In this document: positions 1-64,000 of the stretch, one piece after another
Position numbering within the stretch: the stretch's first letter is position 1
Layout of the letters: each line of letters begins with the position of its first letter
NCBI GenBank assembly: GCA_001045525.1
Contig: LDWW01000013.1
Coordinates: forward strand, 1 to 64,000
Length of the DNA stretch: 64,000 bases
DNA from: Chitinispirillum alkaliphilum
GTDB taxonomy: Bacteria; Fibrobacterota; Chitinivibrionia; Chitinivibrionales; Chitinispirillaceae
Reading direction: 5' to 3'
Translations under genes and position numbers: made by a program
Notes under the pieces: model-generated
What the model saw: only the letters and a program-made list of their open reading frames with translations
Told to the model about the DNA's origin: nothing
The model's database searches: none

Positions 1-53
1 GAAAAAAAATGAACATCTGTTTTGCTCTGCACTTTAATACAAATGATTTTGTG

Positions 54-467
54 CTAATTAACTGATGGTATTTCCGGCAGATCCAAATCATCGGTTGAGT
101 TTATCTCTCTTATTCTTTGCTGAATCTCCCTGAGTTCCTCAACCTTGGTGTTGAATCTTTCCCGAACTACTTCTGTCTGAGCCGCGATTTCCACATTATG
201 CCCGGTAAGCACCTCTATGGCCTTTGCAAGTTCAGCCTCGGCAGTAACACGTTTCGATTCCAGAAGAGCAGACTGCTGTTGCTCTGGAAGGAGCTGGAAA
301 TACTCCTCAACTTCAGCCTGAGCTCTTTCGATATGGGGAGCAGCCTGCTCCATCGCTGCTGCCAGTCTCTCCTCCATCATACTCCTTGCACTTTCCATAT
401 CGGTTGCATCCTGAGCCATCACAACAGAAAACACTCCGGCTATAAGAATTGTGGCAAACCTTTTCAT
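54..467 (-). CDS. Small secreted coiled-coil protein, array copy 1
   Basis: This encodes a 137-residue exported protein of unknown function. Residues 1-18 are a signal peptide (MKRF start, hydrophobic core, VMAQ cleavage region). The mature part is almost all charged helix, rich in Glu, Ala, Gln and Arg with heptad-like spacing, and ends in an acidic, Pro-containing tail (DLDLPEIPSV). The start has an AGGAGG ribosome site directly upstream. It differs from copy 2 at only a few residues (for example Met for Thr at 30, Thr for Ala near 74, Asn for Asp at the end). Its 3' side lacks the terminator found in the other copies because the leader of a fourth copy follows directly. A periplasmic helical protein, perhaps Skp- or Spy-like in shape, is possible, but no family is recognised. 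Confidence 0.85.
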   Translation of the reverse strand: MKRFATILIAGVFSVVMAQDATDMESARSMMEERLAAAMEQAAPHIERAQAEVEEYFQLLPEQQQSALLESKRVTAEAELAKAIEVLTGHNVEIAAQTEVVRERFNTKVEELREIQQRIREINSTDDLDLPEIPSVN

Positions 468-527
468 AAAACCCTCCTTTTAAGTGAAAAAAAGATGAAC
501 ATCTGTTTTGCTCTGCACTTTAATACA

Positions 528-543
528 AACAACCATTGTGCCA
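528..543 (-). promoter_or_regulatory. Sigma-54-like promoter of array copy 1
   Basis: Read on the minus strand this is TGGCACA-ATGG-TTGTT, matching the -24 TGGCAC and -12 TTG spacing of sigma-54 promoters (consensus TGGCACG-N4-TTGCA) with GC changed to GT at the -12 element. The expected transcript start is near 517, giving a leader of about 50 nt. The same arrangement recurs before copies 2 and 3. Confidence 0.6.
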
Positions 544-610
544 AACAACATATCTTCTTTTATGATAACCCCTTACGCTTTTTCGTCGTTAACTTTAGCA
601 AGAGCCGCTG

Positions 611-628
611 TGGGGTTGAACAACCCCA
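611..628. promoter_or_regulatory. Perfect GGGGTTG dyad, candidate enhancer site, copy 1
   Basis: TGGGGTTG-AA-CAACCCCA is a perfect inverted repeat with 8-base arms, lying about 70 bp upstream of the -24 element. A weaker relative, TGGGGTTG-TTT-CACCCC, lies at 693-709, about 150 bp upstream. This position fits binding sites for a sigma-54 activator. The assignment is inference. Confidence 0.5.
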
Positions 629-907
629 TCAAAATACACCGTATATGCGTAAACACCTCCTAACCCTTTGATACACAAAAAATTATGCCTTGTGGGGTTG
701 TTTCACCCCTGCTGTGTACATTCAACCCTTAAGCCTGCAGGACACATAAACAGTTTTAAAACAGCTACTTATTGGTATTTTCAATTATGATTGATTTGCA
801 CCCGTGAATTGATGTCCGGCTTATCAGGAAGAGAACTCCCGGGCTTCACACCTGTCGTATATACCTGGCCAGGGCAGCGGGAGATTCAAAAACTGTCATG
901 GAAGTAA

Positions 908-941
908 CAAAAAAGGGGGAAAGCTTGATTGCCTCCCCCTG
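908..941 (-). terminator. Intrinsic terminator of array copy 2
   Basis: On the minus strand the arms GGGGGA (939-934) and TCCCCC (920-915) form a stem that is followed by a T-run (914-909). It lies about 25 bp after the stop codon of the gene at 966-1379. Confidence 0.8.
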
Positions 942-965
942 AGTGTATTTTCTGCTGATTTTGTG

Positions 966-1379
966 TTAATCAACTGATGGTATTTCCGGCAGATCCAAGT
1001 CATCGGTTGAGTTTATCTCTCTTATTCTTTGCTGAATCTCCCTGAGTTCCTCAACCTTGGTGTTGAATCTTTCCCGAACTACTTCTGTCTGAGCCGCGAT
1101 TTCCACATTATGCCCGGTAAGCACCTCTATGGCCTTTGCAAGTTCAGCCTCGGCAGCAACACGTTTTGATTCCAGAAGAGCAGATTGCTGTTGCTCTGGA
1201 AGGAGCTGGAAATACTCCTCAACTTCAGCCTGAGCTCTTTCGATATGGGGAGCAGCCTGCTCCATCGCTGCTGCCAGTCTCTCCTCCATCGTACTCCTTG
1301 CACTTTCCATATCGGTTGCATCCTGAGCCATTACAACAGAAAACACTCCGGCGATAAGAATTGTGGCAAACCTTTTCAT
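966..1379 (-). CDS. Small secreted coiled-coil protein, array copy 2
   Basis: This is the second array member, 137 residues, nearly identical to copy 1. It has the same signal peptide, the same Glu/Ala/Gln-rich helical body and the same acidic LPEIPSVD end. An AGGAGG ribosome site precedes the ATG. It is the only copy seen with its own promoter, dyads and terminator all in the consensus form. No cysteine is present in the mature protein, so it is not a lipoprotein. The function is unknown; high copy number plus an activator-type promoter suggests an abundant, conditionally made envelope protein. Confidence 0.87.
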   Translation of the reverse strand: MKRFATILIAGVFSVVMAQDATDMESARSTMEERLAAAMEQAAPHIERAQAEVEEYFQLLPEQQQSALLESKRVAAEAELAKAIEVLTGHNVEIAAQTEVVRERFNTKVEELREIQQRIREINSTDDLDLPEIPSVD

Positions 1380-1439
1380 AAAACCCTCCTTTTAAGTGAA
1401 AAAAAGATGAACATCTGTTTTGCTCTGCACTTTAATACA

Positions 1440-1455
1440 AACAACCATTGTGCCA
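1440..1455 (-). promoter_or_regulatory. Sigma-54-like promoter of array copy 2
   Basis: TGGCACA-ATGG-TTGTT on the minus strand, identical to the site before copy 1 and at the same distance from the start codon (about 60 bp). Confidence 0.6.
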
Positions 1456-1522
1456 AACAACATATCTTCTTTAATGATAACCTCTTACGCTTTTTCGTCG
1501 TTAACTTTAGCAAGAGCCGCTG

Positions 1523-1540
1523 TGGGGTTGAACAACCCCA
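1523..1540. promoter_or_regulatory. Perfect GGGGTTG dyad, candidate enhancer site, copy 2
   Basis: TGGGGTTG-AA-CAACCCCA again, about 70 bp upstream of the -24 element, with the weaker TGGGGTTG-TTT-CACCCC relative at 1605-1621. Confidence 0.5.
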
Positions 1541-1818
1541 TCAAAATACACCGTATATGCGTAAACACCTCCTAACCCTTTGATACACAAAAAATTATGC
1601 CTTGTGGGGTTGTTTCACCCCTGCTGTGTACACTCAACCCTTAAGCCTGCAGGACACATAAACAGTTTAAAACAGCTACTTATGGGTAATTTCAATTATG
1701 ATTGATTTGCACCCGTGAATTGATATCCGGCTTAACAGGAAGAGAACTCCCGGGCTTCACACCTGTCGTATATACCTGGCCAGGGCAGAGGGAGATCCAA
1801 AAACTGTCATGGAAGTAA

Positions 1819-1851
1819 CAAAAAAGGGGGAAAGCTTGAATGCCTCCCCCT
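1819..1851 (-). terminator. Intrinsic terminator of array copy 3
   Basis: Same GGGGGA/TCCCCC stem and T-run as at 908-941, about 25 bp after the stop codon of the gene ending at 1877. Confidence 0.8.
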
Positions 1852-1876
1852 GAGTGTATTTTCTGCTGATTTTGTG

Positions 1877-2290
1877 TTAATCAACTGATGGTATTTCCGG
1901 CAGATCCAAGTCATCGGTTGAGTTTATCTCTCTTATTCTTTGCTGAATCTCCCTGAGTTCCTCGACCTTGGTGTTGAATCTTTCCCGAACTACTTCTGTC
2001 TGAGCCGCGATTTCCACATTATGCCCGGTAAGCACCTCTATGGCCTTTGCAAGTTCAGCCTCGGCAGCAACACGTTTCGATTCCAGAAGAGCAGACTGCT
2101 GTTGCTCTGTAAGAAGCTGAAAATACTCCTCAACTTCAGTTTGAGCTCTTTCGATGTGGGGAGCAGCCTGTTCCATTGCAACAAACAGCTTCTCCTCCAT
2201 CAATTCCCTTGCGTTTTCCACATCCATTGCATCCTGCGCCATTACAAAGGAAACCGCTCCGGCTATAAGTATTGTGATAAACCTTTTCAT
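1877..2290 (-). CDS. Small secreted coiled-coil protein, array copy 3 (divergent N-terminal half)
   Basis: This third member is also 137 residues. The ATG at 2290 is chosen over upstream in-frame codons because an AGGAGG-type site precedes it and a signal peptide follows. The last ~70 residues are identical to copy 2, whereas the first ~65 differ at about one position in four (for example MDVENAREL for TDMESARST), and the upstream DNA is unrelated apart from promoter and dyad. This mosaic points to gene conversion of the 3' half or to unequal crossing-over within the gene. The signal peptide and the charged helical character are kept, so the older copy was under selection. Function unknown. 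Confidence 0.85.
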   Translation of the reverse strand: MKRFITILIAGAVSFVMAQDAMDVENARELMEEKLFVAMEQAAPHIERAQTEVEEYFQLLTEQQQSALLESKRVAAEAELAKAIEVLTGHNVEIAAQTEVVRERFNTKVEELREIQQRIREINSTDDLDLPEIPSVD

Positions 2291-2362
2291 AAAGCCCTCC
2301 TTTTTAAGGTGAAAAATAGTTGTGATCTTCTGTTCAGGCCTGTTGTTCTGCATACTCTAACA

Positions 2363-2378
2363 AACAAAGTGCATGCCA
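2363..2378 (-). promoter_or_regulatory. Sigma-54-like promoter of array copy 3
   Basis: TGGCATG-CACT-TTGTT on the minus strand. The flanking DNA has diverged from copies 1 and 2, yet the -24 and -12 elements and their spacing are kept, which supports function. Confidence 0.6.
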
Positions 2379-2539
2379 ACCACCATAACTCGTGCAACAG
2401 CAATCTCTTGGGCGTTTTTTTACATGTCTTAAAACAAATCTGTCGTGTGGTTAAAAGACCTCACAATCCTCTTACTACTATACTCGACATGAATATAACA
2501 TGCTGTATTTGAAAGATTTACCGCAGGTGCAGCTCAGCC

Positions 2540-2555
2540 GGGGTCAAATAACCCT
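2540..2555. promoter_or_regulatory. GGGT dyad, candidate enhancer site of copy 3
   Basis: On the minus strand AGGGTTATTTGACCCC resembles the TGGGGTTGTTTCACCCC element of the other copies. It sits about 160 bp upstream of the -24 element, as the distal dyads of copies 1 and 2 do. Confidence 0.4.
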
Positions 2556-2672
2556 ACACCCCAAAAAAAAGGACAACACACCATTTATAACCACCTTAAA
2601 GCGGAAAAACGAATGCTGACAGATGTGTTATAACAAAATAGTGGAAGCAACAAAACTACGGAGTGCAGAAAA

Positions 2673-2834
2673 ATGCAGGTAACATGGAAAGCCGTCAAAG
2701 CATATGATGAATATGGCAGATATGTATTATGGGAAGGTGTGCAGGCACATCGTTTCTCAAGAAGCCGTTTTGTTCTTGAAAAAAGATCACGCGATATTAA
2801 TGATTTGGTCAGAATGGCTTACGAAGAAAAATAA
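2673..2834 (+). CDS. Small hypothetical protein, 53 residues
   Basis: This short frame starts with ATG, has GGAG nine bases upstream, and ends at TAA 17 bp before the end of the convergent nitrilase gene. The product is basic and aromatic (starts MQVTWKAVKAYDEYGRYVLW; later an RFSRSRF stretch) and ends in EEK. It has no signal peptide or membrane segment. The amino-acid make-up looks like a real protein, more so than the longer overlapping frame in the same place. Family not recognised; it could be a short regulator or a remnant. Confidence 0.5.
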   Translation: MQVTWKAVKAYDEYGRYVLWEGVQAHRFSRSRFVLEKRSRDINDLVRMAYEEK

Positions 2835-2851
2835 CGTCCAAGATCATGAGC

Positions 2852-3817
2852 CTAAACCCGGTTACTTGAGAACCGGGCGGATCTGGGGTCATACTCATTT
2901 CCCTGCTCTTCGGAAAGCATTCCATACAGATACGGCTTTCTTCCCCTTATCCATCGCCGTCCGGTACACATTTGCAGCAGCTCAGATTTCAGATCAGCCA
3001 CGACCATACAATCCTGAGCCTTCCAGGTCTCGGCCAGAACCCGTCCATAGGGATCCAGAATCATTGCATTTCCGGTTCTCACTTCATCATCATCCAAACC
3101 TACCCCATTGCTGAAAACTAAAAACATTCCGTTATCATGAGCTCTTGAAGGCAACCATCTCATAAGCCATCCCCGCCCCTTGTGACCCTTAAACTCTTCT
3201 TCAATTGCATCAGGGTTTTTCTCCCTTTCATGCCAGAGTTTTGGATCAATCACCCCCATAGCCTGGGGGCTTCGCGAATCGCAGCCACCTGTCTGGTGGG
3301 GTGCAATTAATACTTCAACACCCTTTAATGCATTGATACGAACATTCTCTATTATGTTGTTATCATAACAGGTAGGAATTCCGGCGCGGCATCCGTGAGG
3401 CGTATCGAAAACCGTATAGTTCTCACCACTGTGCATATGCTCACTTATAAAACAGTGCAGTTTTCTGTGACAGGCATAATCGCCGTTTGACATAGCTACA
3501 ATATATGAGTTATACAGTTTACCATTATCACCCCTTTCAATTAAACCTGCCCCAACAGTTAAACCATACTCTTTAGATAACGAGAGTAGTTTCTCTGTGG
3601 AAGGGCCTTGCGGTACAGGCTCCGCAATATTCTCTATTTGAGGTTTGGTTAATTTCCTGACGTGCCAGTATCCGGTTATACACATCTCCGGAAATATTAC
3701 CATTTCGACATTTTGGGCAGCTGCCTGTTTCAGAAATTTTTCTATCAGTTTGAGATTTTCCGCTTTATTGCCAGGGGTATGACAGAACTGTACAGATCCA
3801 ACTTTTATATCTCTCAT
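2852..3817 (-). CDS. Carbon-nitrogen hydrolase (nitrilase superfamily)
   Basis: This is a 321-residue cytoplasmic amidase-type enzyme that hydrolyses C-N bonds of an unidentified amide or carbamoyl substrate. The superfamily triad is visible: Glu44 in IFPEMCITGY, Lys119 in CHRKLHCF and Cys150 in IPTCYDNN. The start at 3817 is chosen because a GGAG site lies 6 bases upstream and MRDIKVGSVQ is the usual first strand; a longer in-frame extension is possible but lacks a ribosome site. Length fits the aliphatic-amidase/carbamoylputrescine group. No pathway partner is adjacent, so the substrate cannot be inferred from context. Confidence 0.85.
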   Translation of the reverse strand: MRDIKVGSVQFCHTPGNKAENLKLIEKFLKQAAAQNVEMVIFPEMCITGYWHVRKLTKPQIENIAEPVPQGPSTEKLLSLSKEYGLTVGAGLIERGDNGKLYNSYIVAMSNGDYACHRKLHCFISEHMHSGENYTVFDTPHGCRAGIPTCYDNNIIENVRINALKGVEVLIAPHQTGGCDSRSPQAMGVIDPKLWHEREKNPDAIEEEFKGHKGRGWLMRWLPSRAHDNGMFLVFSNGVGLDDDEVRTGNAMILDPYGRVLAETWKAQDCMVVADLKSELLQMCTGRRWIRGRKPYLYGMLSEEQGNEYDPRSARFSSNRV

Positions 3818-4206
3818 ATTTAACTCCGTGCTGTGACAGGCAATACTTTTGGGGCTTGATTCCAATCTTTCGCGCTGTTGCCAACAATAAAATTCCGGGT
3901 GATTTTTTTGCCCTTATACCCCGTTCTGTACTCCAAAAACAGCTTAAAAATTTGCTTGTTTCTATTCTGATGACAACTGTTGAATTGAGAACGGCTGGTG
4001 AGTTCCACTCTCTCAGGGTATATACTTATTAACTTATGTTTACCCCGTGTAAGAGTCAAGCAAAAAGAAATTATCTGCAAAGCAGTGGTGAGAAAAACGC
4101 ATAGGTCGGACCACTCAATGTCTTACTATCACTGGCGTATGGGCAACCCCAGAAACGTTGTAACCTTTTGTTCTCTGACATTTTCCGTAATAGAGTATCT
4201 CCCATT
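3818..4206. other. Intergenic stretch, nothing recognised
   Basis: About 390 bp between the nitrilase start and the terminator of the pseudopilin gene. It must contain the nitrilase promoter, but no clear -35/-10 or sigma-54 site was found. Short open frames here lack ribosome sites and family resemblance. Confidence 0.4.
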
Positions 4207-4247
4207 CCAAAAAATAATGGAGGGGAGAAATCAGCTTTCTCTCCTCC
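4207..4247 (-). terminator. Intrinsic terminator of pseudopilin gene
   Basis: On the minus strand a 12-base arm GGAGGAGAGAAA (4247-4236) pairs, with one mismatch, with TTTCTCCCCTCC (4230-4219), followed by ATTATTTTTT. It lies about 27 bp after the stop at 4274. Confidence 0.8.
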
Positions 4248-4273
4248 AGTGCAATCCCCCTCTTGTACTTTTC

Positions 4274-4624
4274 TTAAGGCCTGGCGACCATAGTTGACAT
4301 ACTTATAGATCTGCTCTCGTTTTCCGGCCAAAACACTGTAAGTTCAATTCTTCTCATATCACCATCATCGGTAACCGTCCAGCTTCTTATAAATCTCTGA
4401 TCCTGCATGTCTGATCCGCTTACGATTTCATTGAAATCTGCTCTGCGCATCTGCTCGAGAAGCTGATTGCCTGATGCCGTTGCTGCGGATATATCCTTTG
4501 CTGCAACATTTTTACCTATAAGATTTACGACACAGAAATTCAAGCCCACCACTAAGAGTGCCAGTATAAACATCGAAATGATAACTTCCACAAGTGAGCT
4601 TCCGCTGCAGTTTGATATTTTCAT
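4274..4624 (-). CDS. Type IV pilin-like pseudopilin (PilV/GspI-like)
   Basis: This encodes a 116-residue minor pilin or pseudopilin of the inner membrane. After a short leader (MKISNCSG) comes the class signature SSLVEVIISMFILALLVV: a prepilin peptidase site with the conserved Glu at +5 and a hydrophobic N-terminal helix. The rest is a small globular domain ending in SMSTMVARP. The ATG at 4624 has a perfect AAGGAGG site. Such proteins normally sit in clusters of pilus or type II secretion genes; here it stands alone with its own terminator, so the assembly machinery must be elsewhere. Confidence 0.75.
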   Translation of the reverse strand: MKISNCSGSSLVEVIISMFILALLVVGLNFCVVNLIGKNVAAKDISAATASGNQLLEQMRRADFNEIVSGSDMQDQRFIRSWTVTDDGDMRRIELTVFWPENESRSISMSTMVARP

Positions 4625-4836
4625 TTTTAATCCTCCTTGTTGCACTCCCTTTTTGTTTCTAATCAAATGTTACCCGTTTAAACCTTAAAAAAACGGAACT
4701 CTGATTTCCGAAGATGCCTTTTAAGGAAACTTTTTCAGATAGTACGATCTGTCCCCAATGAGGATAATAAAAACTATGCTTGTTTCTTCTGAATGTATTT
4801 GCATACCTGCTACTCAAATCCTGCATTTTCTTATAA

Positions 4837-5556
4837 TCAGGAGAGAAGGGTTTGAAGCAAATCAGGGTGAGAGGAGAAATATTCTCTGGCTTTCATAAAT
4901 AGGGGTTCATTAAGTTGACACGGGGATGTATCGGAGAACTGGTTTTCATAAAAAAACAGGGCATTGGAATAGAGATGGAAAAGGTGCAGTACTGATTTGG
5001 CTCCGCAGCCCCAAAGATTTCTAAGCTGCCGATCGGTTATACCAATGTAATCAGCCCATTCTGTAACTGAATGCGGTGCTTTCTCAAAAAGGATTTTTGT
5101 TGCCAGACTCAGTGTTGTCCAGTTCTTCTCATCATAACTCTTGTTCAGTATACCCATCAGAGCCCAGTGGTTGACGGTTTTAAGAAAGTGTGAAGTGTCA
5201 AAGGGACTTTTCTTTTCTATAACCGCCCTTGCTCCCAAAAAAACCGATTCAGCTCCTTTTCCCGGAGATCCCGACCCGGTGAACACAAGTATCGGGCAGC
5301 AAGTGTTGTATCTTCTGAGGATGTAAAATTCATCATTATCTATATCTGTCATGCCAAGATCAAGCAGGCAGACATGCAGGCGATTGGAGTTGCTGAATTT
5401 TTTTGCAGCATCGGCAGACGATACAGCCTGCTCTATCTTGTAAAGTGGAGAGTTCTCAAGCACAGCTTCCACCAGGGTGTAGGACTGTGGATTATCCTCC
5501 ACCACCAGGACACGTATTGACTCCCGCAAAAATTCAAACAGCTCAGAATTAAGCAT
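4837..5556 (-). CDS. Response regulator with AraC-like DNA-binding output
   Basis: This is a 239-residue cytoplasmic regulator. Residues 13-125 form a receiver domain with the acidic pair Glu20/Asp21, phospho-acceptor Asp66 (CLLDLGM), Thr93 (VFTGSG) and Lys115/116 (IEKKSP). The C-terminal half contains an AraC-type helix-turn-helix near 163-183 (SVTEWADYIGITDRQLRNLW); the second helix-turn-helix is not obvious. The ATG at 5556 is preferred to an upstream TTG that has no ribosome site. It follows a membrane protein gene after 49 bp and probably shares its transcript. No histidine kinase is adjacent. Target genes unknown. Confidence 0.75.
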   Translation of the reverse strand: MLNSELFEFLRESIRVLVVEDNPQSYTLVEAVLENSPLYKIEQAVSSADAAKKFSNSNRLHVCLLDLGMTDIDNDEFYILRRYNTCCPILVFTGSGSPGKGAESVFLGARAVIEKKSPFDTSHFLKTVNHWALMGILNKSYDEKNWTTLSLATKILFEKAPHSVTEWADYIGITDRQLRNLWGCGAKSVLHLFHLYSNALFFYENQFSDTSPCQLNEPLFMKAREYFSSHPDLLQTLLS

Positions 5557-5605
5557 CTCTGTCTCTTGTTTATTCAGCAAATATTAACAAATGGCAAAAA
5601 TGCCA

Positions 5606-6091
5606 TTATTCAGCGATTCTCTTTTCAAGATGGGGAAAATCATCAATCAGAGCATCCTTCAGGGAAGGCCTTATATTATCCCAGATACCAGCAAGTCTGC
5701 TGAACACCTCTTCGGGATTTATGATCGGCCGTTCAACTCTGTATTCTGCCGGAAGCGAATCATACCGTATGAGCACATCCGATAAATAAGCCCCATACTC
5801 ATTAGCCCCGATCTCCCCCCGCTCGTAGGCGGCCTCGATTCGCAGCACAGGACACGTTGTAACCTCTTCTACTTCTGCAACATGCCCTGATGGTTCAGGC
5901 CTCATCCTGGGCAGAAATATTAAAAGTGATAAAAAAAGGATAATAAAAGCACCCGGTAAAAGGAGATATAAAATTCTGGATTCTCTTTTCTCTTTGAACA
6001 CCAAAGTCTCATCATGATCCGCAAGCTTCTTTGCCATGGACCTGACTACATCTTTACGGTGTTTCTGTTCTAAATAAAAGCCTTTTTTCAT
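5606..6091 (-). CDS. Single-pass membrane protein of unknown function
   Basis: This is a 161-residue protein with a basic cytoplasmic N-terminus (residues 1-40), one strong membrane helix (about 41-61, LYLLLPGAFIILFLSLLIFL) and an external domain of about 100 residues containing a possible helical pair (YERGEIGANEYGAYLSDVL). It precedes the response regulator gene and is likely co-transcribed with it, so it may sense or anchor a signal for it; this is inference from position only. No enzymatic motif or family recognised. Confidence 0.6.
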   Translation of the reverse strand: MKKGFYLEQKHRKDVVRSMAKKLADHDETLVFKEKRESRILYLLLPGAFIILFLSLLIFLPRMRPEPSGHVAEVEEVTTCPVLRIEAAYERGEIGANEYGAYLSDVLIRYDSLPAEYRVERPIINPEEVFSRLAGIWDNIRPSLKDALIDDFPHLEKRIAE

Positions 6092-6500
6092 ATACTATCC
6101 GTTTTGGGATTGTATTTGTATTGTAATAAGATTACCTTTTTTTTTCAATAAAAAAGAGTCCAAAGCTACTTTTTGCCTTCATTCATAATAGGACTTTATA
6201 TACTGTCGATACTACAAACAAAGGCCAGGATGCACTTTGCAGCACCAAAGCAAACTCTTTTCTCTTCAAAATCTCACATTTTTAACTATATACATAAAAA
6301 AAACTCTTCTCCTGCTGTTAATAATTTTGTAATAAAGTATTTTCTTTCTGTAAGTGTTTAATACTTATTGTACTTGAAATTATTTTACAAAAAGTATAGA
6401 ATGAACAATGATACGCTTCTATCCATCTTGGGTATGGTAACAGTCTCTTCTGTACCCAGACATTACAGTTTACTGTTCAACTTCAGCAGAAGGAGTCTTA
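6092..6500. other. AT-rich upstream region of the HU gene
   Basis: A 409-bp low-GC gap between divergent genes, with no convincing coding sequence. It probably carries promoters for both sides. A candidate HU promoter is listed separately. Confidence 0.5.
6374..6400 (+). promoter_or_regulatory. Candidate sigma-70-type promoter for HU gene
   Basis: TTGAAA (6374-6379) and TATAGA (6395-6400) are spaced by 15 bp, slightly short of the usual 17. The leader would be about 95 nt. Weak evidence. Confidence 0.3.
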
Positions 6501-6857
6501 ATGGCAGGAAAACCTCTTACTCAGGCACAGATCATTCAGAAAATTTCTGAATCGGAAGGCTTAACAAAAGCACAGACCAAGTCTTTCTTCAACAGTTTAT
6601 CAGCTCTTGCTTACAAAGAGGCGAAAAATGGCTTTACATTACCCGGACTTGGAAAATTGGTACTGGTTAAAAGAAGTGCCAGAACCGGCCGTAATCCTGC
6701 AACCGGTGAAGCTATTAAGATCCCTGCCAAAAAGGTGGTTAAATTCCGTGTGGCAAAAGCGGCAAAAGATGCAATCACACCACCAAAGGCTGCTGCCCCT
6801 GCAAAAAAAGCCAAAAAGGTTACTAAAAAAGCAAAGAAGGCTGCAAAAAAGAAATAA
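6501..6857 (+). CDS. HU-family DNA-binding protein with Lys/Ala-rich tail
   Basis: This is a 118-residue nucleoid protein. Residues 1-90 are an HU/IHF fold with the helical start (QAQIIQKISESEGLTKAQTKSF), the beta-arm region with GRNPATGE (conserved arm-tip Pro) and the closing strand KKVVKFRVAKAAKDA. The last ~25 residues are almost only Lys, Ala and Pro (APAKKAKK repeats), like the tail of histone H1 or of actinobacterial and bdellovibrio HU proteins. AAGGAG precedes the ATG. It is monocistronic, with its own terminator. The tail should add non-specific DNA compaction; that part is inference. Confidence 0.9.
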   Translation: MAGKPLTQAQIIQKISESEGLTKAQTKSFFNSLSALAYKEAKNGFTLPGLGKLVLVKRSARTGRNPATGEAIKIPAKKVVKFRVAKAAKDAITPPKAAAPAKKAKKVTKKAKKAAKKK

Positions 6858-6905
6858 GTTGTAGCAAAGATCATCAAAGCAGCCAGAGAAATCTGACTGC
6901 CCTTA

Positions 6906-6934
6906 GCTCCTGAAATATCAGGAGCTTTTTTTTT
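6906..6934 (+). terminator. Intrinsic terminator of HU gene
   Basis: Arms GCTCCTGA (6906-6913) and TCAGGAGC (6918-6925) with a four-base loop are followed by nine T. Confidence 0.9.
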
Positions 6935-7070
6935 CGCTCCCCTTTTGCAAATAAAAACACACCCATCCCTCTGTGATAACAGATCTGATTTCCGTTTTCC
7001 CCTATACCTCCAATTGAAAACCAAAAATTATATTGCCTATCAGCTATCACTCCTGAAAGGATTAAAAAAA

Positions 7071-8471
7071 ATGAAACCATTACTCATAGTACTATTTTTG
7101 ATTTCAGTCTCACACTCACTTGAACACACCGAATTACACTCATTAGTCTCAGGATCACCACTATTTACCGGAAGAGATAACTACAATGTTTACGATGTAG
7201 CCGGATCCCCCCTGGGTCATTTTCAAAAAGGAATAACACGGCTTTCCCTGAGCTCCTCCTTCGATCGTTTGGGCTGGAATCAGGGGATAGATTCTGATTT
7301 GGAGGGAAACTGGTTTTCTGCCCCTCTTCTCAGAGCAGGCGAGCCACAAACCGCATTCTTTGAGCTGTTCTATCACCCAGCAGTTATGAGCGTCCAAAAC
7401 TCCGTTACATCAGAAAAACTCAGGCTCCCCCTTCACCGTTTCGGCCTGACACTTGGAGGAAAATCCCGTTCCGATGTTATTCAGGTTTCGCTCACAGCTA
7501 CAGGGTTTTACGGAAAACAATCTATGGCTCTCTCTGATAATGAGCGGATAAAAATGGGCCTTGACCTGATAAGAATCGATTTGGCAACCCGAATTCATGA
7601 GCTTGCAAGCCTGGGGTTTCACATTGGTGGGGATGCACAAATTGACACACTCTTCGGCAGTACCGGTTATGCAGACCGCTGGTTTAAAGGCCATGCTCCG
7701 GCGCTTGGAGCATATATTGACTTCGGAAATGAAGATTTCCCGCTCAGAAGCATCGCTGCATTTGACTACTCCATAAGCAGATTTTTATATGTCTCACCCC
7801 TTGGAGACAATGACGCCATAAGGAACGATTCAATCGCGTTTAGATGGCAAACAACAGGGGACATAAATGCAGCAGATTTTCTGTTTGAACCGGCATTTCT
7901 CTTTGGTATATCAAACAACAGAACAAAACTTTTTTACCCTACAGAAAGCAATGACAACCCCTTTAACTTAGGTACCGAAAGGGGCTTTAACTGGAATGAA
8001 ATGAAAACGCAGATCGGGTTTGGGACATCGGTGGGTCTGAAAGAGTATGTCACACTTTGGGGAGAATACTTATTTACCGGCAGAGTTTTAAAACCCGGAG
8101 AGAATTTTTTAACAGAAGATATGAATCGTTCAGCTCACCTTGTAAACATCGGTATCAGAACCGATATACATAACTACGCACTGCAGCTTAAAGATTCACG
8201 TCTTTCACCAAGAATCGGGTTCTTTTTCCAGGACAGCCACTCAAACAACCCTTTCCCCCACCCTTTTACTTCATCTAATCAGTTCTGGAGATACAATCCG
8301 GATTTAACATTCTCGGTTTATCAGAAAACAAGCGGGTTTCTATTGGGTCTTGAGGGCTCTGCTGGTGAACACTTCATTTACGACATGTATCTGTCTTTTC
8401 TAAACAGGGATTCAGAAGATATTTCCCGAAGCGGAACAGGGTTTGGCTTAAAAGTGGGCCTTGAGCTTTAA
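7071..8471 (+). CDS. Predicted outer-membrane beta-barrel protein
   Basis: This encodes a 466-residue exported protein. Residues 1-16 are a signal peptide (MKPLLIVLFLISVSHS). The mature part is made of alternating amphipathic strands with aromatic residues, typical of a barrel, and ends in GFGLKVGLEL (terminal hydrophobic residue). The ATG at 7071 is chosen because of AAAGGA upstream and the signal peptide; the frame is open further upstream without these. It ends only 4 bp from the convergent rpoD stop. No specific porin or transporter family is recognised, and no partner gene is near. Confidence 0.65.
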   Translation: MKPLLIVLFLISVSHSLEHTELHSLVSGSPLFTGRDNYNVYDVAGSPLGHFQKGITRLSLSSSFDRLGWNQGIDSDLEGNWFSAPLLRAGEPQTAFFELFYHPAVMSVQNSVTSEKLRLPLHRFGLTLGGKSRSDVIQVSLTATGFYGKQSMALSDNERIKMGLDLIRIDLATRIHELASLGFHIGGDAQIDTLFGSTGYADRWFKGHAPALGAYIDFGNEDFPLRSIAAFDYSISRFLYVSPLGDNDAIRNDSIAFRWQTTGDINAADFLFEPAFLFGISNNRTKLFYPTESNDNPFNLGTERGFNWNEMKTQIGFGTSVGLKEYVTLWGEYLFTGRVLKPGENFLTEDMNRSAHLVNIGIRTDIHNYALQLKDSRLSPRIGFFFQDSHSNNPFPHPFTSSNQFWRYNPDLTFSVYQKTSGFLLGLEGSAGEHFIYDMYLSFLNRDSEDISRSGTGFGLKVGLEL

Positions 8472-8475
8472 GAAG

Positions 8476-10020
8476 CTATTCGGAATCATCCTCGTTGAGT
8501 GTTTCGCTCCTCTCCTCGCTCCAGGGCTGAAGCTGACGGGTACGACTCGGGTGCTTGAGTTTGTCAAGTGCCTTTGTTTCAATTTGTCTGACCCGCTCCC
8601 TTGAGATCTGAAAAATCTCTCCAATCTCCTTGAGCGTTTTAATCCGGCCATCATCCAATCCAAACCGCATTACAACTATCTCTTTCTCTTTCTGAGCAAG
8701 AGAATCAAGCACCTGCTTTATCTGATCCCGGAGATGGATCAGGGAAATTCTTTGCGAGGGATCAATCACCTTGGTGTCTTCAATGTATTCCCCAACAGTA
8801 CTGCCGTTGTTCTCCCCTACTTCCATGTCAAGTGAAATAGGTTCCATGGAATATTCAAGCGCAAGCTGCACCTTGCTTACCGGGACCCCAAGCTCTTCTG
8901 CCAGCTCCTGATGTGACGGTTCATACCCATACTCCATCACCCAGTTTTTGCACAGGCGAATCGTTTTATTCACAAGATCCAGTGTATTTGCGGGTATTCT
9001 TATCGCCTTTGATTTATCATTTATAGCTCTTGAGATCGCCTGGCGTATCCACCATGTTGCATAGGTTGAGAACTTGTACCCTTTTCTGTAATCAAAATTC
9101 TCTACAGCTTTAATTAACCCCCTGTTACCCTCCTGTATTAGATCAATGATCTCCATTCCTCTGAGGATATATTTTTTAGCTATACTCACCACCAGACGCA
9201 CGTTAGCCTCGATTATTGCGCACTTGGCCTGATTTCTGACCTCTTCCCAGTGGGTGAACTGATCCAGTTCTTCCTGAAGGTTACTGTCGCAGAGAAATTG
9301 TTTGTACTTTTCGAGTATGAGTTCGATCTGTTTGGAGTTGAGCTTGAGATTTCTGCACAGGTTGACACACTCATCCTGGAGCTGGTTTATCTTTTGTCTT
9401 GCCGCATTTGTTTTATCCGATCTTAGATTGGCGACACCGGTGTTTTTGCGCTTAACCAGAGTGATGACTTTAAGAAACTGCTTTCTCAGATCCTCAAACT
9501 GCTCCTCATCTTTATTCTGATCATTTTCAAGCTGAAGGACATCAATGCACTGCACCTGCTCCTTTTTCAACTCGTCAGCAAGATGATAGAGGCTCTCAAG
9601 TGCACAGGTTGACCTGAATGCCATGTCGAAAAGTTTACCCTGAGCAAACTCAATCTGCATCGCATACTCTATCTCTTCATCCTTGGAAAGAAGAGGAACT
9701 TTTCCCACACTATGGAGATAAAGCCAGGTGGGGTCGGTATAGTGAGCGGGTTTGCGGCTGGAGATGGTTCTGCGGGATTTTCTTTCATATAAAGGAGACG
9801 GCTTTTCCTTTACGAAACTGTTTATTGGAATGTCTTCTTCGGTAAGAGTCTTCTTTATCTTTTCTGTATCGAATGGAGAAGAGGAGATGTCTTCAACCTG
9901 GGCTTCGGTAACAAACCCCTGAAGAGCAGCTAATTTTCTCAGTCTAAGTATCTTCTTATCCTCTTTAGAAGAGGAATTTGCCTCTTTTCTACCCTTAACT
10001 GACTCTTTTTTCCTGATCAT
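8476..10020 (-). CDS. rpoD: Primary RNA polymerase sigma factor (sigma-70/SigA)
   Basis: This is the 514-residue housekeeping sigma factor that directs RNA polymerase to -35/-10 promoters. Region 1.2 lies at about 94-128 ([21 protein letters not shown]), then a non-conserved insert (about 130-260), region 2 at 270-345 with [11 protein letters not shown], the [14 protein letters not shown] core and the -10 reading [10 protein letters not shown], region 3, and region 4.2 near 465-490 with the [15 protein letters not shown] helix-turn-helix. A large region 1.1 is replaced by a short basic N-terminus. It follows dnaG after 2 bp, the classic macromolecular-synthesis pairing. Confidence 0.97.
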
Positions 10021-10022
10021 TA

Positions 10023-11777
10023 CTAATCCAACTCTTTCAATTGCGTTGAAAATTCCTTCAGCTGCTCAAGATAACCCATTCTGTTTTCAGGATCGTTTTT
10101 AAGCTTATGCCTCAAACTAACAATTTCATGGCGCAAAAACTTTTTCCTAAGAAATATAATCTTCTGCACCATATCATCGTGAATATGATCGGTCAGTGCA
10201 GGACTCACCATAAGCATAGATAGAATATTTCTCAGCTTCAGATCACCCGCCTCGTCCAGGATAGAGTCAAGACTGCCATTCCTGGCGTAACTGTCCAATA
10301 TTATTGAATATATATTCTTGGATAGTTTATTTGTAAGGGTTTGAGGAGCAACATACTGTTTTGCCTGGTCAATAAGTGAGGGACTGGTCAGAAGGATTCT
10401 CAGAAAATTACCCTCCAAACTGTTCAGAAACTGTTTGTTGTTCACAGATTCCGTCTGAGGATTTTCCTCCAGATCACTCCTTTCCCCTCTGAATATTTTC
10501 GTTACGTGGTGGACACTGATATCCAGCTTTTCAGAAAGTTCCTTTGCGAATTCATCTCTGATAAGCGGATCACTCAGAGATTTCATATAGGGGGTAAGCT
10601 TCTCAATGATCTGCTTTTTTCCAAATGCAGAGCTGCTGTCATTTTCCGAGACTGTTTTATCAATCATAAATGTAAATGCCGGAGTAGCTCTCTCTGCAAG
10701 TTTCAGAAACTCATTCTTACCATTTTCCTTTATAAACGAATCGGGATCATCCCCCGATGGAAGCTGCAGAATGAGGAGGTTGAGATTGCTTGGCGCAAGA
10801 ACAAAAACAGCCCGCTGTGCAGCGTTGACACCCGCAACATCCCCGTCAAAAACCAATACCGCTTTTTGGGTAAAGCGGCGAATCAGATGCGCATGCTCAT
10901 TGGTGAATGCGGTGCCTGAAGTTGCCGCCACATTGCAGATCCCTGCCTGATAAAGTGAGAGGTAATCCATATACCCCTCAACTATAAGCATATAACCCTT
11001 ATCCCTTATACTCTGTCTTGCCTTGTGGATGCCGTACAGAACACGGTTTTTCCTGTAAAGAGCGGTTTCAGGAGAGTTGAGGTATTTGGGCTGGCAATTT
11101 TTATCCATCCCTCTGCCGGCAAATGCAATTATTTTCCCGGTGAAATCATGTATGGGGAAAATGATTCTGTTTCTGAACCGGTCATAAACACTTCCGCTCT
11201 CTTTTTGCACCGCTAACCCGCACTCTACGATCAGTGGAAGTGGTACGTTGTTTTTCTGAAGATAGTCGCAGAGTCCGGACCACTGGTCGGGGGCATATCC
11301 CAGACCAAACTCCTTTACTGTCTGAGCCTTAAGATCCCTTGATTTAAAATAACTTACAGCCTGCGATGAGGATCGGATACAACTGTAGTAGTACCTTGCC
11401 GCAAGAGAGTGTATCTCCAGAAGATCTGTTTTTTTGGCTGACTGGTCTCTGTTGGAATGCTGATCAGTTTGATTGTGATCTCTTTTAAGAACCACACCTG
11501 TTTCGTCGGCAAGAATTTTCAGTGCTTCACTGAAATCTACATTCTCTATTTCCTGGATGAACGAAAAAACATCCCCGCCTTTTCCACATCCAAAACAGTG
11601 AAAAAAGCCCTGGACTGGGTTTACGTTGAATGATGGGGTTTTCTCTTTGTGAAACGGGCAGAGCCCTTTGAATGTTTGTCCTGTCTGCTTGAGATTAACA
11701 TACCTGCTGACGATGCCAACAATGTCAGCTCTGTTTCGAATATCCTCTTTGGCAGTATCATCAAATCTAAGAGACAT
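10023..11777 (-). CDS. dnaG: DNA primase
   Basis: This 584-residue primase makes the RNA primers used in replication. The CHC2 zinc ribbon uses Cys40, His43, Cys61 and Cys64 ([13 protein letters not shown] and HCFGCGKGG). The RNA-polymerase core and Toprim domain follow ([10 protein letters not shown] near 263; [10 protein letters not shown] near 311). The C-terminal ~150 residues are helical and poorly conserved, as expected for the helicase-interaction domain. It precedes rpoD with only 2 bp between stop and start codons. Its own ribosome site is weak. Confidence 0.97.
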
Positions 11778-11870
11778 TACAACGGGTCACTTTATGAAAA
11801 GAAGAGATCAGGTTTTGAAAATTCTCTTTAAAATATCATCTGAACCCCTCAAATCTCAAATCTTATGGGG

Positions 11871-11899
11871 AAGAAAAGAGCTACCCCTAAAGGCAGCTC
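11871..11899 (-). terminator. Intrinsic terminator of nagB
   Basis: On the minus strand GAGCTGCC pairs with GGTAGCTC (one G-U pair), followed by TTTTCTT. It lies 15 bp after the nagB stop and separates it from dnaG. Confidence 0.75.
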
Positions 11900-11914
11900 C
11901 CCTGATTACTCTGT

Positions 11915-12730
11915 TTAGGCGAGATTGTACTGCTTTTTCATCTTCTCGGTATGGATATGATGATCCAGCCCCTTAAGCTTTGAGGCTGCATCCTTATCAA
12001 GAACAACGGTGATGCCTCCGCTGTGAAGCTGTATGGCTGTTGCGGTAATCTGTGAAGTCACAGGACCTTCGAGCGCTTTAGCTACTATATCAGCCTTTTT
12101 TGCGCCATTTGCAAGCATCATGATATTCCTTGCATCCAAAATGGTACCTACACCCATTGTAAGTGCAAAATGAGGCATCTCTTCTCTGCTCACTCCTGCT
12201 TTTTTATAGAAACTCTCATAGTTATCATCGAGAGTCTGCTGTGCAAGAGCCTGAATGCTGGTTCTTGACCTCAGTGAGGTACCCGGTTCGTTAAATGCCC
12301 AGTGACCATCGCCGCCAATACCAAGCAGCTGAAGGTCAATTCCACCAGCCTCCCTAATCATCTCTTCATATTTCTTACAAAACTCAGCCGGATTGTCCGT
12401 AAGACCGTCAGGAATATTGGTATTCTCTTTTTTGATATTTATGTGTTTGAACAACTCTTCATGCATGAATCTGGCATAACTCTGATCCGAGCTGTATGGT
12501 TTCTCAAGATCGATCCCCACACCAATGTACTCATCGAGATTAAAAGTCTTAACATTAGAAAAATCAAGACCCTCCTGGTGCATCCTGATAAGCTCTTTAT
12601 AAGTCCCAACAGGTGTTCCACCTGTGGCTAATCCAAGAACACAATCCGGTTTTGACCTTACAAATGAAGCAATCTTTTCAGCTGCGTATTTGCTTATAGA
12701 CTCGTAATCATCCCTTACAATAATATCCAT
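11915..12730 (-). CDS. nagB: Glucosamine-6-phosphate deaminase
   Basis: This 272-residue enzyme converts glucosamine-6-phosphate to fructose-6-phosphate and ammonia, the last step of GlcNAc/GlcN use. Family motifs are clear: the N-terminal VLGLATGGTPVGTYKEL phosphate loop, FNLDEYIG with the catalytic Asp, and GIGGDGHWAFNEPG. The ATG at 12730 is chosen because AAAGGAG lies upstream and MDIIVRDDYES is the usual first strand; the frame runs further upstream without support. It is divergent from the GH9 gene, which may supply its amino sugar. Confidence 0.95.
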   Translation of the reverse strand: MDIIVRDDYESISKYAAEKIASFVRSKPDCVLGLATGGTPVGTYKELIRMHQEGLDFSNVKTFNLDEYIGVGIDLEKPYSSDQSYARFMHEELFKHINIKKENTNIPDGLTDNPAEFCKKYEEMIREAGGIDLQLLGIGGDGHWAFNEPGTSLRSRTSIQALAQQTLDDNYESFYKKAGVSREEMPHFALTMGVGTILDARNIMMLANGAKKADIVAKALEGPVTSQITATAIQLHSGGITVVLDKDAASKLKGLDHHIHTEKMKKQYNLA

Positions 12731-12894
12731 TGCATTTTCTCCTTTAATGAGTTCAAATGAATATGTTTTGATCTGACCCGGCAAACATTTAATAAGTAAC
12801 AGAAGAATATAGGTGTTCGGTAATTTAATGTCAATTGTATTGGATGCGGGCACTTAAAAACGGTTTAAATCTTTACAGGACTAAAACCGAACAT

Positions 12895-12911
12895 CCTTGC
12901 AACAGGCAAGG
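12895..12911. promoter_or_regulatory. Inverted repeat in nagB/GH9 intergenic region
   Basis: CCTTGC-AACAG-GCAAGG lies between the divergent nagB and GH9 genes, 57 bp before the GH9 start. It could be an operator shared by both genes or a small hairpin in an RNA. No known regulator consensus is matched. Confidence 0.35.
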
Positions 12912-12967
12912 TTCTTTTCTATTTTGAATAGTACTAAAAACGATTCAGCATACGAAAGGTGCACTAT

Positions 12968-14680
12968 ATGTCTACATCACAGATTCTTATCAATCAGGTG
13001 GGGTATAACATTTCAGAGATAAAAAAAGCTGTCCTTCAAACCAGCAACCCGATAAAAACACCTGTGAAATTTCATCTTATCTATAATTCAGGACAGGAAA
13101 TCCAGGAATTCCAATCCAATCAATCCTCTCCGGTAGAGGGCTGGTCGGGAAGATACTTTTCAGTTCTTGATTTCTCCAGCTTCAACCATAAGGGACGTTT
13201 CAGAATCAAGGCACAATTCGGAGATGAAACAGTTGTTTCAGATATGTTCTATATAGAAGACAATCTTCTATTCAACTCCCTTGCAGCTCCGGTACTTGGC
13301 TTCTTTTACGGAATGCGCAGCTACATCGACGACCGTTTTGTTTCCTTTATCGACAAACCGGAGAAAATAAAGGATGTTTCTGGTGGCTGGGATGATGCTT
13401 CAGCAGATACCGGGAAGTACCTCTCCCATCTCTCATATGCCAACTATTTCAACCCGCAGCACTCACCCATGGTGGTATGGAGCATTTTAAAATCCCTCTC
13501 AGTTAACTGTCTTGGTTTTCTGGGACTCGAAAAAGAGATGCAGGAAGAGGCTATTTGGGGAGCAGACTTTCTTGTGAGAATGTTTGACCGGGATGGTTTT
13601 TTCTACACCAATGTGTTTGACCGCTGGGGGATGGATGACAAGCGGGTAATTTGTGCATACAAATACAGAAGCGGAGAGAAAAACGAGCGATATCAGGCAG
13701 CCTACAGGGAAGGGGCCGGGATGTCCATTGCCGCACTCGCCCGAATGGCCAGATACAATTATTCCGGAACTTATTGCGCCGCTGTATACCTCGATACCGC
13801 AGAAACCGCTTTTGCCCATCTTGAAGAAAACAACCTGAAATATCTCGAAAACGGGCGGGAGAACATTATAGATTACTACTGTGCACTAATCGCTTCAACA
13901 GAACTGTTTAAAACCACACAAAACCAAAAATACAGCGACGCCGCACAAAAGTATGCCCAAAAGCTGCTCTCACTGCAAACCCCCCAAGGCTGGTTCCGTT
14001 CAGAGGAAAACTCTGAACGCCCATTTTTCCACGGAGTAGATGAGGGCCTTGTGATCATTGCGCTTTGCGAATTTATAGAGTGCTTTGGCACAGAGGAACA
14101 ATATTGCGAGGCAGTAGCCAAATCTGCTGAATTCTATATCGACATTACAAATAAGGATCCAAACCCGTTCAGTTATGTTAAGCAGTACCGAAGTGCATTC
14201 AAGGATGATAAACTTCTGCCGCCTGAAACCGCATTTTTCATGCCCCACGACAATGAGACAGGCTATTGGTGGCAGGGAGAAAATGCACGTATCGCCTCCC
14301 TTTCCTCTGCTCTTGTATTAGCGTACAAACTGCTTCCCACAAGACTTGAGAAAAGCGTTGAGGATATTCGGCAGATATCTATTTCCCAGATAGACTGGAT
14401 TTTAGGAAAAAACCCTTTTGGGATCTGCATGGTATGTGGTTCTGGATATCACGATTACCCTGATCTTCAGGCCGCTGCGGGCAAGTTTACCCGAACCAAT
14501 GTGGTTGGGGGGATATGTAACGGAATCACCTCCAGAGAAGGCCAGGAGAGTGATATACAGTGGATGGAAGATGATCATGCTGATTATTCAGTGGGAATAA
14601 ACTGGCGCTGGGCCGAGCAGTGGCTTCCTCACAACACCTGGTTTCTGCTTTCGATCTCAGCACACGATTCTATCCTGTAA
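12968..14680 (+). CDS. Glycoside hydrolase family 9, probable intracellular glucosaminidase type
   Basis: This is a 570-residue enzyme with no signal peptide. An N-terminal Ig-like domain (about 1-95, QILINQVGYN start) precedes the (alpha/alpha)6 barrel. The catalytic Asp region is GGWDDASADTGKYL followed by LSHLSYANYFNPQ, which resembles the VC0615/PBPRA0520 branch of GH9 (exo-beta-glucosaminidases acting on chitosan oligomers) more than secreted cellulases. The acidic WMEDDHADYS stretch near the end likely holds the general acid. ATG at 12968 has AAAGG at good spacing; a GTG 9 bp upstream is less likely. Divergence from nagB supports an amino-sugar substrate, but cello-oligosaccharides remain possible. 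Confidence 0.85.
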   Translation: MSTSQILINQVGYNISEIKKAVLQTSNPIKTPVKFHLIYNSGQEIQEFQSNQSSPVEGWSGRYFSVLDFSSFNHKGRFRIKAQFGDETVVSDMFYIEDNLLFNSLAAPVLGFFYGMRSYIDDRFVSFIDKPEKIKDVSGGWDDASADTGKYLSHLSYANYFNPQHSPMVVWSILKSLSVNCLGFLGLEKEMQEEAIWGADFLVRMFDRDGFFYTNVFDRWGMDDKRVICAYKYRSGEKNERYQAAYREGAGMSIAALARMARYNYSGTYCAAVYLDTAETAFAHLEENNLKYLENGRENIIDYYCALIASTELFKTTQNQKYSDAAQKYAQKLLSLQTPQGWFRSEENSERPFFHGVDEGLVIIALCEFIECFGTEEQYCEAVAKSAEFYIDITNKDPNPFSYVKQYRSAFKDDKLLPPETAFFMPHDNETGYWWQGENARIASLSSALVLAYKLLPTRLEKSVEDIRQISISQIDWILGKNPFGICMVCGSGYHDYPDLQAAAGKFTRTNVVGGICNGITSREGQESDIQWMEDDHADYSVGINWRWAEQWLPHNTWFLLSISAHDSIL

Positions 14681-14711
14681 TTCCGGAGGAGATAAGAGAG
14701 CACAAAGTTAA

Positions 14712-14748
14712 GCAGAGAGGCCCATTTTGATCAAAGGGGCCTCTCTGC
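14712..14748. terminator. Bidirectional hairpin between GH9 and DUF4954 genes
   Basis: A perfect 12-bp stem, GCAGAGAGGCCC (14712-14723) with GGGCCTCTCTGC (14737-14748), overlaps the DUF4954 stop codon. T-runs are weak on both sides, but the convergent placement fits a shared terminator. Confidence 0.7.
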
Positions 14749-16953
14749 CTTAGAATCCATTTGGATAAACTTTGAAATTTTTGTTTTATAAAGCTTGGTT
14801 TCATCTCTGATCTGCTGGACAAAACTGTTATCTTCAATATTTCCGATGGTGGCTTCCATTTCCTCTCTGTTTCTGTATACAGCCATCTGAAACAAACTCT
14901 CAAAATCCTTTTTCCTCGATTCATAAACTCTTTTGCAAATAGAATCCTGGATAATGCTCGACCTGTTTAATGCCTCAAGGTACTGGGAAGCAGAGAGAGT
15001 TTCCGTTTCAAACAGAAAACAGAGAACTGCCCAGGCATGTTTCTGTTTTTCAAGAGGATACTCTTCCCACAATTTATCATATTGGTTATGAATCTCATCC
15101 CAGGAGTTGAGTTTTTCAGAGATAATCAGCTCACAAAGATTTGCGACCTCTTTTGCAGGCAGGAGCTGCCCCCCGAGATTGGTCCAGTCTGTGACCCTTT
15201 TACCCTCCAGAATCTGCTGCATTTCGGAAAATCCGGTATCCTTTTTATGTTCAGAAAAAGCAAGTATGTTTTTTACTGCATAGAACAGAAGCATCTCTCT
15301 GTAGGCATGATACCCCTGGTGAGCTTTGGCAATCACACATTTCCTTTTTGACCTCTCCATGTCGTCCCCGCAGATCTCAAGCCCCTCCAGCTGATCGGCA
15401 GGCCCCATAAGAAGTTTCTTCCCCAAACAGGCGAGTTCTTTTGAATCCACCGGCTCTGAAGAGTTCTCGCGTTTCAGGTATGCCTTGGCAGTCCATTTTT
15501 CCAAAAGACCCATTGCGTGTATGATTTCCTCTGCAGTATCGGGGGCCAGGGGGTCTGATTCGATATTCTGGATTTTGTGCTTTCTTTTGTCCCGATTCTG
15601 GAATTTCCATGAGTTGCGTGACAGTGCATACATGTTGTAAAGCCACCAGAATGCAGGGATCACCTCGAGTTGGTTTTTGTGCACGTTGTTATTGAGAAGA
15701 GAGAACGGAACAGGGACATTGAGCTCTGAGGGGTAATCCCCTTTGCTCATCAGGACAAAAGAGGCAAAACAGCTCGGGTGTTTTATGCTGGTACATAATC
15801 CTGGCCAAAACCCCCTTCCCGCCTTCAGTTCATGATCATTTGAGCGGCTATTGTGATTTGATCCGATTGTTGCCCCCGCAGCCATATTACTCTGACCCAT
15901 AACTATGGAAGCTATAAGAAAGGAGTTGTTATGGTGCTGCTCATGGAAAGGGAATATCAGATTGTTGAGAACCTCACAGCAGGAAATGGTGGAGTTGTCA
16001 CCGAGATAGGAGTTTATTAGCCTTGCGCCGTATTTGAGATTGGAGCTGTTCCCCAAAACAAACCGTACTGCTTTACACCCGTAGAAAATGTTGCACCCGT
16101 ACCCAACGATTCCGTTCACAAGCTCCACACCCTCTCCGATCTGGGTTGACTCTGCTTCATCGGAGTTGATTGTGAGATTTTTAAGTTTGTTTGCCCCCTT
16201 GATATAGGCGTTGGATCCGACCTTTACATCTTTAAGGATACGGGAGTTCTTAATCACACAGTGGTTTCCAACCGTCCCGTAATAGCCCCGCCTTGAGTCG
16301 AAATTGTTTTGGGTTATTTGATTGAACCTGTTAAGCAGTTTATCGTTATCGCGATATTTGGCCCAAAGATATGCATCCGCCGAAACCATTCCATCAAAGG
16401 GCATTACCTGACGTCCCCCATTTTCATTCATCAGGTCCATCCATACCCTCACCTCTTCGGGTTCCCCTGTTTTGACTATACCGTTTCCAAACTTTGCATG
16501 GTTGGTGGTGTGCATTTCATCGATATTTGCCAAAATACACTGATTACCTATAATGTAATGGGCAAGATAGCTAACGTTGTGAATAGCCACATCGTTGCCG
16601 ATGTCACAGGATACTATAAGGCTGTTGTAGATTCCGGTTGGTAATTGAAGATCGTGATGTTCCAGTACAGAATTTTGAAGCCGTCCGATACGAACCAGAC
16701 CAAAAAATGAACAGTTTTTTATGAAATCGGGATTGAAATCATCAGTGACCAGAAAATTATCCCAGCTATCAGCGTTGTTGTTGTTTTTTACCAGATTCTC
16801 AAGCTCATTGGCCCTGAGATGACGCCATTTGGGGAGTGGCTGGGGACTTTGAATATTTCGAAGCGTATATTGATCCTGATCTTTACTCAGATACTCCTTT
16901 GGAATAAACTGCTGCCCCATGCTGTCTGCCGGTTTTAAGGATACTCTATTCAT
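14731..16953 (-). CDS. DUF4954 family protein with left-handed beta-helix
   Basis: This is a 740-residue protein. Residues about 85-400 contain isoleucine/valine/asparagine-rich hexapeptide-like turns (GNDVAIHNVSYLAHYIIGNQ, VKVGSNAYIKGANKL) of a left-handed beta-helix as in acyl- and nucleotidyl-transferases. The C-terminal ~250 residues are helical. The overall form matches DUF4954 proteins known from Bacteroidetes and spirochaetes; their biochemical role is not established, though a sugar-nucleotide or acetyltransfer link is often guessed. It is transcribed alone, from a sigma-54-like promoter at 17016-17031. Confidence 0.7.
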   Translation of the reverse strand: MNRVSLKPADSMGQQFIPKEYLSKDQDQYTLRNIQSPQPLPKWRHLRANELENLVKNNNNADSWDNFLVTDDFNPDFIKNCSFFGLVRIGRLQNSVLEHHDLQLPTGIYNSLIVSCDIGNDVAIHNVSYLAHYIIGNQCILANIDEMHTTNHAKFGNGIVKTGEPEEVRVWMDLMNENGGRQVMPFDGMVSADAYLWAKYRDNDKLLNRFNQITQNNFDSRRGYYGTVGNHCVIKNSRILKDVKVGSNAYIKGANKLKNLTINSDEAESTQIGEGVELVNGIVGYGCNIFYGCKAVRFVLGNSSNLKYGARLINSYLGDNSTISCCEVLNNLIFPFHEQHHNNSFLIASIVMGQSNMAAGATIGSNHNSRSNDHELKAGRGFWPGLCTSIKHPSCFASFVLMSKGDYPSELNVPVPFSLLNNNVHKNQLEVIPAFWWLYNMYALSRNSWKFQNRDKRKHKIQNIESDPLAPDTAEEIIHAMGLLEKWTAKAYLKRENSSEPVDSKELACLGKKLLMGPADQLEGLEICGDDMERSKRKCVIAKAHQGYHAYREMLLFYAVKNILAFSEHKKDTGFSEMQQILEGKRVTDWTNLGGQLLPAKEVANLCELIISEKLNSWDEIHNQYDKLWEEYPLEKQKHAWAVLCFLFETETLSASQYLEALNRSSIIQDSICKRVYESRKKDFESLFQMAVYRNREEMEATIGNIEDNSFVQQIRDETKLYKTKISKFIQMDSKAERPL

Positions 16954-17015
16954 ATTGGTATTTTTCCGGTTTGATTATGTTATAAAATTCCAGGAAGATT
17001 TTTCAGGAATGATAA

Positions 17016-17031
17016 TGCAATCACTTTGCCA
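17016..17031 (-). promoter_or_regulatory. Sigma-54-like promoter of DUF4954 gene
   Basis: TGGCAAA-GTGA-TTGCA on the minus strand; the -12 element is the exact consensus, and GG to GC spacing is correct. The predicted start of transcription is about 50 bp before the ATG at 16953. Confidence 0.6.
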
Positions 17032-17176
17032 ACAAAAAAATAGCACTGCGGGATAAACCAAGTCAAATTGGGGTAACTTTATTTTGCCATGACTTGTTAA
17101 AATGAGAAAGGTGTAAGCTTTAGGGATGAAGTTTTATCTTTGGCGTTAAACTGCAGATTCCAATGTACACAAGTGA

Positions 17177-17210
17177 AAAAGACAGAACACACCCGGGTGC
17201 CCTGTCTTTT
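17177..17210. terminator. Terminator after acyl-CoA dehydrogenase gene
   Basis: AAAAGACAG (17177-17185) pairs with CTGTCTTTT (17202-17210); the loop contains the palindrome CACCCGGGTG. On the minus strand the 3' arm ends in T-rich sequence, about 35 bp after the stop at 17245. Confidence 0.75.
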
Positions 17211-17244
17211 GTCGAGTAGAAATTTTGAAGCAGAAAGTGCCTGA

Positions 17245-18396
17245 TCAGGAAGCGGCTTCTTTGATCAGCTGAAGTGCAATCTCATTGCGCTGAATTTGGT
17301 TTGTACCCTCATAGATCTGGGTTATTTTGGCATCTCTCATTCTCTTCTCCATTGGATACTCTCTCATGTAGCCGTACCCGCCCATGACCTGAAGAGCATC
17401 AACGGTAACCTTCATGGAAACATCTGAGCAGAAAAGTTTTGACATAGCAGATTCTTTTGCGAACTTCTTCTCTCCGGCATCGATTGTGCGTGCTGTTGCA
17501 TAAAGAAGCGCACGGGCAGCTTCAATCTCTGTGGCCATATCAGCGAGCATATGCTGCACAGCCTGGAATGATGAGATGGACTCCCCAAACTGCACCCTTT
17601 CACGTGAATACTTAACAGCATCATCCAAAGCACCTGCAGCGATTCCCAAGGCCTGTGAACCTACACCGGGACGAGAGTAATTAAGGGTGTTGATCGCCAC
17701 AACAGAACCCAAACCTTCTCTTCCCAGAAGATTTTCTTTTGGAATTCTGCAGTCCTGAAAGATAAGCTCAGTAGTGCTTGATGCCCTTATACCCATTTTG
17801 TCTTCATGCTTCCCGAAGGTAAAACCCGGAGTGTCCTTTTCCACGATGAAAGCCGAGATTCCACGTGCTCCCTTTGCGGGGTTTGTTTTTGCAAAAACCA
17901 CATAAACCTGAGCGTTCTCACCATTGGTGATCCACTGTTTTGTTCCGTTGATTACATAGCTGTCACCATCGAGAACTGCAGTTGAACGCATTCCAAGAGC
18001 ATCAGATCCTGCATTAGCCTCGGTAAGTCCGAATGCAGCGATAGTTTTTCCTTCTGCAATGCCGGGCAGATATTTCTGTTTTTGCTCCTCATTACCGTGC
18101 AGGAGGATAGGGAATGTACCCAGTGCAGTCGCAGCCATGGCAAGTGAGATACCACCGTCGATTTTTGAGAGCTCCTCAACCGCAAGACAGAGTTCAAACA
18201 CACCGCCCCCAAAGCCACCATATTGCTCAGGAATGTAAAGCCCGCACATGTCGGCTTCAGAAAGAGCCTCAACGATATCCCAGGGGAAAATGCCCTCATG
18301 GTCGTACTTCTCTCTTACGGGCAGAATTTTTTTCTGGGCTATCTCTCTGGCGGTTTCAACAATCATCTGCTGTTCTTCACTGAGAAAATAATTCAT
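17245..18396 (-). CDS. Acyl-CoA dehydrogenase
   Basis: This is a 383-residue FAD enzyme that introduces a trans-2,3 double bond into acyl-CoA; the short-chain (butyryl-CoA) type is likely. Visible motifs are GLTEANAGSDALGM (FAD/substrate loop), KQWITNGENA, and YEGTNQIQRNEIA with the catalytic Glu. ATG with AAGGAG upstream; it overlaps the end of rnc by 20 bp, so it ends the fatty-acid operon. No etfAB or thiolase is adjacent, so whether it serves degradation or reduction cannot be told. Confidence 0.93.
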   Translation of the reverse strand: MNYFLSEEQQMIVETAREIAQKKILPVREKYDHEGIFPWDIVEALSEADMCGLYIPEQYGGFGGGVFELCLAVEELSKIDGGISLAMAATALGTFPILLHGNEEQKQKYLPGIAEGKTIAAFGLTEANAGSDALGMRSTAVLDGDSYVINGTKQWITNGENAQVYVVFAKTNPAKGARGISAFIVEKDTPGFTFGKHEDKMGIRASSTTELIFQDCRIPKENLLGREGLGSVVAINTLNYSRPGVGSQALGIAAGALDDAVKYSRERVQFGESISSFQAVQHMLADMATEIEAARALLYATARTIDAGEKKFAKESAMSKLFCSDVSMKVTVDALQVMGGYGYMREYPMEKRMRDAKITQIYEGTNQIQRNEIALQLIKEAAS

Positions 18397-19183
18397 TCTT
18401 TCCTTCTCCTTTTGTACGGGAAATAATCATTTCTTTATTGTAATTAATGATTGCGTTCTGAGCAGCATTCTGCTGGGCGTCCTTTTTATTTTTACCTGTA
18501 CCCTCACCCATAGGTATATCTGCAATATCTATACGGATTTTAAACTCTTTGGCGTGATCGGGACCGCTGGATTCGACTGTTGTGTATTTTGGTATTCCAA
18601 AGCCATCCTTTTGAGCCATTTCAAGAATTTTGCTTTTGTAGTTAATGTTGCTTTCGTCTCTTAAGAATTCGCCGATTCTCTGGAAGAGAAATTTGCTGAG
18701 CAGCTCTTTTGCGGCTTCCAGACCTCCATCCAGATACACCGCCCCTACAAGGGCCTCGAATGCATTGGAGAGAATGGAAGCCCTGGCTCGTCCACCCGAT
18801 TTTTCCTCCGACGAGCTAAGGATCATAAATGGACCCATATTAACCGACAATGCCACCTCCCCAAGGATCTTGCGGCTGACTATAAGCGACTTGATCTTTG
18901 AGAGTTGCCCTTCGCTTTTCTCCGGATGAAGGAAAAAAAGATGCTCCGTGACAAGGCAATTAAGGACTGCATCGCCCAGAAACTCAAGCCTCTCGTTTGA
19001 GAGAAGCCCTTTTTTGTCATCTGGCGAAATTGCGGATTTATGTGTGAGTGCCTGGGTTAAAAGCGCATCAGTGTGAAACCTGTACCCGATTGTTTGCTGC
19101 AATTTAACAGCAGAGCCGATATCCTCGGCTCTGCCTTTTCTCAAGCCTCTGAAAAAATCAGTTAGTGCCCTCAGTGGATTCAT
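18377..19183 (-). CDS. rnc: Ribonuclease III
   Basis: This 268-residue endonuclease cleaves double-stranded RNA in rRNA and mRNA processing. The signature ERLEFLGDAVLNCLV and the second acidic site NAFEALVGAVYLDGG mark the catalytic domain (about 25-170), and the C-terminal ~70 residues form the double-stranded RNA-binding domain ending in KDAQQNAAQNAI. ATG at 19183 is preferred over an upstream codon inside fabF; it overlaps fabF by 26 bp. The acpP-fabF-rnc order is the common bacterial one. Confidence 0.95.
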   Translation of the reverse strand: MNPLRALTDFFRGLRKGRAEDIGSAVKLQQTIGYRFHTDALLTQALTHKSAISPDDKKGLLSNERLEFLGDAVLNCLVTEHLFFLHPEKSEGQLSKIKSLIVSRKILGEVALSVNMGPFMILSSSEEKSGGRARASILSNAFEALVGAVYLDGGLEAAKELLSKFLFQRIGEFLRDESNINYKSKILEMAQKDGFGIPKYTTVESSGPDHAKEFKIRIDIADIPMGEGTGKNKKDAQQNAAQNAIINYNKEMIISRTKGEGKNELFSQ

Positions 19184-20414
19184 ACTTACCGATAAGGAGT
19201 GAAGCGTTGTGTCCTCCAAAGCCAAAAGAGTTGCTCATTGCGTACTTTACCTCTCTTTTTACAGCCTCGTTTGGAGTATAGTTAAGATCACATTCGGGAT
19301 CCGGATCATCATAGTTAATTGTAGGCGGAATCATGCTGTCTCTTATAGCCAGAACAGATGCAGCAAACTCTATCCCTCCCGAAGCCCCGAGCAGATGCCC
19401 GGTCATCGATTTTGTTGAACTGATATTGAGCTTGTCTGCGGATTCTCCGAAAACTTTTTTAATAGCAATGGACTCGTATTTGTCGTTAAGAGGTGTTGAT
19501 GTCCCGTGAGCATTGATGTAGTCGATCTGTGAAGGATTTACACCAGCGCTCTGAATAGCCATTCTCATTGCCCCCTGTGCCCCATAGCCCTCGGGAGCAG
19601 GATGAGAGAGATGGTATGCATCTCCGGTAGCTCCGTACCCAAGCACTTCGGCATAAATTTTTGCACCCCTTGCAAGCGCATGATCCAGGGATTCAAGAAT
19701 AATTATCCCCGCACCTTCACCCATTACAAACCCTTCACGCTTAAGATCAAACGGACAGCTGGCTTTCTGAGGAGTGTCATTTCTGGTAGACATGGCTTTC
19801 ATTGAGCAGAATCCTGCAAAGGCAATAGGTGTAATTCCAGCCTCAGCACCTCCGGTTACTGCAACATCCATCATACCACATTTTATAGACATAAATGCGT
19901 CGCCTATAGAGTGCCCGGCAGAAGCACATGCACTCACAACCGCATAGTTAGGCCCTTTGAATCCGTAGGTCATGGAGACCCTGCCTGCGGGCATATCGGT
20001 AATCATCATGGGAACAAGAAACGGAGAGACTCTTCCGGGTCCACGCTTGAGAAGCTTGGTGTGTTCGGTTTCAAGAGTTTGAATTCCGCCGATTCCAGAT
20101 CCTATGATAACTCCGGCTCTGTTAAGATCCATGGAGTTTATATCCAGTTTGGAATCCTCTACCGCCATCTTTGCTGCTGCCAGTGAGAGAAGGATTACTC
20201 TGTCGGTGCGCTTTACTTCCTTAAGATCGACATACTGAGAGAAGTCAATATCCTTTACTTCACCGGCGATTTTACAGCTGTAGTCGGATGTGTCAAATAG
20301 ACTGACATAGTCGATACCAGATTTACCGCCACACAATGAACTCCAAAATGTCTCTGTATCATTACCTACCGGGCTTGTAACTCCAAGACCGGTAACAACC
20401 ACTCTTTTTGTCAT
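19158..20414 (-). CDS. fabF: 3-oxoacyl-[ACP] synthase II
   Basis: This 418-residue condensing enzyme extends acyl-ACP in fatty-acid synthesis and sets the ratio of unsaturated to saturated chains. The Cys-His-His triad is present: VSACASAGHS, NAHGTSTPLND and SMTGHLLGASG. MTKRVVVTGLG is the normal start; a GTG three codons upstream is possible because GAGGA lies just before it. A 13-bp hairpin separates it from acpP. Confidence 0.96.
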   Translation of the reverse strand: MTKRVVVTGLGVTSPVGNDTETFWSSLCGGKSGIDYVSLFDTSDYSCKIAGEVKDIDFSQYVDLKEVKRTDRVILLSLAAAKMAVEDSKLDINSMDLNRAGVIIGSGIGGIQTLETEHTKLLKRGPGRVSPFLVPMMITDMPAGRVSMTYGFKGPNYAVVSACASAGHSIGDAFMSIKCGMMDVAVTGGAEAGITPIAFAGFCSMKAMSTRNDTPQKASCPFDLKREGFVMGEGAGIIILESLDHALARGAKIYAEVLGYGATGDAYHLSHPAPEGYGAQGAMRMAIQSAGVNPSQIDYINAHGTSTPLNDKYESIAIKKVFGESADKLNISSTKSMTGHLLGASGGIEFAASVLAIRDSMIPPTINYDDPDPECDLNYTPNEAVKREVKYAMSNSFGFGGHNASLLIGKYESTEGTN

Positions 20415-20450
20415 AGAAAACACATTCCTCGATTAATCTGATTTTTCGAG

Positions 20451-20480
20451 GGTTCTTTTGCAGTTTTCTGCAAAAGAACC
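20451..20480. terminator. Hairpin between acpP and fabF
   Basis: GGTTCTTTTGCAG-TTTT-CTGCAAAAGAACC is a perfect 13-bp stem. No T-run follows on the minus strand, so it may be a partial terminator or a 3' stabiliser that raises acpP mRNA relative to fabF. Confidence 0.65.
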
Positions 20481-20509
20481 TGTTATATTAATACAAAGTA
20501 TGTTTAGTA

Positions 20510-20743
20510 TCAGACTTTGCTGCTGAGGTATTCTGTAGCATCCTTTACAGTGCGCATTTTTTCCGCATCTTCATCCGGAATTTCAACATCGAATGCGTCC
20601 TCAAAAGCCATGATGAGCTCAACCTGATCCAGTGAATCAGCTCCAAGATCATCCACAAATGAAGCCTGTGGGTTGATTTTGTCTTCACTTACACCAAGCT
20701 TTTCGGCAATAATCTCTTTGATTTTTGATTCCATCTCGCTCAC
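20510..20743 (-). CDS. acpP: Acyl carrier protein
   Basis: This 77-residue acidic four-helix protein carries growing acyl chains on a phosphopantetheine attached to Ser37 ([12 protein letters not shown]). It starts with GTG, six bases after AGGAG; an in-frame ATG three codons later is the alternative. It sits between fabG and fabF as usual. Confidence 0.97.
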
Positions 20744-20806
20744 AAACTGCTCCTTTCAAAAGTGACATTGGTCAAACACGATTATAATAAAATGATAAAA
20801 AACACC

Positions 20807-21550
20807 CTACATGACAAGTCCACCATCAACTGTAAGAACCTGCCCTGTTATATAATCCGAAAGTGAAGAACTGAGAAACAGCACTGCATTGGAGACATCC
20901 AGCGCAGATCCAAGCTTCTTCATAGGAATAGCTGAAGTTAATTTTTCCCTGTCTGCATCACTTAATTTGTCTGTCATTGCGGTTTTAATAAATCCGGGAG
21001 CAATGGCGTTGACATTTACACCGCGGGCTCCAAACTCTTTTGCCAGTGTCTTGGTCAGACCAATCATACCAGCCTTTGAAGCTGAATAGTTTGCCTGACC
21101 CGCATTACCCATCAACCCAACCACTGAAGCGATATTTATTATCTTGCCACTTCTTGCCTTCATCATCGGGCGCACTGCTTCACGGCAGCAAAGGAATGCA
21201 CTTTTCAGATTGATATCGATAACCGCATCCCAGTCACTCTCTTTCATTTTTAAGATGAGTGTGTCTCTTGTGATACCGGCATTGTTTACCAGTATATCCA
21301 GTGAAGAAAACTCCCCTGTCACACTGTCAAACATGTTTTTTACATCCTCAGCCTTTGACACATCTGCTGAAACCGCTATAGACTGACGACCCAAAGCCTT
21401 AATCTCCTCAGCGGTGCTCTTTGCGGTCTCCTGATCAATATCACTTACCGCCACATCACAGCCAGCCTGAGCAAGCCGCAATGCAATCTCACGGCCTATC
21501 CCGCGACCGGATCCGGTTACAAGCGCTTTTTTCGAAGAAAGATCAATCAC
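20807..21550 (-). CDS. fabG: 3-oxoacyl-[ACP] reductase
   Basis: This 247-residue short-chain dehydrogenase reduces 3-oxoacyl-ACP with NADPH. It shows TGSGRGIGREIA (cofactor loop), NNAGITRD, Ser of NIASVVG, and YSASKAGMIGLTK with the catalytic Tyr and Lys; the end YITGQVLTVDGGLVM is typical. GTG start with AAGGAG upstream. Between fabD and acpP. Confidence 0.97.
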   Translation of the reverse strand: MIDLSSKKALVTGSGRGIGREIALRLAQAGCDVAVSDIDQETAKSTAEEIKALGRQSIAVSADVSKAEDVKNMFDSVTGEFSSLDILVNNAGITRDTLILKMKESDWDAVIDINLKSAFLCCREAVRPMMKARSGKIINIASVVGLMGNAGQANYSASKAGMIGLTKTLAKEFGARGVNVNAIAPGFIKTAMTDKLSDADREKLTSAIPMKKLGSALDVSNAVLFLSSSLSDYITGQVLTVDGGLVM

Positions 21551-21571
21551 TTTTACACTCCTTAAACTTTT

Positions 21572-22489
21572 TTATGTTAGCAGAGAATATATGTTTTCAA
21601 CACTCCCGCAGGGAACAACATTTATCGCAGGCTTGCATTTCCTGCCCAATCCCTTTAGAACAATTCCCGGCCCGACTTCCAGAACAGATTCTGTTTCAAG
21701 CGAGGAGAGAGTGTGCATAGATTCAACCCATCTTACGGGTGAAACAAGCTGTTTAACCAAAAGTCCCTTGAGGGCCTGAGCATCGGTTTCAGTTTTAGCC
21801 CTTACATTGGTAATAACAGGACATCTGGCATCCGAGAACTTTACGGGTTCAAGTACTTTCTCAAAAGCCTCGGCAGCACTTTTCATTAAGGGAGAGTGAA
21901 ACGCACCACTGACAGGCAGAAGTATCGCACGCTTTGCGCCCGCTTCCTTAAGTTTTCCGCACGCCTCCTTTACCGCTTCAACTTCGCCGGAAATCACTGT
22001 CTGGTCTGGTGAATTCTCATTTGCTGTCACCACAACACCGACCTGAACGCCAGACAAAACCTCCTTTATCTTCTCCTTCTCCAACCCAATAACTGCAGCC
22101 ATCGCACCCGGTGTCTCCTTTCCCACACCGGACATGATCTCCCCTCTTTTGGCCACAAGCTTAAGCCCATCCTCAAACGTGATAACACCTGCAGCATACA
22201 GCGCACTGTACTCCCCAAGTGAATGGCCGGCTACAAAATCGGGCCTGATTCCTTTTTGTGTCAGTATATCGGTTATTGCGCTTTCAATGGTAAACAGTGC
22301 AGGCTGAGTGTTTTGGGTTGCGGTAAGTTGCTCTGCAGGACCATCAAGGATAATCGAAGAAAGATTTCTCCCCAAAATTGAATCTGCCTGCCCGAAACGT
22401 TCTTTTGCACTTTCAAACGAATCGCACAAATCACTGCCCATTCCCACTGACTGGGATCCCTGACCGGGGAAAAGAAAAGTGGTCTTCAT
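21572..22489 (-). CDS. fabD: Malonyl-CoA-ACP transacylase
   Basis: This 305-residue enzyme moves malonyl from CoA to ACP. Motifs are FLFPGQGSQSVGMG at the N-terminus, the nucleophile elbow GHSLGEYSALYAAG, and the catalytic His in SGAFHSPLM. ATG at 22489 has AAGGAG upstream, about 20 bp after the fabH stop codon. Confidence 0.96.
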   Translation of the reverse strand: MKTTFLFPGQGSQSVGMGSDLCDSFESAKERFGQADSILGRNLSSIILDGPAEQLTATQNTQPALFTIESAITDILTQKGIRPDFVAGHSLGEYSALYAAGVITFEDGLKLVAKRGEIMSGVGKETPGAMAAVIGLEKEKIKEVLSGVQVGVVVTANENSPDQTVISGEVEAVKEACGKLKEAGAKRAILLPVSGAFHSPLMKSAAEAFEKVLEPVKFSDARCPVITNVRAKTETDAQALKGLLVKQLVSPVRWVESMHTLSSLETESVLEVGPGIVLKGLGRKCKPAINVVPCGSVENIYSLLT

Positions 22490-22509
22490 ATCAGCAGAAC
22501 TCCTTTTTT

Positions 22510-23475
22510 TCAAAAGATTACAAGGGAACTTCCAACCGTAAGCCCACCCCCTATACAGGTGAAGAGCACTTTGGTCCCCTCTTTTATTCTCCCTTCATCC
22601 CATGCCTGATTCAGTGCAAGAGGTATGGAGGCAGAAGAGGTGTTTCCATATCTATCCATATTGGTAATTATCTTTTCCATGGGAAATTTCAGCTGGGAAG
22701 AGAGGGCCTTTATTATTCTGATGTTTGCCTGATGAGGTATAATCAGATCGATCTGATCGAGAGAGATATCAGCTTCGGTTAAAATTCTCTGAGCCGAGTC
22801 GGACATCAGTCTCACCGCATGCTTGAACACTTCATTGCCGTTCATGCTCATGCACCTGTCCTCACCCCAGGCCGGGAGCTTAAGGATATCTCCATGTGAT
22901 CCGTCACTTGCAATATAGCTTGAAAGTATCCCTCTGGAACTGTCCTCCTGAGCAGATATAACAACAGCACCAGCACCATCCCCAAAAAGGATGCAGGTGT
23001 TTCTGTCATTCCAGTCCAGAGTTTTGGATATAACCTCAGTTCCGATAACAAGCATGTTTTTTGCCTGCCCGCCCCGTATCATGTTGTTTGCTACAGTCAT
23101 AGCATAGATAAAACCAGCACAGGCAGCACTCACATCAAACCCAAAAGCCTGCTCTATCCCCAAGGCAGCCTGGATTTTGCATGCAGTTGACGGGAAGAAA
23201 TAATCGGGGGTGAAAGTTGCGCACACGATGCCGTCGATATCTGAAGGGCTCATTCCCGCTCTCTTCAATGCACTCTGTGCCGCTTTGGCACCAAGCTCTG
23301 CAGCGGAAGTTGGATTGTTCTTTGGAACAATATGCCTTTGCTTTATGCCGGTACGGGTTGTGATCCACTCATCGGATGTATCCAGGAAACTTTCTATATC
23401 TTTGTTTGTGAGGATCTGCTCAGGTACGCAGCAACCCACAGATTTAACATGAACACCAGTTTTTGCTATACTCAC
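22510..23475 (-). CDS. fabH: 3-oxoacyl-[ACP] synthase III
   Basis: This 321-residue enzyme starts fatty-acid synthesis by condensing acetyl-CoA (or a branched primer) with malonyl-ACP. The Cys-His-Asn triad is seen in SAACAGFIYAM, IIPHQANIRII and YGNTSSASIP. GTG start, preceded by AGAGG. It lies directly after plsX. Confidence 0.96.
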   Translation of the reverse strand: MSIAKTGVHVKSVGCCVPEQILTNKDIESFLDTSDEWITTRTGIKQRHIVPKNNPTSAAELGAKAAQSALKRAGMSPSDIDGIVCATFTPDYFFPSTACKIQAALGIEQAFGFDVSAACAGFIYAMTVANNMIRGGQAKNMLVIGTEVISKTLDWNDRNTCILFGDGAGAVVISAQEDSSRGILSSYIASDGSHGDILKLPAWGEDRCMSMNGNEVFKHAVRLMSDSAQRILTEADISLDQIDLIIPHQANIRIIKALSSQLKFPMEKIITNMDRYGNTSSASIPLALNQAWDEGRIKEGTKVLFTCIGGGLTVGSSLVIF

Positions 23476-23513
23476 TGTACCTCTCTTTCAGTCCTGCGCC
23501 CGCTTGTTTCACC

Positions 23514-24476
23514 CTAATGAGCATTGTCACTTTCCACAGTTTTCAAGGCAGTAAGGACTGCGTTTCTGAATGCTTGACTTGAAGATCCCCCGTGTGCCTT
23601 TAGAACAGTTCCTTTTATACCGAGAAACGGAACTGCACCGTAATTCTCAGGGTTCAAAGCTTCCATTTTCCTGACCAGTTTTCCAAGCAATTCAGGATCT
23701 TGCTTTAAAACGGAAGCTGTTAGTGAATAGAAACTTTCACTTGCCTTTAAAAGAACATTTCCGGAAAACCCATCACATACCACCACATCTGCATCACCCG
23801 ACAACACACGATTCCCCTCGATATACCCCTCGTAATTAACACTTCTGTGTTGAAGCAGAATCTTTGCGGCATCCTGAATACAGACGGGCCCCTTTGAAGA
23901 TTCTTTTCCGATATTCAGAAGAGAAACCGCGGGAGCTTTCAGATCGAACAACCTTTTCATATAAGAGCTTCCCATCGAGGCAAATGAGACCAGATGTTCT
24001 GCACGGCAATTCAGATTAGCCCCGACATCAAGCAGAAGAACCGGTTTTTTCCCCGCAGTAGGAATAAGTGCAGCGAGTGCAGGCCGCTTTACATTTTCGC
24101 TGCGCCCCAACAGAAACTGTGCTGCACCAATCAATATTCCACTGTCCCCTGCACTGACAGATGCATCAACCACACGCTCTTTCTGCAAGGTGATGCACCT
24201 TATTATCGAAGAATTGCTGTGCGTCCTCCACACCCTGGAGCGGTTTTCCAGAGAAGAGATTTTTTCTGTACAGTGTTCAACGATATATTTGGAACGATCA
24301 AAAGAGAATTCCCCTTCAAGTTCATCGAGCACACGGCAGATCTCTCCGGAATCACCACATAAATGAGCGATAAAGGGATAAGCAGCACAACATTGTGCTT
24401 CTATAACACCTCTGATTATCACCTTCGCACCGAAATCCCCACTTTGCGCATCAATGGAAATTCTTCTTGTGCTCAT
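23514..24476 (-). CDS. plsX: Phosphate acyltransferase PlsX
   Basis: This 320-residue enzyme makes acyl-phosphate from acyl-ACP for phosphatidic acid synthesis. It has the family start ISIDAQSGDFGAKVIIRG (Asp-Ala and Gly-Asp-Phe-Gly where most have AMGGD), SAGDSGILIGAA, LLDVGANLNCRAEHLV and VVCDGFSGNVLLKASE. The N-terminal MGGD motif is changed to QSGD, a mild oddity. It is preceded by rpmF and followed by fabH. Confidence 0.92.
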   Translation of the reverse strand: MSTRRISIDAQSGDFGAKVIIRGVIEAQCCAAYPFIAHLCGDSGEICRVLDELEGEFSFDRSKYIVEHCTEKISSLENRSRVWRTHSNSSIIRCITLQKERVVDASVSAGDSGILIGAAQFLLGRSENVKRPALAALIPTAGKKPVLLLDVGANLNCRAEHLVSFASMGSSYMKRLFDLKAPAVSLLNIGKESSKGPVCIQDAAKILLQHRSVNYEGYIEGNRVLSGDADVVVCDGFSGNVLLKASESFYSLTASVLKQDPELLGKLVRKMEALNPENYGAVPFLGIKGTVLKAHGGSSSQAFRNAVLTALKTVESDNAH

Positions 24477-24557
24477 TTATGCATTCCAGCCAAATCCATA
24501 ACCCGGGAAGATCCTGTTAAGTTCTCTGAAGATGAAATGTGTAATTTTCCGTCAAAT

Positions 24558-24737
24558 CTACTCTTCTGACTCCTGCACTTCCATCCCTGCATAGTGACCG
24601 CAACTGCCGCAAACACGGTGGGCAACTTTTGGCTGCTTGCAGTGTGAGCACAGCACGGGTTTTACTGGTTTGATTGCCAGATGACTGCGACGCTTATCCC
24701 TGCGAGCGCTTGTTACTCTCTTTTTAGGTATTGCCAC
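24558..24737 (-). CDS. rpmF: Ribosomal protein bL32
   Basis: This 59-residue protein belongs to the large ribosomal subunit. It starts with GTG five bases after AAGGAGG and reads VAIPKKRVTSARRDKRRSH at the N-terminus, with a zinc-ribbon pair CSHCKQ ... CGSCGH and a short acidic end (MEVQESEE). The yceD-rpmF-plsX order is widespread in bacteria. Confidence 0.95.
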   Translation of the reverse strand: MAIPKKRVTSARRDKRRSHLAIKPVKPVLCSHCKQPKVAHRVCGSCGHYAGMEVQESEE

Positions 24738-24814
24738 GATTCCTCCTTTTTGACTTCAACCCTCCAAGCAAACCCTTTCAGTCAGATGAACTGATGCTCG
24801 GGCATGACTCAGAT

Positions 24815-25318
24815 TTAATTTTTATGCTTTAATTTCCTCAGTGCTTCCCAGCGTGGATCAATATTTTCCTGATCCGCTGAGTTTACCTCAGTTTTTTTCA
24901 CTTTAACCTCAACACCCTTGCAGTCCTGCCTGCAAAGAGGCTTGATAGGCACAGCAATCATCAACTCATCATAGATTGCCGGACTTATGTCGAGCAGATC
25001 TTCATTCACGTTGTAGTAAAAATCCACACCCTCATCATCAACTGCCACGCCATGTTTTCCGGTGCTTTCCCTGATAATAAGCCTCATCTGGGCCTCAACG
25101 GAGTGATCATACCGATTGAGACATCTTGCACACTCAAGACTCAAAACAGCCTCAGCAACAAAACTCACCACCAAAACAGAACCGTTTCTATCTATATACC
25201 CCCTGCATTTTACCGCCCGGGAGAGTGGCGGAAGATCCTCTTTAACCGACTCGAGCATCGTGCTCTGATTCAGCTCTGAATGCCCCTGCGGTATTGTCCT
25301 TATATCAATATCCATCAT
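24815..25318 (-). CDS. yceD: DUF177/YceD family protein
   Basis: This is a 167-residue protein of the YceD family, linked in other bacteria and plants to 23S rRNA accumulation. The Cys pair in LECARCLNRY and the later PLCRQDCKG are typical of the bacterial type, as is the DPRWEALRKLK C-terminus. ATG at 25318 is chosen although its ribosome site is weak; the longer open frame begins with TTG. It heads the lipid operon, just downstream of a CCGGCAA dyad. Confidence 0.85.
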   Translation of the reverse strand: MMDIDIRTIPQGHSELNQSTMLESVKEDLPPLSRAVKCRGYIDRNGSVLVVSFVAEAVLSLECARCLNRYDHSVEAQMRLIIRESTGKHGVAVDDEGVDFYYNVNEDLLDISPAIYDELMIAVPIKPLCRQDCKGVEVKVKKTEVNSADQENIDPRWEALRKLKHKN

Positions 25319-25334
25319 TTTTCCATATCGGCAG

Positions 25335-25354
25335 CCGGCAAAACAGATTGCCGG
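25335..25354. promoter_or_regulatory. CCGGCAA dyad upstream of yceD operon
   Basis: CCGGCAA-AACAGA-TTGCCGG lies 17-36 bp before the yceD start. Seven-base perfect arms at the head of the fatty-acid operon suggest an operator or leader hairpin; it does not match the FapR or FadR consensus as I know them. Confidence 0.35.
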
Positions 25355-25508
25355 ATACAACTATTGAAAGTTATAGAAAATAATTCTGCAATCAATCATA
25401 AACAAGCATACTCTTTATCGATCAGTAAAATAGGTTGTTTTCCAACACCCTCTATACGCTCTGCCTCATGACGATATTGACCTTAAAAACCCTCTTTCAT
25501 GCCTGTTT

Positions 25509-27407
25509 TCAAACAGTTGCATCCAAACACAGATGCACTCTTACAAGGCCTCTCACCGAATTGCCACAATACAGCGCATCGGCATTAATCAGGTCCTCCT
25601 GATACAAAACCTGCTCGCTGCATCTGTTTTTTTCCACCATTTTTTTCCTTAAAACCCCGTTTAAAAGCCCACATTCAACGGGAGGAGTACGCAACAGCCC
25701 CTCTTTGAGCACAAACAGATTGCTCCTGGCCCCCTCAGTTACCTCTCCCCTCTCATTGAGATGAATCACATCAAAGCACCGCCCCCCACGGATCTTCCCC
25801 ACAGCTTCATCGTACCAGGGTCTTGGGGTAGTTTTATGATAAAGATAGCGGTTCGAACTATCTACCCTCTTTTGGGACAAAAACAGCTTTGCATCTGTGT
25901 CATTGGGCAGAAGCAGAATCTCTTCATAATCCCACCTAACCTCCCCATCTGCACTCAGTACGATTCTAACCTTACAGCAGTTTTCCCCCAGAAGTTCCTC
26001 TTTTATCCGCAAAAGTGTGGCTGAGATATCCCGGGGGGAATACCTGAAATCCAGAAACCTTGCCGATTTTCTGAGCCTCTGAACATGCTCCCTTTGATAG
26101 AGCAACTTTCCGTCTTTGTACAACATGGATTCAAACAAATCAAAACTGAACTGTTCCTGGTGTAAAAAGCGACACTTGATCCTGCACTCTTCATACTCAC
26201 CCCGTTCATCAGAATCCCAGACTATTCCACTACCAACCCGGTAAATCCAGTCCCTGTCGTTGTGTTTTCTCTGAAGAGTGCGGATCGGCACACTGAACAC
26301 ACCGCTTCCGCGGGGGGAGAAAAACCCAAGTGCCCCACAGTACATCCCCCTTGTTCCTGTTTCCAGTTCATCTATAATTTCCATAGTCCTGATTTTGGGA
26401 GCCCCGGTCACAGAACCGCACGGAAACAGAGCTCTGAGAAGATCGGGCGTGCTATTCCTGGCGATTCTACCCTCAACTGTAGAAGTCATCTGGTGGACGG
26501 TCCGGTGTGTTTCGACCTCAAAAAGGCGGGAAGTATGCACCGAGCCGGTAATACATATTCTCCCCAGATCATTTCTCAGAAGATCAACGATCATAATATT
26601 TTCACTTCTGTCCTTGGGGCTATTGTGGAGAGCTCTTTTCAACTCCCTGTCCTGGGATTCAAAACACCCCCTTGGAGCAGTTCCCTTCATCGGCTTGACA
26701 CTGATTTTCCCCCTGTTGGTTCTGAAAAAAAGCTCGGGAGAAAAAGAAAGTGCACTAAGGGACGGGGTCTTGTAATATGCACTGAATGGAACTTTCTGAA
26801 ACTGCCGCAGCCCAAGATACATTTCAAAGGGGCTGCCTTCAAGCTGTTCCACCAAAACATCAAAAGTGAAATTTACCTGATAGGTGTCCCCCGACTCTAT
26901 ATACCTTTTTATCTTTTCGATTTTTGAAACATACCCGGGTTGAGAAAGCGAAAATGTTACACCGGAAGGAGTAACAGGGTCAAGCAGCTTATGTTCAGGA
27001 GCTGCCGGCAGCGGTTTATTCCACTCACCGCTAAGATGATCAAAAATCCAGGGGTTTGAAAAAACACCAAAACAGAGAAGTTCCATCTGCTCACCGGAGC
27101 TGAAAAGATGCCTTGTTTTCTGCTCCAGCCCCCCAGCGGACTCATAAGCCATATACCCTGCAACCCAGTACCTTTTCCGAAGGTTATCAATCTCAGTTAA
27201 TATCTCCCCGACCTCATCGGGGTTTTCCGTTTTTAAAACTTTTTCAGGGGAAGTGAAGATATATGAATAGCGGTTTTGGGCTGAAGGCAGAGCAGTGTCA
27301 AGGAAGATAAAGGTGCTGGACTGTTTTTCCAGATTTCCGATCAGCTCCATCTGAGAAGATGGAATTCTGACCGGAAGTTTGTAATTTTTGGAAGGGTTTG
27401 TTTTCAC
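25509..27407 (-). CDS. pabB: Aminodeoxychorismate synthase component I fused to aminodeoxychorismate lyase (PabB-PabC)
   Basis: This fusion of about 632 residues makes p-aminobenzoate for folate. The N-terminal chorismate-binding part (to about 430) has GDTYQVNFTF, the catalytic-Lys motif PMKGTAPRG, IVDLLRNDLGR and PCGSVTGAPKIR. The C-terminal ~200 residues are a fold-IV PLP lyase with YHKTTPR (PLP Lys), NERGEVTEGARSNLF and the GLLNGVLR end. The GTG at 27407 starts right at the stop of the upstream gene, suggesting coupling; an ATG at 27458 inside that gene is the alternative. The glutaminase subunit (PabA) is not in the window. Confidence 0.9.
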   Translation of the reverse strand: MKTNPSKNYKLPVRIPSSQMELIGNLEKQSSTFIFLDTALPSAQNRYSYIFTSPEKVLKTENPDEVGEILTEIDNLRKRYWVAGYMAYESAGGLEQKTRHLFSSGEQMELLCFGVFSNPWIFDHLSGEWNKPLPAAPEHKLLDPVTPSGVTFSLSQPGYVSKIEKIKRYIESGDTYQVNFTFDVLVEQLEGSPFEMYLGLRQFQKVPFSAYYKTPSLSALSFSPELFFRTNRGKISVKPMKGTAPRGCFESQDRELKRALHNSPKDRSENIMIVDLLRNDLGRICITGSVHTSRLFEVETHRTVHQMTSTVEGRIARNSTPDLLRALFPCGSVTGAPKIRTMEIIDELETGTRGMYCGALGFFSPRGSGVFSVPIRTLQRKHNDRDWIYRVGSGIVWDSDERGEYEECRIKCRFLHQEQFSFDLFESMLYKDGKLLYQREHVQRLRKSARFLDFRYSPRDISATLLRIKEELLGENCCKVRIVLSADGEVRWDYEEILLLPNDTDAKLFLSQKRVDSSNRYLYHKTTPRPWYDEAVGKIRGGRCFDVIHLNERGEVTEGARSNLFVLKEGLLRTPPVECGLLNGVLRKKMVEKNRCSEQVLYQEDLINADALYCGNSVRGLVRVHLCLDATV

Positions 27408-27408
27408 A

Positions 27409-30372
27409 TCAATACACGTCAATGAAAACTTCACCCATAAGCCCTGAGGGTCTTCCATTCATTCTCAGCACATTATCAAGCGAATTAACGACCCTGATTT
27501 CCAACTCATTTCTCTTTGGTTCGCATGCAGATGTAATATCAACCTCCATGGGCTGCCAGTGAAATGCACCGAAATCCCTACCGTTCACTTTGGCATACAC
27601 AGTACCCGACACCTTTGAGAATCTGAGTATGAGCTTTTTGTACTCATTTGGAATTTCAAAAGACTGAGAGTATTCCCCCATACCTGTAAGATATGGGTAA
27701 CCATGTTTTGCCCAGGAATCCTGCCCTGCGGCATCTGATTCTTTATCCAGAGCCCACCCCTGACTTCCCTTGGCAATTGCAAAATGTCCCATAACAAGGG
27801 GTGGATAGAGGATAGACTGAGGTTCACTCATAACACTGCTCATCCTGAACGATACGCGGTTAAACCCTTTCACCACAACTTCTGCAATATCGTAAACTGC
27901 AGCTTTCTCCCCAAACAGTTTTCTGATCTCCCTGACATGCGGACTGTTTTGATCTTCCGGGCTCAGTGCTACCGTCTCCTTTTTTGCCCCATTGACACTC
28001 ACCTCAGCGGTATTGGTATCTGGGTTAGGTCCGGCTGTCACCAAAAAGCAGTTTTCAGGCAGACTCCTGACCTCAAAAATCGATTCATGATAGTGAATCA
28101 CCCCTCCAGTTTCACGACTCAGCCCCATACGGGTTGTCCAGTTTGCCAGCGGAAGAGCATTCATCGATTTTGCCCGAAACATCCAGGCATCCTTCATGAC
28201 CATTCTGTAACTTCTCTGTGGCAGTGCAAAGGGGTCGATATAGGAGTCATTTTGTTTGTACCCCTGAGGGATCATATTGCTTGATGAAGATGCGATAAAC
28301 AGCGTTTGATTTGGTGCAATGATAAGATCAAAACTGCATGAATTATCCGACTCCTCAGGGCTGAGTTCCCGCAACTCCCTGGCAGCGCAGTCTATGAGAG
28401 TGAAATTTTTCTCCTTGGCCACCTCAACAGTACACATCTGCTCCTGATCGGCGTTTCTGTTACTGATCACATAAAGCTTTGCCCCCTCATTCAGATAAGC
28501 AGATGTGTGAATATCGGGACATGGTTTTCCACTACTGCTTACAACAGAGATATCGGTTTTGATTTCAGGAACAGCCTCCATGATCTCATTAACCTCAACA
28601 ACCCTGGCGAAACCCTTTTTGGAAGAGAGCAGCTTCTCTATGCGCGCCTGAATAGAAGAACAAAACCCATCGAGGTATGTCCCTTCCGTTTTTTGGCCAA
28701 TGAACAGTATTGAACCCTGTTTTGCGATCAGTTTTTCAAGAAATACAAGTACACTTCTTGAGATCAGGGGGGCATAGGGCAGAACAAGCATAGAGTAGTT
28801 GCCCTTTCTTATCCTGTCGTTTGTGCCAAACTCTCCGTTCTGACGCACAGTGCAGCTAAGAAGAAGTTCCTCGGTAATGATGTCGACATCGGCATTGAGA
28901 CTCATAAGCTGATCTACTGCTGCCCTGAACTGCGCCAATCCCTCATGTGCGGTTTGACTGTCTTCAGGTGAAAACTGGGAGAGTATCGAAGTGCAGGGTG
29001 AAAGAACCGCAATCTGCCTGCAGGACTGCATCTCTGCAAGAATCTCCTGAGTGTGAGCAGAGTAATCACACACATACCTGAGGTATTCCCACTCTGTGGA
29101 ATACCAGCCCACATTATGAGGAGTTTTCATATAATTACGCTGATCGTAATTGAAGAAAAATCCATCCATTATGATTGTCGACGGACCATTGAGAAGGCTT
29201 TGGTCAATCTCTTTTTTGAGACTCTGCACGGTTGCTCCATGCCCGGAGCTGTTTCGCCCGATAACGGTCAGTGTTTCTCTGCGGAACTCATTTGTGTTGG
29301 TATCAGCCATAGTGCGGAGAAGTGCATAATTCTCTTCTGCCCCATTAATGTTCTGAAACCCCACAGCACCAAGCCCCGTTTCAGTCGGTATATACATATC
29401 AGAGAGCATCTCATCGGTGCGTGGAATACCTGTCTCAGGAACAAACACCCACTGAGAGAGCCTGTACTTTTTAGCCCAGTTTTCAAGCGGCAGTGCAAAC
29501 TTTTCATACATCGATCCGAAAATAAAGGCATACACCTGAGTGCGTATGCGGTTACAGGGGGTGTTGGTCTGAAAGAAAATCGCCGGTAAGAGCTTAATAA
29601 GATCTTTTTTGTATTTAGCCCTGTATTTTACAACCAGATCATCATCCCAGGGGATAGAACTGCTTCCCGGTTTGCATGCAGGCATCTCATTTATAAATCC
29701 CTCAAAGGTGCCTGGCATATACTTGGAGAACCTGTCGTGGAAAACATCCAGGACATTACTTATATAAAGCTGAGCGGTTTTTGTATTCAGAGGGTTAGGT
29801 ATGAAACCACCCGTGAGGTTGTGTGCATATGACTTGCGCAAAAGAAGTAAACACTGATCTTCCCCTGCAGATTTCCAGACAAACTCAGATTGTCCTTTAG
29901 GCACCGAAATCTGCCTGGCTTCCTCGAGCGCAACAACCGAGTTGCTAATTCCCATCACCAAAGCAATATATTCACTCTCACAATCCAGCTCAATTACATG
30001 CTCCTCCTCACCTTTGGAAATTATCTCTTTTTCCTTTACAAGGCACTGGGATCTGAGCTTTTTGGACTGATTTGTAATAGTCTCAAAAACGTTATTCCAT
30101 GGCATGGAGAAATCATCAGCCAAACGTATTCCCACTTTATTCTGCTGGGCAATTTTCAGCACCTGTTCGAAAAGATCAAAAAACTCCTCAGAGGTGTAGG
30201 CCGGGCTCATGTCTCTTCCGGGGCGAACCGCGATTCCGCCAAAGCCTTTGGATATCAAGTCATTAAGCTGCCTTTCCATCTCAGGCAGATTTACGGACAT
30301 GTTCCATGTCCAGATTGCCCAGGGCTGGGATTGACGCTTAGGGGTAGAGAAAAGGGATTTTAAGTTTTTCAA
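27409..30372 (-). CDS. GH106-like glycoside hydrolase, large cytoplasmic protein
   Basis: This is a 987-residue protein without a signal peptide. The N-terminal WAIWTWNMSVNLPEMERQL and KGFGGIAVRPG stretch, the FEGFINEMPACKPG region and the YDLIKLLPAIFF-like segment resemble the alpha-L-rhamnosidase-type (GH106) and related large glycosidases. A galactose-binding-like beta domain ends the protein (SQSFEIPNEYKKLILRFSKV, NELEIRVVNSLDN). The TTG at 30372 is chosen because AGGAG lies six bases upstream; a TTG at 30423 has none. It is followed by pabB with no gap. The substrate is unknown and its cytoplasmic location is unusual. Confidence 0.6.
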   Translation of the reverse strand: MKNLKSLFSTPKRQSQPWAIWTWNMSVNLPEMERQLNDLISKGFGGIAVRPGRDMSPAYTSEEFFDLFEQVLKIAQQNKVGIRLADDFSMPWNNVFETITNQSKKLRSQCLVKEKEIISKGEEEHVIELDCESEYIALVMGISNSVVALEEARQISVPKGQSEFVWKSAGEDQCLLLLRKSYAHNLTGGFIPNPLNTKTAQLYISNVLDVFHDRFSKYMPGTFEGFINEMPACKPGSSSIPWDDDLVVKYRAKYKKDLIKLLPAIFFQTNTPCNRIRTQVYAFIFGSMYEKFALPLENWAKKYRLSQWVFVPETGIPRTDEMLSDMYIPTETGLGAVGFQNINGAEENYALLRTMADTNTNEFRRETLTVIGRNSSGHGATVQSLKKEIDQSLLNGPSTIIMDGFFFNYDQRNYMKTPHNVGWYSTEWEYLRYVCDYSAHTQEILAEMQSCRQIAVLSPCTSILSQFSPEDSQTAHEGLAQFRAAVDQLMSLNADVDIITEELLLSCTVRQNGEFGTNDRIRKGNYSMLVLPYAPLISRSVLVFLEKLIAKQGSILFIGQKTEGTYLDGFCSSIQARIEKLLSSKKGFARVVEVNEIMEAVPEIKTDISVVSSSGKPCPDIHTSAYLNEGAKLYVISNRNADQEQMCTVEVAKEKNFTLIDCAARELRELSPEESDNSCSFDLIIAPNQTLFIASSSSNMIPQGYKQNDSYIDPFALPQRSYRMVMKDAWMFRAKSMNALPLANWTTRMGLSRETGGVIHYHESIFEVRSLPENCFLVTAGPNPDTNTAEVSVNGAKKETVALSPEDQNSPHVREIRKLFGEKAAVYDIAEVVVKGFNRVSFRMSSVMSEPQSILYPPLVMGHFAIAKGSQGWALDKESDAAGQDSWAKHGYPYLTGMGEYSQSFEIPNEYKKLILRFSKVSGTVYAKVNGRDFGAFHWQPMEVDITSACEPKRNELEIRVVNSLDNVLRMNGRPSGLMGEVFIDVY

Positions 30373-30446
30373 ATCTGACTCCTGACTTGGAAGGTCAACA
30401 GAAAAAGCGGGTTTTTCTGCCAAATATTAGGGTCAACCGTAGAATC

Positions 30447-30475
30447 AATTTAAATTCCGTTATTACTAAAGTCAA
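30447..30475 (-). promoter_or_regulatory. Sigma-70-type promoter of GH106-like gene
   Basis: TTGACT (30475-30470) and TAAATT (30452-30447) are 17 bp apart on the minus strand, giving a leader of about 70 nt to the TTG at 30372. Confidence 0.5.
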
Positions 30476-30602
30476 GAGTGAGATTGCTTTTATGTAGACT
30501 ACAAATGGCCTCAAAGCATTGTTTTACAGAGGCTTACGCCGTGTTATTGAAGCCTGTATTTATTTTTAATTTTCGATTTCCTTAGAAAAAAAATCAAATC
30601 CC

Positions 30603-30631
30603 TTTACCTCCTGAATCAAAAAGGGTATAAT
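30603..30631 (+). promoter_or_regulatory. Sigma-70-type promoter giving a near-leaderless mRNA
   Basis: TTTACC (30603-30608) and a perfect TATAAT (30626-30631) are 17 bp apart. The expected transcript start (about 30638) falls on or beside the ATG at 30639. Confidence 0.55.
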
Positions 30632-30638
30632 TATCAGT

Positions 30639-31172
30639 ATGAAGAGAAAATATTACAGCGGAAAAGAGATTGAAAAGCTCCTGGCGGTCATAAAACGCAA
30701 TAAAGAGAAAAACCTCAGCAATTCCAAACAGGCGTATGAGGGTCTTTACTCTCAAAACCAGAATAATGACCAGCAAACACAGGAGGAAGATCAGGCGGAA
30801 AACACCCTCAAGCCCAGTGACGTGAAACTTGTGCTGTTCGGTGCAGAAAGCCCCTTTTTGAGATCCATTGCAGAGATGCTAAGCGCGATGATTGTAATCA
30901 CCGCGTTCGATGATCCTGAGAAAACGATAAACTTCACTCTGGAATATCAGATCAAACATGTGATTCTCGACCTCGATCCGCCTACAGATTGTTTTGAGAG
31001 CATTAATATCTTCTCGGCTATCAAAACACTCGACCCGGATATTAAGATGTATGCATGCACAAAAACACCTCTTAGTAATGAAGCCGGAGGTTTGAAACAC
31101 AAGGGTGCGATAATTTTACCTAAACCTCTGTGGCGCAAACAGATAGAGAGTTTTGTGAAAAAATATATCTGA
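30639..31172 (+). CDS. Receiver-like domain protein
   Basis: This is a 177-residue cytoplasmic protein. Residues 1-60 are Lys/Gln/Glu-rich and probably disordered. From about 62 it looks like a response-regulator receiver: VKLVLFGAESPFLRSI, then HVILDLDPP (acceptor-Asp position), MYACTKTP (Thr) and IILPKPLW (Lys). The acidic pair near the N-terminus of the receiver is replaced (FGAE), so it may not bind magnesium normally. There is no output domain or adjacent kinase. It could be a stand-alone or degenerate receiver. Confidence 0.55.
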   Translation: MKRKYYSGKEIEKLLAVIKRNKEKNLSNSKQAYEGLYSQNQNNDQQTQEEDQAENTLKPSDVKLVLFGAESPFLRSIAEMLSAMIVITAFDDPEKTINFTLEYQIKHVILDLDPPTDCFESINIFSAIKTLDPDIKMYACTKTPLSNEAGGLKHKGAIILPKPLWRKQIESFVKKYI

Positions 31173-31296
31173 GAAAAAGGTGCGCAGACCAAAATTTTAG
31201 AGAACGGGCCAGGTGCTTTAAATTAATGGGTCGAAAGCCAAACCTGAAAATCCGGTGTAACTCTCGCTGTATAAGCAACTTACGCGCCCCCCCCCG

Positions 31297-31338
31297 CCGA
31301 AAAACAGTCGGGAGGTCACCTGCGAGGCGATTCCTCCC
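31297..31338 (-). terminator. Terminator of mutS
   Basis: On the minus strand GGGAGG pairs with CCTCCC around an inner CGCCT/AGGTG stem, followed by GACTGTTTTT. It lies 10 bp after the stop. A run of nine C follows at 31287-31295. Confidence 0.6.
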
Positions 31339-31348
31339 CCATGGCAGT

Positions 31349-34024
31349 TTAAGAGCATGCTTTCTTATGAAGCTCCGAAAGAATGTTGAGAGCATCAAGC
31401 GGTGTAAGGCCGTTAATATCAAGGGTTTGTATTGAAGTAATTATTTCAGCCCTGTGACTGTCGATACAGTTAAGCTGAACCCCGGTGAACAGATCGGTTT
31501 GATCTTTCCCGCCCCTTTTTGAATCATCGGCTTTTCTTGCCAGTACCGGTTTATGATCGGGTGTAAGTTCCATATTTTCCAGATTGGTAAGAATCTCCCT
31601 TGCCCTTACAATCACATCCCCCGGAACCCCGGCCAGTCTTGCGACCTGAATTCCATAGGAGTGGTCACAGGAGCCCTCACCAATTTTTCTGAGAAAAATA
31701 ATCTGCTCGTTCCACTCCTTAACCTTGATATGGAGATTTTTAATTCTGCTGTAGAGAAGGGACATCTCTGTAAGCTCATGGTAGTGTGTTGCAAAGAGGG
31801 TTCTTCCCTGCCTGGAGTCTGTTTCATGGAGATATTCCGCAACCGCCCATGCGATACTGATTCCATCGAAGGTGGATGTTCCCCTTCCCACTTCATCCAG
31901 AAGAATGAGGCTGTTGTGAGTTGTGTTGTTCAGAATGTTTGCAACCTCTATCATCTCTACAAGAAAGGTACTCTGACCCCTTGCAAGCCGGTCTGAAGCG
32001 CCTACCCGGGTGAAAAATTTATCCACCACCCCGATTTGGGCAGATGCAGCAGGCACAAAGGAGCCCATCTGCGCCATAATGGCGATAAGAGCATTTTGCC
32101 TCAGATAGGTTGATTTTCCCGCCATATTTGGCCCCGTAATAAGAAGAATCTGTGATTCTCCTGATAGTATTTCGGTGTCGTTTGGTACAAACTGCTCCCC
32201 GGCTGTCATTCGTTCCACAACCGGATGGCGCCCATCTTTAATGATAAAATCACGTCCTGAAGTAACTTTTGGTCTGGTGTAGGCATAATCTGCGGCGATT
32301 CTTGCAAGAGAAGTGTACACATCGAGTGTAGAGATCGCCTCTGCGGCCCGCTGAATCGACTCACATTTCTGAGCCACCTGCTCTCGAAGCGAAACGAACA
32401 CCTCATGTTCTATGGAGCTTATCTGCTCCTGAGCTCCCAGAACCTTCGACTCCATCTCCTTGAGTTCAGGGGTGATAAACCTTTCACCGTTTACCAGAGT
32501 CTGCTTGCGGATGTAGTTTTCAGGCACCGAATCTATGTTTGCCCTGGAGACCTCTATGTAATAGCCAAACACCTTGTTAAATCCCACTTTAAGCGAAGAG
32601 ATTCCGGTTCTTTTACGCTCTGTTTCCTGAAGTGATGCGATCCACTGCTTGCCATTAACAGAGGCATCCCTGATCTCATCGAGATGGGAGGAAACACCTC
32701 TTTTAATTATCCCCCCCTCCTTAACGGAGAGAGGCGGGTTTTCCACCAGTGTGGATTCGATCCGGGAGGATAACTGCTCAAATCCCCGCAGCGATGAACA
32801 GATGTTTTTCATCTCATTGAGGGAAGATTCATTGAGGGTTTTGATTATCGAGGGGAAGGTGTCAAAAGAGCTCTTGAGGGAGTTGAGATCCCGGGCATTT
32901 GCCCTTTGGAAAATCACCCTGCTTATGAGGCGCTCGATATCGGCGACCCGTTTTAACTTAAGTTCGATTTCACCCCTTACGAAGATATCTTTCCTGAGCC
33001 ATTCAACACAGTCGAGTCTTCTGTTTATCTTCTCTATATCCTTAAGCGGGTGGGTTATCCAGTTTCTCAGAAGCCTTGCCCCCATGGATGTACCCGTTCT
33101 GTCGAGCACGGTTATGAGGGTCGTATCGTTGTCATCGGTCTGAAGGGGCTTTAGCAGTTCAAGATTTCTGATAGTCGAGGGGTCAAGCTCAGCGAACTGA
33201 TCGAGTGAACGGGGAACAATCGAAGAGATATGGCTTAGCCCGTTTTTTTTCTGCTCCTTTAAGTACTGAAGCAGGGCACCGGCTGCACACACCCCCTCCT
33301 TGTAGCCCTCTAGCCCCATTGCCTGAACCGAGGCGATATTGAAATGGGAACAAATCTCCTCAGAGGCATTCTGGAAAGAGAATTTCCAGTCGCAGTAGCG
33401 GGAAATCACAGTTTTTCTATAGCTTTGCTCGAGAAACGGGGGTATCTCAAGCTGGGGCAGATCTGACAGGACAACCTCGCTTGGATCTATCCTTACCAGT
33501 TCATGTTCAAGCTCAGAGGGTTTTACCTCCTCAACCTGAAAAAAGCCGGTGGAGAGATCACAGATAGCTATTCCCGTGAGAGCCTCAGAGCAGCAAAGAG
33601 CCATGATAAAATTATTCGCCCTCTCCTCAATATAATTGTTTTCGGTTGCGGTTCCTGCGGTGATTACTTCCACCACATCCCTTTTCACTACCCCTTTTGC
33701 GGTTTTTGGATCTTCGGTCTGCTCACAGACAGCTATTTTATACCCCGCCCTGACCAGTTTGTTTGCGTACCTTTCGAGGGCATGGTAAGGAAACCCTGCA
33801 AGTGGTGTGCTGTCTGCCCCACCATGATTTCTGCTGGTAAGAGTGAGTCCCAGAACTTCGGAGGCAATTTTTGCATCTTCGAAAAAGAGTTCGTAGAAAT
33901 CTCCCATGCGGTATAGAAGAACGGTACCGGGGTTTCTACTTTTGATTTCGGTGTACTGGCGCATCATGGGTGTGAGCTGGCTTGCTCCGCCCTTTTTTTT
34001 GGATGTGCTGCTCGCGCTACTCAT
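31349..34024 (-). CDS. mutS: DNA mismatch repair protein MutS
   Basis: This 891-residue ATPase recognises mismatches and starts mismatch repair. Domain I has MMRQYTEIKSRNPGTVLLYRMGDFYELF with the mismatch-wedging Phe/Glu; the ATPase domain has ITGPNMAGKSTYLRQ (Walker A), LLDEVGRGTSTFDG (Walker B/signature) and TLFATHYHELTE. Length is normal. Its start codon overlaps the scpB stop (ATGA), so it is the last gene of this operon. Confidence 0.97.
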   Translation of the reverse strand: MSSASSTSKKKGGASQLTPMMRQYTEIKSRNPGTVLLYRMGDFYELFFEDAKIASEVLGLTLTSRNHGGADSTPLAGFPYHALERYANKLVRAGYKIAVCEQTEDPKTAKGVVKRDVVEVITAGTATENNYIEERANNFIMALCCSEALTGIAICDLSTGFFQVEEVKPSELEHELVRIDPSEVVLSDLPQLEIPPFLEQSYRKTVISRYCDWKFSFQNASEEICSHFNIASVQAMGLEGYKEGVCAAGALLQYLKEQKKNGLSHISSIVPRSLDQFAELDPSTIRNLELLKPLQTDDNDTTLITVLDRTGTSMGARLLRNWITHPLKDIEKINRRLDCVEWLRKDIFVRGEIELKLKRVADIERLISRVIFQRANARDLNSLKSSFDTFPSIIKTLNESSLNEMKNICSSLRGFEQLSSRIESTLVENPPLSVKEGGIIKRGVSSHLDEIRDASVNGKQWIASLQETERKRTGISSLKVGFNKVFGYYIEVSRANIDSVPENYIRKQTLVNGERFITPELKEMESKVLGAQEQISSIEHEVFVSLREQVAQKCESIQRAAEAISTLDVYTSLARIAADYAYTRPKVTSGRDFIIKDGRHPVVERMTAGEQFVPNDTEILSGESQILLITGPNMAGKSTYLRQNALIAIMAQMGSFVPAASAQIGVVDKFFTRVGASDRLARGQSTFLVEMIEVANILNNTTHNSLILLDEVGRGTSTFDGISIAWAVAEYLHETDSRQGRTLFATHYHELTEMSLLYSRIKNLHIKVKEWNEQIIFLRKIGEGSCDHSYGIQVARLAGVPGDVIVRAREILTNLENMELTPDHKPVLARKADDSKRGGKDQTDLFTGVQLNCIDSHRAEIITSIQTLDINGLTPLDALNILSELHKKACS

Positions 34025-34758
34025 TTTTGTTCCTCCTGTGGCTCTGAGGCGGTTTGAGAGCTTTTTTCCTCTGAGTGCCCCTCTTGCTCTGTATCGGTTT
34101 GGTCCTCTTCACCCTCTTCGAGCTGGTCGATAGAAAGCTCTTCCATTTTCTCCTTGGCCAGAGCTTCAAACTCCTCAATTTTGGGCAGATCGGAGATTTT
34201 GTTCAATCCGAAATGGTGAAGAAACTCCTGAGTGGTGCTGTAAAGAAGGGGCCTTCCCGGTTTATCACTTCTGCCCGATATTGTGATAAGCCTTCTCTCA
34301 AGAAGAGTTTTCATGGCTCCGTCGGAGACAACTCCCCTTATGGCCTCGATTTCCGCCTTGCTCAGAGGCTGCCTGTAGGCGATAATTGCAAGACACTCAA
34401 GAGCCTGCATAGAGAGCTTTTTGGCAGCCTTCTCTTTAAAGATCTGCCTTATCCATGGATGATAGTAGGCGATGGTGCGGAACTGAAACCCCCCTGCCAC
34501 CTCCACTATCTCGAAGGGATGGCGCTCTTTCTGGAGCTGGACATTGATTTTTTCCACCATTTTTCTGAGTTTTCTCAGATCGGGTTCACCGGGAATAATC
34601 GATTTTAGCTTGGCCGGTGAGAGGATTTCATCGGAGGCAAACAGCAGCGCTTCAAGAATTCTGTAATCCTCGGCTGAATTTTCGTTTTTCGGCTCTTTGT
34701 CTGCAGATGGCTGCTGTTTTTGCGAACTGTTTTTTGTCCTGGTATCACTCTGAGTCAC
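34021..34758 (-). CDS. scpB: Segregation and condensation protein B
   Basis: This 245-residue partner of SMC and ScpA helps chromosome condensation. The two winged-helix domains are seen in YRILEALLFASDEILSPAKL and SMQALECLAIIAYRQPLSKAEIEAIRG; the ends are disordered and acidic (residues after 200 are rich in Glu, Gln and Asp). The GTG at 34758 is chosen because AGGAGA lies just upstream; it overlaps scpA by 14 bp. Confidence 0.93.
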   Translation of the reverse strand: MTQSDTRTKNSSQKQQPSADKEPKNENSAEDYRILEALLFASDEILSPAKLKSIIPGEPDLRKLRKMVEKINVQLQKERHPFEIVEVAGGFQFRTIAYYHPWIRQIFKEKAAKKLSMQALECLAIIAYRQPLSKAEIEAIRGVVSDGAMKTLLERRLITISGRSDKPGRPLLYSTTQEFLHHFGLNKISDLPKIEEFEALAKEKMEELSIDQLEEGEEDQTDTEQEGHSEEKSSQTASEPQEEQK

Positions 34759-35518
34759 TTGTCTTCTCCTGCTCCCTGTTTTCACATCTGGTAACAAATA
34801 TGGTTCCAAACCCCTCTTCCTGCCTGAACTGAATCTGCCTCATCTTCACGAGTTCGAGAATAGCCATAAAAGTAACCACCATGGCGAATTTGCTTTTGGG
34901 CCCGTTTTGAAACATATCCTCAAACCTGACCTCTTCGTAGTCTGAGAGTATGGTGAGCACATGCTCGATTCTGTCATCGACCTTTATGTCCTCTTTCAAA
35001 ACGATATGACTTGTGTCCTTTTTCTCGGGACGTGAGAGTATCTCCTTGAATGCCGAGAGGAGGTCAAAAACACTGACAGAGCCAAGATTTACCTCCTGTG
35101 CTTCTGCCTTTACCTCAATCTCCTCAGCCTTACCCCTGCTGTAGGCGCCAAACTGCTCCGATTCAAACACCTTAAGCGTACCGGCGGCTTCCTTGTACTT
35201 TTTATACTCAAGGAGCTGTTCGATGAGCTGCTGACGGTTAAAGATCCCATCCTCCTGCCCCAGATCCTCATCATTTGCCTGATCGGGCAGCAGCTCCCTT
35301 GACTTAAGCCGTATCAGTATTGCAGCCATGTGAAGATACTCACTGGCCAGATCAATGTTCACCTCCCTCATCAGATCCAGATACTCAAGATACTGAGAGG
35401 CAATAAGTGAAACCTTTATATCTGTAATGGCCACCTCTGCTCTGTTTACAAGGTATAGGAGCAGATCGAGCGGACCCTCAAAAAGTTCCAGATGTACCTG
35501 GTATTCCTCTTTTTTCAT
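34745..35518 (-). CDS. scpA: Segregation and condensation protein A
   Basis: This 257-residue kleisin links SMC heads and binds ScpB. The hallmark LELFEGPLDLLLYLVNRAEV is at the N-terminus, with LDLASEYLHMAAILIRLKSRELLP in the middle and the C-terminal winged helix ending in KMRQIQFRQEEGFGTI. Its start overlaps the ridA stop by four bases. Confidence 0.94.
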   Translation of the reverse strand: MKKEEYQVHLELFEGPLDLLLYLVNRAEVAITDIKVSLIASQYLEYLDLMREVNIDLASEYLHMAAILIRLKSRELLPDQANDEDLGQEDGIFNRQQLIEQLLEYKKYKEAAGTLKVFESEQFGAYSRGKAEEIEVKAEAQEVNLGSVSVFDLLSAFKEILSRPEKKDTSHIVLKEDIKVDDRIEHVLTILSDYEEVRFEDMFQNGPKSKFAMVVTFMAILELVKMRQIQFRQEEGFGTIFVTRCENREQEKTSDSE

Positions 35519-35895
35519 CTGCTCGCAATCGCCTCTATCTCCACCAGTACTCCTTTGGGAAGAGAGGATACTTCCACGACACTTCTGGCCGGAGCGGCCT
35601 TATGAAGCTCCTGAAGGTATACCTGATTAAAAAGGGGAAAATCTTCCATGCGTTTAAGAAAGACCGTGGTTTTAACCAATGCCTCAACCCCAAGGCTGAC
35701 ACCAGATAGTATGGCCTTTAGATTGTTCATTACCTGAAGGGTCTGCTCCGGTGTTGTGCGGCCCACGATTTCCCCGCTCTTGGGGTCGATAGGGATTTGT
35801 CCTGATATAAAAATCAGATCTCCGCACTCCATAGCCTGACTGTAAGGACCGATCGGCTCTGGTGCCTGCTGGGTATAAAGGGAACGGGGGATCAT
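35515..35895 (-). CDS. ridA: RidA family enamine/imine deaminase
   Basis: This is a 126-residue trimeric enzyme that hydrolyses reactive 2-aminoacrylate-type intermediates formed by PLP enzymes. It shows the family core IGPYSQAMECGDLIFISGQIPIDP, a KTTVFLKRMEDF segment and PARSVVEVSSLPKGVLVEIEAIA with the substrate-binding Arg. The ATG at 35895 is preferred to a longer upstream frame that adds a hydrophobic stretch not found in the family. Confidence 0.93.
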   Translation of the reverse strand: MIPRSLYTQQAPEPIGPYSQAMECGDLIFISGQIPIDPKSGEIVGRTTPEQTLQVMNNLKAILSGVSLGVEALVKTTVFLKRMEDFPLFNQVYLQELHKAAPARSVVEVSSLPKGVLVEIEAIASR

Positions 35896-36015
35896 ATCTG
35901 CCTTTTTTTGATTACCGACTACAAAAAATAAAAGAAACTTCATGAAAAATAAATAATGGCCAGAGTGTAGCTGAAACACCCTGACACCAAAAGCAGATCC
36001 TCCCGTAAAAGATTA

Positions 36016-37842
36016 TTATTCGACGGTGACACTTTTTGCCAGATTTCTGGGCTGATCTATCTCACAGTTTCTCATAGCCGCTATATAATAGGCAAGAAGC
36101 TGAAGAGGGATAACCGATAGCAGGGGGCTGAGCATGGGAATAGTTTTTGGAATATAGATTACGTGATGGGAGAACATTTCGATCTCCTTGTCTCCCTCGT
36201 TTGCAATGGCGATTATTTTTCCGCCCCTGGCGTTTATTTCCTGGATGTTTGAGATTGTTTTATCGTACACGCTGTCTTTGAGAGCCAAAACGACGCAGGG
36301 CATGTCCTGATCGATTAGTGCGATGGGGCCATGTTTCATCTCTGCCGCAGGGTACCCTTCGGCATGGATATAGGAGATCTCTTTTAGCTTGAGCGCCCCC
36401 TCAAGCGCAGTAGGAAAATTGTAGGAGCGTCCCAGGTAGATAAAGTTTGAATGTCTGTGGTAGGTTTGAGCGATATCTTTTATCGCCTCGTTTTGTTTCA
36501 GTATTTTCCTTATCTGCTTTGGGATAGAGTCGAGCGCTTTTGCAATGAGAGTTCCCTCGGAGTGAGAGATTCTTCTCATTCTGCCCAGAAGAAGTGTGAG
36601 CAGGCTAAGGACAGAGAGCTGAGAGGTGAAAGCTTTTGTGGAAGCCACACCTATTTCCGGACCGGCATGAAGGTAAACACCACCATGAGATTCCCGCGCG
36701 ATAGTCGAACCAACCGTGTTACAGATCCCCAGAACCGTTGCTCCCTTGTGGGAAGCCTCTCTCATGGCGGCCAGTGTATCTGCGGTTTCACCCGACTGAC
36801 TTATGGCGAAAATCAGGGTGTGGGGGTCGATTATCGGGTTTCGGTAACGAAACTCTGACGCATACTCGACTTCTACGGGGATACCTGCGAAGTCCTCTAT
36901 CATATACTCCCCCACCAAAGCCGCGTGCCAGCTCGTTCCGCATGCCACGAAAATGATTCTGTTTATTTTCCTAAGCTCCTGAAGAACCAGGTTGAGCCCA
37001 TCGAGCCGGGCAGTGCCCTCCTGGAGCAGAAGTCTTCCACGGAGAGCATTTCTGACAGTATCGGGCTGTTCGAAAATCTCCTTGAGCATGAAATGATCGA
37101 ACCCCCCCTTAGCCAGATCGGAGGCGTCCCACTCGAGGTTGTGAATTTTGGGGCTTACCTTGCGGTTATCGAGAGTGCTTGTGTTATACTCTCCCTGTTT
37201 AAGCTCGATAATGTTGTTGTCCTTAAGATAGATTACCTTTTTGGTGTGACGCACAATGGCGGAAGCATCACTGGCAAGGAAAAACTCCTCATCCCCTATC
37301 CCCACCACAAGAGGTGAGCCCCTTCTTGCACCAACTATCACACCCGGATTGTCGTAGGCCACAACCGCTATCCCGAAAGTCCCCTCTACCTCAGAAAGTG
37401 CTCTTCGAACCGCCTCTTTGAGATTGCCGCCGTAGTACTTGCCGATCAGCTGAGCCAGAACCTCAGAGTCGGTTTGTGAAGCAAAACCGATCCCCTCTTT
37501 ACACATTTTCTGTTTCAGAAAAGAGTAGTTCTCTATTATGCCGTTATGAACGAGGGCTATTTTTTTGTTGCAGTCTGTGTGGGGGTGAGCGTTTTCAAAT
37601 GAAGGCACACCATGCGTTGCCCACCTTGTGTGAGCGATACCGGAAAAGCCGCTCAGGGGAAGTGAACTGGTGATTTCCCTTAAGTGCTCCACCTTACCCC
37701 TGTCTTTCTGTATGTTGAGGCAGTTCTGACCTGCCATTGCAATTCCCGCACTGTCATAACCCCTGTACTCCAGAGCACTTAGCCCCTCTATGAGAATGGG
37801 AAAAGCATTTTGATTTCCTATATAGCCAACTATTCCACACAT
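36016..37842 (-). CDS. glmS: Glutamine-fructose-6-phosphate aminotransferase (isomerizing)
   Basis: This 608-residue enzyme makes glucosamine-6-phosphate, the first step to UDP-GlcNAc. Cys2 (MCGIVGYIGN) is the glutaminase nucleophile; SIS isomerase domains follow (CGTSWHAALVGEYMIED, SQSGETADTLAAMREA; GRSYNFPTALEGALKLKE) and the C-terminus PRNLAKSVTVE is complete. AAGGGGG precedes the ATG. It works opposite to nagB. Confidence 0.97.
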   Translation of the reverse strand: MCGIVGYIGNQNAFPILIEGLSALEYRGYDSAGIAMAGQNCLNIQKDRGKVEHLREITSSLPLSGFSGIAHTRWATHGVPSFENAHPHTDCNKKIALVHNGIIENYSFLKQKMCKEGIGFASQTDSEVLAQLIGKYYGGNLKEAVRRALSEVEGTFGIAVVAYDNPGVIVGARRGSPLVVGIGDEEFFLASDASAIVRHTKKVIYLKDNNIIELKQGEYNTSTLDNRKVSPKIHNLEWDASDLAKGGFDHFMLKEIFEQPDTVRNALRGRLLLQEGTARLDGLNLVLQELRKINRIIFVACGTSWHAALVGEYMIEDFAGIPVEVEYASEFRYRNPIIDPHTLIFAISQSGETADTLAAMREASHKGATVLGICNTVGSTIARESHGGVYLHAGPEIGVASTKAFTSQLSVLSLLTLLLGRMRRISHSEGTLIAKALDSIPKQIRKILKQNEAIKDIAQTYHRHSNFIYLGRSYNFPTALEGALKLKEISYIHAEGYPAAEMKHGPIALIDQDMPCVVLALKDSVYDKTISNIQEINARGGKIIAIANEGDKEIEMFSHHVIYIPKTIPMLSPLLSVIPLQLLAYYIAAMRNCEIDQPRNLAKSVTVE

Positions 37843-38192
37843 TGCAAACCCCCTTTAAAAGACTGCTTATAACAAAAACTACCACCCGCCCAGAAAACCC
37901 CGCAACTCTTTGTCGCTGCAGCAAATAGAAAAACCGGATCTCCTTTTTACATGAATTCTAAAAATTGCAACCATTATGCCACGTTCAAACCCCCCCCTAC
38001 CCACAATCATGAACACAAAGATCCATGGGGAAAAACGGCAAAAAACCGAGGCAATCCCGGCCATATGCCTCTCTGGGTAAAAGGGAAGAATGCTTTAGTG
38101 ACGGATACATTCTGCGGTTCCCCCCCTCTCATGAAAAGAGAGGGGGGGGGGAAGGGGGTGATACCCTCTGTTTTCCACAGAGGGTAAGGTTT
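37843..38192. other. Intergenic stretch with GC-rich hairpins, no gene
   Basis: 350 bp. Hairpins CCCCCCCTCTC/GAGAGGGGGGG (38120-38148, with a run of ten G at 38142-38151) and TACCCTCTG/CAGAGGGTA (38162-38186) precede the TPR gene stop on the minus strand and probably end its transcript. The remainder shows nothing recognisable. Confidence 0.5.
38120..38186 (-). terminator. Double hairpin after giant TPR gene
   Basis: Two consecutive stems (38162-38186 and 38120-38148) lie 7-75 bp beyond the stop codon at 38193. Neither is followed by a clear T-run, so the terminator call is tentative. Confidence 0.4.
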
Positions 38193-41100
38193 CTAATTTC
38201 TCAGTTCACTGAGTACCTGTTCATTTTCAGGATCCAAATTTCTGGCTCTCTGAATATGTTCTCTGTACTTTTCCTCGTTCTTTTGCAATCTCGCCAACCT
38301 GGCAAGCCCAAGCTCTGCATACACATACTGTTGATCAGCCCTTAAGGCACGCTGGTAAAAAGTCCTTGCCCAGGGGATCCGGTTCTGGAAAAAATACACA
38401 TCGGCTTTTCTGCACAGAGCGGGGGCATATTCCGGATCGACATCGATGGCATCCTGAAACACCTCAGCAGCCTCATCGAATTCCTCTCCTGCAACAAGTA
38501 TCTCACCATGAATCATAATTGTTTCCAGATCAAAGGGTTCCACATCCCTTATTCTTTCCACCTCTGTCAAAGCCTCCCTTAGCCAGCCCAGAGAATACAG
38601 TGAGAAAACGTAGGCCCTGCGAAGCTCCAAATCGTCTCTTGTCCTCAGAATCTCTCTGAATTTATTTGCGGCTTCACGATACATCCCAAGCTCATAGTAC
38701 CCTTTGGCTATTGTTATCCTGATATTTTCATCCGAAGAATCATCTGCCAGCCTCGCAGCCATCCCTAAATACTCGACTGCCTCATCAGGTCTGTTTTCAG
38801 CCTTGTATCCCTGGGCCAGAAGGGATAACACTTCGAGGTCATTTTGGTCTGCAGAGTGAGCAATCTGCAGAAAAGGCAGTGCATGAGAGGTGTAATTTCT
38901 ATCCATAAGATATCTACCCACAGTTCTTAGCGGCTGCACATTCCGGTTGTCCAGGTGAAGAAATCTTCCAAAAGCCTCAAGCATTTCGGTGTCTTCCCCC
39001 AGCTGGCCGTGTGCAAACCCAAGCTCATACCAGATACGTGAGAGGGTATCGTTCAGCCCAGCGCCCCTCTGAAGCATAGAGATTGCCTCCGAATAGTTTT
39101 TTTCGACATGTGAATAATATATCCCCATCTTCAGAAAGTTGCGGTAATCATCGCTATAGCGCTGAGTGTTTTGCAGATACAACCCCGAAGCTTTCTCAGG
39201 ATTACTCTCTTCATAGAGATTCGCAAGCCGGTAGGCTGCATTTGGATCCTTTACTCCCGGAATATTGATAAATTCCGAAAGAATTTCTTTGGCTTTTTGT
39301 GGCTGCTCATTTCTATCATAAACCAAGGCCAGTGCTCTTAGTGCTTCCGCTGCAAAAGGCTTCTCTGAAGTGATGGCACGGTGCTCCTCCAGAATCTCTA
39401 TGGCAAATTCAGCTCTCCCTGTTTTCTTTGCCGATATACCAAGCCGGTAGAGAAGCTGTGAAGACCGTTCATGGGAAACCATATAGAGGTAGTTCAGTGC
39501 TGATTCAAAATCCTCATTCCTGAACTTATACTCTCCTACCATAAGCGCTGTTTCACTGTCTGTGGGAACTTTCCGGAGGTATCTTTCAAACATTTCGATA
39601 GCCTGCTGCTCATCTCCACGGGATAACAGAATCTCTCCCATTTTCCCGTATTCCTCACCAGATGAAGGGTTTAGCACCGAAGCCTGCTGATAGAGCAGCA
39701 GTGCATCATCCTTTCTCCCCATCTTTTTGTTACAGTAAGCCAGCCTCGAGACATAATCCCAGTTTGAAGGATCAAACTGAGCTGCTGTTTGAAACGCCTC
39801 TGCAGCATTTTGATAGTCCTGCCTCGCTATGAGTATTTCCCCCTTGACTGAAAGCAACTCATGCGGCGCTTCACCCACCAAATGTGCTGCTCTGATAGCA
39901 GACAGTTTCAGATCATCTGAACCAAACTCAACCGCGAGACCCGCAAATCTGCCCCCAAAACCCTCAGAGGTAAAATCGTTTTGAAATGCGGGTTTATATA
40001 CTTCGAAGGCCTCCTGTTTTGACTCCATCTGATAGAGCAAATCACCCAGCCTCACCCTGCCCCTAATATCTTCTGGGCTAAGTGAAACATATCTCCTGAG
40101 ATACTCAACCGCTTTATCATACTTATTGAGATCTATACAGGCTTCATATAACCCGCTATACACATTGGGGTCATCAGGAGTGTGGGTTTTAAGCTCCTGA
40201 AGAATCGAAAGCGCCAGTGAAGGGTTATCCGTTGCGAATGCAGAAACACTGAAAGCCCTTAAAAATGAAGGGGTTCTGTTTCCGGAGTCACTTATTTTTG
40301 AAAGATACCGAACCGCCACTTCGTGATCATTTTCCCTGAAAGCCTGCTGGCCGACAATCAGAGCGACAGCCTCATCATCCGGTTTAGCTTTCAGGTATTC
40401 TCTATACCTGTTCATGCTCTGCGCTATTTGATCCTGTCCAAGATAAAGGTCCCCTAACAACTTGAATTTTTTATAGTTTTGAGGATCTAAGGCCACAACC
40501 TCCTCGAATGTTACGATTGCATCCCCTATCTGGTTGCTTTTCAACTGACTGCGGGCTACCATGGAGAGATACTCACTGTTGCTCGGCTCCAGAGCGGATG
40601 CCTCTTCGAAATTCTGAATCGCAGACTGGTACTGAGATCTCTGCATTTGCAGGCTGCCCAGAACATAATACATGTAAGCATCTGCCTCTCCGTAACTTAC
40701 CGCATTTTCAAGTGCAGAGTACAGTTCGTCCGTATTATCAGTTGAAGAGAGAAGTTCTGTGTACCTCTTATAAAAGCCCCGGGCCTCAGGGTCAGCTTTG
40801 AGAAGATTTCTGTATGATTGCAGAGCCTGAGGGAATTGTCCTATGTCATAGTGAAGATCGGCCAGGGTGCGTTGCATCGCGGCATCTGAGGGCTCAAGTT
40901 CGGTGTATCTTGCAAGATACTGAGATGCACCAACTCTGTTATCTGCCCTTTTTTGAATCAGATAAAGCATCCTAAACGCTTCTGCATGTTCTGGCTCAAG
41001 GGTGATAAATGATGTAAGCAAACTGTACGCCCGCTCAAAGTCATCGGTATGGAAAGAGGCTGTAGCGAAACTGAGCAAATAGGATGCTGTTTGAGATTTC

Positions 41101-43508
41101 TCGCCGGTTATCCTGTCGTAATAGATAACCGATTCCCCGAAATTCCCCGTCTCAAACTCAAAATCTGCCACAAACAACGCAAGCTGGTTATCACTTTCTG
41201 TTTGCAGATAACGCTTGTAAGCAGAAGCAGCCTGCTGCATCTGTTCCTGCCGCAAATAGAGATCCCCCAGTGTTCTGAGCTCATCGGTTCTGTCCGGAGC
41301 CATGGTGACAGTCTGCTCAAAAGTGATAATGGCACCGTTGATATCGCCGGAATAAATCTGTGAATAAGCCAGATTAGAAAGAGCGTTGAGGTCCGAAGGA
41401 TAAAGAGAAAGAGAGATTTCAAAATTCTCCACAGCATTGGAAAACTTTTCCTTTCTCAAGTATATCTCCCCAAGAGAAGAGTAAACCCGGTGATCAGCCT
41501 CGTTAAACGAGACAGCGGTTTTAAGAATGGTATACAGCTGCTCATCAGGCAGTTCTTTTTCTATGGCCAAAGGGGCATAGCTGTGATAGATATTATCAAT
41601 TTCAGGGTTAACCCTTACCGCTGTTTCAAATGATGAAAATGCGCCGGAGCTGTCTCCCTGGCTTAAAAGCAGGTTTCCAAGAAGGCGGTGTGCCTCGCTG
41701 TCCCCCGGAGCCAGTTCAAGATAATCCCTGAGATGAGTTACTGACTTTACAGTATCTTCCACCCAAAGTGAGAGCTGATACATTTTGCGCACCACTTCCC
41801 CGTCTTCGGGTAAAAGAAACCTAAGCTCTGCGGCCGTTTCGTAGGCCTGAGTGAATTTCTGCTCCTTTATGGCATAATCGAGATATCGTTTTCTTGAAAG
41901 GGTGTCCAGTTCATCCAGTTTTATGATTACAAGATCAGTTTGCGCCAGATGCGTTTCCCGGCCCAGTTTGTAAAGACATAACGCCAGTTGCCTCCACAGC
42001 GACAGATCGTTTTCCCGATGAGCTGTAACCCTTATAAGATGTTCAGATGCAACGAGATATTGATTTTTTCCAATCAGAATCTCCGCTGCCACAATGGCTG
42101 GTTCAACAAGTGTGCGATCTAATTCCAGAGCTTTCTCAGCACCGGCAAGCGCCTGATCCTTATTACCGAGCTTTAAGGCCGATTGCATTATCCCAAGAGC
42201 CGGTTCGATCCCCGGATTTATTGAGAAACTTTCCTTGAAATGTTCAAGAGCCGTTGGAAAGTCACCCGCACTGAATTTATGCTCCGCTATAAGCTGATGA
42301 TTCTGCGCATTTTGGGGCTCCAGAACAGTAAGTCTCTTAAGAATCTCAAGTGCGTCATCTGTCTGCTCTGTTTCAAAATACAGATCTGCAAGGAGGGTGT
42401 GTGCCTCGATATTCTGCGGCTGTGAAGAGGTAGTTTTTTCCAGGTAGCGTATGGCCTGACCTGTTTCATCCAATCCGATATAGCCCTTTGCAAGTAACAG
42501 CATAAGGTCTTCAAAAGCATCTCTGGTGTCCTCTTTCCGGTATATAGGCAACAAGAGCTCAACAACGAAATCATACTCCCTCTTTTCCAGAAAAATCCTT
42601 CCAGCCCTCTCCCTTGCCAAAACCGCAACAGAAGAAAGGGTATCACCAAACTTTTGAACCGATTCTCTGTAAAGACCAGGGATTTGCCTGAGATTCTCCC
42701 CCGTTTTTTCCAGTCCGCTTGCCCAGAAATAGAGATCCTCCGGCTCGAGAAGCGCCCTGTTTGCCCGCTCAAACTCTGAAGAAGAAGCCCTGTAGTCTCC
42801 CTTGGTATAAAACATCCTTCCAAGCAGAGGAAGCGCCTCTGCCTTTGGTGCATGCCTGTTTCGTGAGGCAGCCCTGAGATGAACGATTGCTGAATCCGGC
42901 TTTTCCATCTCTATGTATAAACGGGCCATTATCATTGAAACTTCACTGTCGGAGTTATGAGATAAGAAATTTCTAAGCAAAAGAAGAGCTCTTTGTGTCT
43001 CATTTTCTTGAAGGAGAGTCAGCCCAAGCTTCCTCTGAGCGCTGAAATTAGGTTTCTCTGCTTCCGCAGCCCTTTCCAGATACTCCCTTGCCCCCCGGCT
43101 ATCACCCGTTCCAAGCAAAGCCCTCGATTTTTCCCAGTTTGCATCAGCGCTGACCGGGTCAATCTCAAGTGCCTTGTCTGCACTGCTGAGAGCGTTGATA
43201 AAGATGTTCAGGTCATTGTAGATACGGGCCATCCCAATATTGGCCTCAAAGCTCAGAGGCTCTATCTGAGCGGCCCCCACATAACAGGCCAGCGCCTTTT
43301 CCCTTCTGTTTAATGCCTCATTAGCCCTTCCAAGCTTTAGCCAGGTGTTATAATCTCTGCTTTGAGCGGGAATAAATTCCCGGGCATACTTTATCATCTC
43401 AGGGAAATCTTCAGATTCAAACAACTCCCGGAATTTCTCATGAACTTCAGCTTTGGGAAAACTGAACAGAAAAATAAGGAGGAAAACTGGAATAGTCTTA
43501 ATGTTCAT
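38193..43508 (-). CDS. Giant exported TPR protein
   Basis: This 1771-residue protein is exported: residues 1-20 are a signal peptide (MNIKTIPVFLLIFLFSFPKA) and there is no lipobox. Nearly all the rest is tandem 34-residue tetratricopeptide repeats (A-x-x-L-G-x-x-Y ... F-x-x-A-x-x-F ... P motifs), several dozen in a long superhelix, ending in EYREHIQRARNLDPENEQVLSEL. The start has GAGGAG upstream. Such proteins act as periplasmic or outer-membrane scaffolds for complexes such as secretion, gliding or polysaccharide export; no specific partner is encoded beside it. It is transcribed alone. Confidence 0.8.
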   Translation of the reverse strand: MNIKTIPVFLLIFLFSFPKAEVHEKFRELFESEDFPEMIKYAREFIPAQSRDYNTWLKLGRANEALNRREKALACYVGAAQIEPLSFEANIGMARIYNDLNIFINALSSADKALEIDPVSADANWEKSRALLGTGDSRGAREYLERAAEAEKPNFSAQRKLGLTLLQENETQRALLLLRNFLSHNSDSEVSMIMARLYIEMEKPDSAIVHLRAASRNRHAPKAEALPLLGRMFYTKGDYRASSSEFERANRALLEPEDLYFWASGLEKTGENLRQIPGLYRESVQKFGDTLSSVAVLARERAGRIFLEKREYDFVVELLLPIYRKEDTRDAFEDLMLLLAKGYIGLDETGQAIRYLEKTTSSQPQNIEAHTLLADLYFETEQTDDALEILKRLTVLEPQNAQNHQLIAEHKFSAGDFPTALEHFKESFSINPGIEPALGIMQSALKLGNKDQALAGAEKALELDRTLVEPAIVAAEILIGKNQYLVASEHLIRVTAHRENDLSLWRQLALCLYKLGRETHLAQTDLVIIKLDELDTLSRKRYLDYAIKEQKFTQAYETAAELRFLLPEDGEVVRKMYQLSLWVEDTVKSVTHLRDYLELAPGDSEAHRLLGNLLLSQGDSSGAFSSFETAVRVNPEIDNIYHSYAPLAIEKELPDEQLYTILKTAVSFNEADHRVYSSLGEIYLRKEKFSNAVENFEISLSLYPSDLNALSNLAYSQIYSGDINGAIITFEQTVTMAPDRTDELRTLGDLYLRQEQMQQAASAYKRYLQTESDNQLALFVADFEFETGNFGESVIYYDRITGEKSQTASYLLSFATASFHTDDFERAYSLLTSFITLEPEHAEAFRMLYLIQKRADNRVGASQYLARYTELEPSDAAMQRTLADLHYDIGQFPQALQSYRNLLKADPEARGFYKRYTELLSSTDNTDELYSALENAVSYGEADAYMYYVLGSLQMQRSQYQSAIQNFEEASALEPSNSEYLSMVARSQLKSNQIGDAIVTFEEVVALDPQNYKKFKLLGDLYLGQDQIAQSMNRYREYLKAKPDDEAVALIVGQQAFRENDHEVAVRYLSKISDSGNRTPSFLRAFSVSAFATDNPSLALSILQELKTHTPDDPNVYSGLYEACIDLNKYDKAVEYLRRYVSLSPEDIRGRVRLGDLLYQMESKQEAFEVYKPAFQNDFTSEGFGGRFAGLAVEFGSDDLKLSAIRAAHLVGEAPHELLSVKGEILIARQDYQNAAEAFQTAAQFDPSNWDYVSRLAYCNKKMGRKDDALLLYQQASVLNPSSGEEYGKMGEILLSRGDEQQAIEMFERYLRKVPTDSETALMVGEYKFRNEDFESALNYLYMVSHERSSQLLYRLGISAKKTGRAEFAIEILEEHRAITSEKPFAAEALRALALVYDRNEQPQKAKEILSEFINIPGVKDPNAAYRLANLYEESNPEKASGLYLQNTQRYSDDYRNFLKMGIYYSHVEKNYSEAISMLQRGAGLNDTLSRIWYELGFAHGQLGEDTEMLEAFGRFLHLDNRNVQPLRTVGRYLMDRNYTSHALPFLQIAHSADQNDLEVLSLLAQGYKAENRPDEAVEYLGMAARLADDSSDENIRITIAKGYYELGMYREAANKFREILRTRDDLELRRAYVFSLYSLGWLREALTEVERIRDVEPFDLETIMIHGEILVAGEEFDEAAEVFQDAIDVDPEYAPALCRKADVYFFQNRIPWARTFYQRALRADQQYVYAELGLARLARLQKNEEKYREHIQRARNLDPENEQVLSELRN

Positions 43509-43621
43509 CTTTTTTCTCCTCTTTTTGGATACAGGTAATTTCTTCACAGTTATGGATAAAGTGTAACATCGGTGCAGAGGGAATTTAAATTGCAGATTCA
43601 TTTTTGTTTGAGCTTCATTTG

Positions 43622-43637
43622 CGGCACGTTTATTGCA
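43622..43637 (+). promoter_or_regulatory. Sigma-54-like promoter of DUF1540 gene
   Basis: CGGCACG-TTTA-TTGCA differs from the sigma-54 consensus at one base. The leader would be about 85 nt, ending in AGGAGG before the ATG at 43732. Confidence 0.65.
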
Positions 43638-43731
43638 CCGGCTTAAAACATTTGCAGGTGATCTATTTCACCGCTTTTCTTTCAGTTCACCCCATACCTT
43701 ACCATTAACCATTATTACAGAGGAGGTCACC

Positions 43732-44022
43732 ATGACTAAGGAAATACCCAAAATCAACAATTGCGATGCTCTGGATTGTATCTACAACAAAGAGAAAATC
43801 TGTCACACCCCTGCAATTACAGTTGGAGACAGAGAGCCCTGCTGTGATACCTTTCTCACTTCAAACCAAAAGGGCGGCTTTGATGAAATTGTGGGCGGAG
43901 TTGGTGCCTGCAAGGTGTCAGATTGTCAGTTCAATAACAAATTTGAATGTGAAGCGTCGGGTATCAATGTGGTTATGGCAGGTGATCATCCCGACTGTGG
44001 CACCTACAAATCCAGAGGATAA
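43732..44022 (+). CDS. DUF1540 protein, two cysteine-rich repeats
   Basis: This small 96-residue cytoplasmic protein contains two DUF1540-like repeats, each with four cysteines in the pattern Cys-x4-Cys-x7-Cys followed by a fourth Cys near 13 residues later (NCDALDCIYNKEKICHTPAI; ACKVSDCQFNNKFECEASGI). A metal-binding role is likely but untested in the family. The ATG has AGGAGG, and a sigma-54-like promoter precedes it, so it may be made only under a specific condition. Confidence 0.8.
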   Translation: MTKEIPKINNCDALDCIYNKEKICHTPAITVGDREPCCDTFLTSNQKGGFDEIVGGVGACKVSDCQFNNKFECEASGINVVMAGDHPDCGTYKSRG

Positions 44023-44073
44023 TTTCTCTCTTAACCATATCTGCAGGGGTATTGCCTTAAAACTGGAGAAAAG

Positions 44074-44799
44074 ATGAAAAAACTCGATAACTACGAACGC
44101 CTCGCCGCCTATTACGATCAGCAGTGGCACGAAGGCACCGATCAGTTTTTCCCTGTCATATCCAAAATTATCGATGATTATAACCTCAGCGGTTGTGACG
44201 TTTTGGATCTTGGCTGCGGCACGGGTCTTTTAGCTCAGAAACTCTGCGAAAAGAAACACCCTGTAGATGGAATAGACCTCTCCCCCTGTATGATCTCAAT
44301 TGCCAGGGGGAGAAATCTTCCTTTGGCAAATTTTCAGGTCGCCGACTTGTGCAGATACAAGCCGAAAAGAAAATATGGACTCATTACCTGCACCTTCGAT
44401 GTAATAAACTATATAGGTAACCGGGAACAGATTGAATCCCTCTTTTTGATGGTTTCTTCGGCTCTTTTGCCCGGAGGTTTTTTTCTGTTTGATTCAATAA
44501 CGGAACATCTGTTCGATAAATACCACCATGGCAAGGCTTTACGGGAGATAGGCGGGTATAAATTTCTTCAGGAAAAGATCTACGATCCGAAGCGAAAGAG
44601 GGCAAAGACCTTTTTCCGCTACCCCGATGGAGCCTGGGAGTCGCATACACAGTATCCTTACACACTTTGGGATTTTCTTGAACCAATCCGGAAAGCCGGT
44701 CTTTATGTTCATCGCTCCTATGGCGGATTTGATAAAAGGAGCTATCACAGCACAAGCGAGCAACTGGTGTGCATAGTGAGACACGCTCCTGTACTTTAA
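44074..44799 (+). CDS. Class I SAM-dependent methyltransferase
   Basis: This is a 241-residue methyltransferase with motif I VLDLGCGTGLLAQKL, acidic motif II GIDLSPCMISIAR and motif III LITCTFDVINYIG. The substrate is unknown; small-molecule type is likely. It is in the same direction as the DUF1540 gene, 51 bp after it, and may be co-transcribed. GGAGA precedes the ATG. Confidence 0.88.
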   Translation: MKKLDNYERLAAYYDQQWHEGTDQFFPVISKIIDDYNLSGCDVLDLGCGTGLLAQKLCEKKHPVDGIDLSPCMISIARGRNLPLANFQVADLCRYKPKRKYGLITCTFDVINYIGNREQIESLFLMVSSALLPGGFFLFDSITEHLFDKYHHGKALREIGGYKFLQEKIYDPKRKRAKTFFRYPDGAWESHTQYPYTLWDFLEPIRKAGLYVHRSYGGFDKRSYHSTSEQLVCIVRHAPVL

Positions 44800-44946
44800 C
44801 ATTGAGAATGTAACAGAGGCTTTTTAACCGGTAGTTACCCCTTTTTTTCAAGTCTCTCATAGAGGGAATTGCTCGATTTGCGCGATCTTCGTATCTCTTT
44901 TATTATCAAACGATTAAAACACCCATATAAGCGCAAAAACACCCCG

Positions 44947-44962
44947 TGGCACGCCTTTTGTT
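44947..44962 (+). promoter_or_regulatory. Sigma-54-like promoter of acidic exported protein gene
   Basis: TGGCACG-CCTT-TTGTT; the -24 element is exact and the -12 element has GT for GC, as in the tandem array promoters. About 85 bp before the ATG at 45048. Confidence 0.6.
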
Positions 44963-45047
44963 TTTTTTAATGGCAAGCGCATGAAAAAATGGAAAACATG
45001 TGCGCGTGTTTTAAAACCAGTTTCTTTTTTTTCAGGGAGGTACTATT

Positions 45048-45506
45048 ATGTTGCGCAATGCTTTGCTTACAATTTTCTGCTCAAGTGCGCTGATCTTTGC
45101 CGGTGGTAATGCCGCTCCGGACGAACCAAACGGCGAACCATGGAATGATGAAAATGGTATCGTAGACACCACAGAAGTTGAAGGTACTATTGTCATGATC
45201 GATGAAGATGAAGAGATGATGATAGTTGATCATATGTTCGGTGAAGACACCATTTTCTGGGATGATGATACAGAATTTGTCCCCGAAGACCAGGAAGATC
45301 AGATCCTTACAGAAGGTACCGAGGTTGTGGTTGAATACATAACCGAAGAGGAAAGAAATCTCGCCACTCGCATAGAGCTCGCAGATGAAAACGGTGCTGC
45401 TGCAGACGAAGAAAACGGCGAAAGAGATGATGAATACGATGATGAATACGAAGAGAATGGCAGGAGGGAAAATGACTACAACGACGAAGAGTGGAACGAC
45501 AGGTAA
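45048..45506 (+). CDS. Very acidic exported protein
   Basis: This 152-residue protein has a signal peptide (residues 1-18, cleavage near IFAGG). Residues about 40-110 look like a small beta-barrel of the DUF5666 type (EVEGTIVMIDEDEEMMIVD, GTEVVVEYITEEE, TRIELAD). The last ~40 residues are nearly all Asp, Glu, Asn and Arg, with Tyr, giving an extreme negative charge. It could bind cations or basic envelope components. A GGGAGG ribosome site and a sigma-54-like promoter precede it; a strong hairpin follows. Function unknown. Confidence 0.75.
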   Translation: MLRNALLTIFCSSALIFAGGNAAPDEPNGEPWNDENGIVDTTEVEGTIVMIDEDEEMMIVDHMFGEDTIFWDDDTEFVPEDQEDQILTEGTEVVVEYITEEERNLATRIELADENGAAADEENGERDDEYDDEYEENGRRENDYNDEEWNDR

Positions 45507-45548
45507 CACCTTCGACAGCAGTCCCCTACATTCTTAAGCACATATAAA

Positions 45549-45583
45549 GAGCCGTACCTGTTCACCATGAACAGGTACGGCTC
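45549..45583. terminator. Long perfect hairpin between convergent genes
   Basis: GAGCCGTACCTGTTC (45549-45563) pairs perfectly with GAACAGGTACGGCTC (45569-45583) around ACCAT. It lies between the acidic protein gene and the lipoprotein gene; no T-run on either side. Confidence 0.65.
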
Positions 45584-45594
45584 TCCTCACAAAA

Positions 45595-46233
45595 TCAAAA
45601 CCGCACTATCGATCCTACTATATCATCATAAACAACTAAAAATCGCTCAAAATGATCAGGAGCAGCCCAGAACGCTAACCGCAGGTTGTAGGTACCGAGA
45701 GTGAAAAAATATTCAGTGAACCGAAATCCTGACCTCTCGTAGGTCCATCTTATAAGTTCCATCTTTTCGGTGAGATCCTCAAGCCCCAGATCCTTATCCA
45801 CAAATTCTGAGTTAAGTTCCTGAATATTGTACGCATACTCAAGTGCGGACTTATTCAGATTACCCGCGATTGCCCTGGTTCCGTGAAACCCCTCTGCCGT
45901 TGAGCCTACGAAAAGCAGCTCAAGACCATTCTGGTGTAACTCCCTGGCATAGCTTCGGTTACTTCTGCTCATCTGATCCGGATCAGTATAGATATCCCAG
46001 TTACCCATGAAAGTCATGGCAAACCGAAGGGAGTTATTTCTGTACACATTATCTGCAGAGAAGAAGTGCCCCGGATAATAGAGATTTATGGAAGGAGAGC
46101 AGCTGATTAAGACAAGCAGACCAAAAGCCAAAACCTGGCTTAACCCTTTGCGATGCAGAAACTTAAGCAGCTCCCGCCATGAATGACCGACCCCGGCTTT
46201 TCTGTTATTCATAACTTCTTGATTATCAGACAC
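45595..46233 (-). CDS. Predicted lipoprotein of unknown function
   Basis: This 212-residue protein has a positively charged N-region of about 32 residues, a hydrophobic stretch (VLAFGLLVLI) and a lipobox-like LISC at 43-46, so it is likely a lipid-anchored envelope protein. The mature part has mixed strands and helices, with no recognised family. It starts 5 bp after the murA stop codon with GTG; an in-frame ATG seven codons later is the alternative. It probably shares the murA transcript. Confidence 0.6.
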   Translation of the reverse strand: MSDNQEVMNNRKAGVGHSWRELLKFLHRKGLSQVLAFGLLVLISCSPSINLYYPGHFFSADNVYRNNSLRFAMTFMGNWDIYTDPDQMSRSNRSYARELHQNGLELLFVGSTAEGFHGTRAIAGNLNKSALEYAYNIQELNSEFVDKDLGLEDLTEKMELIRWTYERSGFRFTEYFFTLGTYNLRLAFWAAPDHFERFLVVYDDIVGSIVRF

Positions 46234-46238
46234 TTACC

Positions 46239-47555
46239 CTACATCCGTGTGATTGATGCCCCAAGCTCATTCAATCTGGTGTCTATGTCCTGATATCCCC
46301 TGTCAATTTGTTCTATGTTGTTAATGATACTTTTTCCCTCTGCTGCCATTGCGGCAATAAGCAGCGCCATTCCTGCACGAATATCGGGAGAAGATATATT
46401 TGCGCCATAAAGCTGTGATTTTCCAACTATTACCGCCCGGTGTGGGTCACACAGCACAATCGATGCTCCCATCCCTATGAGCTTGTCCACAAAGTAGAGC
46501 CTTGACTCAAACATCTTTTCATGAATGAGACATGTGCCATGTGACTGCGTTGCAGTTACAAGCAGAATAGACATCAGATCTGTTGGAAAACCGGGCCATG
46601 GACTGTCCTCAATATGAGGGATTGCCCCGCCAAGATCCTTTTTTATTGTAAGAGGTTGATTTTCGCCCACATGGATCAACTTTTTCTCCCTGTCGATCTC
46701 TGCAACAACCCCGATCCTTTCAAACTGGAAAAGAATCATGCGCATAATAGAGGGATCAACACCTGTGATTGTCAGGTTTGAACCGGTTGCTGCTGCCAGA
46801 CCTATAAATGAGCCGGCTTCAATGTAGTCACCTCCCACTCTGTGAGAGGCGGAGGTGAACTCTGTCCTTCCATGTACAGTCAGCACATTTGAACCTATCC
46901 CCTCTATCTCAACCCCCATACTCAGCAGAAAGTTACATAACCCCTGTATATGTGGCTCGGAGGCGGCATTTGTTATAACTGTCGTCCCCTTTGCCCCCGA
47001 AGCCGCTATAAGGGCATTTTCAGTTGCAGTCACAGATGCCTCATCCAGATATATATCTGCACCTCTTAAACCTCCTTTGGGGGCCTGGAGGATAAATCTG
47101 GTTTCCCGTGTTACGTCTGATGATACTTTGGTCTGGATTTCCAGATCTGCACCGAGAGCCTTGAACACGAGAAAATGGGTGTCAAGCCTTCTTCTCCCTA
47201 TGAGATCACCGCCCGGCTCCGTTATAACGGCTGTGCCTGTTCTGACAAGCAGTGAAGAGGCAAACAGAACAGATGCCCTTATGGCAGAAGAGAGCTTAAC
47301 GGGCAGATTGGAGTTTGTTACTGAAGCAGTTTTGATGGTAAGGGAGTTGTTCTCCAGAGCGGAAACTTCTGCTCCAAGTGCCTCAGCAATGAGAAGCATG
47401 TTTTTGACATCCCCAATCCGGGGGATGTTTCTCAGCTTTACCTCTTCGCTGCACAAAAGTGAGGCCGCGATCACAGGCAGAGCCTCATTTTTGTTCCCAG
47501 TCACGGCAATTGTTCCTGAAAGTTTTGTTTTTCCATCAACCAGAAAAGATTTCAT
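46239..47555 (-). CDS. murA: UDP-N-acetylglucosamine 1-carboxyvinyltransferase, Asp-type
   Basis: This 438-residue enzyme adds enolpyruvate to UDP-GlcNAc, the first committed step of peptidoglycan. Lys22 (VTGNKNEALP) and the C-terminal Arg in IDRGYQDIDTRL are kept. The loop residue that is Cys115 in E. coli is Asp117 here (EPGGDLIGRRRLDTH), as in Mycobacterium and Chlamydia, so fosfomycin should not alkylate it. The ATG at 47555 is the usual start; a longer frame is open upstream. A lipoprotein gene follows. Confidence 0.92.
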   Translation of the reverse strand: MKSFLVDGKTKLSGTIAVTGNKNEALPVIAASLLCSEEVKLRNIPRIGDVKNMLLIAEALGAEVSALENNSLTIKTASVTNSNLPVKLSSAIRASVLFASSLLVRTGTAVITEPGGDLIGRRRLDTHFLVFKALGADLEIQTKVSSDVTRETRFILQAPKGGLRGADIYLDEASVTATENALIAASGAKGTTVITNAASEPHIQGLCNFLLSMGVEIEGIGSNVLTVHGRTEFTSASHRVGGDYIEAGSFIGLAAATGSNLTITGVDPSIMRMILFQFERIGVVAEIDREKKLIHVGENQPLTIKKDLGGAIPHIEDSPWPGFPTDLMSILLVTATQSHGTCLIHEKMFESRLYFVDKLIGMGASIVLCDPHRAVIVGKSQLYGANISSPDIRAGMALLIAAMAAEGKSIINNIEQIDRGYQDIDTRLNELGASITRM

Positions 47556-47654
47556 GTCTCTGTGTGCTCCGAGTAGGTGATATTTGTTGTATTGGGTTAA
47601 AAAATAGCTTATTAGCCCCGCAGTACTCAACTATGGGGCTAATCAATTTGACTG

Positions 47655-47670
47655 AGGCACTCTTTTTGCA
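47655..47670 (+). promoter_or_regulatory. Sigma-54-like promoter of small beta-barrel gene
   Basis: AGGCACT-CTTT-TTGCA keeps GGCAC and TTGCA at the right spacing, 52 bp before the ATG at 47722. Confidence 0.5.
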
Positions 47671-47721
47671 CGCTAATAATTTTGAGCCAATATCTCTAAT
47701 TACCAAAATGGGGGTACTTTA

Positions 47722-48174
47722 ATGAAGAAAAAAATTGTAATAGCATTCATTCTGTTTCTGTTATCGTTTAAATCAGCCTATTCTCAGGATGTCCCCACCT
47801 ATGAGTTTGGGGTCATAGTAGGCCAGCCTACCGGTGTAAGCGCAAAATATTGGGTAGGCTCACGTACTGCTTTCGATGCTGCGGCAGCATGGTCTCTTTG
47901 GAATAACGGAAGCCTCGAGTTACACGCAACCTATCTGTATCATCCGCTTTTCCTCGATGTCGATACCGGAGAGTTGCCCGTATATGTAGGTCTGGGTCCG
48001 GCTTTTTACCTCAGAGACGATCTTGCCATCGGAGCCAGATTCCCCTTTGGAATCTCATATCTCTTCGATGAGCTTCCGCTAAGCCTGTTCCTGGAAATAG
48101 CCCCTGTAGTAGAGGTTCTGCCCGAAACCGATTTCGACATAACAGGAGGTGCAGGGGTGAGAATCGCCTTCTGA
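47722..48174 (+). CDS. Small outer-membrane beta-barrel protein
   Basis: This 150-residue exported protein has a signal peptide (residues 1-21, ending SAYS). The mature part shows eight or so amphipathic strands with Gly and aromatic residues (YEFGVIVGQPTGVSAKYWV, VYVGLGPAFYLRDDLAIGAR) and ends in Phe (GGAGVRIAF), typical of an outer-membrane barrel of the OmpA/DUF3996 size class. Function unknown. It is divergent from murA and lies after a sigma-54-like promoter. Confidence 0.7.
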   Translation: MKKKIVIAFILFLLSFKSAYSQDVPTYEFGVIVGQPTGVSAKYWVGSRTAFDAAAAWSLWNNGSLELHATYLYHPLFLDVDTGELPVYVGLGPAFYLRDDLAIGARFPFGISYLFDELPLSLFLEIAPVVEVLPETDFDITGGAGVRIAF

Positions 48175-48541
48175 GCCACCCCCCCTCTCAAAAAACGGGG
48201 GTAGCCTGAATAGCACTCAAATCTGAATATGCGGGCCCTTTACCCGCATATTCCATAAAATCGACCGATCCGTATCTTTTTTTTACCCCCAATTGCCTTT
48301 TTCCCACAAATGCCTACCTAAAATAGATAATAATGGATTTAAGCCTAATTTTTTTATAGATTATAGAATGGGTAGATTTTTCTATTTCGAACAATACTCC
48401 CTAATCAATAACAAAAGCGATAACATTCATAGATTACAAAACTAAATTAATGAAACCAATAAGGAGGGTATAAGACAGGGCAAAAAAGGTTAAGCGTTTA
48501 TTTAAGATGTTAACAAAACAAATATCAATGATGGAGAAGAA
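48175..48541. other. Intergenic stretch before deacetylase gene
   Basis: 367 bp. A hairpin GAATATGCGGG/CCCGCATATTC (48225-48253) follows the small barrel gene and may end its transcript. The rest is AT-rich leader and promoter DNA for the deacetylase; no clear promoter was recognised. Confidence 0.5.
48225..48253 (+). terminator. Hairpin after small beta-barrel gene
   Basis: An 11-bp perfect stem with a 7-base loop, about 50 bp after the stop. A T-run comes only 24 bp later, so termination is tentative. Confidence 0.5.
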
Positions 48542-50692
48542 ATGATGAGAATTCTGAAATCTATTTACTTTCTGGGGCTGAGTGGTTTAATGCTTACCAG
48601 CCTGGCCCAGGTGAGCATGGCTCCCTCTCAGAGAAACCCCGGTAATTTTCCTGACCATGAAGTCCCGCAGCTGATCGTTATCGGTTCAGATGATAACACC
48701 GATGCAGAAGCTATGCGCTGGATGCTAAACGAACTGGCATCCCGCACCCATAAAGATGGCACACCGCTGAGAATGTCGTTCTACTCAAATACAAGATCAT
48801 GGGACAGAGACACTGCTCTGGTAAATGCTCACAGAGAAGCATATGCAGCAAAACACTCTCTGGGTAACCACACCAGAGACCATATCCATCATATTGAAAG
48901 AGAATGGACCGATGATGGCCCCGTGGTGACAAAGATATGGGAATTGGATGAACTCCTCACAGAGCAGTATATGCCTGTAATGGAGGCTCTTACAACTCAG
49001 ATTGGTGTTAACCCAAAACACATCTACGGATTCAGAACACCATTTCTGGAATTCACAAATACTACTTTCACAGGCCTCCGCGAGATCGGTATTGTTTATG
49101 ACTGTTCAATTATGGAAGGAGCAGGCAGATCTCCCGGTGAGTTTTACTGGCCCTACACCATGGACCATCAACCACCGGTTCTACCCTGGTGGGCTGTATC
49201 AAATGACATTGAAGTAACCTCCCATCCCGGCCTCTGGCAATTGCCGGCCTACAATTTCAGCGTTCCTGAAGACATTCACTCTCACATGGATACTATGGTG
49301 ACCTATGACCATGGCGGTATCGTATCCGGACTTGACTACAATATGTGGGCCAGAAGAAACGCTGGTGGGTTTGAGTTCAACAAAGACCAGTCTCTCAGAA
49401 CTCTGAAAAGAACTTTAAACATGAAATACAACGGAAACCGTACTCCTTTCACTTTCGGTGCACACTCCCAGATGTATTTCGGCAAGAACTCATCATATGT
49501 AAATATTCAAGATCCCGCAGAGAGACAGGCTATGTTCACTGAGTTTCTCGACTACGCCTTAGGGTATGATAATGTTTGGTTTGTATCCGGAGCACAGGTA
49601 ATCAATTACATGCAACAACCGGTTAGAGCAAGTGAGTTCAACCCCGGTGATTACCTGCCTCAGAACTTCCTTGAAGACGATGAAGAAACATTTACCCTGA
49701 CTGTTACCAACGGTACAGGAAGCGGTGAGTTTGCAACAGGCAGAAAAATCACAATCACTGCAGGAGCACCTCCCGAAGGGCACAGATTCAAAGCATGGAC
49801 AGGGGATGTGGATGGTATAGAAGATGTAACTTCACCTACAACTACCATCACCATTGGATCATCCAATGTTACTGTTACAGCCACTTATGAGGAACTTGGT
49901 GATGATTACTTCAAAAACACCGGTAACATCGCCACAACAGCATACTGGAGTCCTGCTGCAGATGAGTTTGGTTCAACTGCAGACACAGGTGATGCTGTAC
50001 TGATTAACGATATCGCTACCATGAATTACGATATCGCCCCTATGGAACCAGAAACAGAAAACTGGACATGGGTAAGCTTTATCGCTTCCTTTGATAACGA
50101 CCTGAGCAATCTTAACAAGGTCCGGATCACTTACAGAAGTGCAGCTGCCCTGGAGATTGCACTTGATCAGCCACCTCTTTCTGATGCTGGCACATCATAC
50201 AAGGCACAGATACCCGCAAGTTCTGACTGGAATACCGTTGAGGTTTCTATCGATGAGTTTGCACAGCCAACCTGGGCCGATGATGCAGATCTTGATCTGA
50301 GTGTGGTTGTAAGCATTTCACTCTCTCCTGTAATTGCGGACTATGAGGCCGGCCAGGCAGGCACAATAGAAGTTAAGGAACTTGTGTTCTATGGTGTTAC
50401 ATGGGATAATAATTCTGTTATCCTCTCTACTCCGGGACAGAGGGATATAAATGCACTTTCCATTACAGGAGTAAACGCTGCAGCACTCAATGTCGATGTA
50501 CCCACAAGCGGTAATTACACTATCTCAGTTCACTCTATCAATGGATCTCTGATTTTAAGAGACACCCGGAGATTCACAGGTGGAACCAACAGTGTTAACT
50601 GGGATGTATCAAAACTCAGTGCTCAGATGTACATTGTGTCTATTGAAGGAAACGGATTGAGAACATCCAGAAGATTTCATATTGCACGATAA
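48542..50692 (+). CDS. Secreted polysaccharide deacetylase with repeat, binding-like and C-terminal sorting domains
   Basis: This is a 716-residue extracellular enzyme. After a signal peptide (residues 1-22) comes a NodB-like deacetylase domain (about 30-365): IGSDDNTDAEA with the catalytic Asp pair, LGNHTRDHIHH with the metal His residues, and YGFRTPFLEF. A bacterial InlB-type repeat follows (TLTVTNGTGSGEF, GHRFKAWTGDVDG), then a ~170-residue beta-rich module (possibly carbohydrate-binding) and a C-terminal ~80-residue domain (YTISVHSINGSLILRD ... MYIVSIEG) like the sorting domains of Fibrobacter and type IX secretion cargo. Chitin or xylan is a plausible substrate. Confidence 0.85.
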   Translation: MMRILKSIYFLGLSGLMLTSLAQVSMAPSQRNPGNFPDHEVPQLIVIGSDDNTDAEAMRWMLNELASRTHKDGTPLRMSFYSNTRSWDRDTALVNAHREAYAAKHSLGNHTRDHIHHIEREWTDDGPVVTKIWELDELLTEQYMPVMEALTTQIGVNPKHIYGFRTPFLEFTNTTFTGLREIGIVYDCSIMEGAGRSPGEFYWPYTMDHQPPVLPWWAVSNDIEVTSHPGLWQLPAYNFSVPEDIHSHMDTMVTYDHGGIVSGLDYNMWARRNAGGFEFNKDQSLRTLKRTLNMKYNGNRTPFTFGAHSQMYFGKNSSYVNIQDPAERQAMFTEFLDYALGYDNVWFVSGAQVINYMQQPVRASEFNPGDYLPQNFLEDDEETFTLTVTNGTGSGEFATGRKITITAGAPPEGHRFKAWTGDVDGIEDVTSPTTTITIGSSNVTVTATYEELGDDYFKNTGNIATTAYWSPAADEFGSTADTGDAVLINDIATMNYDIAPMEPETENWTWVSFIASFDNDLSNLNKVRITYRSAAALEIALDQPPLSDAGTSYKAQIPASSDWNTVEVSIDEFAQPTWADDADLDLSVVVSISLSPVIADYEAGQAGTIEVKELVFYGVTWDNNSVILSTPGQRDINALSITGVNAAALNVDVPTSGNYTISVHSINGSLILRDTRRFTGGTNSVNWDVSKLSAQMYIVSIEGNGLRTSRRFHIAR

Positions 50693-50717
50693 GTTCTGGT
50701 CACAGCAGTACCATTCT

Positions 50718-50751
50718 AAGAGCAGGAGAATTTCTCCTGCTCTTTTTTTTA
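50718..50751 (+). terminator. Intrinsic terminator of deacetylase gene
   Basis: AGAGCAGGAGAA pairs with TTCTCCTGCTCT and is followed by a run of T up to 50750. Confidence 0.9.
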
Positions 50752-50991
50752 TCCGATTAGGCGAGTGATAGAACTTTTCCCTCGCTGTAGCTCCAGCTGA
50801 TGACAGCTGAGTAGTCTCCGGAGAAAAGCATTGCAGTGATTTATATATTATTAAGGGTAAAAGTGGCAGTATGCCTAAAGGTGGCGCGGCGCTCTAAAGA
50901 GTCCAGTATTGCTACAATAGGCGGTGAGTCTTCGCGCAGCCGTGTAAACGTGGCTGCCATCCCGCATTCCGCGCATAGAGGGGTTCTTTTT

Positions 50992-51010
50992 GGGGAAACA
51001 TTCCCCTTTT
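50992..51010 (+). terminator. Terminator-like hairpin in gene-free region
   Basis: GGGGAA-ACA-TTCCCC followed by TTTT, far from any upstream gene on this strand; it would suit the 3' end of a small RNA. Confidence 0.5.
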
Positions 51011-51223
51011 AGAAAATTACCCACCACTGAGGAAACAAGAACTTACCCAGGTGTTTTTCTCCATATTTCGTTGTAAGCGTACCTGCAATGCACATTTTCA
51101 GCCATTACCTGTTTGTAGCGGACAATGTTCATTTCCGAAAAGTCCTCTACCAGGAGTTGGAATAGGGGACCCAAAAGCCAATGGTACTAAAAATTTATCC
51201 TTAATTTGACAGACAATGCGTCA

Positions 51224-51277
51224 TCCTGCGGGAGAGCGGCTGACGGACCCGTTGTCGTCCCCGTAGGCCGCCCAGGA
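51224..51277. repeat. Long imperfect hairpin element
   Basis: Nested arms TCCTG/CAGGA, GCGGC/GCCGC and ACGGAC/GTCCCCGT form one extended stem. It sits downstream of the phosphatidyltransferase gene on the minus strand and could be its 3' hairpin or a dispersed palindromic element. Confidence 0.4.
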
Positions 51278-51352
51278 ATACTCTTAATCTTTTAGTTTTA
51301 AAACACTTGGAATGCTCCCTAAGGCGTGAGCACTCTGCTTGATCTCTGTTTA

Positions 51353-51946
51353 CTATCCCTTTTTCTCCATCATTTTGGCAATAAGCTTTCTGTTTGGGAT
51401 CACGTAGTCGATAACTGAGAGCAGGGTAAATATTGCCGGGATCAGCATAATCCAGAATCCGGGGTGAAAACCAAGGATTTCTGATGGCATCCACTGGACG
51501 TTGTAGCGAATGAGAAGAATGGCAAGAAGCACTCCAAAGGTACCTATCCCCTGAAGGACAGCTTTGGTTTTACCCGATTTTCTGGCAGCAAGTACAATTC
51601 CGCTCGAAGCACATATAATGCGAAGAAGCTGCAGGAAAGCATCTCTGTAAAAAAAGATCAGATACATCCATAGGGGAATAACTCCCGATACCATAAAGGA
51701 GATGAAAATAGTTTGACGGGAAACGCTGTCAGCAACAGGGTCAAATACTTTTCCAAAGTCTGTTACTTCCCCTCTTCCCCGTGCCACCATACCATCAAAC
51801 AGATCGGAAAGTTCAATGAGCACAGCCAGGGCCAAACAGATCCACACCCACCCTATTTGCTCGGTTGGAAACCCGGTGACGAAAACATAGGCAAAAACCG
51901 GTGCTATTGCAACCCTCGATGCGGTAATGATTACTGCAGCATTCAT
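51353..51946 (-). CDS. CDP-alcohol phosphatidyltransferase (PgsA-like)
   Basis: This 197-residue inner-membrane enzyme exchanges CMP of CDP-diacylglycerol for an alcohol, most likely glycerol-3-phosphate. The signature Asp-x2-Asp-Gly-x2-Ala-Arg-x8-Gly-x3-Asp-x3-Asp is intact (DLFDGMVAR, then GKVFDPVAD). About six membrane helices are predicted. It is transcribed alone. PgsA is the best guess from size; a different alcohol cannot be excluded. Confidence 0.85.
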   Translation of the reverse strand: MNAAVIITASRVAIAPVFAYVFVTGFPTEQIGWVWICLALAVLIELSDLFDGMVARGRGEVTDFGKVFDPVADSVSRQTIFISFMVSGVIPLWMYLIFFYRDAFLQLLRIICASSGIVLAARKSGKTKAVLQGIGTFGVLLAILLIRYNVQWMPSEILGFHPGFWIMLIPAIFTLLSVIDYVIPNRKLIAKMMEKKG

Positions 51947-52187
51947 GTTATGTCCTTATTGGGAGTATTGTTTTTCGCTATCACAAATAATAAAATCACT
52001 TATGCCCCCATTTTTTTCAAATGCCTTTTAATATGTGAGTTTTTTATCCCCGGGGGCATAGACCATTTATCAGAGTTTGACTTTTATGATTGTTTAATAT
52101 TTATGCTATGAATGGTTCTCCTGATTTCTGATATAATCCGGGTCTTTAGCGCTCAAAAGTACAACCGATCAATGTGGACACATATTT

Positions 52188-53486
52188 ATGGATATGATCA
52201 AAAAACTTGCCAAATCATTTCTGATAGCACGCTGTTTATGGGTTTATCTGTTTCCTTCACAAGAAGTTTTGCCCTGCCCTGATCTGATCAACAGACTTGA
52301 AAACGTGACATAACACTTGGTTGACATAACAAAAAAGCATGATTAACCTGGGTCTTTACTGGAACTGGGACCTGCTAAAACTCCCTTTTAACCGGTTTAC
52401 CTGGTGCGGTACTCTAAAATATCCCTTTATCTCCCCCGGAAAACCCAAATTCAAAACAGGCCAAACAGATTTAGAAAGTATCAAAAAACACTCACCTCAC
52501 AAAAGGTCGCCCCATGTTTTTCTCGCTATATTTTTCTATCTGGTTTTTGCCCTTACTCGGTTTGAAACTCAACAAGTCTGGAAAATGATGGCACGGCCTG
52601 TGCTTACAATAATTGTGACATATACTGCCATTGTGGCTTACAGGTTCATGACAGAAGAAAAGGACAGAAAGTTTTTGCAAAACACTTTTAAACAGTACCT
52701 TTTCCCAGAGCTTATTGATACTGTGTATAAGAATAAGCAAAAACCCAGTCTTAGAGGTGATGAAGTAGTAAGGAGTACATTTTCCAACGATATCGAGGGG
52801 TTTTCTACCTATTCAGAACAACTGCGTTCTCCAACCAGGCTGGTGGAACTTCTAAATGAATACTTAACCGTAATGACTGAGATTTTTCTGTCCCATTACG
52901 GCACATTGTATAAATATGAAAGGAATGCAATCATTGCCTTTTTCGGGGCACCGGTGGGAATGGCCGATCAAGCTGTGCAGGCGTGTCTCACTGCGCTCCA
53001 GATGCAAAAGGCTTTAGCCGATCTGAGGGGAAAATGGAGAGGTGAAGGCGATAAGTGGCCCCAGATCATTCACAATATGAGAATGAGAATAGGAATTAAC
53101 TCCGGTCTGATCACTACCGGAAATATGGGGTCTGCGATCAGAACGAACTATCACCATGAAGAGTGATCCTGTGAACCTGGCTGTGCGCCTTGAAAGTGCT
53201 GCAAAACAGTACGGGGTGTATATCATAGTAAGCAAAAACACCCTCAAAATGTGTCACAACAGATTCCAGACACAAAAACCGGATACAATAAAATTTGTAG
53301 GTAAGACAGAACCGGTTGTAGTTTATAAACTTATAGGGGAAAAAGGTAATCTCGATCATGCTTTCAAAGTACTGCTTCCACTATATACAAAAAACCGGAT
53401 TATATTATAACAGAGAATGGCGCGAAGCCTTTGAATTATTTTCTAAAAAAAAAGCACATGAACTTGAACCCAAACACCATCAATAA
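52188..53486 (+). pseudogene. Decayed class III adenylate/guanylate cyclase with CHASE2 remnant
   Basis: Four reading-frame pieces line up with one cyclase. 52188-52313 resembles the start of CHASE2 cyclases (KKLAKSFLIAR, LINRLENVT) and ends early. 52339-53166 holds the last CHASE2 membrane helices and most of the cyclase domain. 53156-53410 continues it in another frame (DPVNLAVRLESAAKQYG). 53358-53486 carries the usual C-terminal tail (LYYNREWREAFELF) in a third frame. Most of the CHASE2 sensor is missing. The second metal Asp is lost (KYERNAIIAFFGAP for KYxGDAxxAFFGAP), and an extra Asn interrupts FSNDIEGF. It should be inactive. Confidence 0.8.
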
Positions 53487-53578
53487 GATTTCTTAAACTT
53501 TGTGAGCATTACTCAGTTAATCCACCCGCTGAGAACTGGAATGGGGTGAATAAATTGACATCAAAATAGGAGAGTCCT

Positions 53579-53797
53579 ATGATCTGCAAAATTATCAAAT
53601 TACCCTTCTGGTTGGTATCCCGTGTATTGGCACTTGCTGCAGGAGTTGTGAAAATTCTTCTCTCTACAGTTGCCGGTCTTGTAGGTTTTCTGTTTAACCA
53701 TGTGACAGGAACTATTTTTGGTGCATTGATTGGCCTTCTGCTCGGCAGAAAACATGTAGGCCCTAAGTTTGGGTCTGCTAAAAAGAAAAAAGCTTAA
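53579..53797 (+). CDS. Small hydrophobic membrane protein
   Basis: This 72-residue protein has two probable membrane helices (about 8-32 and 36-55) with glycine-zipper-like spacing (GTIFGALIGLLLG) and a Lys-rich tail (AKKKKA). AGGAG precedes the ATG. It lies 22 bp before galE and may share its transcript. No family recognised. Confidence 0.6.
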   Translation: MICKIIKLPFWLVSRVLALAAGVVKILLSTVAGLVGFLFNHVTGTIFGALIGLLLGRKHVGPKFGSAKKKKA

Positions 53798-53819
53798 AAA
53801 CCACAAGGACTAAAGTGAT

Positions 53820-54806
53820 ATGATAAAAGTTTTGGTAGTAGGCGGAGCCGGATATATCGGCAGCCATGTCACCCGGTGTCTTCTTGACAATGGATTCAGC
53901 GTGACCGTATACGACAATCTCTCAACCGGCTGTAAAGAGAATATATTCACCGGGAGTGAATTTGTACAGGGTGATATCCTTGATTTTCCACAGCTCATAA
54001 AGGTTATGGAGCAGGGCTTTGACGGATTGGTTCATCTTGCTGCACTCAAAAGTGTGGGCGAATCAATGTCGTTTCCGGAAAAGTACTCCCTTAACAATAT
54101 CACCGGCACTCTCAACCTTCTCAATGCAGCATCCCAGACCGGTGTACAAAACATTGTCTTTTCATCTTCAGCTGCGATCTACGGAGAGCCGCAATATTGC
54201 CCAATAGACGAAAAACACAGAAAAAGTCCTCAGAACTATTACGGATTCACAAAACTTGAAATAGAGCGGTTTCTGGAGTGGTATGACAGGATAAAGGGGA
54301 TGCGTTTTGCGGCACTTAGATATTTCAATGCAGCCGGATACGATGTTGAGGGCAGAGTAACCGGTCTTGAAAAAAACCCCGCTAACCTCTTGCCGATAAT
54401 CATGGAGACAGCATCGGGAAAGCGCAGCCAGCTGGAAGTGTTTGGTGATGATTACGATACACCCGACGGAACCTGTATCAGGGACTATATACATGTGAGT
54501 GATCTTGCCAACGCTCATCTTTTAGCTCTGAAATACTTACACCGTGAAAACAAAAGTGGCTTTTTCAACCTGGGAAGCGAAACCGGAACAAGTGTTTTGG
54601 AAATGATCAACTCTGCACGGGAAATAACCGGAAAAGAAATTCCGGTCAAAATAGCAGGACGCAGAGTCGGGGATCCTCCCAACCTCATCGCCTCTTCATC
54701 ATTTGCCCAAAAAGAGCTGGGGTGGAAAGCTGAAAACAGCCAGGTAGATACCTTGATTCAAAGTGCATGGGGAGTCTATAAAAATCACTTTAAAATCAGC
54801 GATTGA
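53820..54806 (+). CDS. galE: UDP-glucose 4-epimerase
   Basis: This 328-residue short-chain dehydrogenase interconverts UDP-glucose and UDP-galactose (possibly also the GlcNAc pair). The NAD loop VVGGAGYIGSHV, the catalytic Tyr/Lys in YYGFTKLE and the FSSSAAIYG Ser are present. It heads a small glycan-synthesis group with a GT-C enzyme and a methyltransferase. Confidence 0.94.
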   Translation: MIKVLVVGGAGYIGSHVTRCLLDNGFSVTVYDNLSTGCKENIFTGSEFVQGDILDFPQLIKVMEQGFDGLVHLAALKSVGESMSFPEKYSLNNITGTLNLLNAASQTGVQNIVFSSSAAIYGEPQYCPIDEKHRKSPQNYYGFTKLEIERFLEWYDRIKGMRFAALRYFNAAGYDVEGRVTGLEKNPANLLPIIMETASGKRSQLEVFGDDYDTPDGTCIRDYIHVSDLANAHLLALKYLHRENKSGFFNLGSETGTSVLEMINSAREITGKEIPVKIAGRRVGDPPNLIASSSFAQKELGWKAENSQVDTLIQSAWGVYKNHFKISD

Positions 54807-54834
54807 TTCTGGTTCACATCGAGTTTCCCTACAT

Positions 54835-56247
54835 ATGAAGTATTTTCAAGAGCTCGTAAGATTTTTGCCTGATCCGGAATTTCTCTTTCTTATCGGAATC
54901 TGGCTTTTTGTTTTTTTTGTCGCAGGGACATCTTTCCCCTATCATTACGACTCTGTCAATTATGCATTGGCAATCGTAGAAAATTTTGATATCGGACTGC
55001 ATCAGCCCCATCCGCCGGGATATTTTTTCCATGTCCTGTTGGGCAAGTTTCTGCATCTGTTGATTAACAACCCGTTCGTTATACAACAGGTGCAGAATAT
55101 AATCTATCTATGCGCTATGCTGCCTTGCTGGTACCTTATCAAAAACAGAAAACGGTTTGATCTGCTGTTTCTTGGTACATTTCCCCTTGTTCTGTTTTTT
55201 CCTGCTGTTCCAATCATACATGCTGCATCTCTGCTTTTCGCAACCTGGACAGCGCTTGCCATACACAAAATGGAGAAAGGTGAGTGGTCACCGCTTGTTT
55301 TGGGGTTAATCTATTCGCTAAGCATAGGGTTTCGCCAGGATATGGTGCTGATGCTTGGGCCGGTTGTTCTCTATGCTCTTATCCGGAATAAGTGCAGCCC
55401 AAAAGAGTGGGGGCTTCTGTTTCTTATGGGATTTGTGGTATCTATGCTGTGGTATATCCCTACCACTATACTAAGCAATGGACTTGATCCGTTTCAATCG
55501 ACCAATACAGAGAACTTTAGATTTTATGAATCAAGTTCGGTTTTTTTAGGAGCAAACCTGTTTGAGAACATTCGTACATCGCTGAGATTCCTTATTTATC
55601 CCCTTGGTGTTCTGGGACCTGGCGGAATTATCGGGGCATGTATCGCACTGAGACGCATTCCGCTTAAAACGTGGATACCCATCTTTTTGACCACCGCACC
55701 AATAGTTCTCTATGGAACAGTCTTTCTTCTCCCTTTCTCCTATTACTACGCCTCAGCACTCGGCTTTTTCGCCACCTGGATTCTCCTTAAAGAAGGATTT
55801 CCAAGGAGCAGGAAAACAATGGTGTTACTGTCACTGCTAAACCTTACTTTTTTCTGGTTTGCTCCGGGAGCACAGTATAATGAGTGGAGGGGCACGTTTA
55901 ATGAAAGATCCTTAATTGAAAATGTGGGAAAGCAACTTTTATATTCGGGGGCAAACAACAGAAGACTTATTGTAAACAACAGAGATGTTATGAGTTTTGC
56001 AGACAGTACAATTGGAAACAGCTGCTCTTTTTATGTTGAGAAAGGTATTTTCTGGAGCAGGTTCTGGGTTTATATGTCTCAGTATCACTGGAATAATAAC
56101 TACAAAGAATCCCCCCTCGATGCAGAATACGTAATGACACGATCTGAATTTGCCAAAAAAAATCCGGTTGCCGTCTCAGGGGGCATAAGGGTGTATAAAA
56201 CGGTTCAGGCCCCATCAGATTCAACACAGGCTACAGATGAAAAATGA
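54835..56247 (+). CDS. GT-C family integral membrane glycosyltransferase
   Basis: This is a 470-residue protein with about ten membrane helices. The first external loop has YHYDSVNYALAIVENFDIGLHQPHPPGYFFH, with the acidic/His pattern of ArnT/PMT-type enzymes that use polyprenyl-phosphate sugars. The C-terminal ~120 residues are soluble. The ATG at 54835 lies 28 bp after galE; a GTG at 54763 inside galE is the alternative. The acceptor is unknown. It overlaps the next gene by 11 bp. Confidence 0.72.
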   Translation: MKYFQELVRFLPDPEFLFLIGIWLFVFFVAGTSFPYHYDSVNYALAIVENFDIGLHQPHPPGYFFHVLLGKFLHLLINNPFVIQQVQNIIYLCAMLPCWYLIKNRKRFDLLFLGTFPLVLFFPAVPIIHAASLLFATWTALAIHKMEKGEWSPLVLGLIYSLSIGFRQDMVLMLGPVVLYALIRNKCSPKEWGLLFLMGFVVSMLWYIPTTILSNGLDPFQSTNTENFRFYESSSVFLGANLFENIRTSLRFLIYPLGVLGPGGIIGACIALRRIPLKTWIPIFLTTAPIVLYGTVFLLPFSYYYASALGFFATWILLKEGFPRSRKTMVLLSLLNLTFFWFAPGAQYNEWRGTFNERSLIENVGKQLLYSGANNRRLIVNNRDVMSFADSTIGNSCSFYVEKGIFWSRFWVYMSQYHWNNNYKESPLDAEYVMTRSEFAKKNPVAVSGGIRVYKTVQAPSDSTQATDEK

Positions 56248-56977
56248 TACTGGAAAACAGAATGAATATTCTGAACTCAGCGATAATTATTTCTGGTTCT
56301 ATGGTCACTACACACTTGGCAAATTACTTGTCAAAAAACATTCAGACCACACGAATCTCAGGAATTTGTTAAACATCGGCTGTGGTCCAAACTCGCTTTT
56401 CTCCAGCGATTTAAATTTAAAGGTCATAAATGCAGATTACTCGTTTGAAGCGTGTAGACTTTCGCGAAAAAAAGGCAACTCACTTCATGTATGCTGTGAT
56501 GCACAGAATCTGCCTTTCAAGGAAAACCATTTCGAAATGGTAACGGGATTTGAGATCCTTGAACATCTGGAATATGAAATACCTGCAGGCAAAGAGATAC
56601 ACAGGGTTTTAAAACCTGATGGTCACTTCATTTTATCGGTTCCGGCATACCGGTTTCTGTGGGGCAGCCATGATGAGTGGAACAACCATTACAGAAGATA
56701 CACAAAAAAGGATATAGTTGCCTTTGCAGAAAACTGCAATTTGACAGTCGGATATTCCACCTATTACAAATCTATTTATGTGCTGCCCCTCTACATACTG
56801 AGACAATTCAAAAAAAGGTTTTCCCGATCTGTAACCCACGATTTCGTAAGGGTAGGAAGAACTGCTAATTTTCTGCTAAAATCCCTGCTGTTCCTTGAAG
56901 CGAGTATAGCCTCAGTGATACCGCTTCCCGCAGGGGTCAGCTTTTTTTCGGTATTAATGAAAAGTAAACGCCCTTAG
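56237..56977 (+). CDS. SAM-dependent methyltransferase, glycan-associated
   Basis: This 246-residue enzyme has the loop LLNIGCGPNSLFSSDL, the acidic turn VINADYSFEA and a FEILEHLEY motif of the Methyltransf_11 group, then a C-terminal hydrophobic part. It overlaps the GT-C gene by 11 bp and ends overlapping the convergent GT2 gene by four bases. Methylation of a lipid-linked sugar or quinone-like lipid is plausible; the substrate is not known. Confidence 0.82.
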   Translation: MKNDTGKQNEYSELSDNYFWFYGHYTLGKLLVKKHSDHTNLRNLLNIGCGPNSLFSSDLNLKVINADYSFEACRLSRKKGNSLHVCCDAQNLPFKENHFEMVTGFEILEHLEYEIPAGKEIHRVLKPDGHFILSVPAYRFLWGSHDEWNNHYRRYTKKDIVAFAENCNLTVGYSTYYKSIYVLPLYILRQFKKRFSRSVTHDFVRVGRTANFLLKSLLFLEASIASVIPLPAGVSFFSVLMKSKRP

Positions 56978-57915
56978 TTTATCTTCTCCTGAACATGTAT
57001 AAGGGAATTTTTTTTCAGCACCCTATAGATACGCGCAATATATTCCCCTATAATTCCAAGAAATATACCATTCAAACCAATTGAAAAAAGTATTAACAGG
57101 GTTATTGTTGCAAAACCTCTGGGCCAGTTCCCTATACCGAGATACCACAAAACCGCATACACGATGAGCAACATAACTGAAACGGAGGAAACCATAATAC
57201 CAAGAATAGTAGCGAGTCTTAACGGTATAACAGAATGGTTTATGACTCCATTCAGTGCCAGTTTACAAAGCTTCCAAACTGAATATTTGCTTGTGCCCCT
57301 GTGTCTGGCTTCCCTGTCATACTCTATTCCTTTTTGCCTGAAACCCATGGATGCAATCGTTCCTCTCAAATAGGACTGATCATCATCAAGAACCCTGAGG
57401 CAATCAATTATCTTCCTGTCAACCAGACGAAAATCACCTGCATTGACAGGCAGGTTAGATTCACTCAGAAAATTTACAATCCGGTATCCGGCTTTACGTG
57501 ATATCTGCATCAAAAAAGATTCTTCCCTTCTTTTCCGTATGCCATACACCACATGGTTGCCATTTTCCCATTCCTTGATAAAGTCGGGTATAAGGGATGG
57601 CGGGTCCTGAAGATCACAATCAAGCTGTATTGCTGATTCGCCTCTGGCATGAAGCATACCGCAAAAGATCGCCTTCTGATGGCCAAATGTTTTTGACAAT
57701 CTGATTGTTATCACTCGTCTGTCTTTTTGAGAGAGTTTCTCGAGGATCCGGAAAGTAGAATCCGTGCTGCAATCGTCAATAAAAAGTATCTCAAAACTGT
57801 AATCAGAAACACACCTCTCCCACACACGACAGATTTCATCATACATGCCCTGTACGTTTTCTTCCTCATTAAGACAGGGTATTATAATTGAGATCAGTTT
57901 TTTGGTTTTTTCCAA
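56974..57915 (-). CDS. Polyprenyl-phosphate glycosyltransferase (GT2, GtrB/DPMS-like)
   Basis: This 313-residue enzyme loads a sugar on polyprenyl phosphate at the cytoplasmic side. The GT2 domain has ISIIIPCLNEEENV, FIDDCSTDST, QLDCDLQDPP (Asp-x-Asp) and SAMGFRQKGIEYDREARHRG-type acceptor region; two membrane helices end the protein. The TTG at 57915 is chosen because AGGAG lies seven bases upstream; no ATG is available. It could feed the GT-C enzyme encoded convergently. Confidence 0.85.
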   Translation of the reverse strand: MEKTKKLISIIIPCLNEEENVQGMYDEICRVWERCVSDYSFEILFIDDCSTDSTFRILEKLSQKDRRVITIRLSKTFGHQKAIFCGMLHARGESAIQLDCDLQDPPSLIPDFIKEWENGNHVVYGIRKRREESFLMQISRKAGYRIVNFLSESNLPVNAGDFRLVDRKIIDCLRVLDDDQSYLRGTIASMGFRQKGIEYDREARHRGTSKYSVWKLCKLALNGVINHSVIPLRLATILGIMVSSVSVMLLIVYAVLWYLGIGNWPRGFATITLLILFSIGLNGIFLGIIGEYIARIYRVLKKNSLIHVQEKIN

Positions 57916-57991
57916 TAACAAACTCCTGTTTCCTTGTACTCTCAGATTATCCAATATTTGAAACAACAGATCAACAAAAACAATCTCTGTA

Positions 57992-58028
57992 CAAAAAAAG
58001 CTCCGGTTAAAAACCCGAAGCTTTTTTG
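57992..58028. terminator. Bidirectional terminator upstream of GT2 gene
   Basis: GCTCCGGTT pairs with AACCCGAAGC around TAAAA, with A- and T-runs on the outer sides, giving an intrinsic terminator for the DUF255 gene on the minus strand. Confidence 0.75.
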
Positions 58029-58050
58029 AAACTTATAATAACTATACCGG

Positions 58051-60168
58051 TCATGCAGCGTTAAGAAAATTCAGTACCTCCTCCACATTGGTAACCGGTG
58101 GTTTGCAGGAGTGGTCGGTACAGACAAAAGCAGTTGCCTTTCCCTCCTTTGCAGTATAATCTTTAAGAAAGTCCACATACTTTACGATTTCCGGCGAATC
58201 CACATCTGTAGGTTTAAATACGGTGATAGTGAAGGGCAGAAATCTGTGGTTGATGTTGTCAATCATATCCAGAGTGTCTTTTGAAGAGGTGTTTCCTGCA
58301 ATAATCACCTCCTGTCCTCTCTGAAGCATGAAATTCATGATCATAAAGGAGAAAAGTGCGGGACTTCTTACGATGTCCCCCGAAAAGGCAGCTTTCATTT
58401 TCGCCACTCTTTCATCAAATTCCGGCTTGGCAGTGATTCTTCCTATTACCAGCTGATTTTGGAAAGCAATAGAGTTAGCAGACGGATAGGCATCATCATA
58501 ACTCTCTTTCCGTTTCAACAACAGATCTTCACCATAATCTGCACTGGTGAAAAAACCACCTTCATCTTCATCCCAGAAATGTTCAATCATAAATTCGTTA
58601 AGCTTAAGAGCATTTCCGAAATAGGTTACATCGAAATCAGCCTCATAGATTTCAAGCAAACCCCAGATTACAAACGCATAGTCATCGGAGTATCCCGGAA
58701 TGGCCGCTTCTCCATCTCTGAATCTGTGATACATCAGATTTTCAGGCGATTTCACCATACTACTCAATATAAAGTTTGCAGCCTTTTTCGCAGCCTGAAG
58801 ATAGGAGCTGTTGTCAAACACTCTTGATGCTTTAGCCAATGCTGCTATCATAAGCCCGTTCCAATCAGCCAGGATTTTATCATCCTTTGCCGGTCTTACC
58901 CGCTGAAGCCGTACCGAGTACAGTTTTTTCCTGATATTCTCAAGCCTTGTCCTGACCTCCTCCTCAGGGATATTGAATTCCTCTGCAAGGTTAAAGACTG
59001 AGAGATTTCTGTGAAGAATATTCATCCCACTATGTTCCTGGGTCATATCCTCTTCTACATTTCCACCCTCCTTTATCCCATATGCTTTGAATGCCAGATC
59101 CCTCTCTTCTGAGTCAAGAACATTTGAAGACTCTTTTGCAGACCAGGTGTAGTATTTTCCTTCCTTTCCCTCTGTGTCTGCATCCTCTGCACAGTAGAAA
59201 CCTCCCTGTGGATCAGTCAGATTGCTGGTAACATATGAGATTATCTCCTCTGCAGTGTTTTTATACTCCTCTTTGCCTGTGGCCTGGTAGGCCTCGGTGT
59301 AAGCGATTGTAAGCATCGCCTGGTCATAGAGCATTTTCTCAAAATGGGGCTTTCTCCAGGATGTATCGGTTGTATAGCGATGAAAACCATACCCCAGCTG
59401 ATCATAGATTCCCCCACCTCTCATTTGCTGCAGGGTTTTCTCCACCATATCAAGGGAATGCTGATTTCCGCTTTTTTTCCAGTACCTCAAAAGAAACAGC
59501 AGTATATGCGGGGAAGGAAACTTCGGCGCATCCCCAAACCCTCCGTTTCTGGTATCATACTGTTCCTTAAACTGAGTGTAGGCCTCCTCGATAACCTCAT
59601 TGTCTTCAAAAGCGGTTTCTGAAGATGAAGTGAACATGCGAAGAGAGTTTGCAAACTGCACTGCCGACCCCATCAAATCATCTCTTCTCTCACTCCATAG
59701 ATTGTCAATCTGCGGTATCAAATCGAGCAAACCGATAAAGTTGCCCGTTGTTTCCTTTGGTATGTAGGTTGCTGCAAAAAAGGGAAGCTTCTCAGGAGTA
59801 AGTATGACAGTAAGGGGCCAGCCTCCTCCCCCGGTAATCACCTGGCAAACATACATATAGATATCATCAAGATCGGGTCTTTCTTCACGGTCCACCTTAA
59901 CGGGAACAAATGTTTGGTTTATAAGTTCCGCCACCTGCGGATCACTGAAAGATTCATCTTCCATGACATGGCACCAATGGCATGTGGAATAACCTATCGA
60001 GAGGAAAATAGGTTTATTTTCCAGAGTTGCCTTCTCGAAAGCCTCCCCACCCCATGGGTACCAGTCAACCGGATTATGAGCGTGCTGAAGCAGATATGGG
60101 CTTTTTTCATTTATCAAACGATTCGGTTTATTTGAATCACCCTTCTCTTTTCTGTGGAATAGATTCAT
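58051..60168 (-). CDS. Thioredoxin-domain protein (DUF255, YyaL/SPATA20 family)
   Basis: This 705-residue protein has an N-terminal thioredoxin-like domain (about 15-175) with [20 protein letters not shown] and the Cys-His-Trp-Cys active site in [14 protein letters not shown], followed by an (alpha/alpha) toroid related to GlcNAc 2-epimerases ([37 protein letters not shown]). The cellular role of the family is unsettled. ATG with GGAGG; no signal peptide. Confidence 0.9.
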
Positions 60169-60379
60169 GACCTCCTCCTAACTATCGCTTCATCCTGAAA
60201 TATCCTATTCAGAAAATTTTTCTCTCTATACTCTCTTTATAGATTGCGAAGGGAGTCCCCGCCATATTGTGAACATTACGGGGTGACCGGGAGGGAACGT
60301 CTGTTTTTTAAAACGTGCTCTTTGCAGGCATGCCGGCAAAATTAAATTCTTTTACCAGCATGTGAAACCAGATATGTAG

Positions 60380-61885
60380 TCACCGGTAATAAGTGCTTGC
60401 GGTGTTGAAAGCTTTTTTGTTTTCCATGGCCTTCTCATAAGCCTCGACATACTTTGAGGCGCTTTTTTGCCAGGAAAAGTCTTTGCCCATTCCCCGCCTG
60501 ATCATCGAAAGTATATGCTTGGGCCTGTCATAATAGGTCGAAACCGCCCAGCCGACAGTATAGTAAAGCGCATCAGGACTCGTTTCGTAAAACTTAAATC
60601 CCGTTCCCTCACCACTCTTTTCATCGTAGTTCTCAACTGTGTCATTGAGACCACCCGTGGCTCTTACTATCGGTAGTGTTCCATATCTCATTGAATACAT
60701 TTGATTGAGACCGCAGGGTTCGAAAAGTGAGGGCATCAGAAAAAAGTCGCATCCTGCCTCTATGAGATGTGACCTCTCGTTGTCATATCCGATGTATGAA
60801 CCGGCTTTACCGCTATACCGCGCAGGCAGATTCCCGAAAAATTCCTGCAGCTCCCCTTCCCCACTGCCCAGGATCACAAACTGCACATGCATATCCTGAA
60901 GAATTCTCTCAATAGCCCCTGCGATGAGATGAAAACCCTTCTGATCCACAAAACGCCCAATGGCACCAATCACCGCAACTTTTTTATCCACCTTCAGATC
61001 GAAGGCTTTCTGAAGTCGCTTTTTGCACTCCCCTTTACCCCTTAGATCTTCAACTGAATAGTTGGCAGGAATCAAAGGATCATTTTGAGGATTCCAGATT
61101 TGGTAATCGATACCGTTTACAATTCCGGTGAAATTTTCTCCCTTATTACACAAATAGGGTGCAAGTCCAAAACCGCCTCCCGGAGCTGTAATCTCACTTG
61201 CAAAGGTCGGGCTCACCGCAGTTACAAGATCAGCGTAATGAATTCCGCCCTTGAGCATATTTAACTTCCCATACGACTCAAACTTATCTTCTGTGAAATT
61301 CTGCCAGCCAAGACCGGCATATTCATAATGTACCTTTGGGTAAATTCCCTGATATGCCACATTGTGAAGAGTTAGAAGTGAAGCAGCATTGCCAAGAACC
61401 GGATCATTCCAATGCCAGATCTTTAGATAGCCCGATGCAAGTGAGGTCTGCCAGTCATTTGCATGGACCACATCGGGCTTAAAGTTCATATCTTTTGCAA
61501 GCTGAAGAGCGGCTCGTGTGAAAAAAGCAAAACGACGGGGATTATCATCATAATCGTTCATCGAATTATCATGATAAAGTCCTTCCCTGTGAAAGTACAA
61601 ACCATGCTCAATCATATAAACCGGAACGTTATCTGCAGACTGGGCCTTATATACACTGCACCACTCCTCCCTGTCCCCCATCCATACACCCATGCTTTGA
61701 AAAAACTGTTTCGCCTTATGATGATCCAGATCGATGAATCCATATCTTGGAATGACAACCCTCACATCATGCCCCATACCCCTGAGAGCTTTTGGAAGCG
61801 AAGATGCCACATCTCCAAGCCCACCCACTTTGGCGTAAGGGTCCATTTCAGAAATCACAAAAAGTATCTTTAAGCGCTTGCCCAT
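60380..61885 (-). CDS. glgA: Glycogen synthase (ADP-glucose type)
   Basis: This 501-residue GT5 enzyme extends alpha-1,4-glucan from ADP-glucose. The KVGGLGDV motif (donor binding) is near the N-terminus, HANDWQTSLA and FQGIYPKV-type regions follow, and the C-terminal FEPCGLNQMYSMRYGTLPIVRATGGL region is complete. ATG with AAGGTG upstream. It pairs functionally with glgB at the right end of the window. Confidence 0.95.
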   Translation of the reverse strand: MGKRLKILFVISEMDPYAKVGGLGDVASSLPKALRGMGHDVRVVIPRYGFIDLDHHKAKQFFQSMGVWMGDREEWCSVYKAQSADNVPVYMIEHGLYFHREGLYHDNSMNDYDDNPRRFAFFTRAALQLAKDMNFKPDVVHANDWQTSLASGYLKIWHWNDPVLGNAASLLTLHNVAYQGIYPKVHYEYAGLGWQNFTEDKFESYGKLNMLKGGIHYADLVTAVSPTFASEITAPGGGFGLAPYLCNKGENFTGIVNGIDYQIWNPQNDPLIPANYSVEDLRGKGECKKRLQKAFDLKVDKKVAVIGAIGRFVDQKGFHLIAGAIERILQDMHVQFVILGSGEGELQEFFGNLPARYSGKAGSYIGYDNERSHLIEAGCDFFLMPSLFEPCGLNQMYSMRYGTLPIVRATGGLNDTVENYDEKSGEGTGFKFYETSPDALYYTVGWAVSTYYDRPKHILSMIRRGMGKDFSWQKSASKYVEAYEKAMENKKAFNTASTYYR

Positions 61886-62243
61886 TATCTCACCTTCTGA
61901 AATAATTTGTTTTTTGGTTTGCAGATTTTTTCAACAATTGCTCTGTAAATAATCCCCGAATCTTTGCCTCAGGCGCTTTTCACCCGGGTGATCCACTACG
62001 CAACTTAAAACCTATTATATATTATAAAATTGATAAATTCAGCTCTAAATTTCCGCTGTTTCCAAAAACAGTATTGTAGGAATCTATTTTTATTCAAAAC
62101 AGAGTGCAAGAGATACATCGGTGTAACCGCATTCTGCCTAAACCAAAATTAACTAAATCAGGATCTCAACTTTCAGGTGAATCGCAGGATTTATATAAAA
62201 TTGGTTTCATTTTCAGACCCTTGCCTCAACAAAGGAAATTACC
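61886..62243. other. Divergent promoter region between glgA and PAP2 gene
   Basis: 358 bp, AT-rich, no coding sequence. TATA-rich stretches (around 62018 and 62191) could hold promoters for both genes, but no -35/-10 pair was convincing. Confidence 0.5.
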
Positions 62244-63086
62244 TTGAGCACCCTTAGACACCCTCCCTCACACTCCCGTATTCACAAGCACCTCTTCCTT
62301 TTGCCGCTCTTCACCGTTCTTACAATGCTGCTTACAACAGGATGCTCCAGGTCTATGTTTCTTCATAGCGGGCTGGAAAACCCTGGTACTCCTACCGGCT
62401 CCAGATTTGTTCGTGCTTTTAAGGAGAGTGTATACGATCCCTCCATCTGGTTTGGGTTAGCCTCGATGTCGGTGATCGCGTTATCGGGAGAAGAGAAAAA
62501 TATCGTGTACTGGGCCTCCGGCACAACTCCACTCTTTGGATCTCAGGAGCGCGCAGAGCAGATAAGCGATTATCTCAGATACGTTTCACTCGGGACCACT
62601 GCACTTATATACAGTTTTAAAAATTTCCCCCGCGAAGAGTGGGACCCACGGGATGCCGCTTTCAATGCAGCAGCAGCAGGAGCAGCTACAACCATTACAG
62701 CGTCCACTACCCTTGGCCTGAAATACTCCACCTCACGTCTTCGCCCCGATTCTTCCGATACTCACAGTTTTCTCTCAGGACATACCTCTATTGCAGCGGT
62801 AAGCAACACGCTTTCTTTTAATATGCTTGAGGGTGTATCTTTGCCCAGATCTTACCGGGCGTTTTCAAGATGTGGCCTCACCGCTTTAACAGCGGCCACC
62901 GCATGGGCAAGACTTGAAGCAGGAAAACACTATCCATCAGATGTCATTGCAGCTGCAGTTTTGGGAAGATTTATAGCCAATCTGACGTATCGAACGATTA
63001 TGGGCCCCTACAGCCCAAAAGACTCCCGGATAGATCTGTTTATCACACCGGATATGCTTGAGCTGCGTTTGGCCTTCAGTTTATAA
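62244..63086 (+). CDS. PAP2 superfamily phosphatase, predicted lipoprotein
   Basis: This is a 280-residue envelope protein. The N-terminus is basic, with a hydrophobic core and lipobox LLTTGC (Cys34). The PAP2 phosphatase motifs are complete: KYSTSRLRP, SFLSGHTS and RLEAGKHYPSD, so it should dephosphorylate a lipid phosphate or pyrophosphate such as undecaprenyl diphosphate. It starts with TTG after AAAGGA; no ATG fits the signal peptide. Divergent from glgA, convergent with glgB. Confidence 0.82.
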   Translation: MSTLRHPPSHSRIHKHLFLLPLFTVLTMLLTTGCSRSMFLHSGLENPGTPTGSRFVRAFKESVYDPSIWFGLASMSVIALSGEEKNIVYWASGTTPLFGSQERAEQISDYLRYVSLGTTALIYSFKNFPREEWDPRDAAFNAAAAGAATTITASTTLGLKYSTSRLRPDSSDTHSFLSGHTSIAAVSNTLSFNMLEGVSLPRSYRAFSRCGLTALTAATAWARLEAGKHYPSDVIAAAVLGRFIANLTYRTIMGPYSPKDSRIDLFITPDMLELRLAFSL

Positions 63087-63092
63087 AGAACA

Positions 63093-63117
63093 GGCGCAAT
63101 TCATTTTTGAACGCGCC
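63093..63117. terminator. Hairpin between convergent PAP2 and glgB genes
   Basis: GGCGC/GCGCC with inner TTCA/TGAA, in the 52-bp gap between the two stop codons. Confidence 0.5.
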
Positions 63118-63138
63118 CATTCCAGCCTTCAGATATGT

Positions 63139-64000
63139 TTAAAGAGCCTCTTTTACTTCCTGAGTTTCCTCTTTTTCTTCTTCAGCTATTTTGCCGTTTT
63201 CTATTTTGAAAATGGAAGTCGCCAAAGGTGGAAGTGTCATCATCACAGAGTAATCCTCCCCATGCCAGGGATCCTCCTCTGTATGTACTCCTCCGCTGTT
63301 TCCGATTCCACTACCCCCATACTCTTTGGCATCGCTGTTGAAAATCTCTTTCCAGAACCCTTTGAGGGGAACGCCTACTCTGTAGTTTTCCCTCGGTACG
63401 GGCGTATAATTACACATCACCAGAACATATTCAGAAGGTTCTTTTCCTTTTCGGATAAACCCGATGATACTTTGTTCCCAGTCATTGAGATTGATCCACT
63501 GAAACCCCTTGGGATCAAAATCGTAGTAATGCATTGCCGGGTACTCTTTATAAATTCTGTTAAGGTCACTGACCATGTCCTGTACACCGATGTGGCGCTC
63601 CCAGTTCGTAAGATCCCAATCCAGACTTTCATCGTGGTTCCACTCACCCCACTGAGCGAATTCTGAACCCTGGAAAAGAAGCTTCTTACCTGGATGACAG
63701 AACTGATAACTTAAAAGAAGCCGCAGGTTTGCAAGTTTCTGCCAGTCATCCCCCGGCATTTTATTTACCAAAGACCCTTTCCCATGTACAACTTCGTCAT
63801 GCGAGAGCGGAAGTACATAGTTTTCCGAAAATGCATAAAGCATACTGAAGGTCAGTTCGCTGTGATGGTATTTGCGATAAATAGCTTCCTTACTCATGTA
63901 CTCCAGAGTATCATGCATCCATCCCATATTCCATTTCATCCCAAATCCCAAACCACCCACATAAGTAGGCCTTGAGACCATTGGCCATGCAGTTGACTCC
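63139..64000 (-). CDS. glgB: 1,4-alpha-glucan branching enzyme, C-terminal part
   Basis: Only the last ~287 residues are in the window; the gene continues past the right edge. It creates alpha-1,6 branches in glycogen. Visible are [20 protein letters not shown] (catalytic Glu region), [33 protein letters not shown] and the C-terminal beta domain. The final ~20 residues are a Glu/Lys tail ([15 protein letters not shown]). Confidence 0.95.

Follow-up and report, generated by a model that had tools for sequence, protein, structure and literature searches.

One of the three spacers in a tandem array of genes for small secreted proteins of Chitinispirillum alkaliphilum has lost most of its sequence, including a -24/-12 (sigma-54 type) promoter, two dyads and a terminator that both sister spacers retain. 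The window, by which we mean the whole stretch of 64,000 nucleotides that was analysed, starts at base 1 of contig C13; copies 1 to 3 of the array lie in it on the minus strand, and copy 4 is found at the end of another contig, C30. Taking the explanation as a whole, we consider it about 80% probable that unequal crossing-over built the array, that a spacer deletion followed, that the array is under sigma-54 control and that copy 4 is served by read-through from copy 1.

The junction and the fourth copy

The leader of copy 4 (5′ UTR region, minus strand) occupies window 1–43, where it is cut by the contig end. As the earlier note had it, this stretch is array leader: by sequence match it corresponds to window 486–529 at copy 1 and 1398–1441 at copy 2, with one base lost. 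Right after the leader comes a gene end and not a promoter, as TAATACAAA is followed at the junction (43..44) by TGATTTTGTG, which equals window 956–965 on the gene 3′ side of the spacer between copies 1 and 2; ten nucleotides remain 3′ of the copy 1 stop codon (44–53, minus). Comparison with that spacer shows that the missing stretch runs from the copy 4 leader to 10 nt beyond the copy 1 stop, its intact counterpart in the alignment being 426 bp at window 530–955. The copy 2/3 spacer (1442–1866, 425 bp) is 97.4% alike to this counterpart. In joined coordinates the stop-to-start gap between copies 1 and 4 is 71 nt, while the other two gaps measure 498 and 497 nt. Against these two intact sister spacers, the copy 4 promoter, its dyads and the copy 1 terminator are absent at the junction, which bears out what had been claimed from the letters alone. 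Junction and intact copy 1/2 spacer have no common bases at the break, for which reason a microhomology-driven deletion was rejected. A terminator or strong RNA fold formed at the junction was likewise discarded, none being found there (z-score 0.30).

When the whole assembly (4,434,773 bp, 160 contigs) was searched, five places matched window 1–600. The end of C30 (40,405 bp) carries at C30:40290–40405 the same bases as window 1–116 with 100% identity, junction included, and this exact 116-base overlap of the two contig ends was verified by script. In addition, window 106–529 matches C30:39910–40332 at 98%, far beyond chance. Directly left of the junction lies copy 4 (C30:39852–40271, i.e. 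7853–8272 of locus L006; minus), an intact gene for 139 aa, whose protein is of the array type at its N terminus and differs in its C-terminal tail. A related gene left of the window, on which the earlier note had staked its reading, is thus present. Since contig C13 begins at window base 1, the adjacency of copies 4 and 1 rests on the 116-base overlap. Among the 44 readable ends of 22 contigs that were compared, C13 and C30 form the only pair with an exact end overlap of at least 18 bases, and an assembler k-mer overlap as the origin of the common 116 bases was rejected on this ground. Forty contigs of 212–685 bp are read as N, so that a further piece of the array could hide there.

Mosaic copies and the origin of the junction

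Copies 1 (window 54–467), 2 (966–1379) and 3 (1877–2290) are all on the minus strand, and the first two each encode 137 aa. The array protein has no Pfam match up to the cut-off; its structural model (mean pLDDT 74, pTM 0.37) shows a signal-peptide-like start followed by two long helices, as in a secreted helical protein. Copies 1 and 2 are 98.15% alike, and each is a mosaic with a copy 4-like 5′ part and a copy 3-like 3′ end. The copy 3 protein is 90% identical to that of copy 2, the 5′ half of the gene and its promoter region being different. In an alignment that spans leader and gene, 52 of the 53 copy 3-specific sites fall in columns 1–260 and 33 of the 36 copy 4-specific sites in columns 431–514. 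A single switch point fits 87 of these 89 sites, compared to 67 in the best of 10,000 shuffles; the count leaves out gapped columns, one three-way site and 10 variable sites of other patterns (four private to copy 2, four ungapped ones private to copy 1 and two that group copy 3 with copy 4 and copy 1 with copy 2).

Unequal crossing-over between diverged tandem genes gives rise to hybrid middle copies and to a repeated spacer. Here the inner copies combine the outer ones with one switch point, and judged by their sites copies 1 and 2 are hybrids such as unequal crossing-over between copy 4 and copy 3 would produce. Given this mosaic structure, all spacers would go back to a single ancestral one, and a later deletion is the simplest reading of the junction. 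On its two sides stand a leader of copy 4 type and a gene end of copy 3 type, the outer edges of one spacer, so that a single internal deletion would suffice. The earlier note had attributed the loss to one event: the removal of the sites stands, whereas the single event is deduced from the mosaic pattern and is the simplest reading but not the sole one. The comparison with intact spacers that it proposed between strains was made with the sister spacers of the array and with single-copy relatives.

We thus propose the following history. Two diverged neighbours, the present copies 4 and 3, would have undergone unequal crossing-over in this lineage, resulting in a tandem array of four copies, of which 1 and 2 are hybrids with a repeated spacer between them. 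Later, one non-homologous deletion would have cut ~426 bp out of the spacer between copies 1 and 4. One of its ends would lie immediately upstream of the copy 4 leader and the other 10 nt beyond the copy 1 stop, so that the -24/-12 promoter of copy 4, the two activator dyads and the terminator of copy 1 were lost with it. Copy 4 would since be reached by read-through only, as the second gene of an operon that ends at its own terminator.

The junction has the form of the end of one unit joined to the start of the next, and might therefore have been left by a short tandem duplication that comprised a gene together with a leader and would have yielded a promoterless copy at once; copy 4 would afterwards have acquired its different 3′ end by recombining with the gene that formerly stood on the left. 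The lack of microhomology suits a duplication and a deletion alike. Yet a duplication predicts a copy 1-like 3′ end in copy 4, and of the 36 sites in columns 431–514 that vary and are free of gaps, 33 set copy 4 apart from copies 1 to 3, with indels in addition; as this end differs from those of copies 1 to 3, at least two events would be needed, and we regard this origin as unlikely. The junction also lies at two contig ends of a short-read draft with near-identical units, where an assembly or chimeric-read artefact inside repeats may be suspected. According to its genome report (PMC4814513), strain ACht6-1 was sequenced with 454 reads averaging 554 bp and assembled with GS De Novo Assembler 2.6 (Newbler). 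A mean read of this length is shorter than the 912-bp unit, so that the count and order of the hybrid units could be wrong, but one 454 read easily spans 116 bases. Moreover, repeat-driven misjoins happen inside homology, and the two sides of the break have none, while the identical 116 bases, with place-private bases at window 54, 59 and 87, occur on two separate contigs. An artefact is hence very improbable, and we retain the deletion as the preferred reading of the junction.

Promoters, terminators and the predicted operon

Promoters were sought with a -24/-12 score that is our own weighting, specific to this analysis, of the sigma-54 consensus. By this motif score, the minus-strand -24/-12 promoters of copies 1, 2 and 3 lie at window 528–544, 1440–1456 and 2363–2379. 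Copies 1 and 2 have the site TTGGCACAATGGTTGTT, with its first base at 544 and 1456, respectively, the last two bases of which fall in the part that is kept at the junction. These two sites score 13.8 and that of copy 3 scores 14.2, whereas the best score in the copy 1/copy 4 gap is 8.0; scores of at least 13.8 occur in the background at ~7 per 100,000 positions. Twelve family copies from six genomes were compared, namely the four described here, one each in G001 and G002 and two each in G006, G009 and G017. In 11 of them a -24/-12 site scoring 13.2–14.2 is located 66–89 nt before the start, copy 4 being the sole copy of the 12 without a strong site (best score 8.0, at the junction). On the gene strand (minus), neither a promoter nor a terminator match is found in window 1–120 or in L006 8273–8406.

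The bases specific to copy 1, at window 54, 59 and 87, are clustered, none lying more than 45 nt from the junction. Through the first of them, at 54, the stop is TAG instead of TAA and the heptamer TTAGCAC (window 51–57, minus) arises, which resembles a -24 element but is out of register by one base, lying that much nearer to the leader than the -24 of copies 1 and 2. This heptamer, which derives in part from the copy 1-private base, was considered as part of a rebuilt promoter and rejected as a working one, having no correctly spaced -12 (score 7.5); scores of 9.8 and 11.8 are reached only with 2 or 3 extra spacing bases.

The terminator search found an intrinsic terminator (hairpin plus T, minus strand) for copy 2 at window 916–939 and for copy 3 at 1827–1850, and copy 4 has its own at L006 7816–7788. 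Copies 1 and 4 are on the same strand with a gap of 71 nt that holds no terminator or promoter, and on these grounds we infer that they form a two-gene operon, co-transcribed from the copy 1 promoter. Copy 4 keeps the ribosome-binding site AAGGAGGG before its ATG and an intact frame, and is therefore most likely expressed via read-through; the copy 1 promoter now probably serves both genes. In the leader of copy 4, a weak hairpin (centroid −3.6 kcal/mol) precedes a run of eight U, which might lower the read-through. This leader, along with the lack of any promoter match in the 71-nt gap, would also suit a deletion that is real but left copy 4 silent, served by neither read-through nor a new promoter. 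However, the copy 1 terminator is lost while frame and ribosome-binding site are preserved, so that a silent copy 4 appears improbable and co-transcription with copy 1 is preferred.

Two dyads of the form GGGGT-N6-ACCCC, candidate activator sites, are present in each intact spacer. Pattern search places those of the copy 1 unit at window 612–627 (-160 from the copy 1 start) and 694–709 (-242), and those of the copy 2 unit at 1524–1539 and 1606–1621. Of nine exact occurrences in the genome, five belong to the array locus; a reversed control pattern has 67, which indicates a concentration at this locus and no genome-wide over-representation. Around the two dyads on C2 and those on C14 and C25 (loci of ~3 kb), no -24/-12 match of at least 13.2 is found nearby, the only matches being more than 1.2 kb off.

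Downstream of the array and on the same strand follow, in this order, genes for a second small secreted protein, two further proteins of 256 and 526 aa, a TPR protein, a Ser/Thr kinase and a regulator, the latter a sigma-54 activator (L006 826–2613) by domain matches to FHA, GAF, Sigma54_activat and HTH_8. With an activator gene linked to repeated dyads upstream of the promoters, the locus resembles the regulon of an enhancer-binding protein, in which the FHA-GAF-AAA+ activator would bind the dyads and drive the array through sigma-54. That the deletion was kept because it puts more genes under each activator-controlled promoter, couples the diverged copy 4, whose C-terminus is its own, to a hybrid copy at a fixed ratio and removes two sites competing for scarce activator is an idea to which we give little credence.

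Several features of the neighbourhood deserve mention in their own right. The second small secreted helical protein (L006 7026–7415) has its own -24/-12 site and dyad, and its product bears a weak, sub-threshold Pfam likeness to Metal_resist (E 0.016). The kinase gene adjoins the activator gene (together L006 826–3990), with side-by-side homologues in G009 and G017, and the two may possibly constitute a kinase-to-enhancer-binding-protein signalling pair. An exact 122-bp direct repeat flanks the module at window 2706–2827 and C30:32601–32722 (L006 602–723), ~10.4 kb apart when joined; the C30 copy forms the 3′ end of a gene whose 231-aa product has no Pfam match, the window copy is a fragment, and no further occurrence is found among the readable contigs. 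At window 6501–6857, an HU-like DNA-binding protein is encoded that, by eye, has a lysine/alanine-rich histone H1-like tail.

Relatives and known systems

Array gene matches are found in six of 60 genomes including that of the window, i.e. in five of the 59 others. The same-genus genome G001 has one copy, with promoter and the same neighbourhood, so that the amplification would be recent on the scale of the genus. Similar to the array locus, this relative, taken to be Chitinispirillum sp. CSBr16_98 (L095/L023), has the second small secreted protein, the TPR protein and a -24/-12 promoter; the MAG JAAYEB010000261 (L097/L027) shares these neighbours and promoter and has the Ser/Thr kinase and the FHA-GAF-sigma-54 activator in addition. 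Unlike the window, both carry a single copy, without array or fusion. Homologues of the regulator, kinase, TPR protein and 526-aa protein occur in L027 and L028 in the relative order of the array locus. In L027, the array homologue is followed downstream, after 90 nt, by a second small gene, whose best -24/-12 score in 300 nt is 10.6; without a strong site of its own, this gene suggests that promoter sharing by neighbours here may not be unique.

The literature search found no published description of the array locus, which draws attention to a sigma-54-type array of small secreted proteins beside a kinase/FHA-activator module in chitin-degrading Fibrobacterota. As in textbook unequal crossing-over, the middle copies are a mosaic of the outer ones and the spacers are repeated, but one of the three spacers has been lost afterwards. 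The birth of operons through deletion of intergenic sequence is said to be treated in ‘The Life-Cycle of Operons’ (PLoS Genet 2006). In general operon birth, as here, separately promoted neighbours become co-directional genes with a short gap after the intervening sequence is lost; here, in contrast, the genes are recent tandem copies, and the lost spacer can therefore be read from two sister spacers. Haloarchaeal operon-like structures also show short-term intergenic gain and loss between co-directional genes, yet they concern archaea and unrelated, non-duplicate genes without sigma-54 promoters (PMC7760734). Operon formation via intergenic loss is already known, and the array locus is a clean new example of it, unusually readable in that the sister spacers display what was lost (promoter, two activator sites and terminator) and the relatives the single-copy start.
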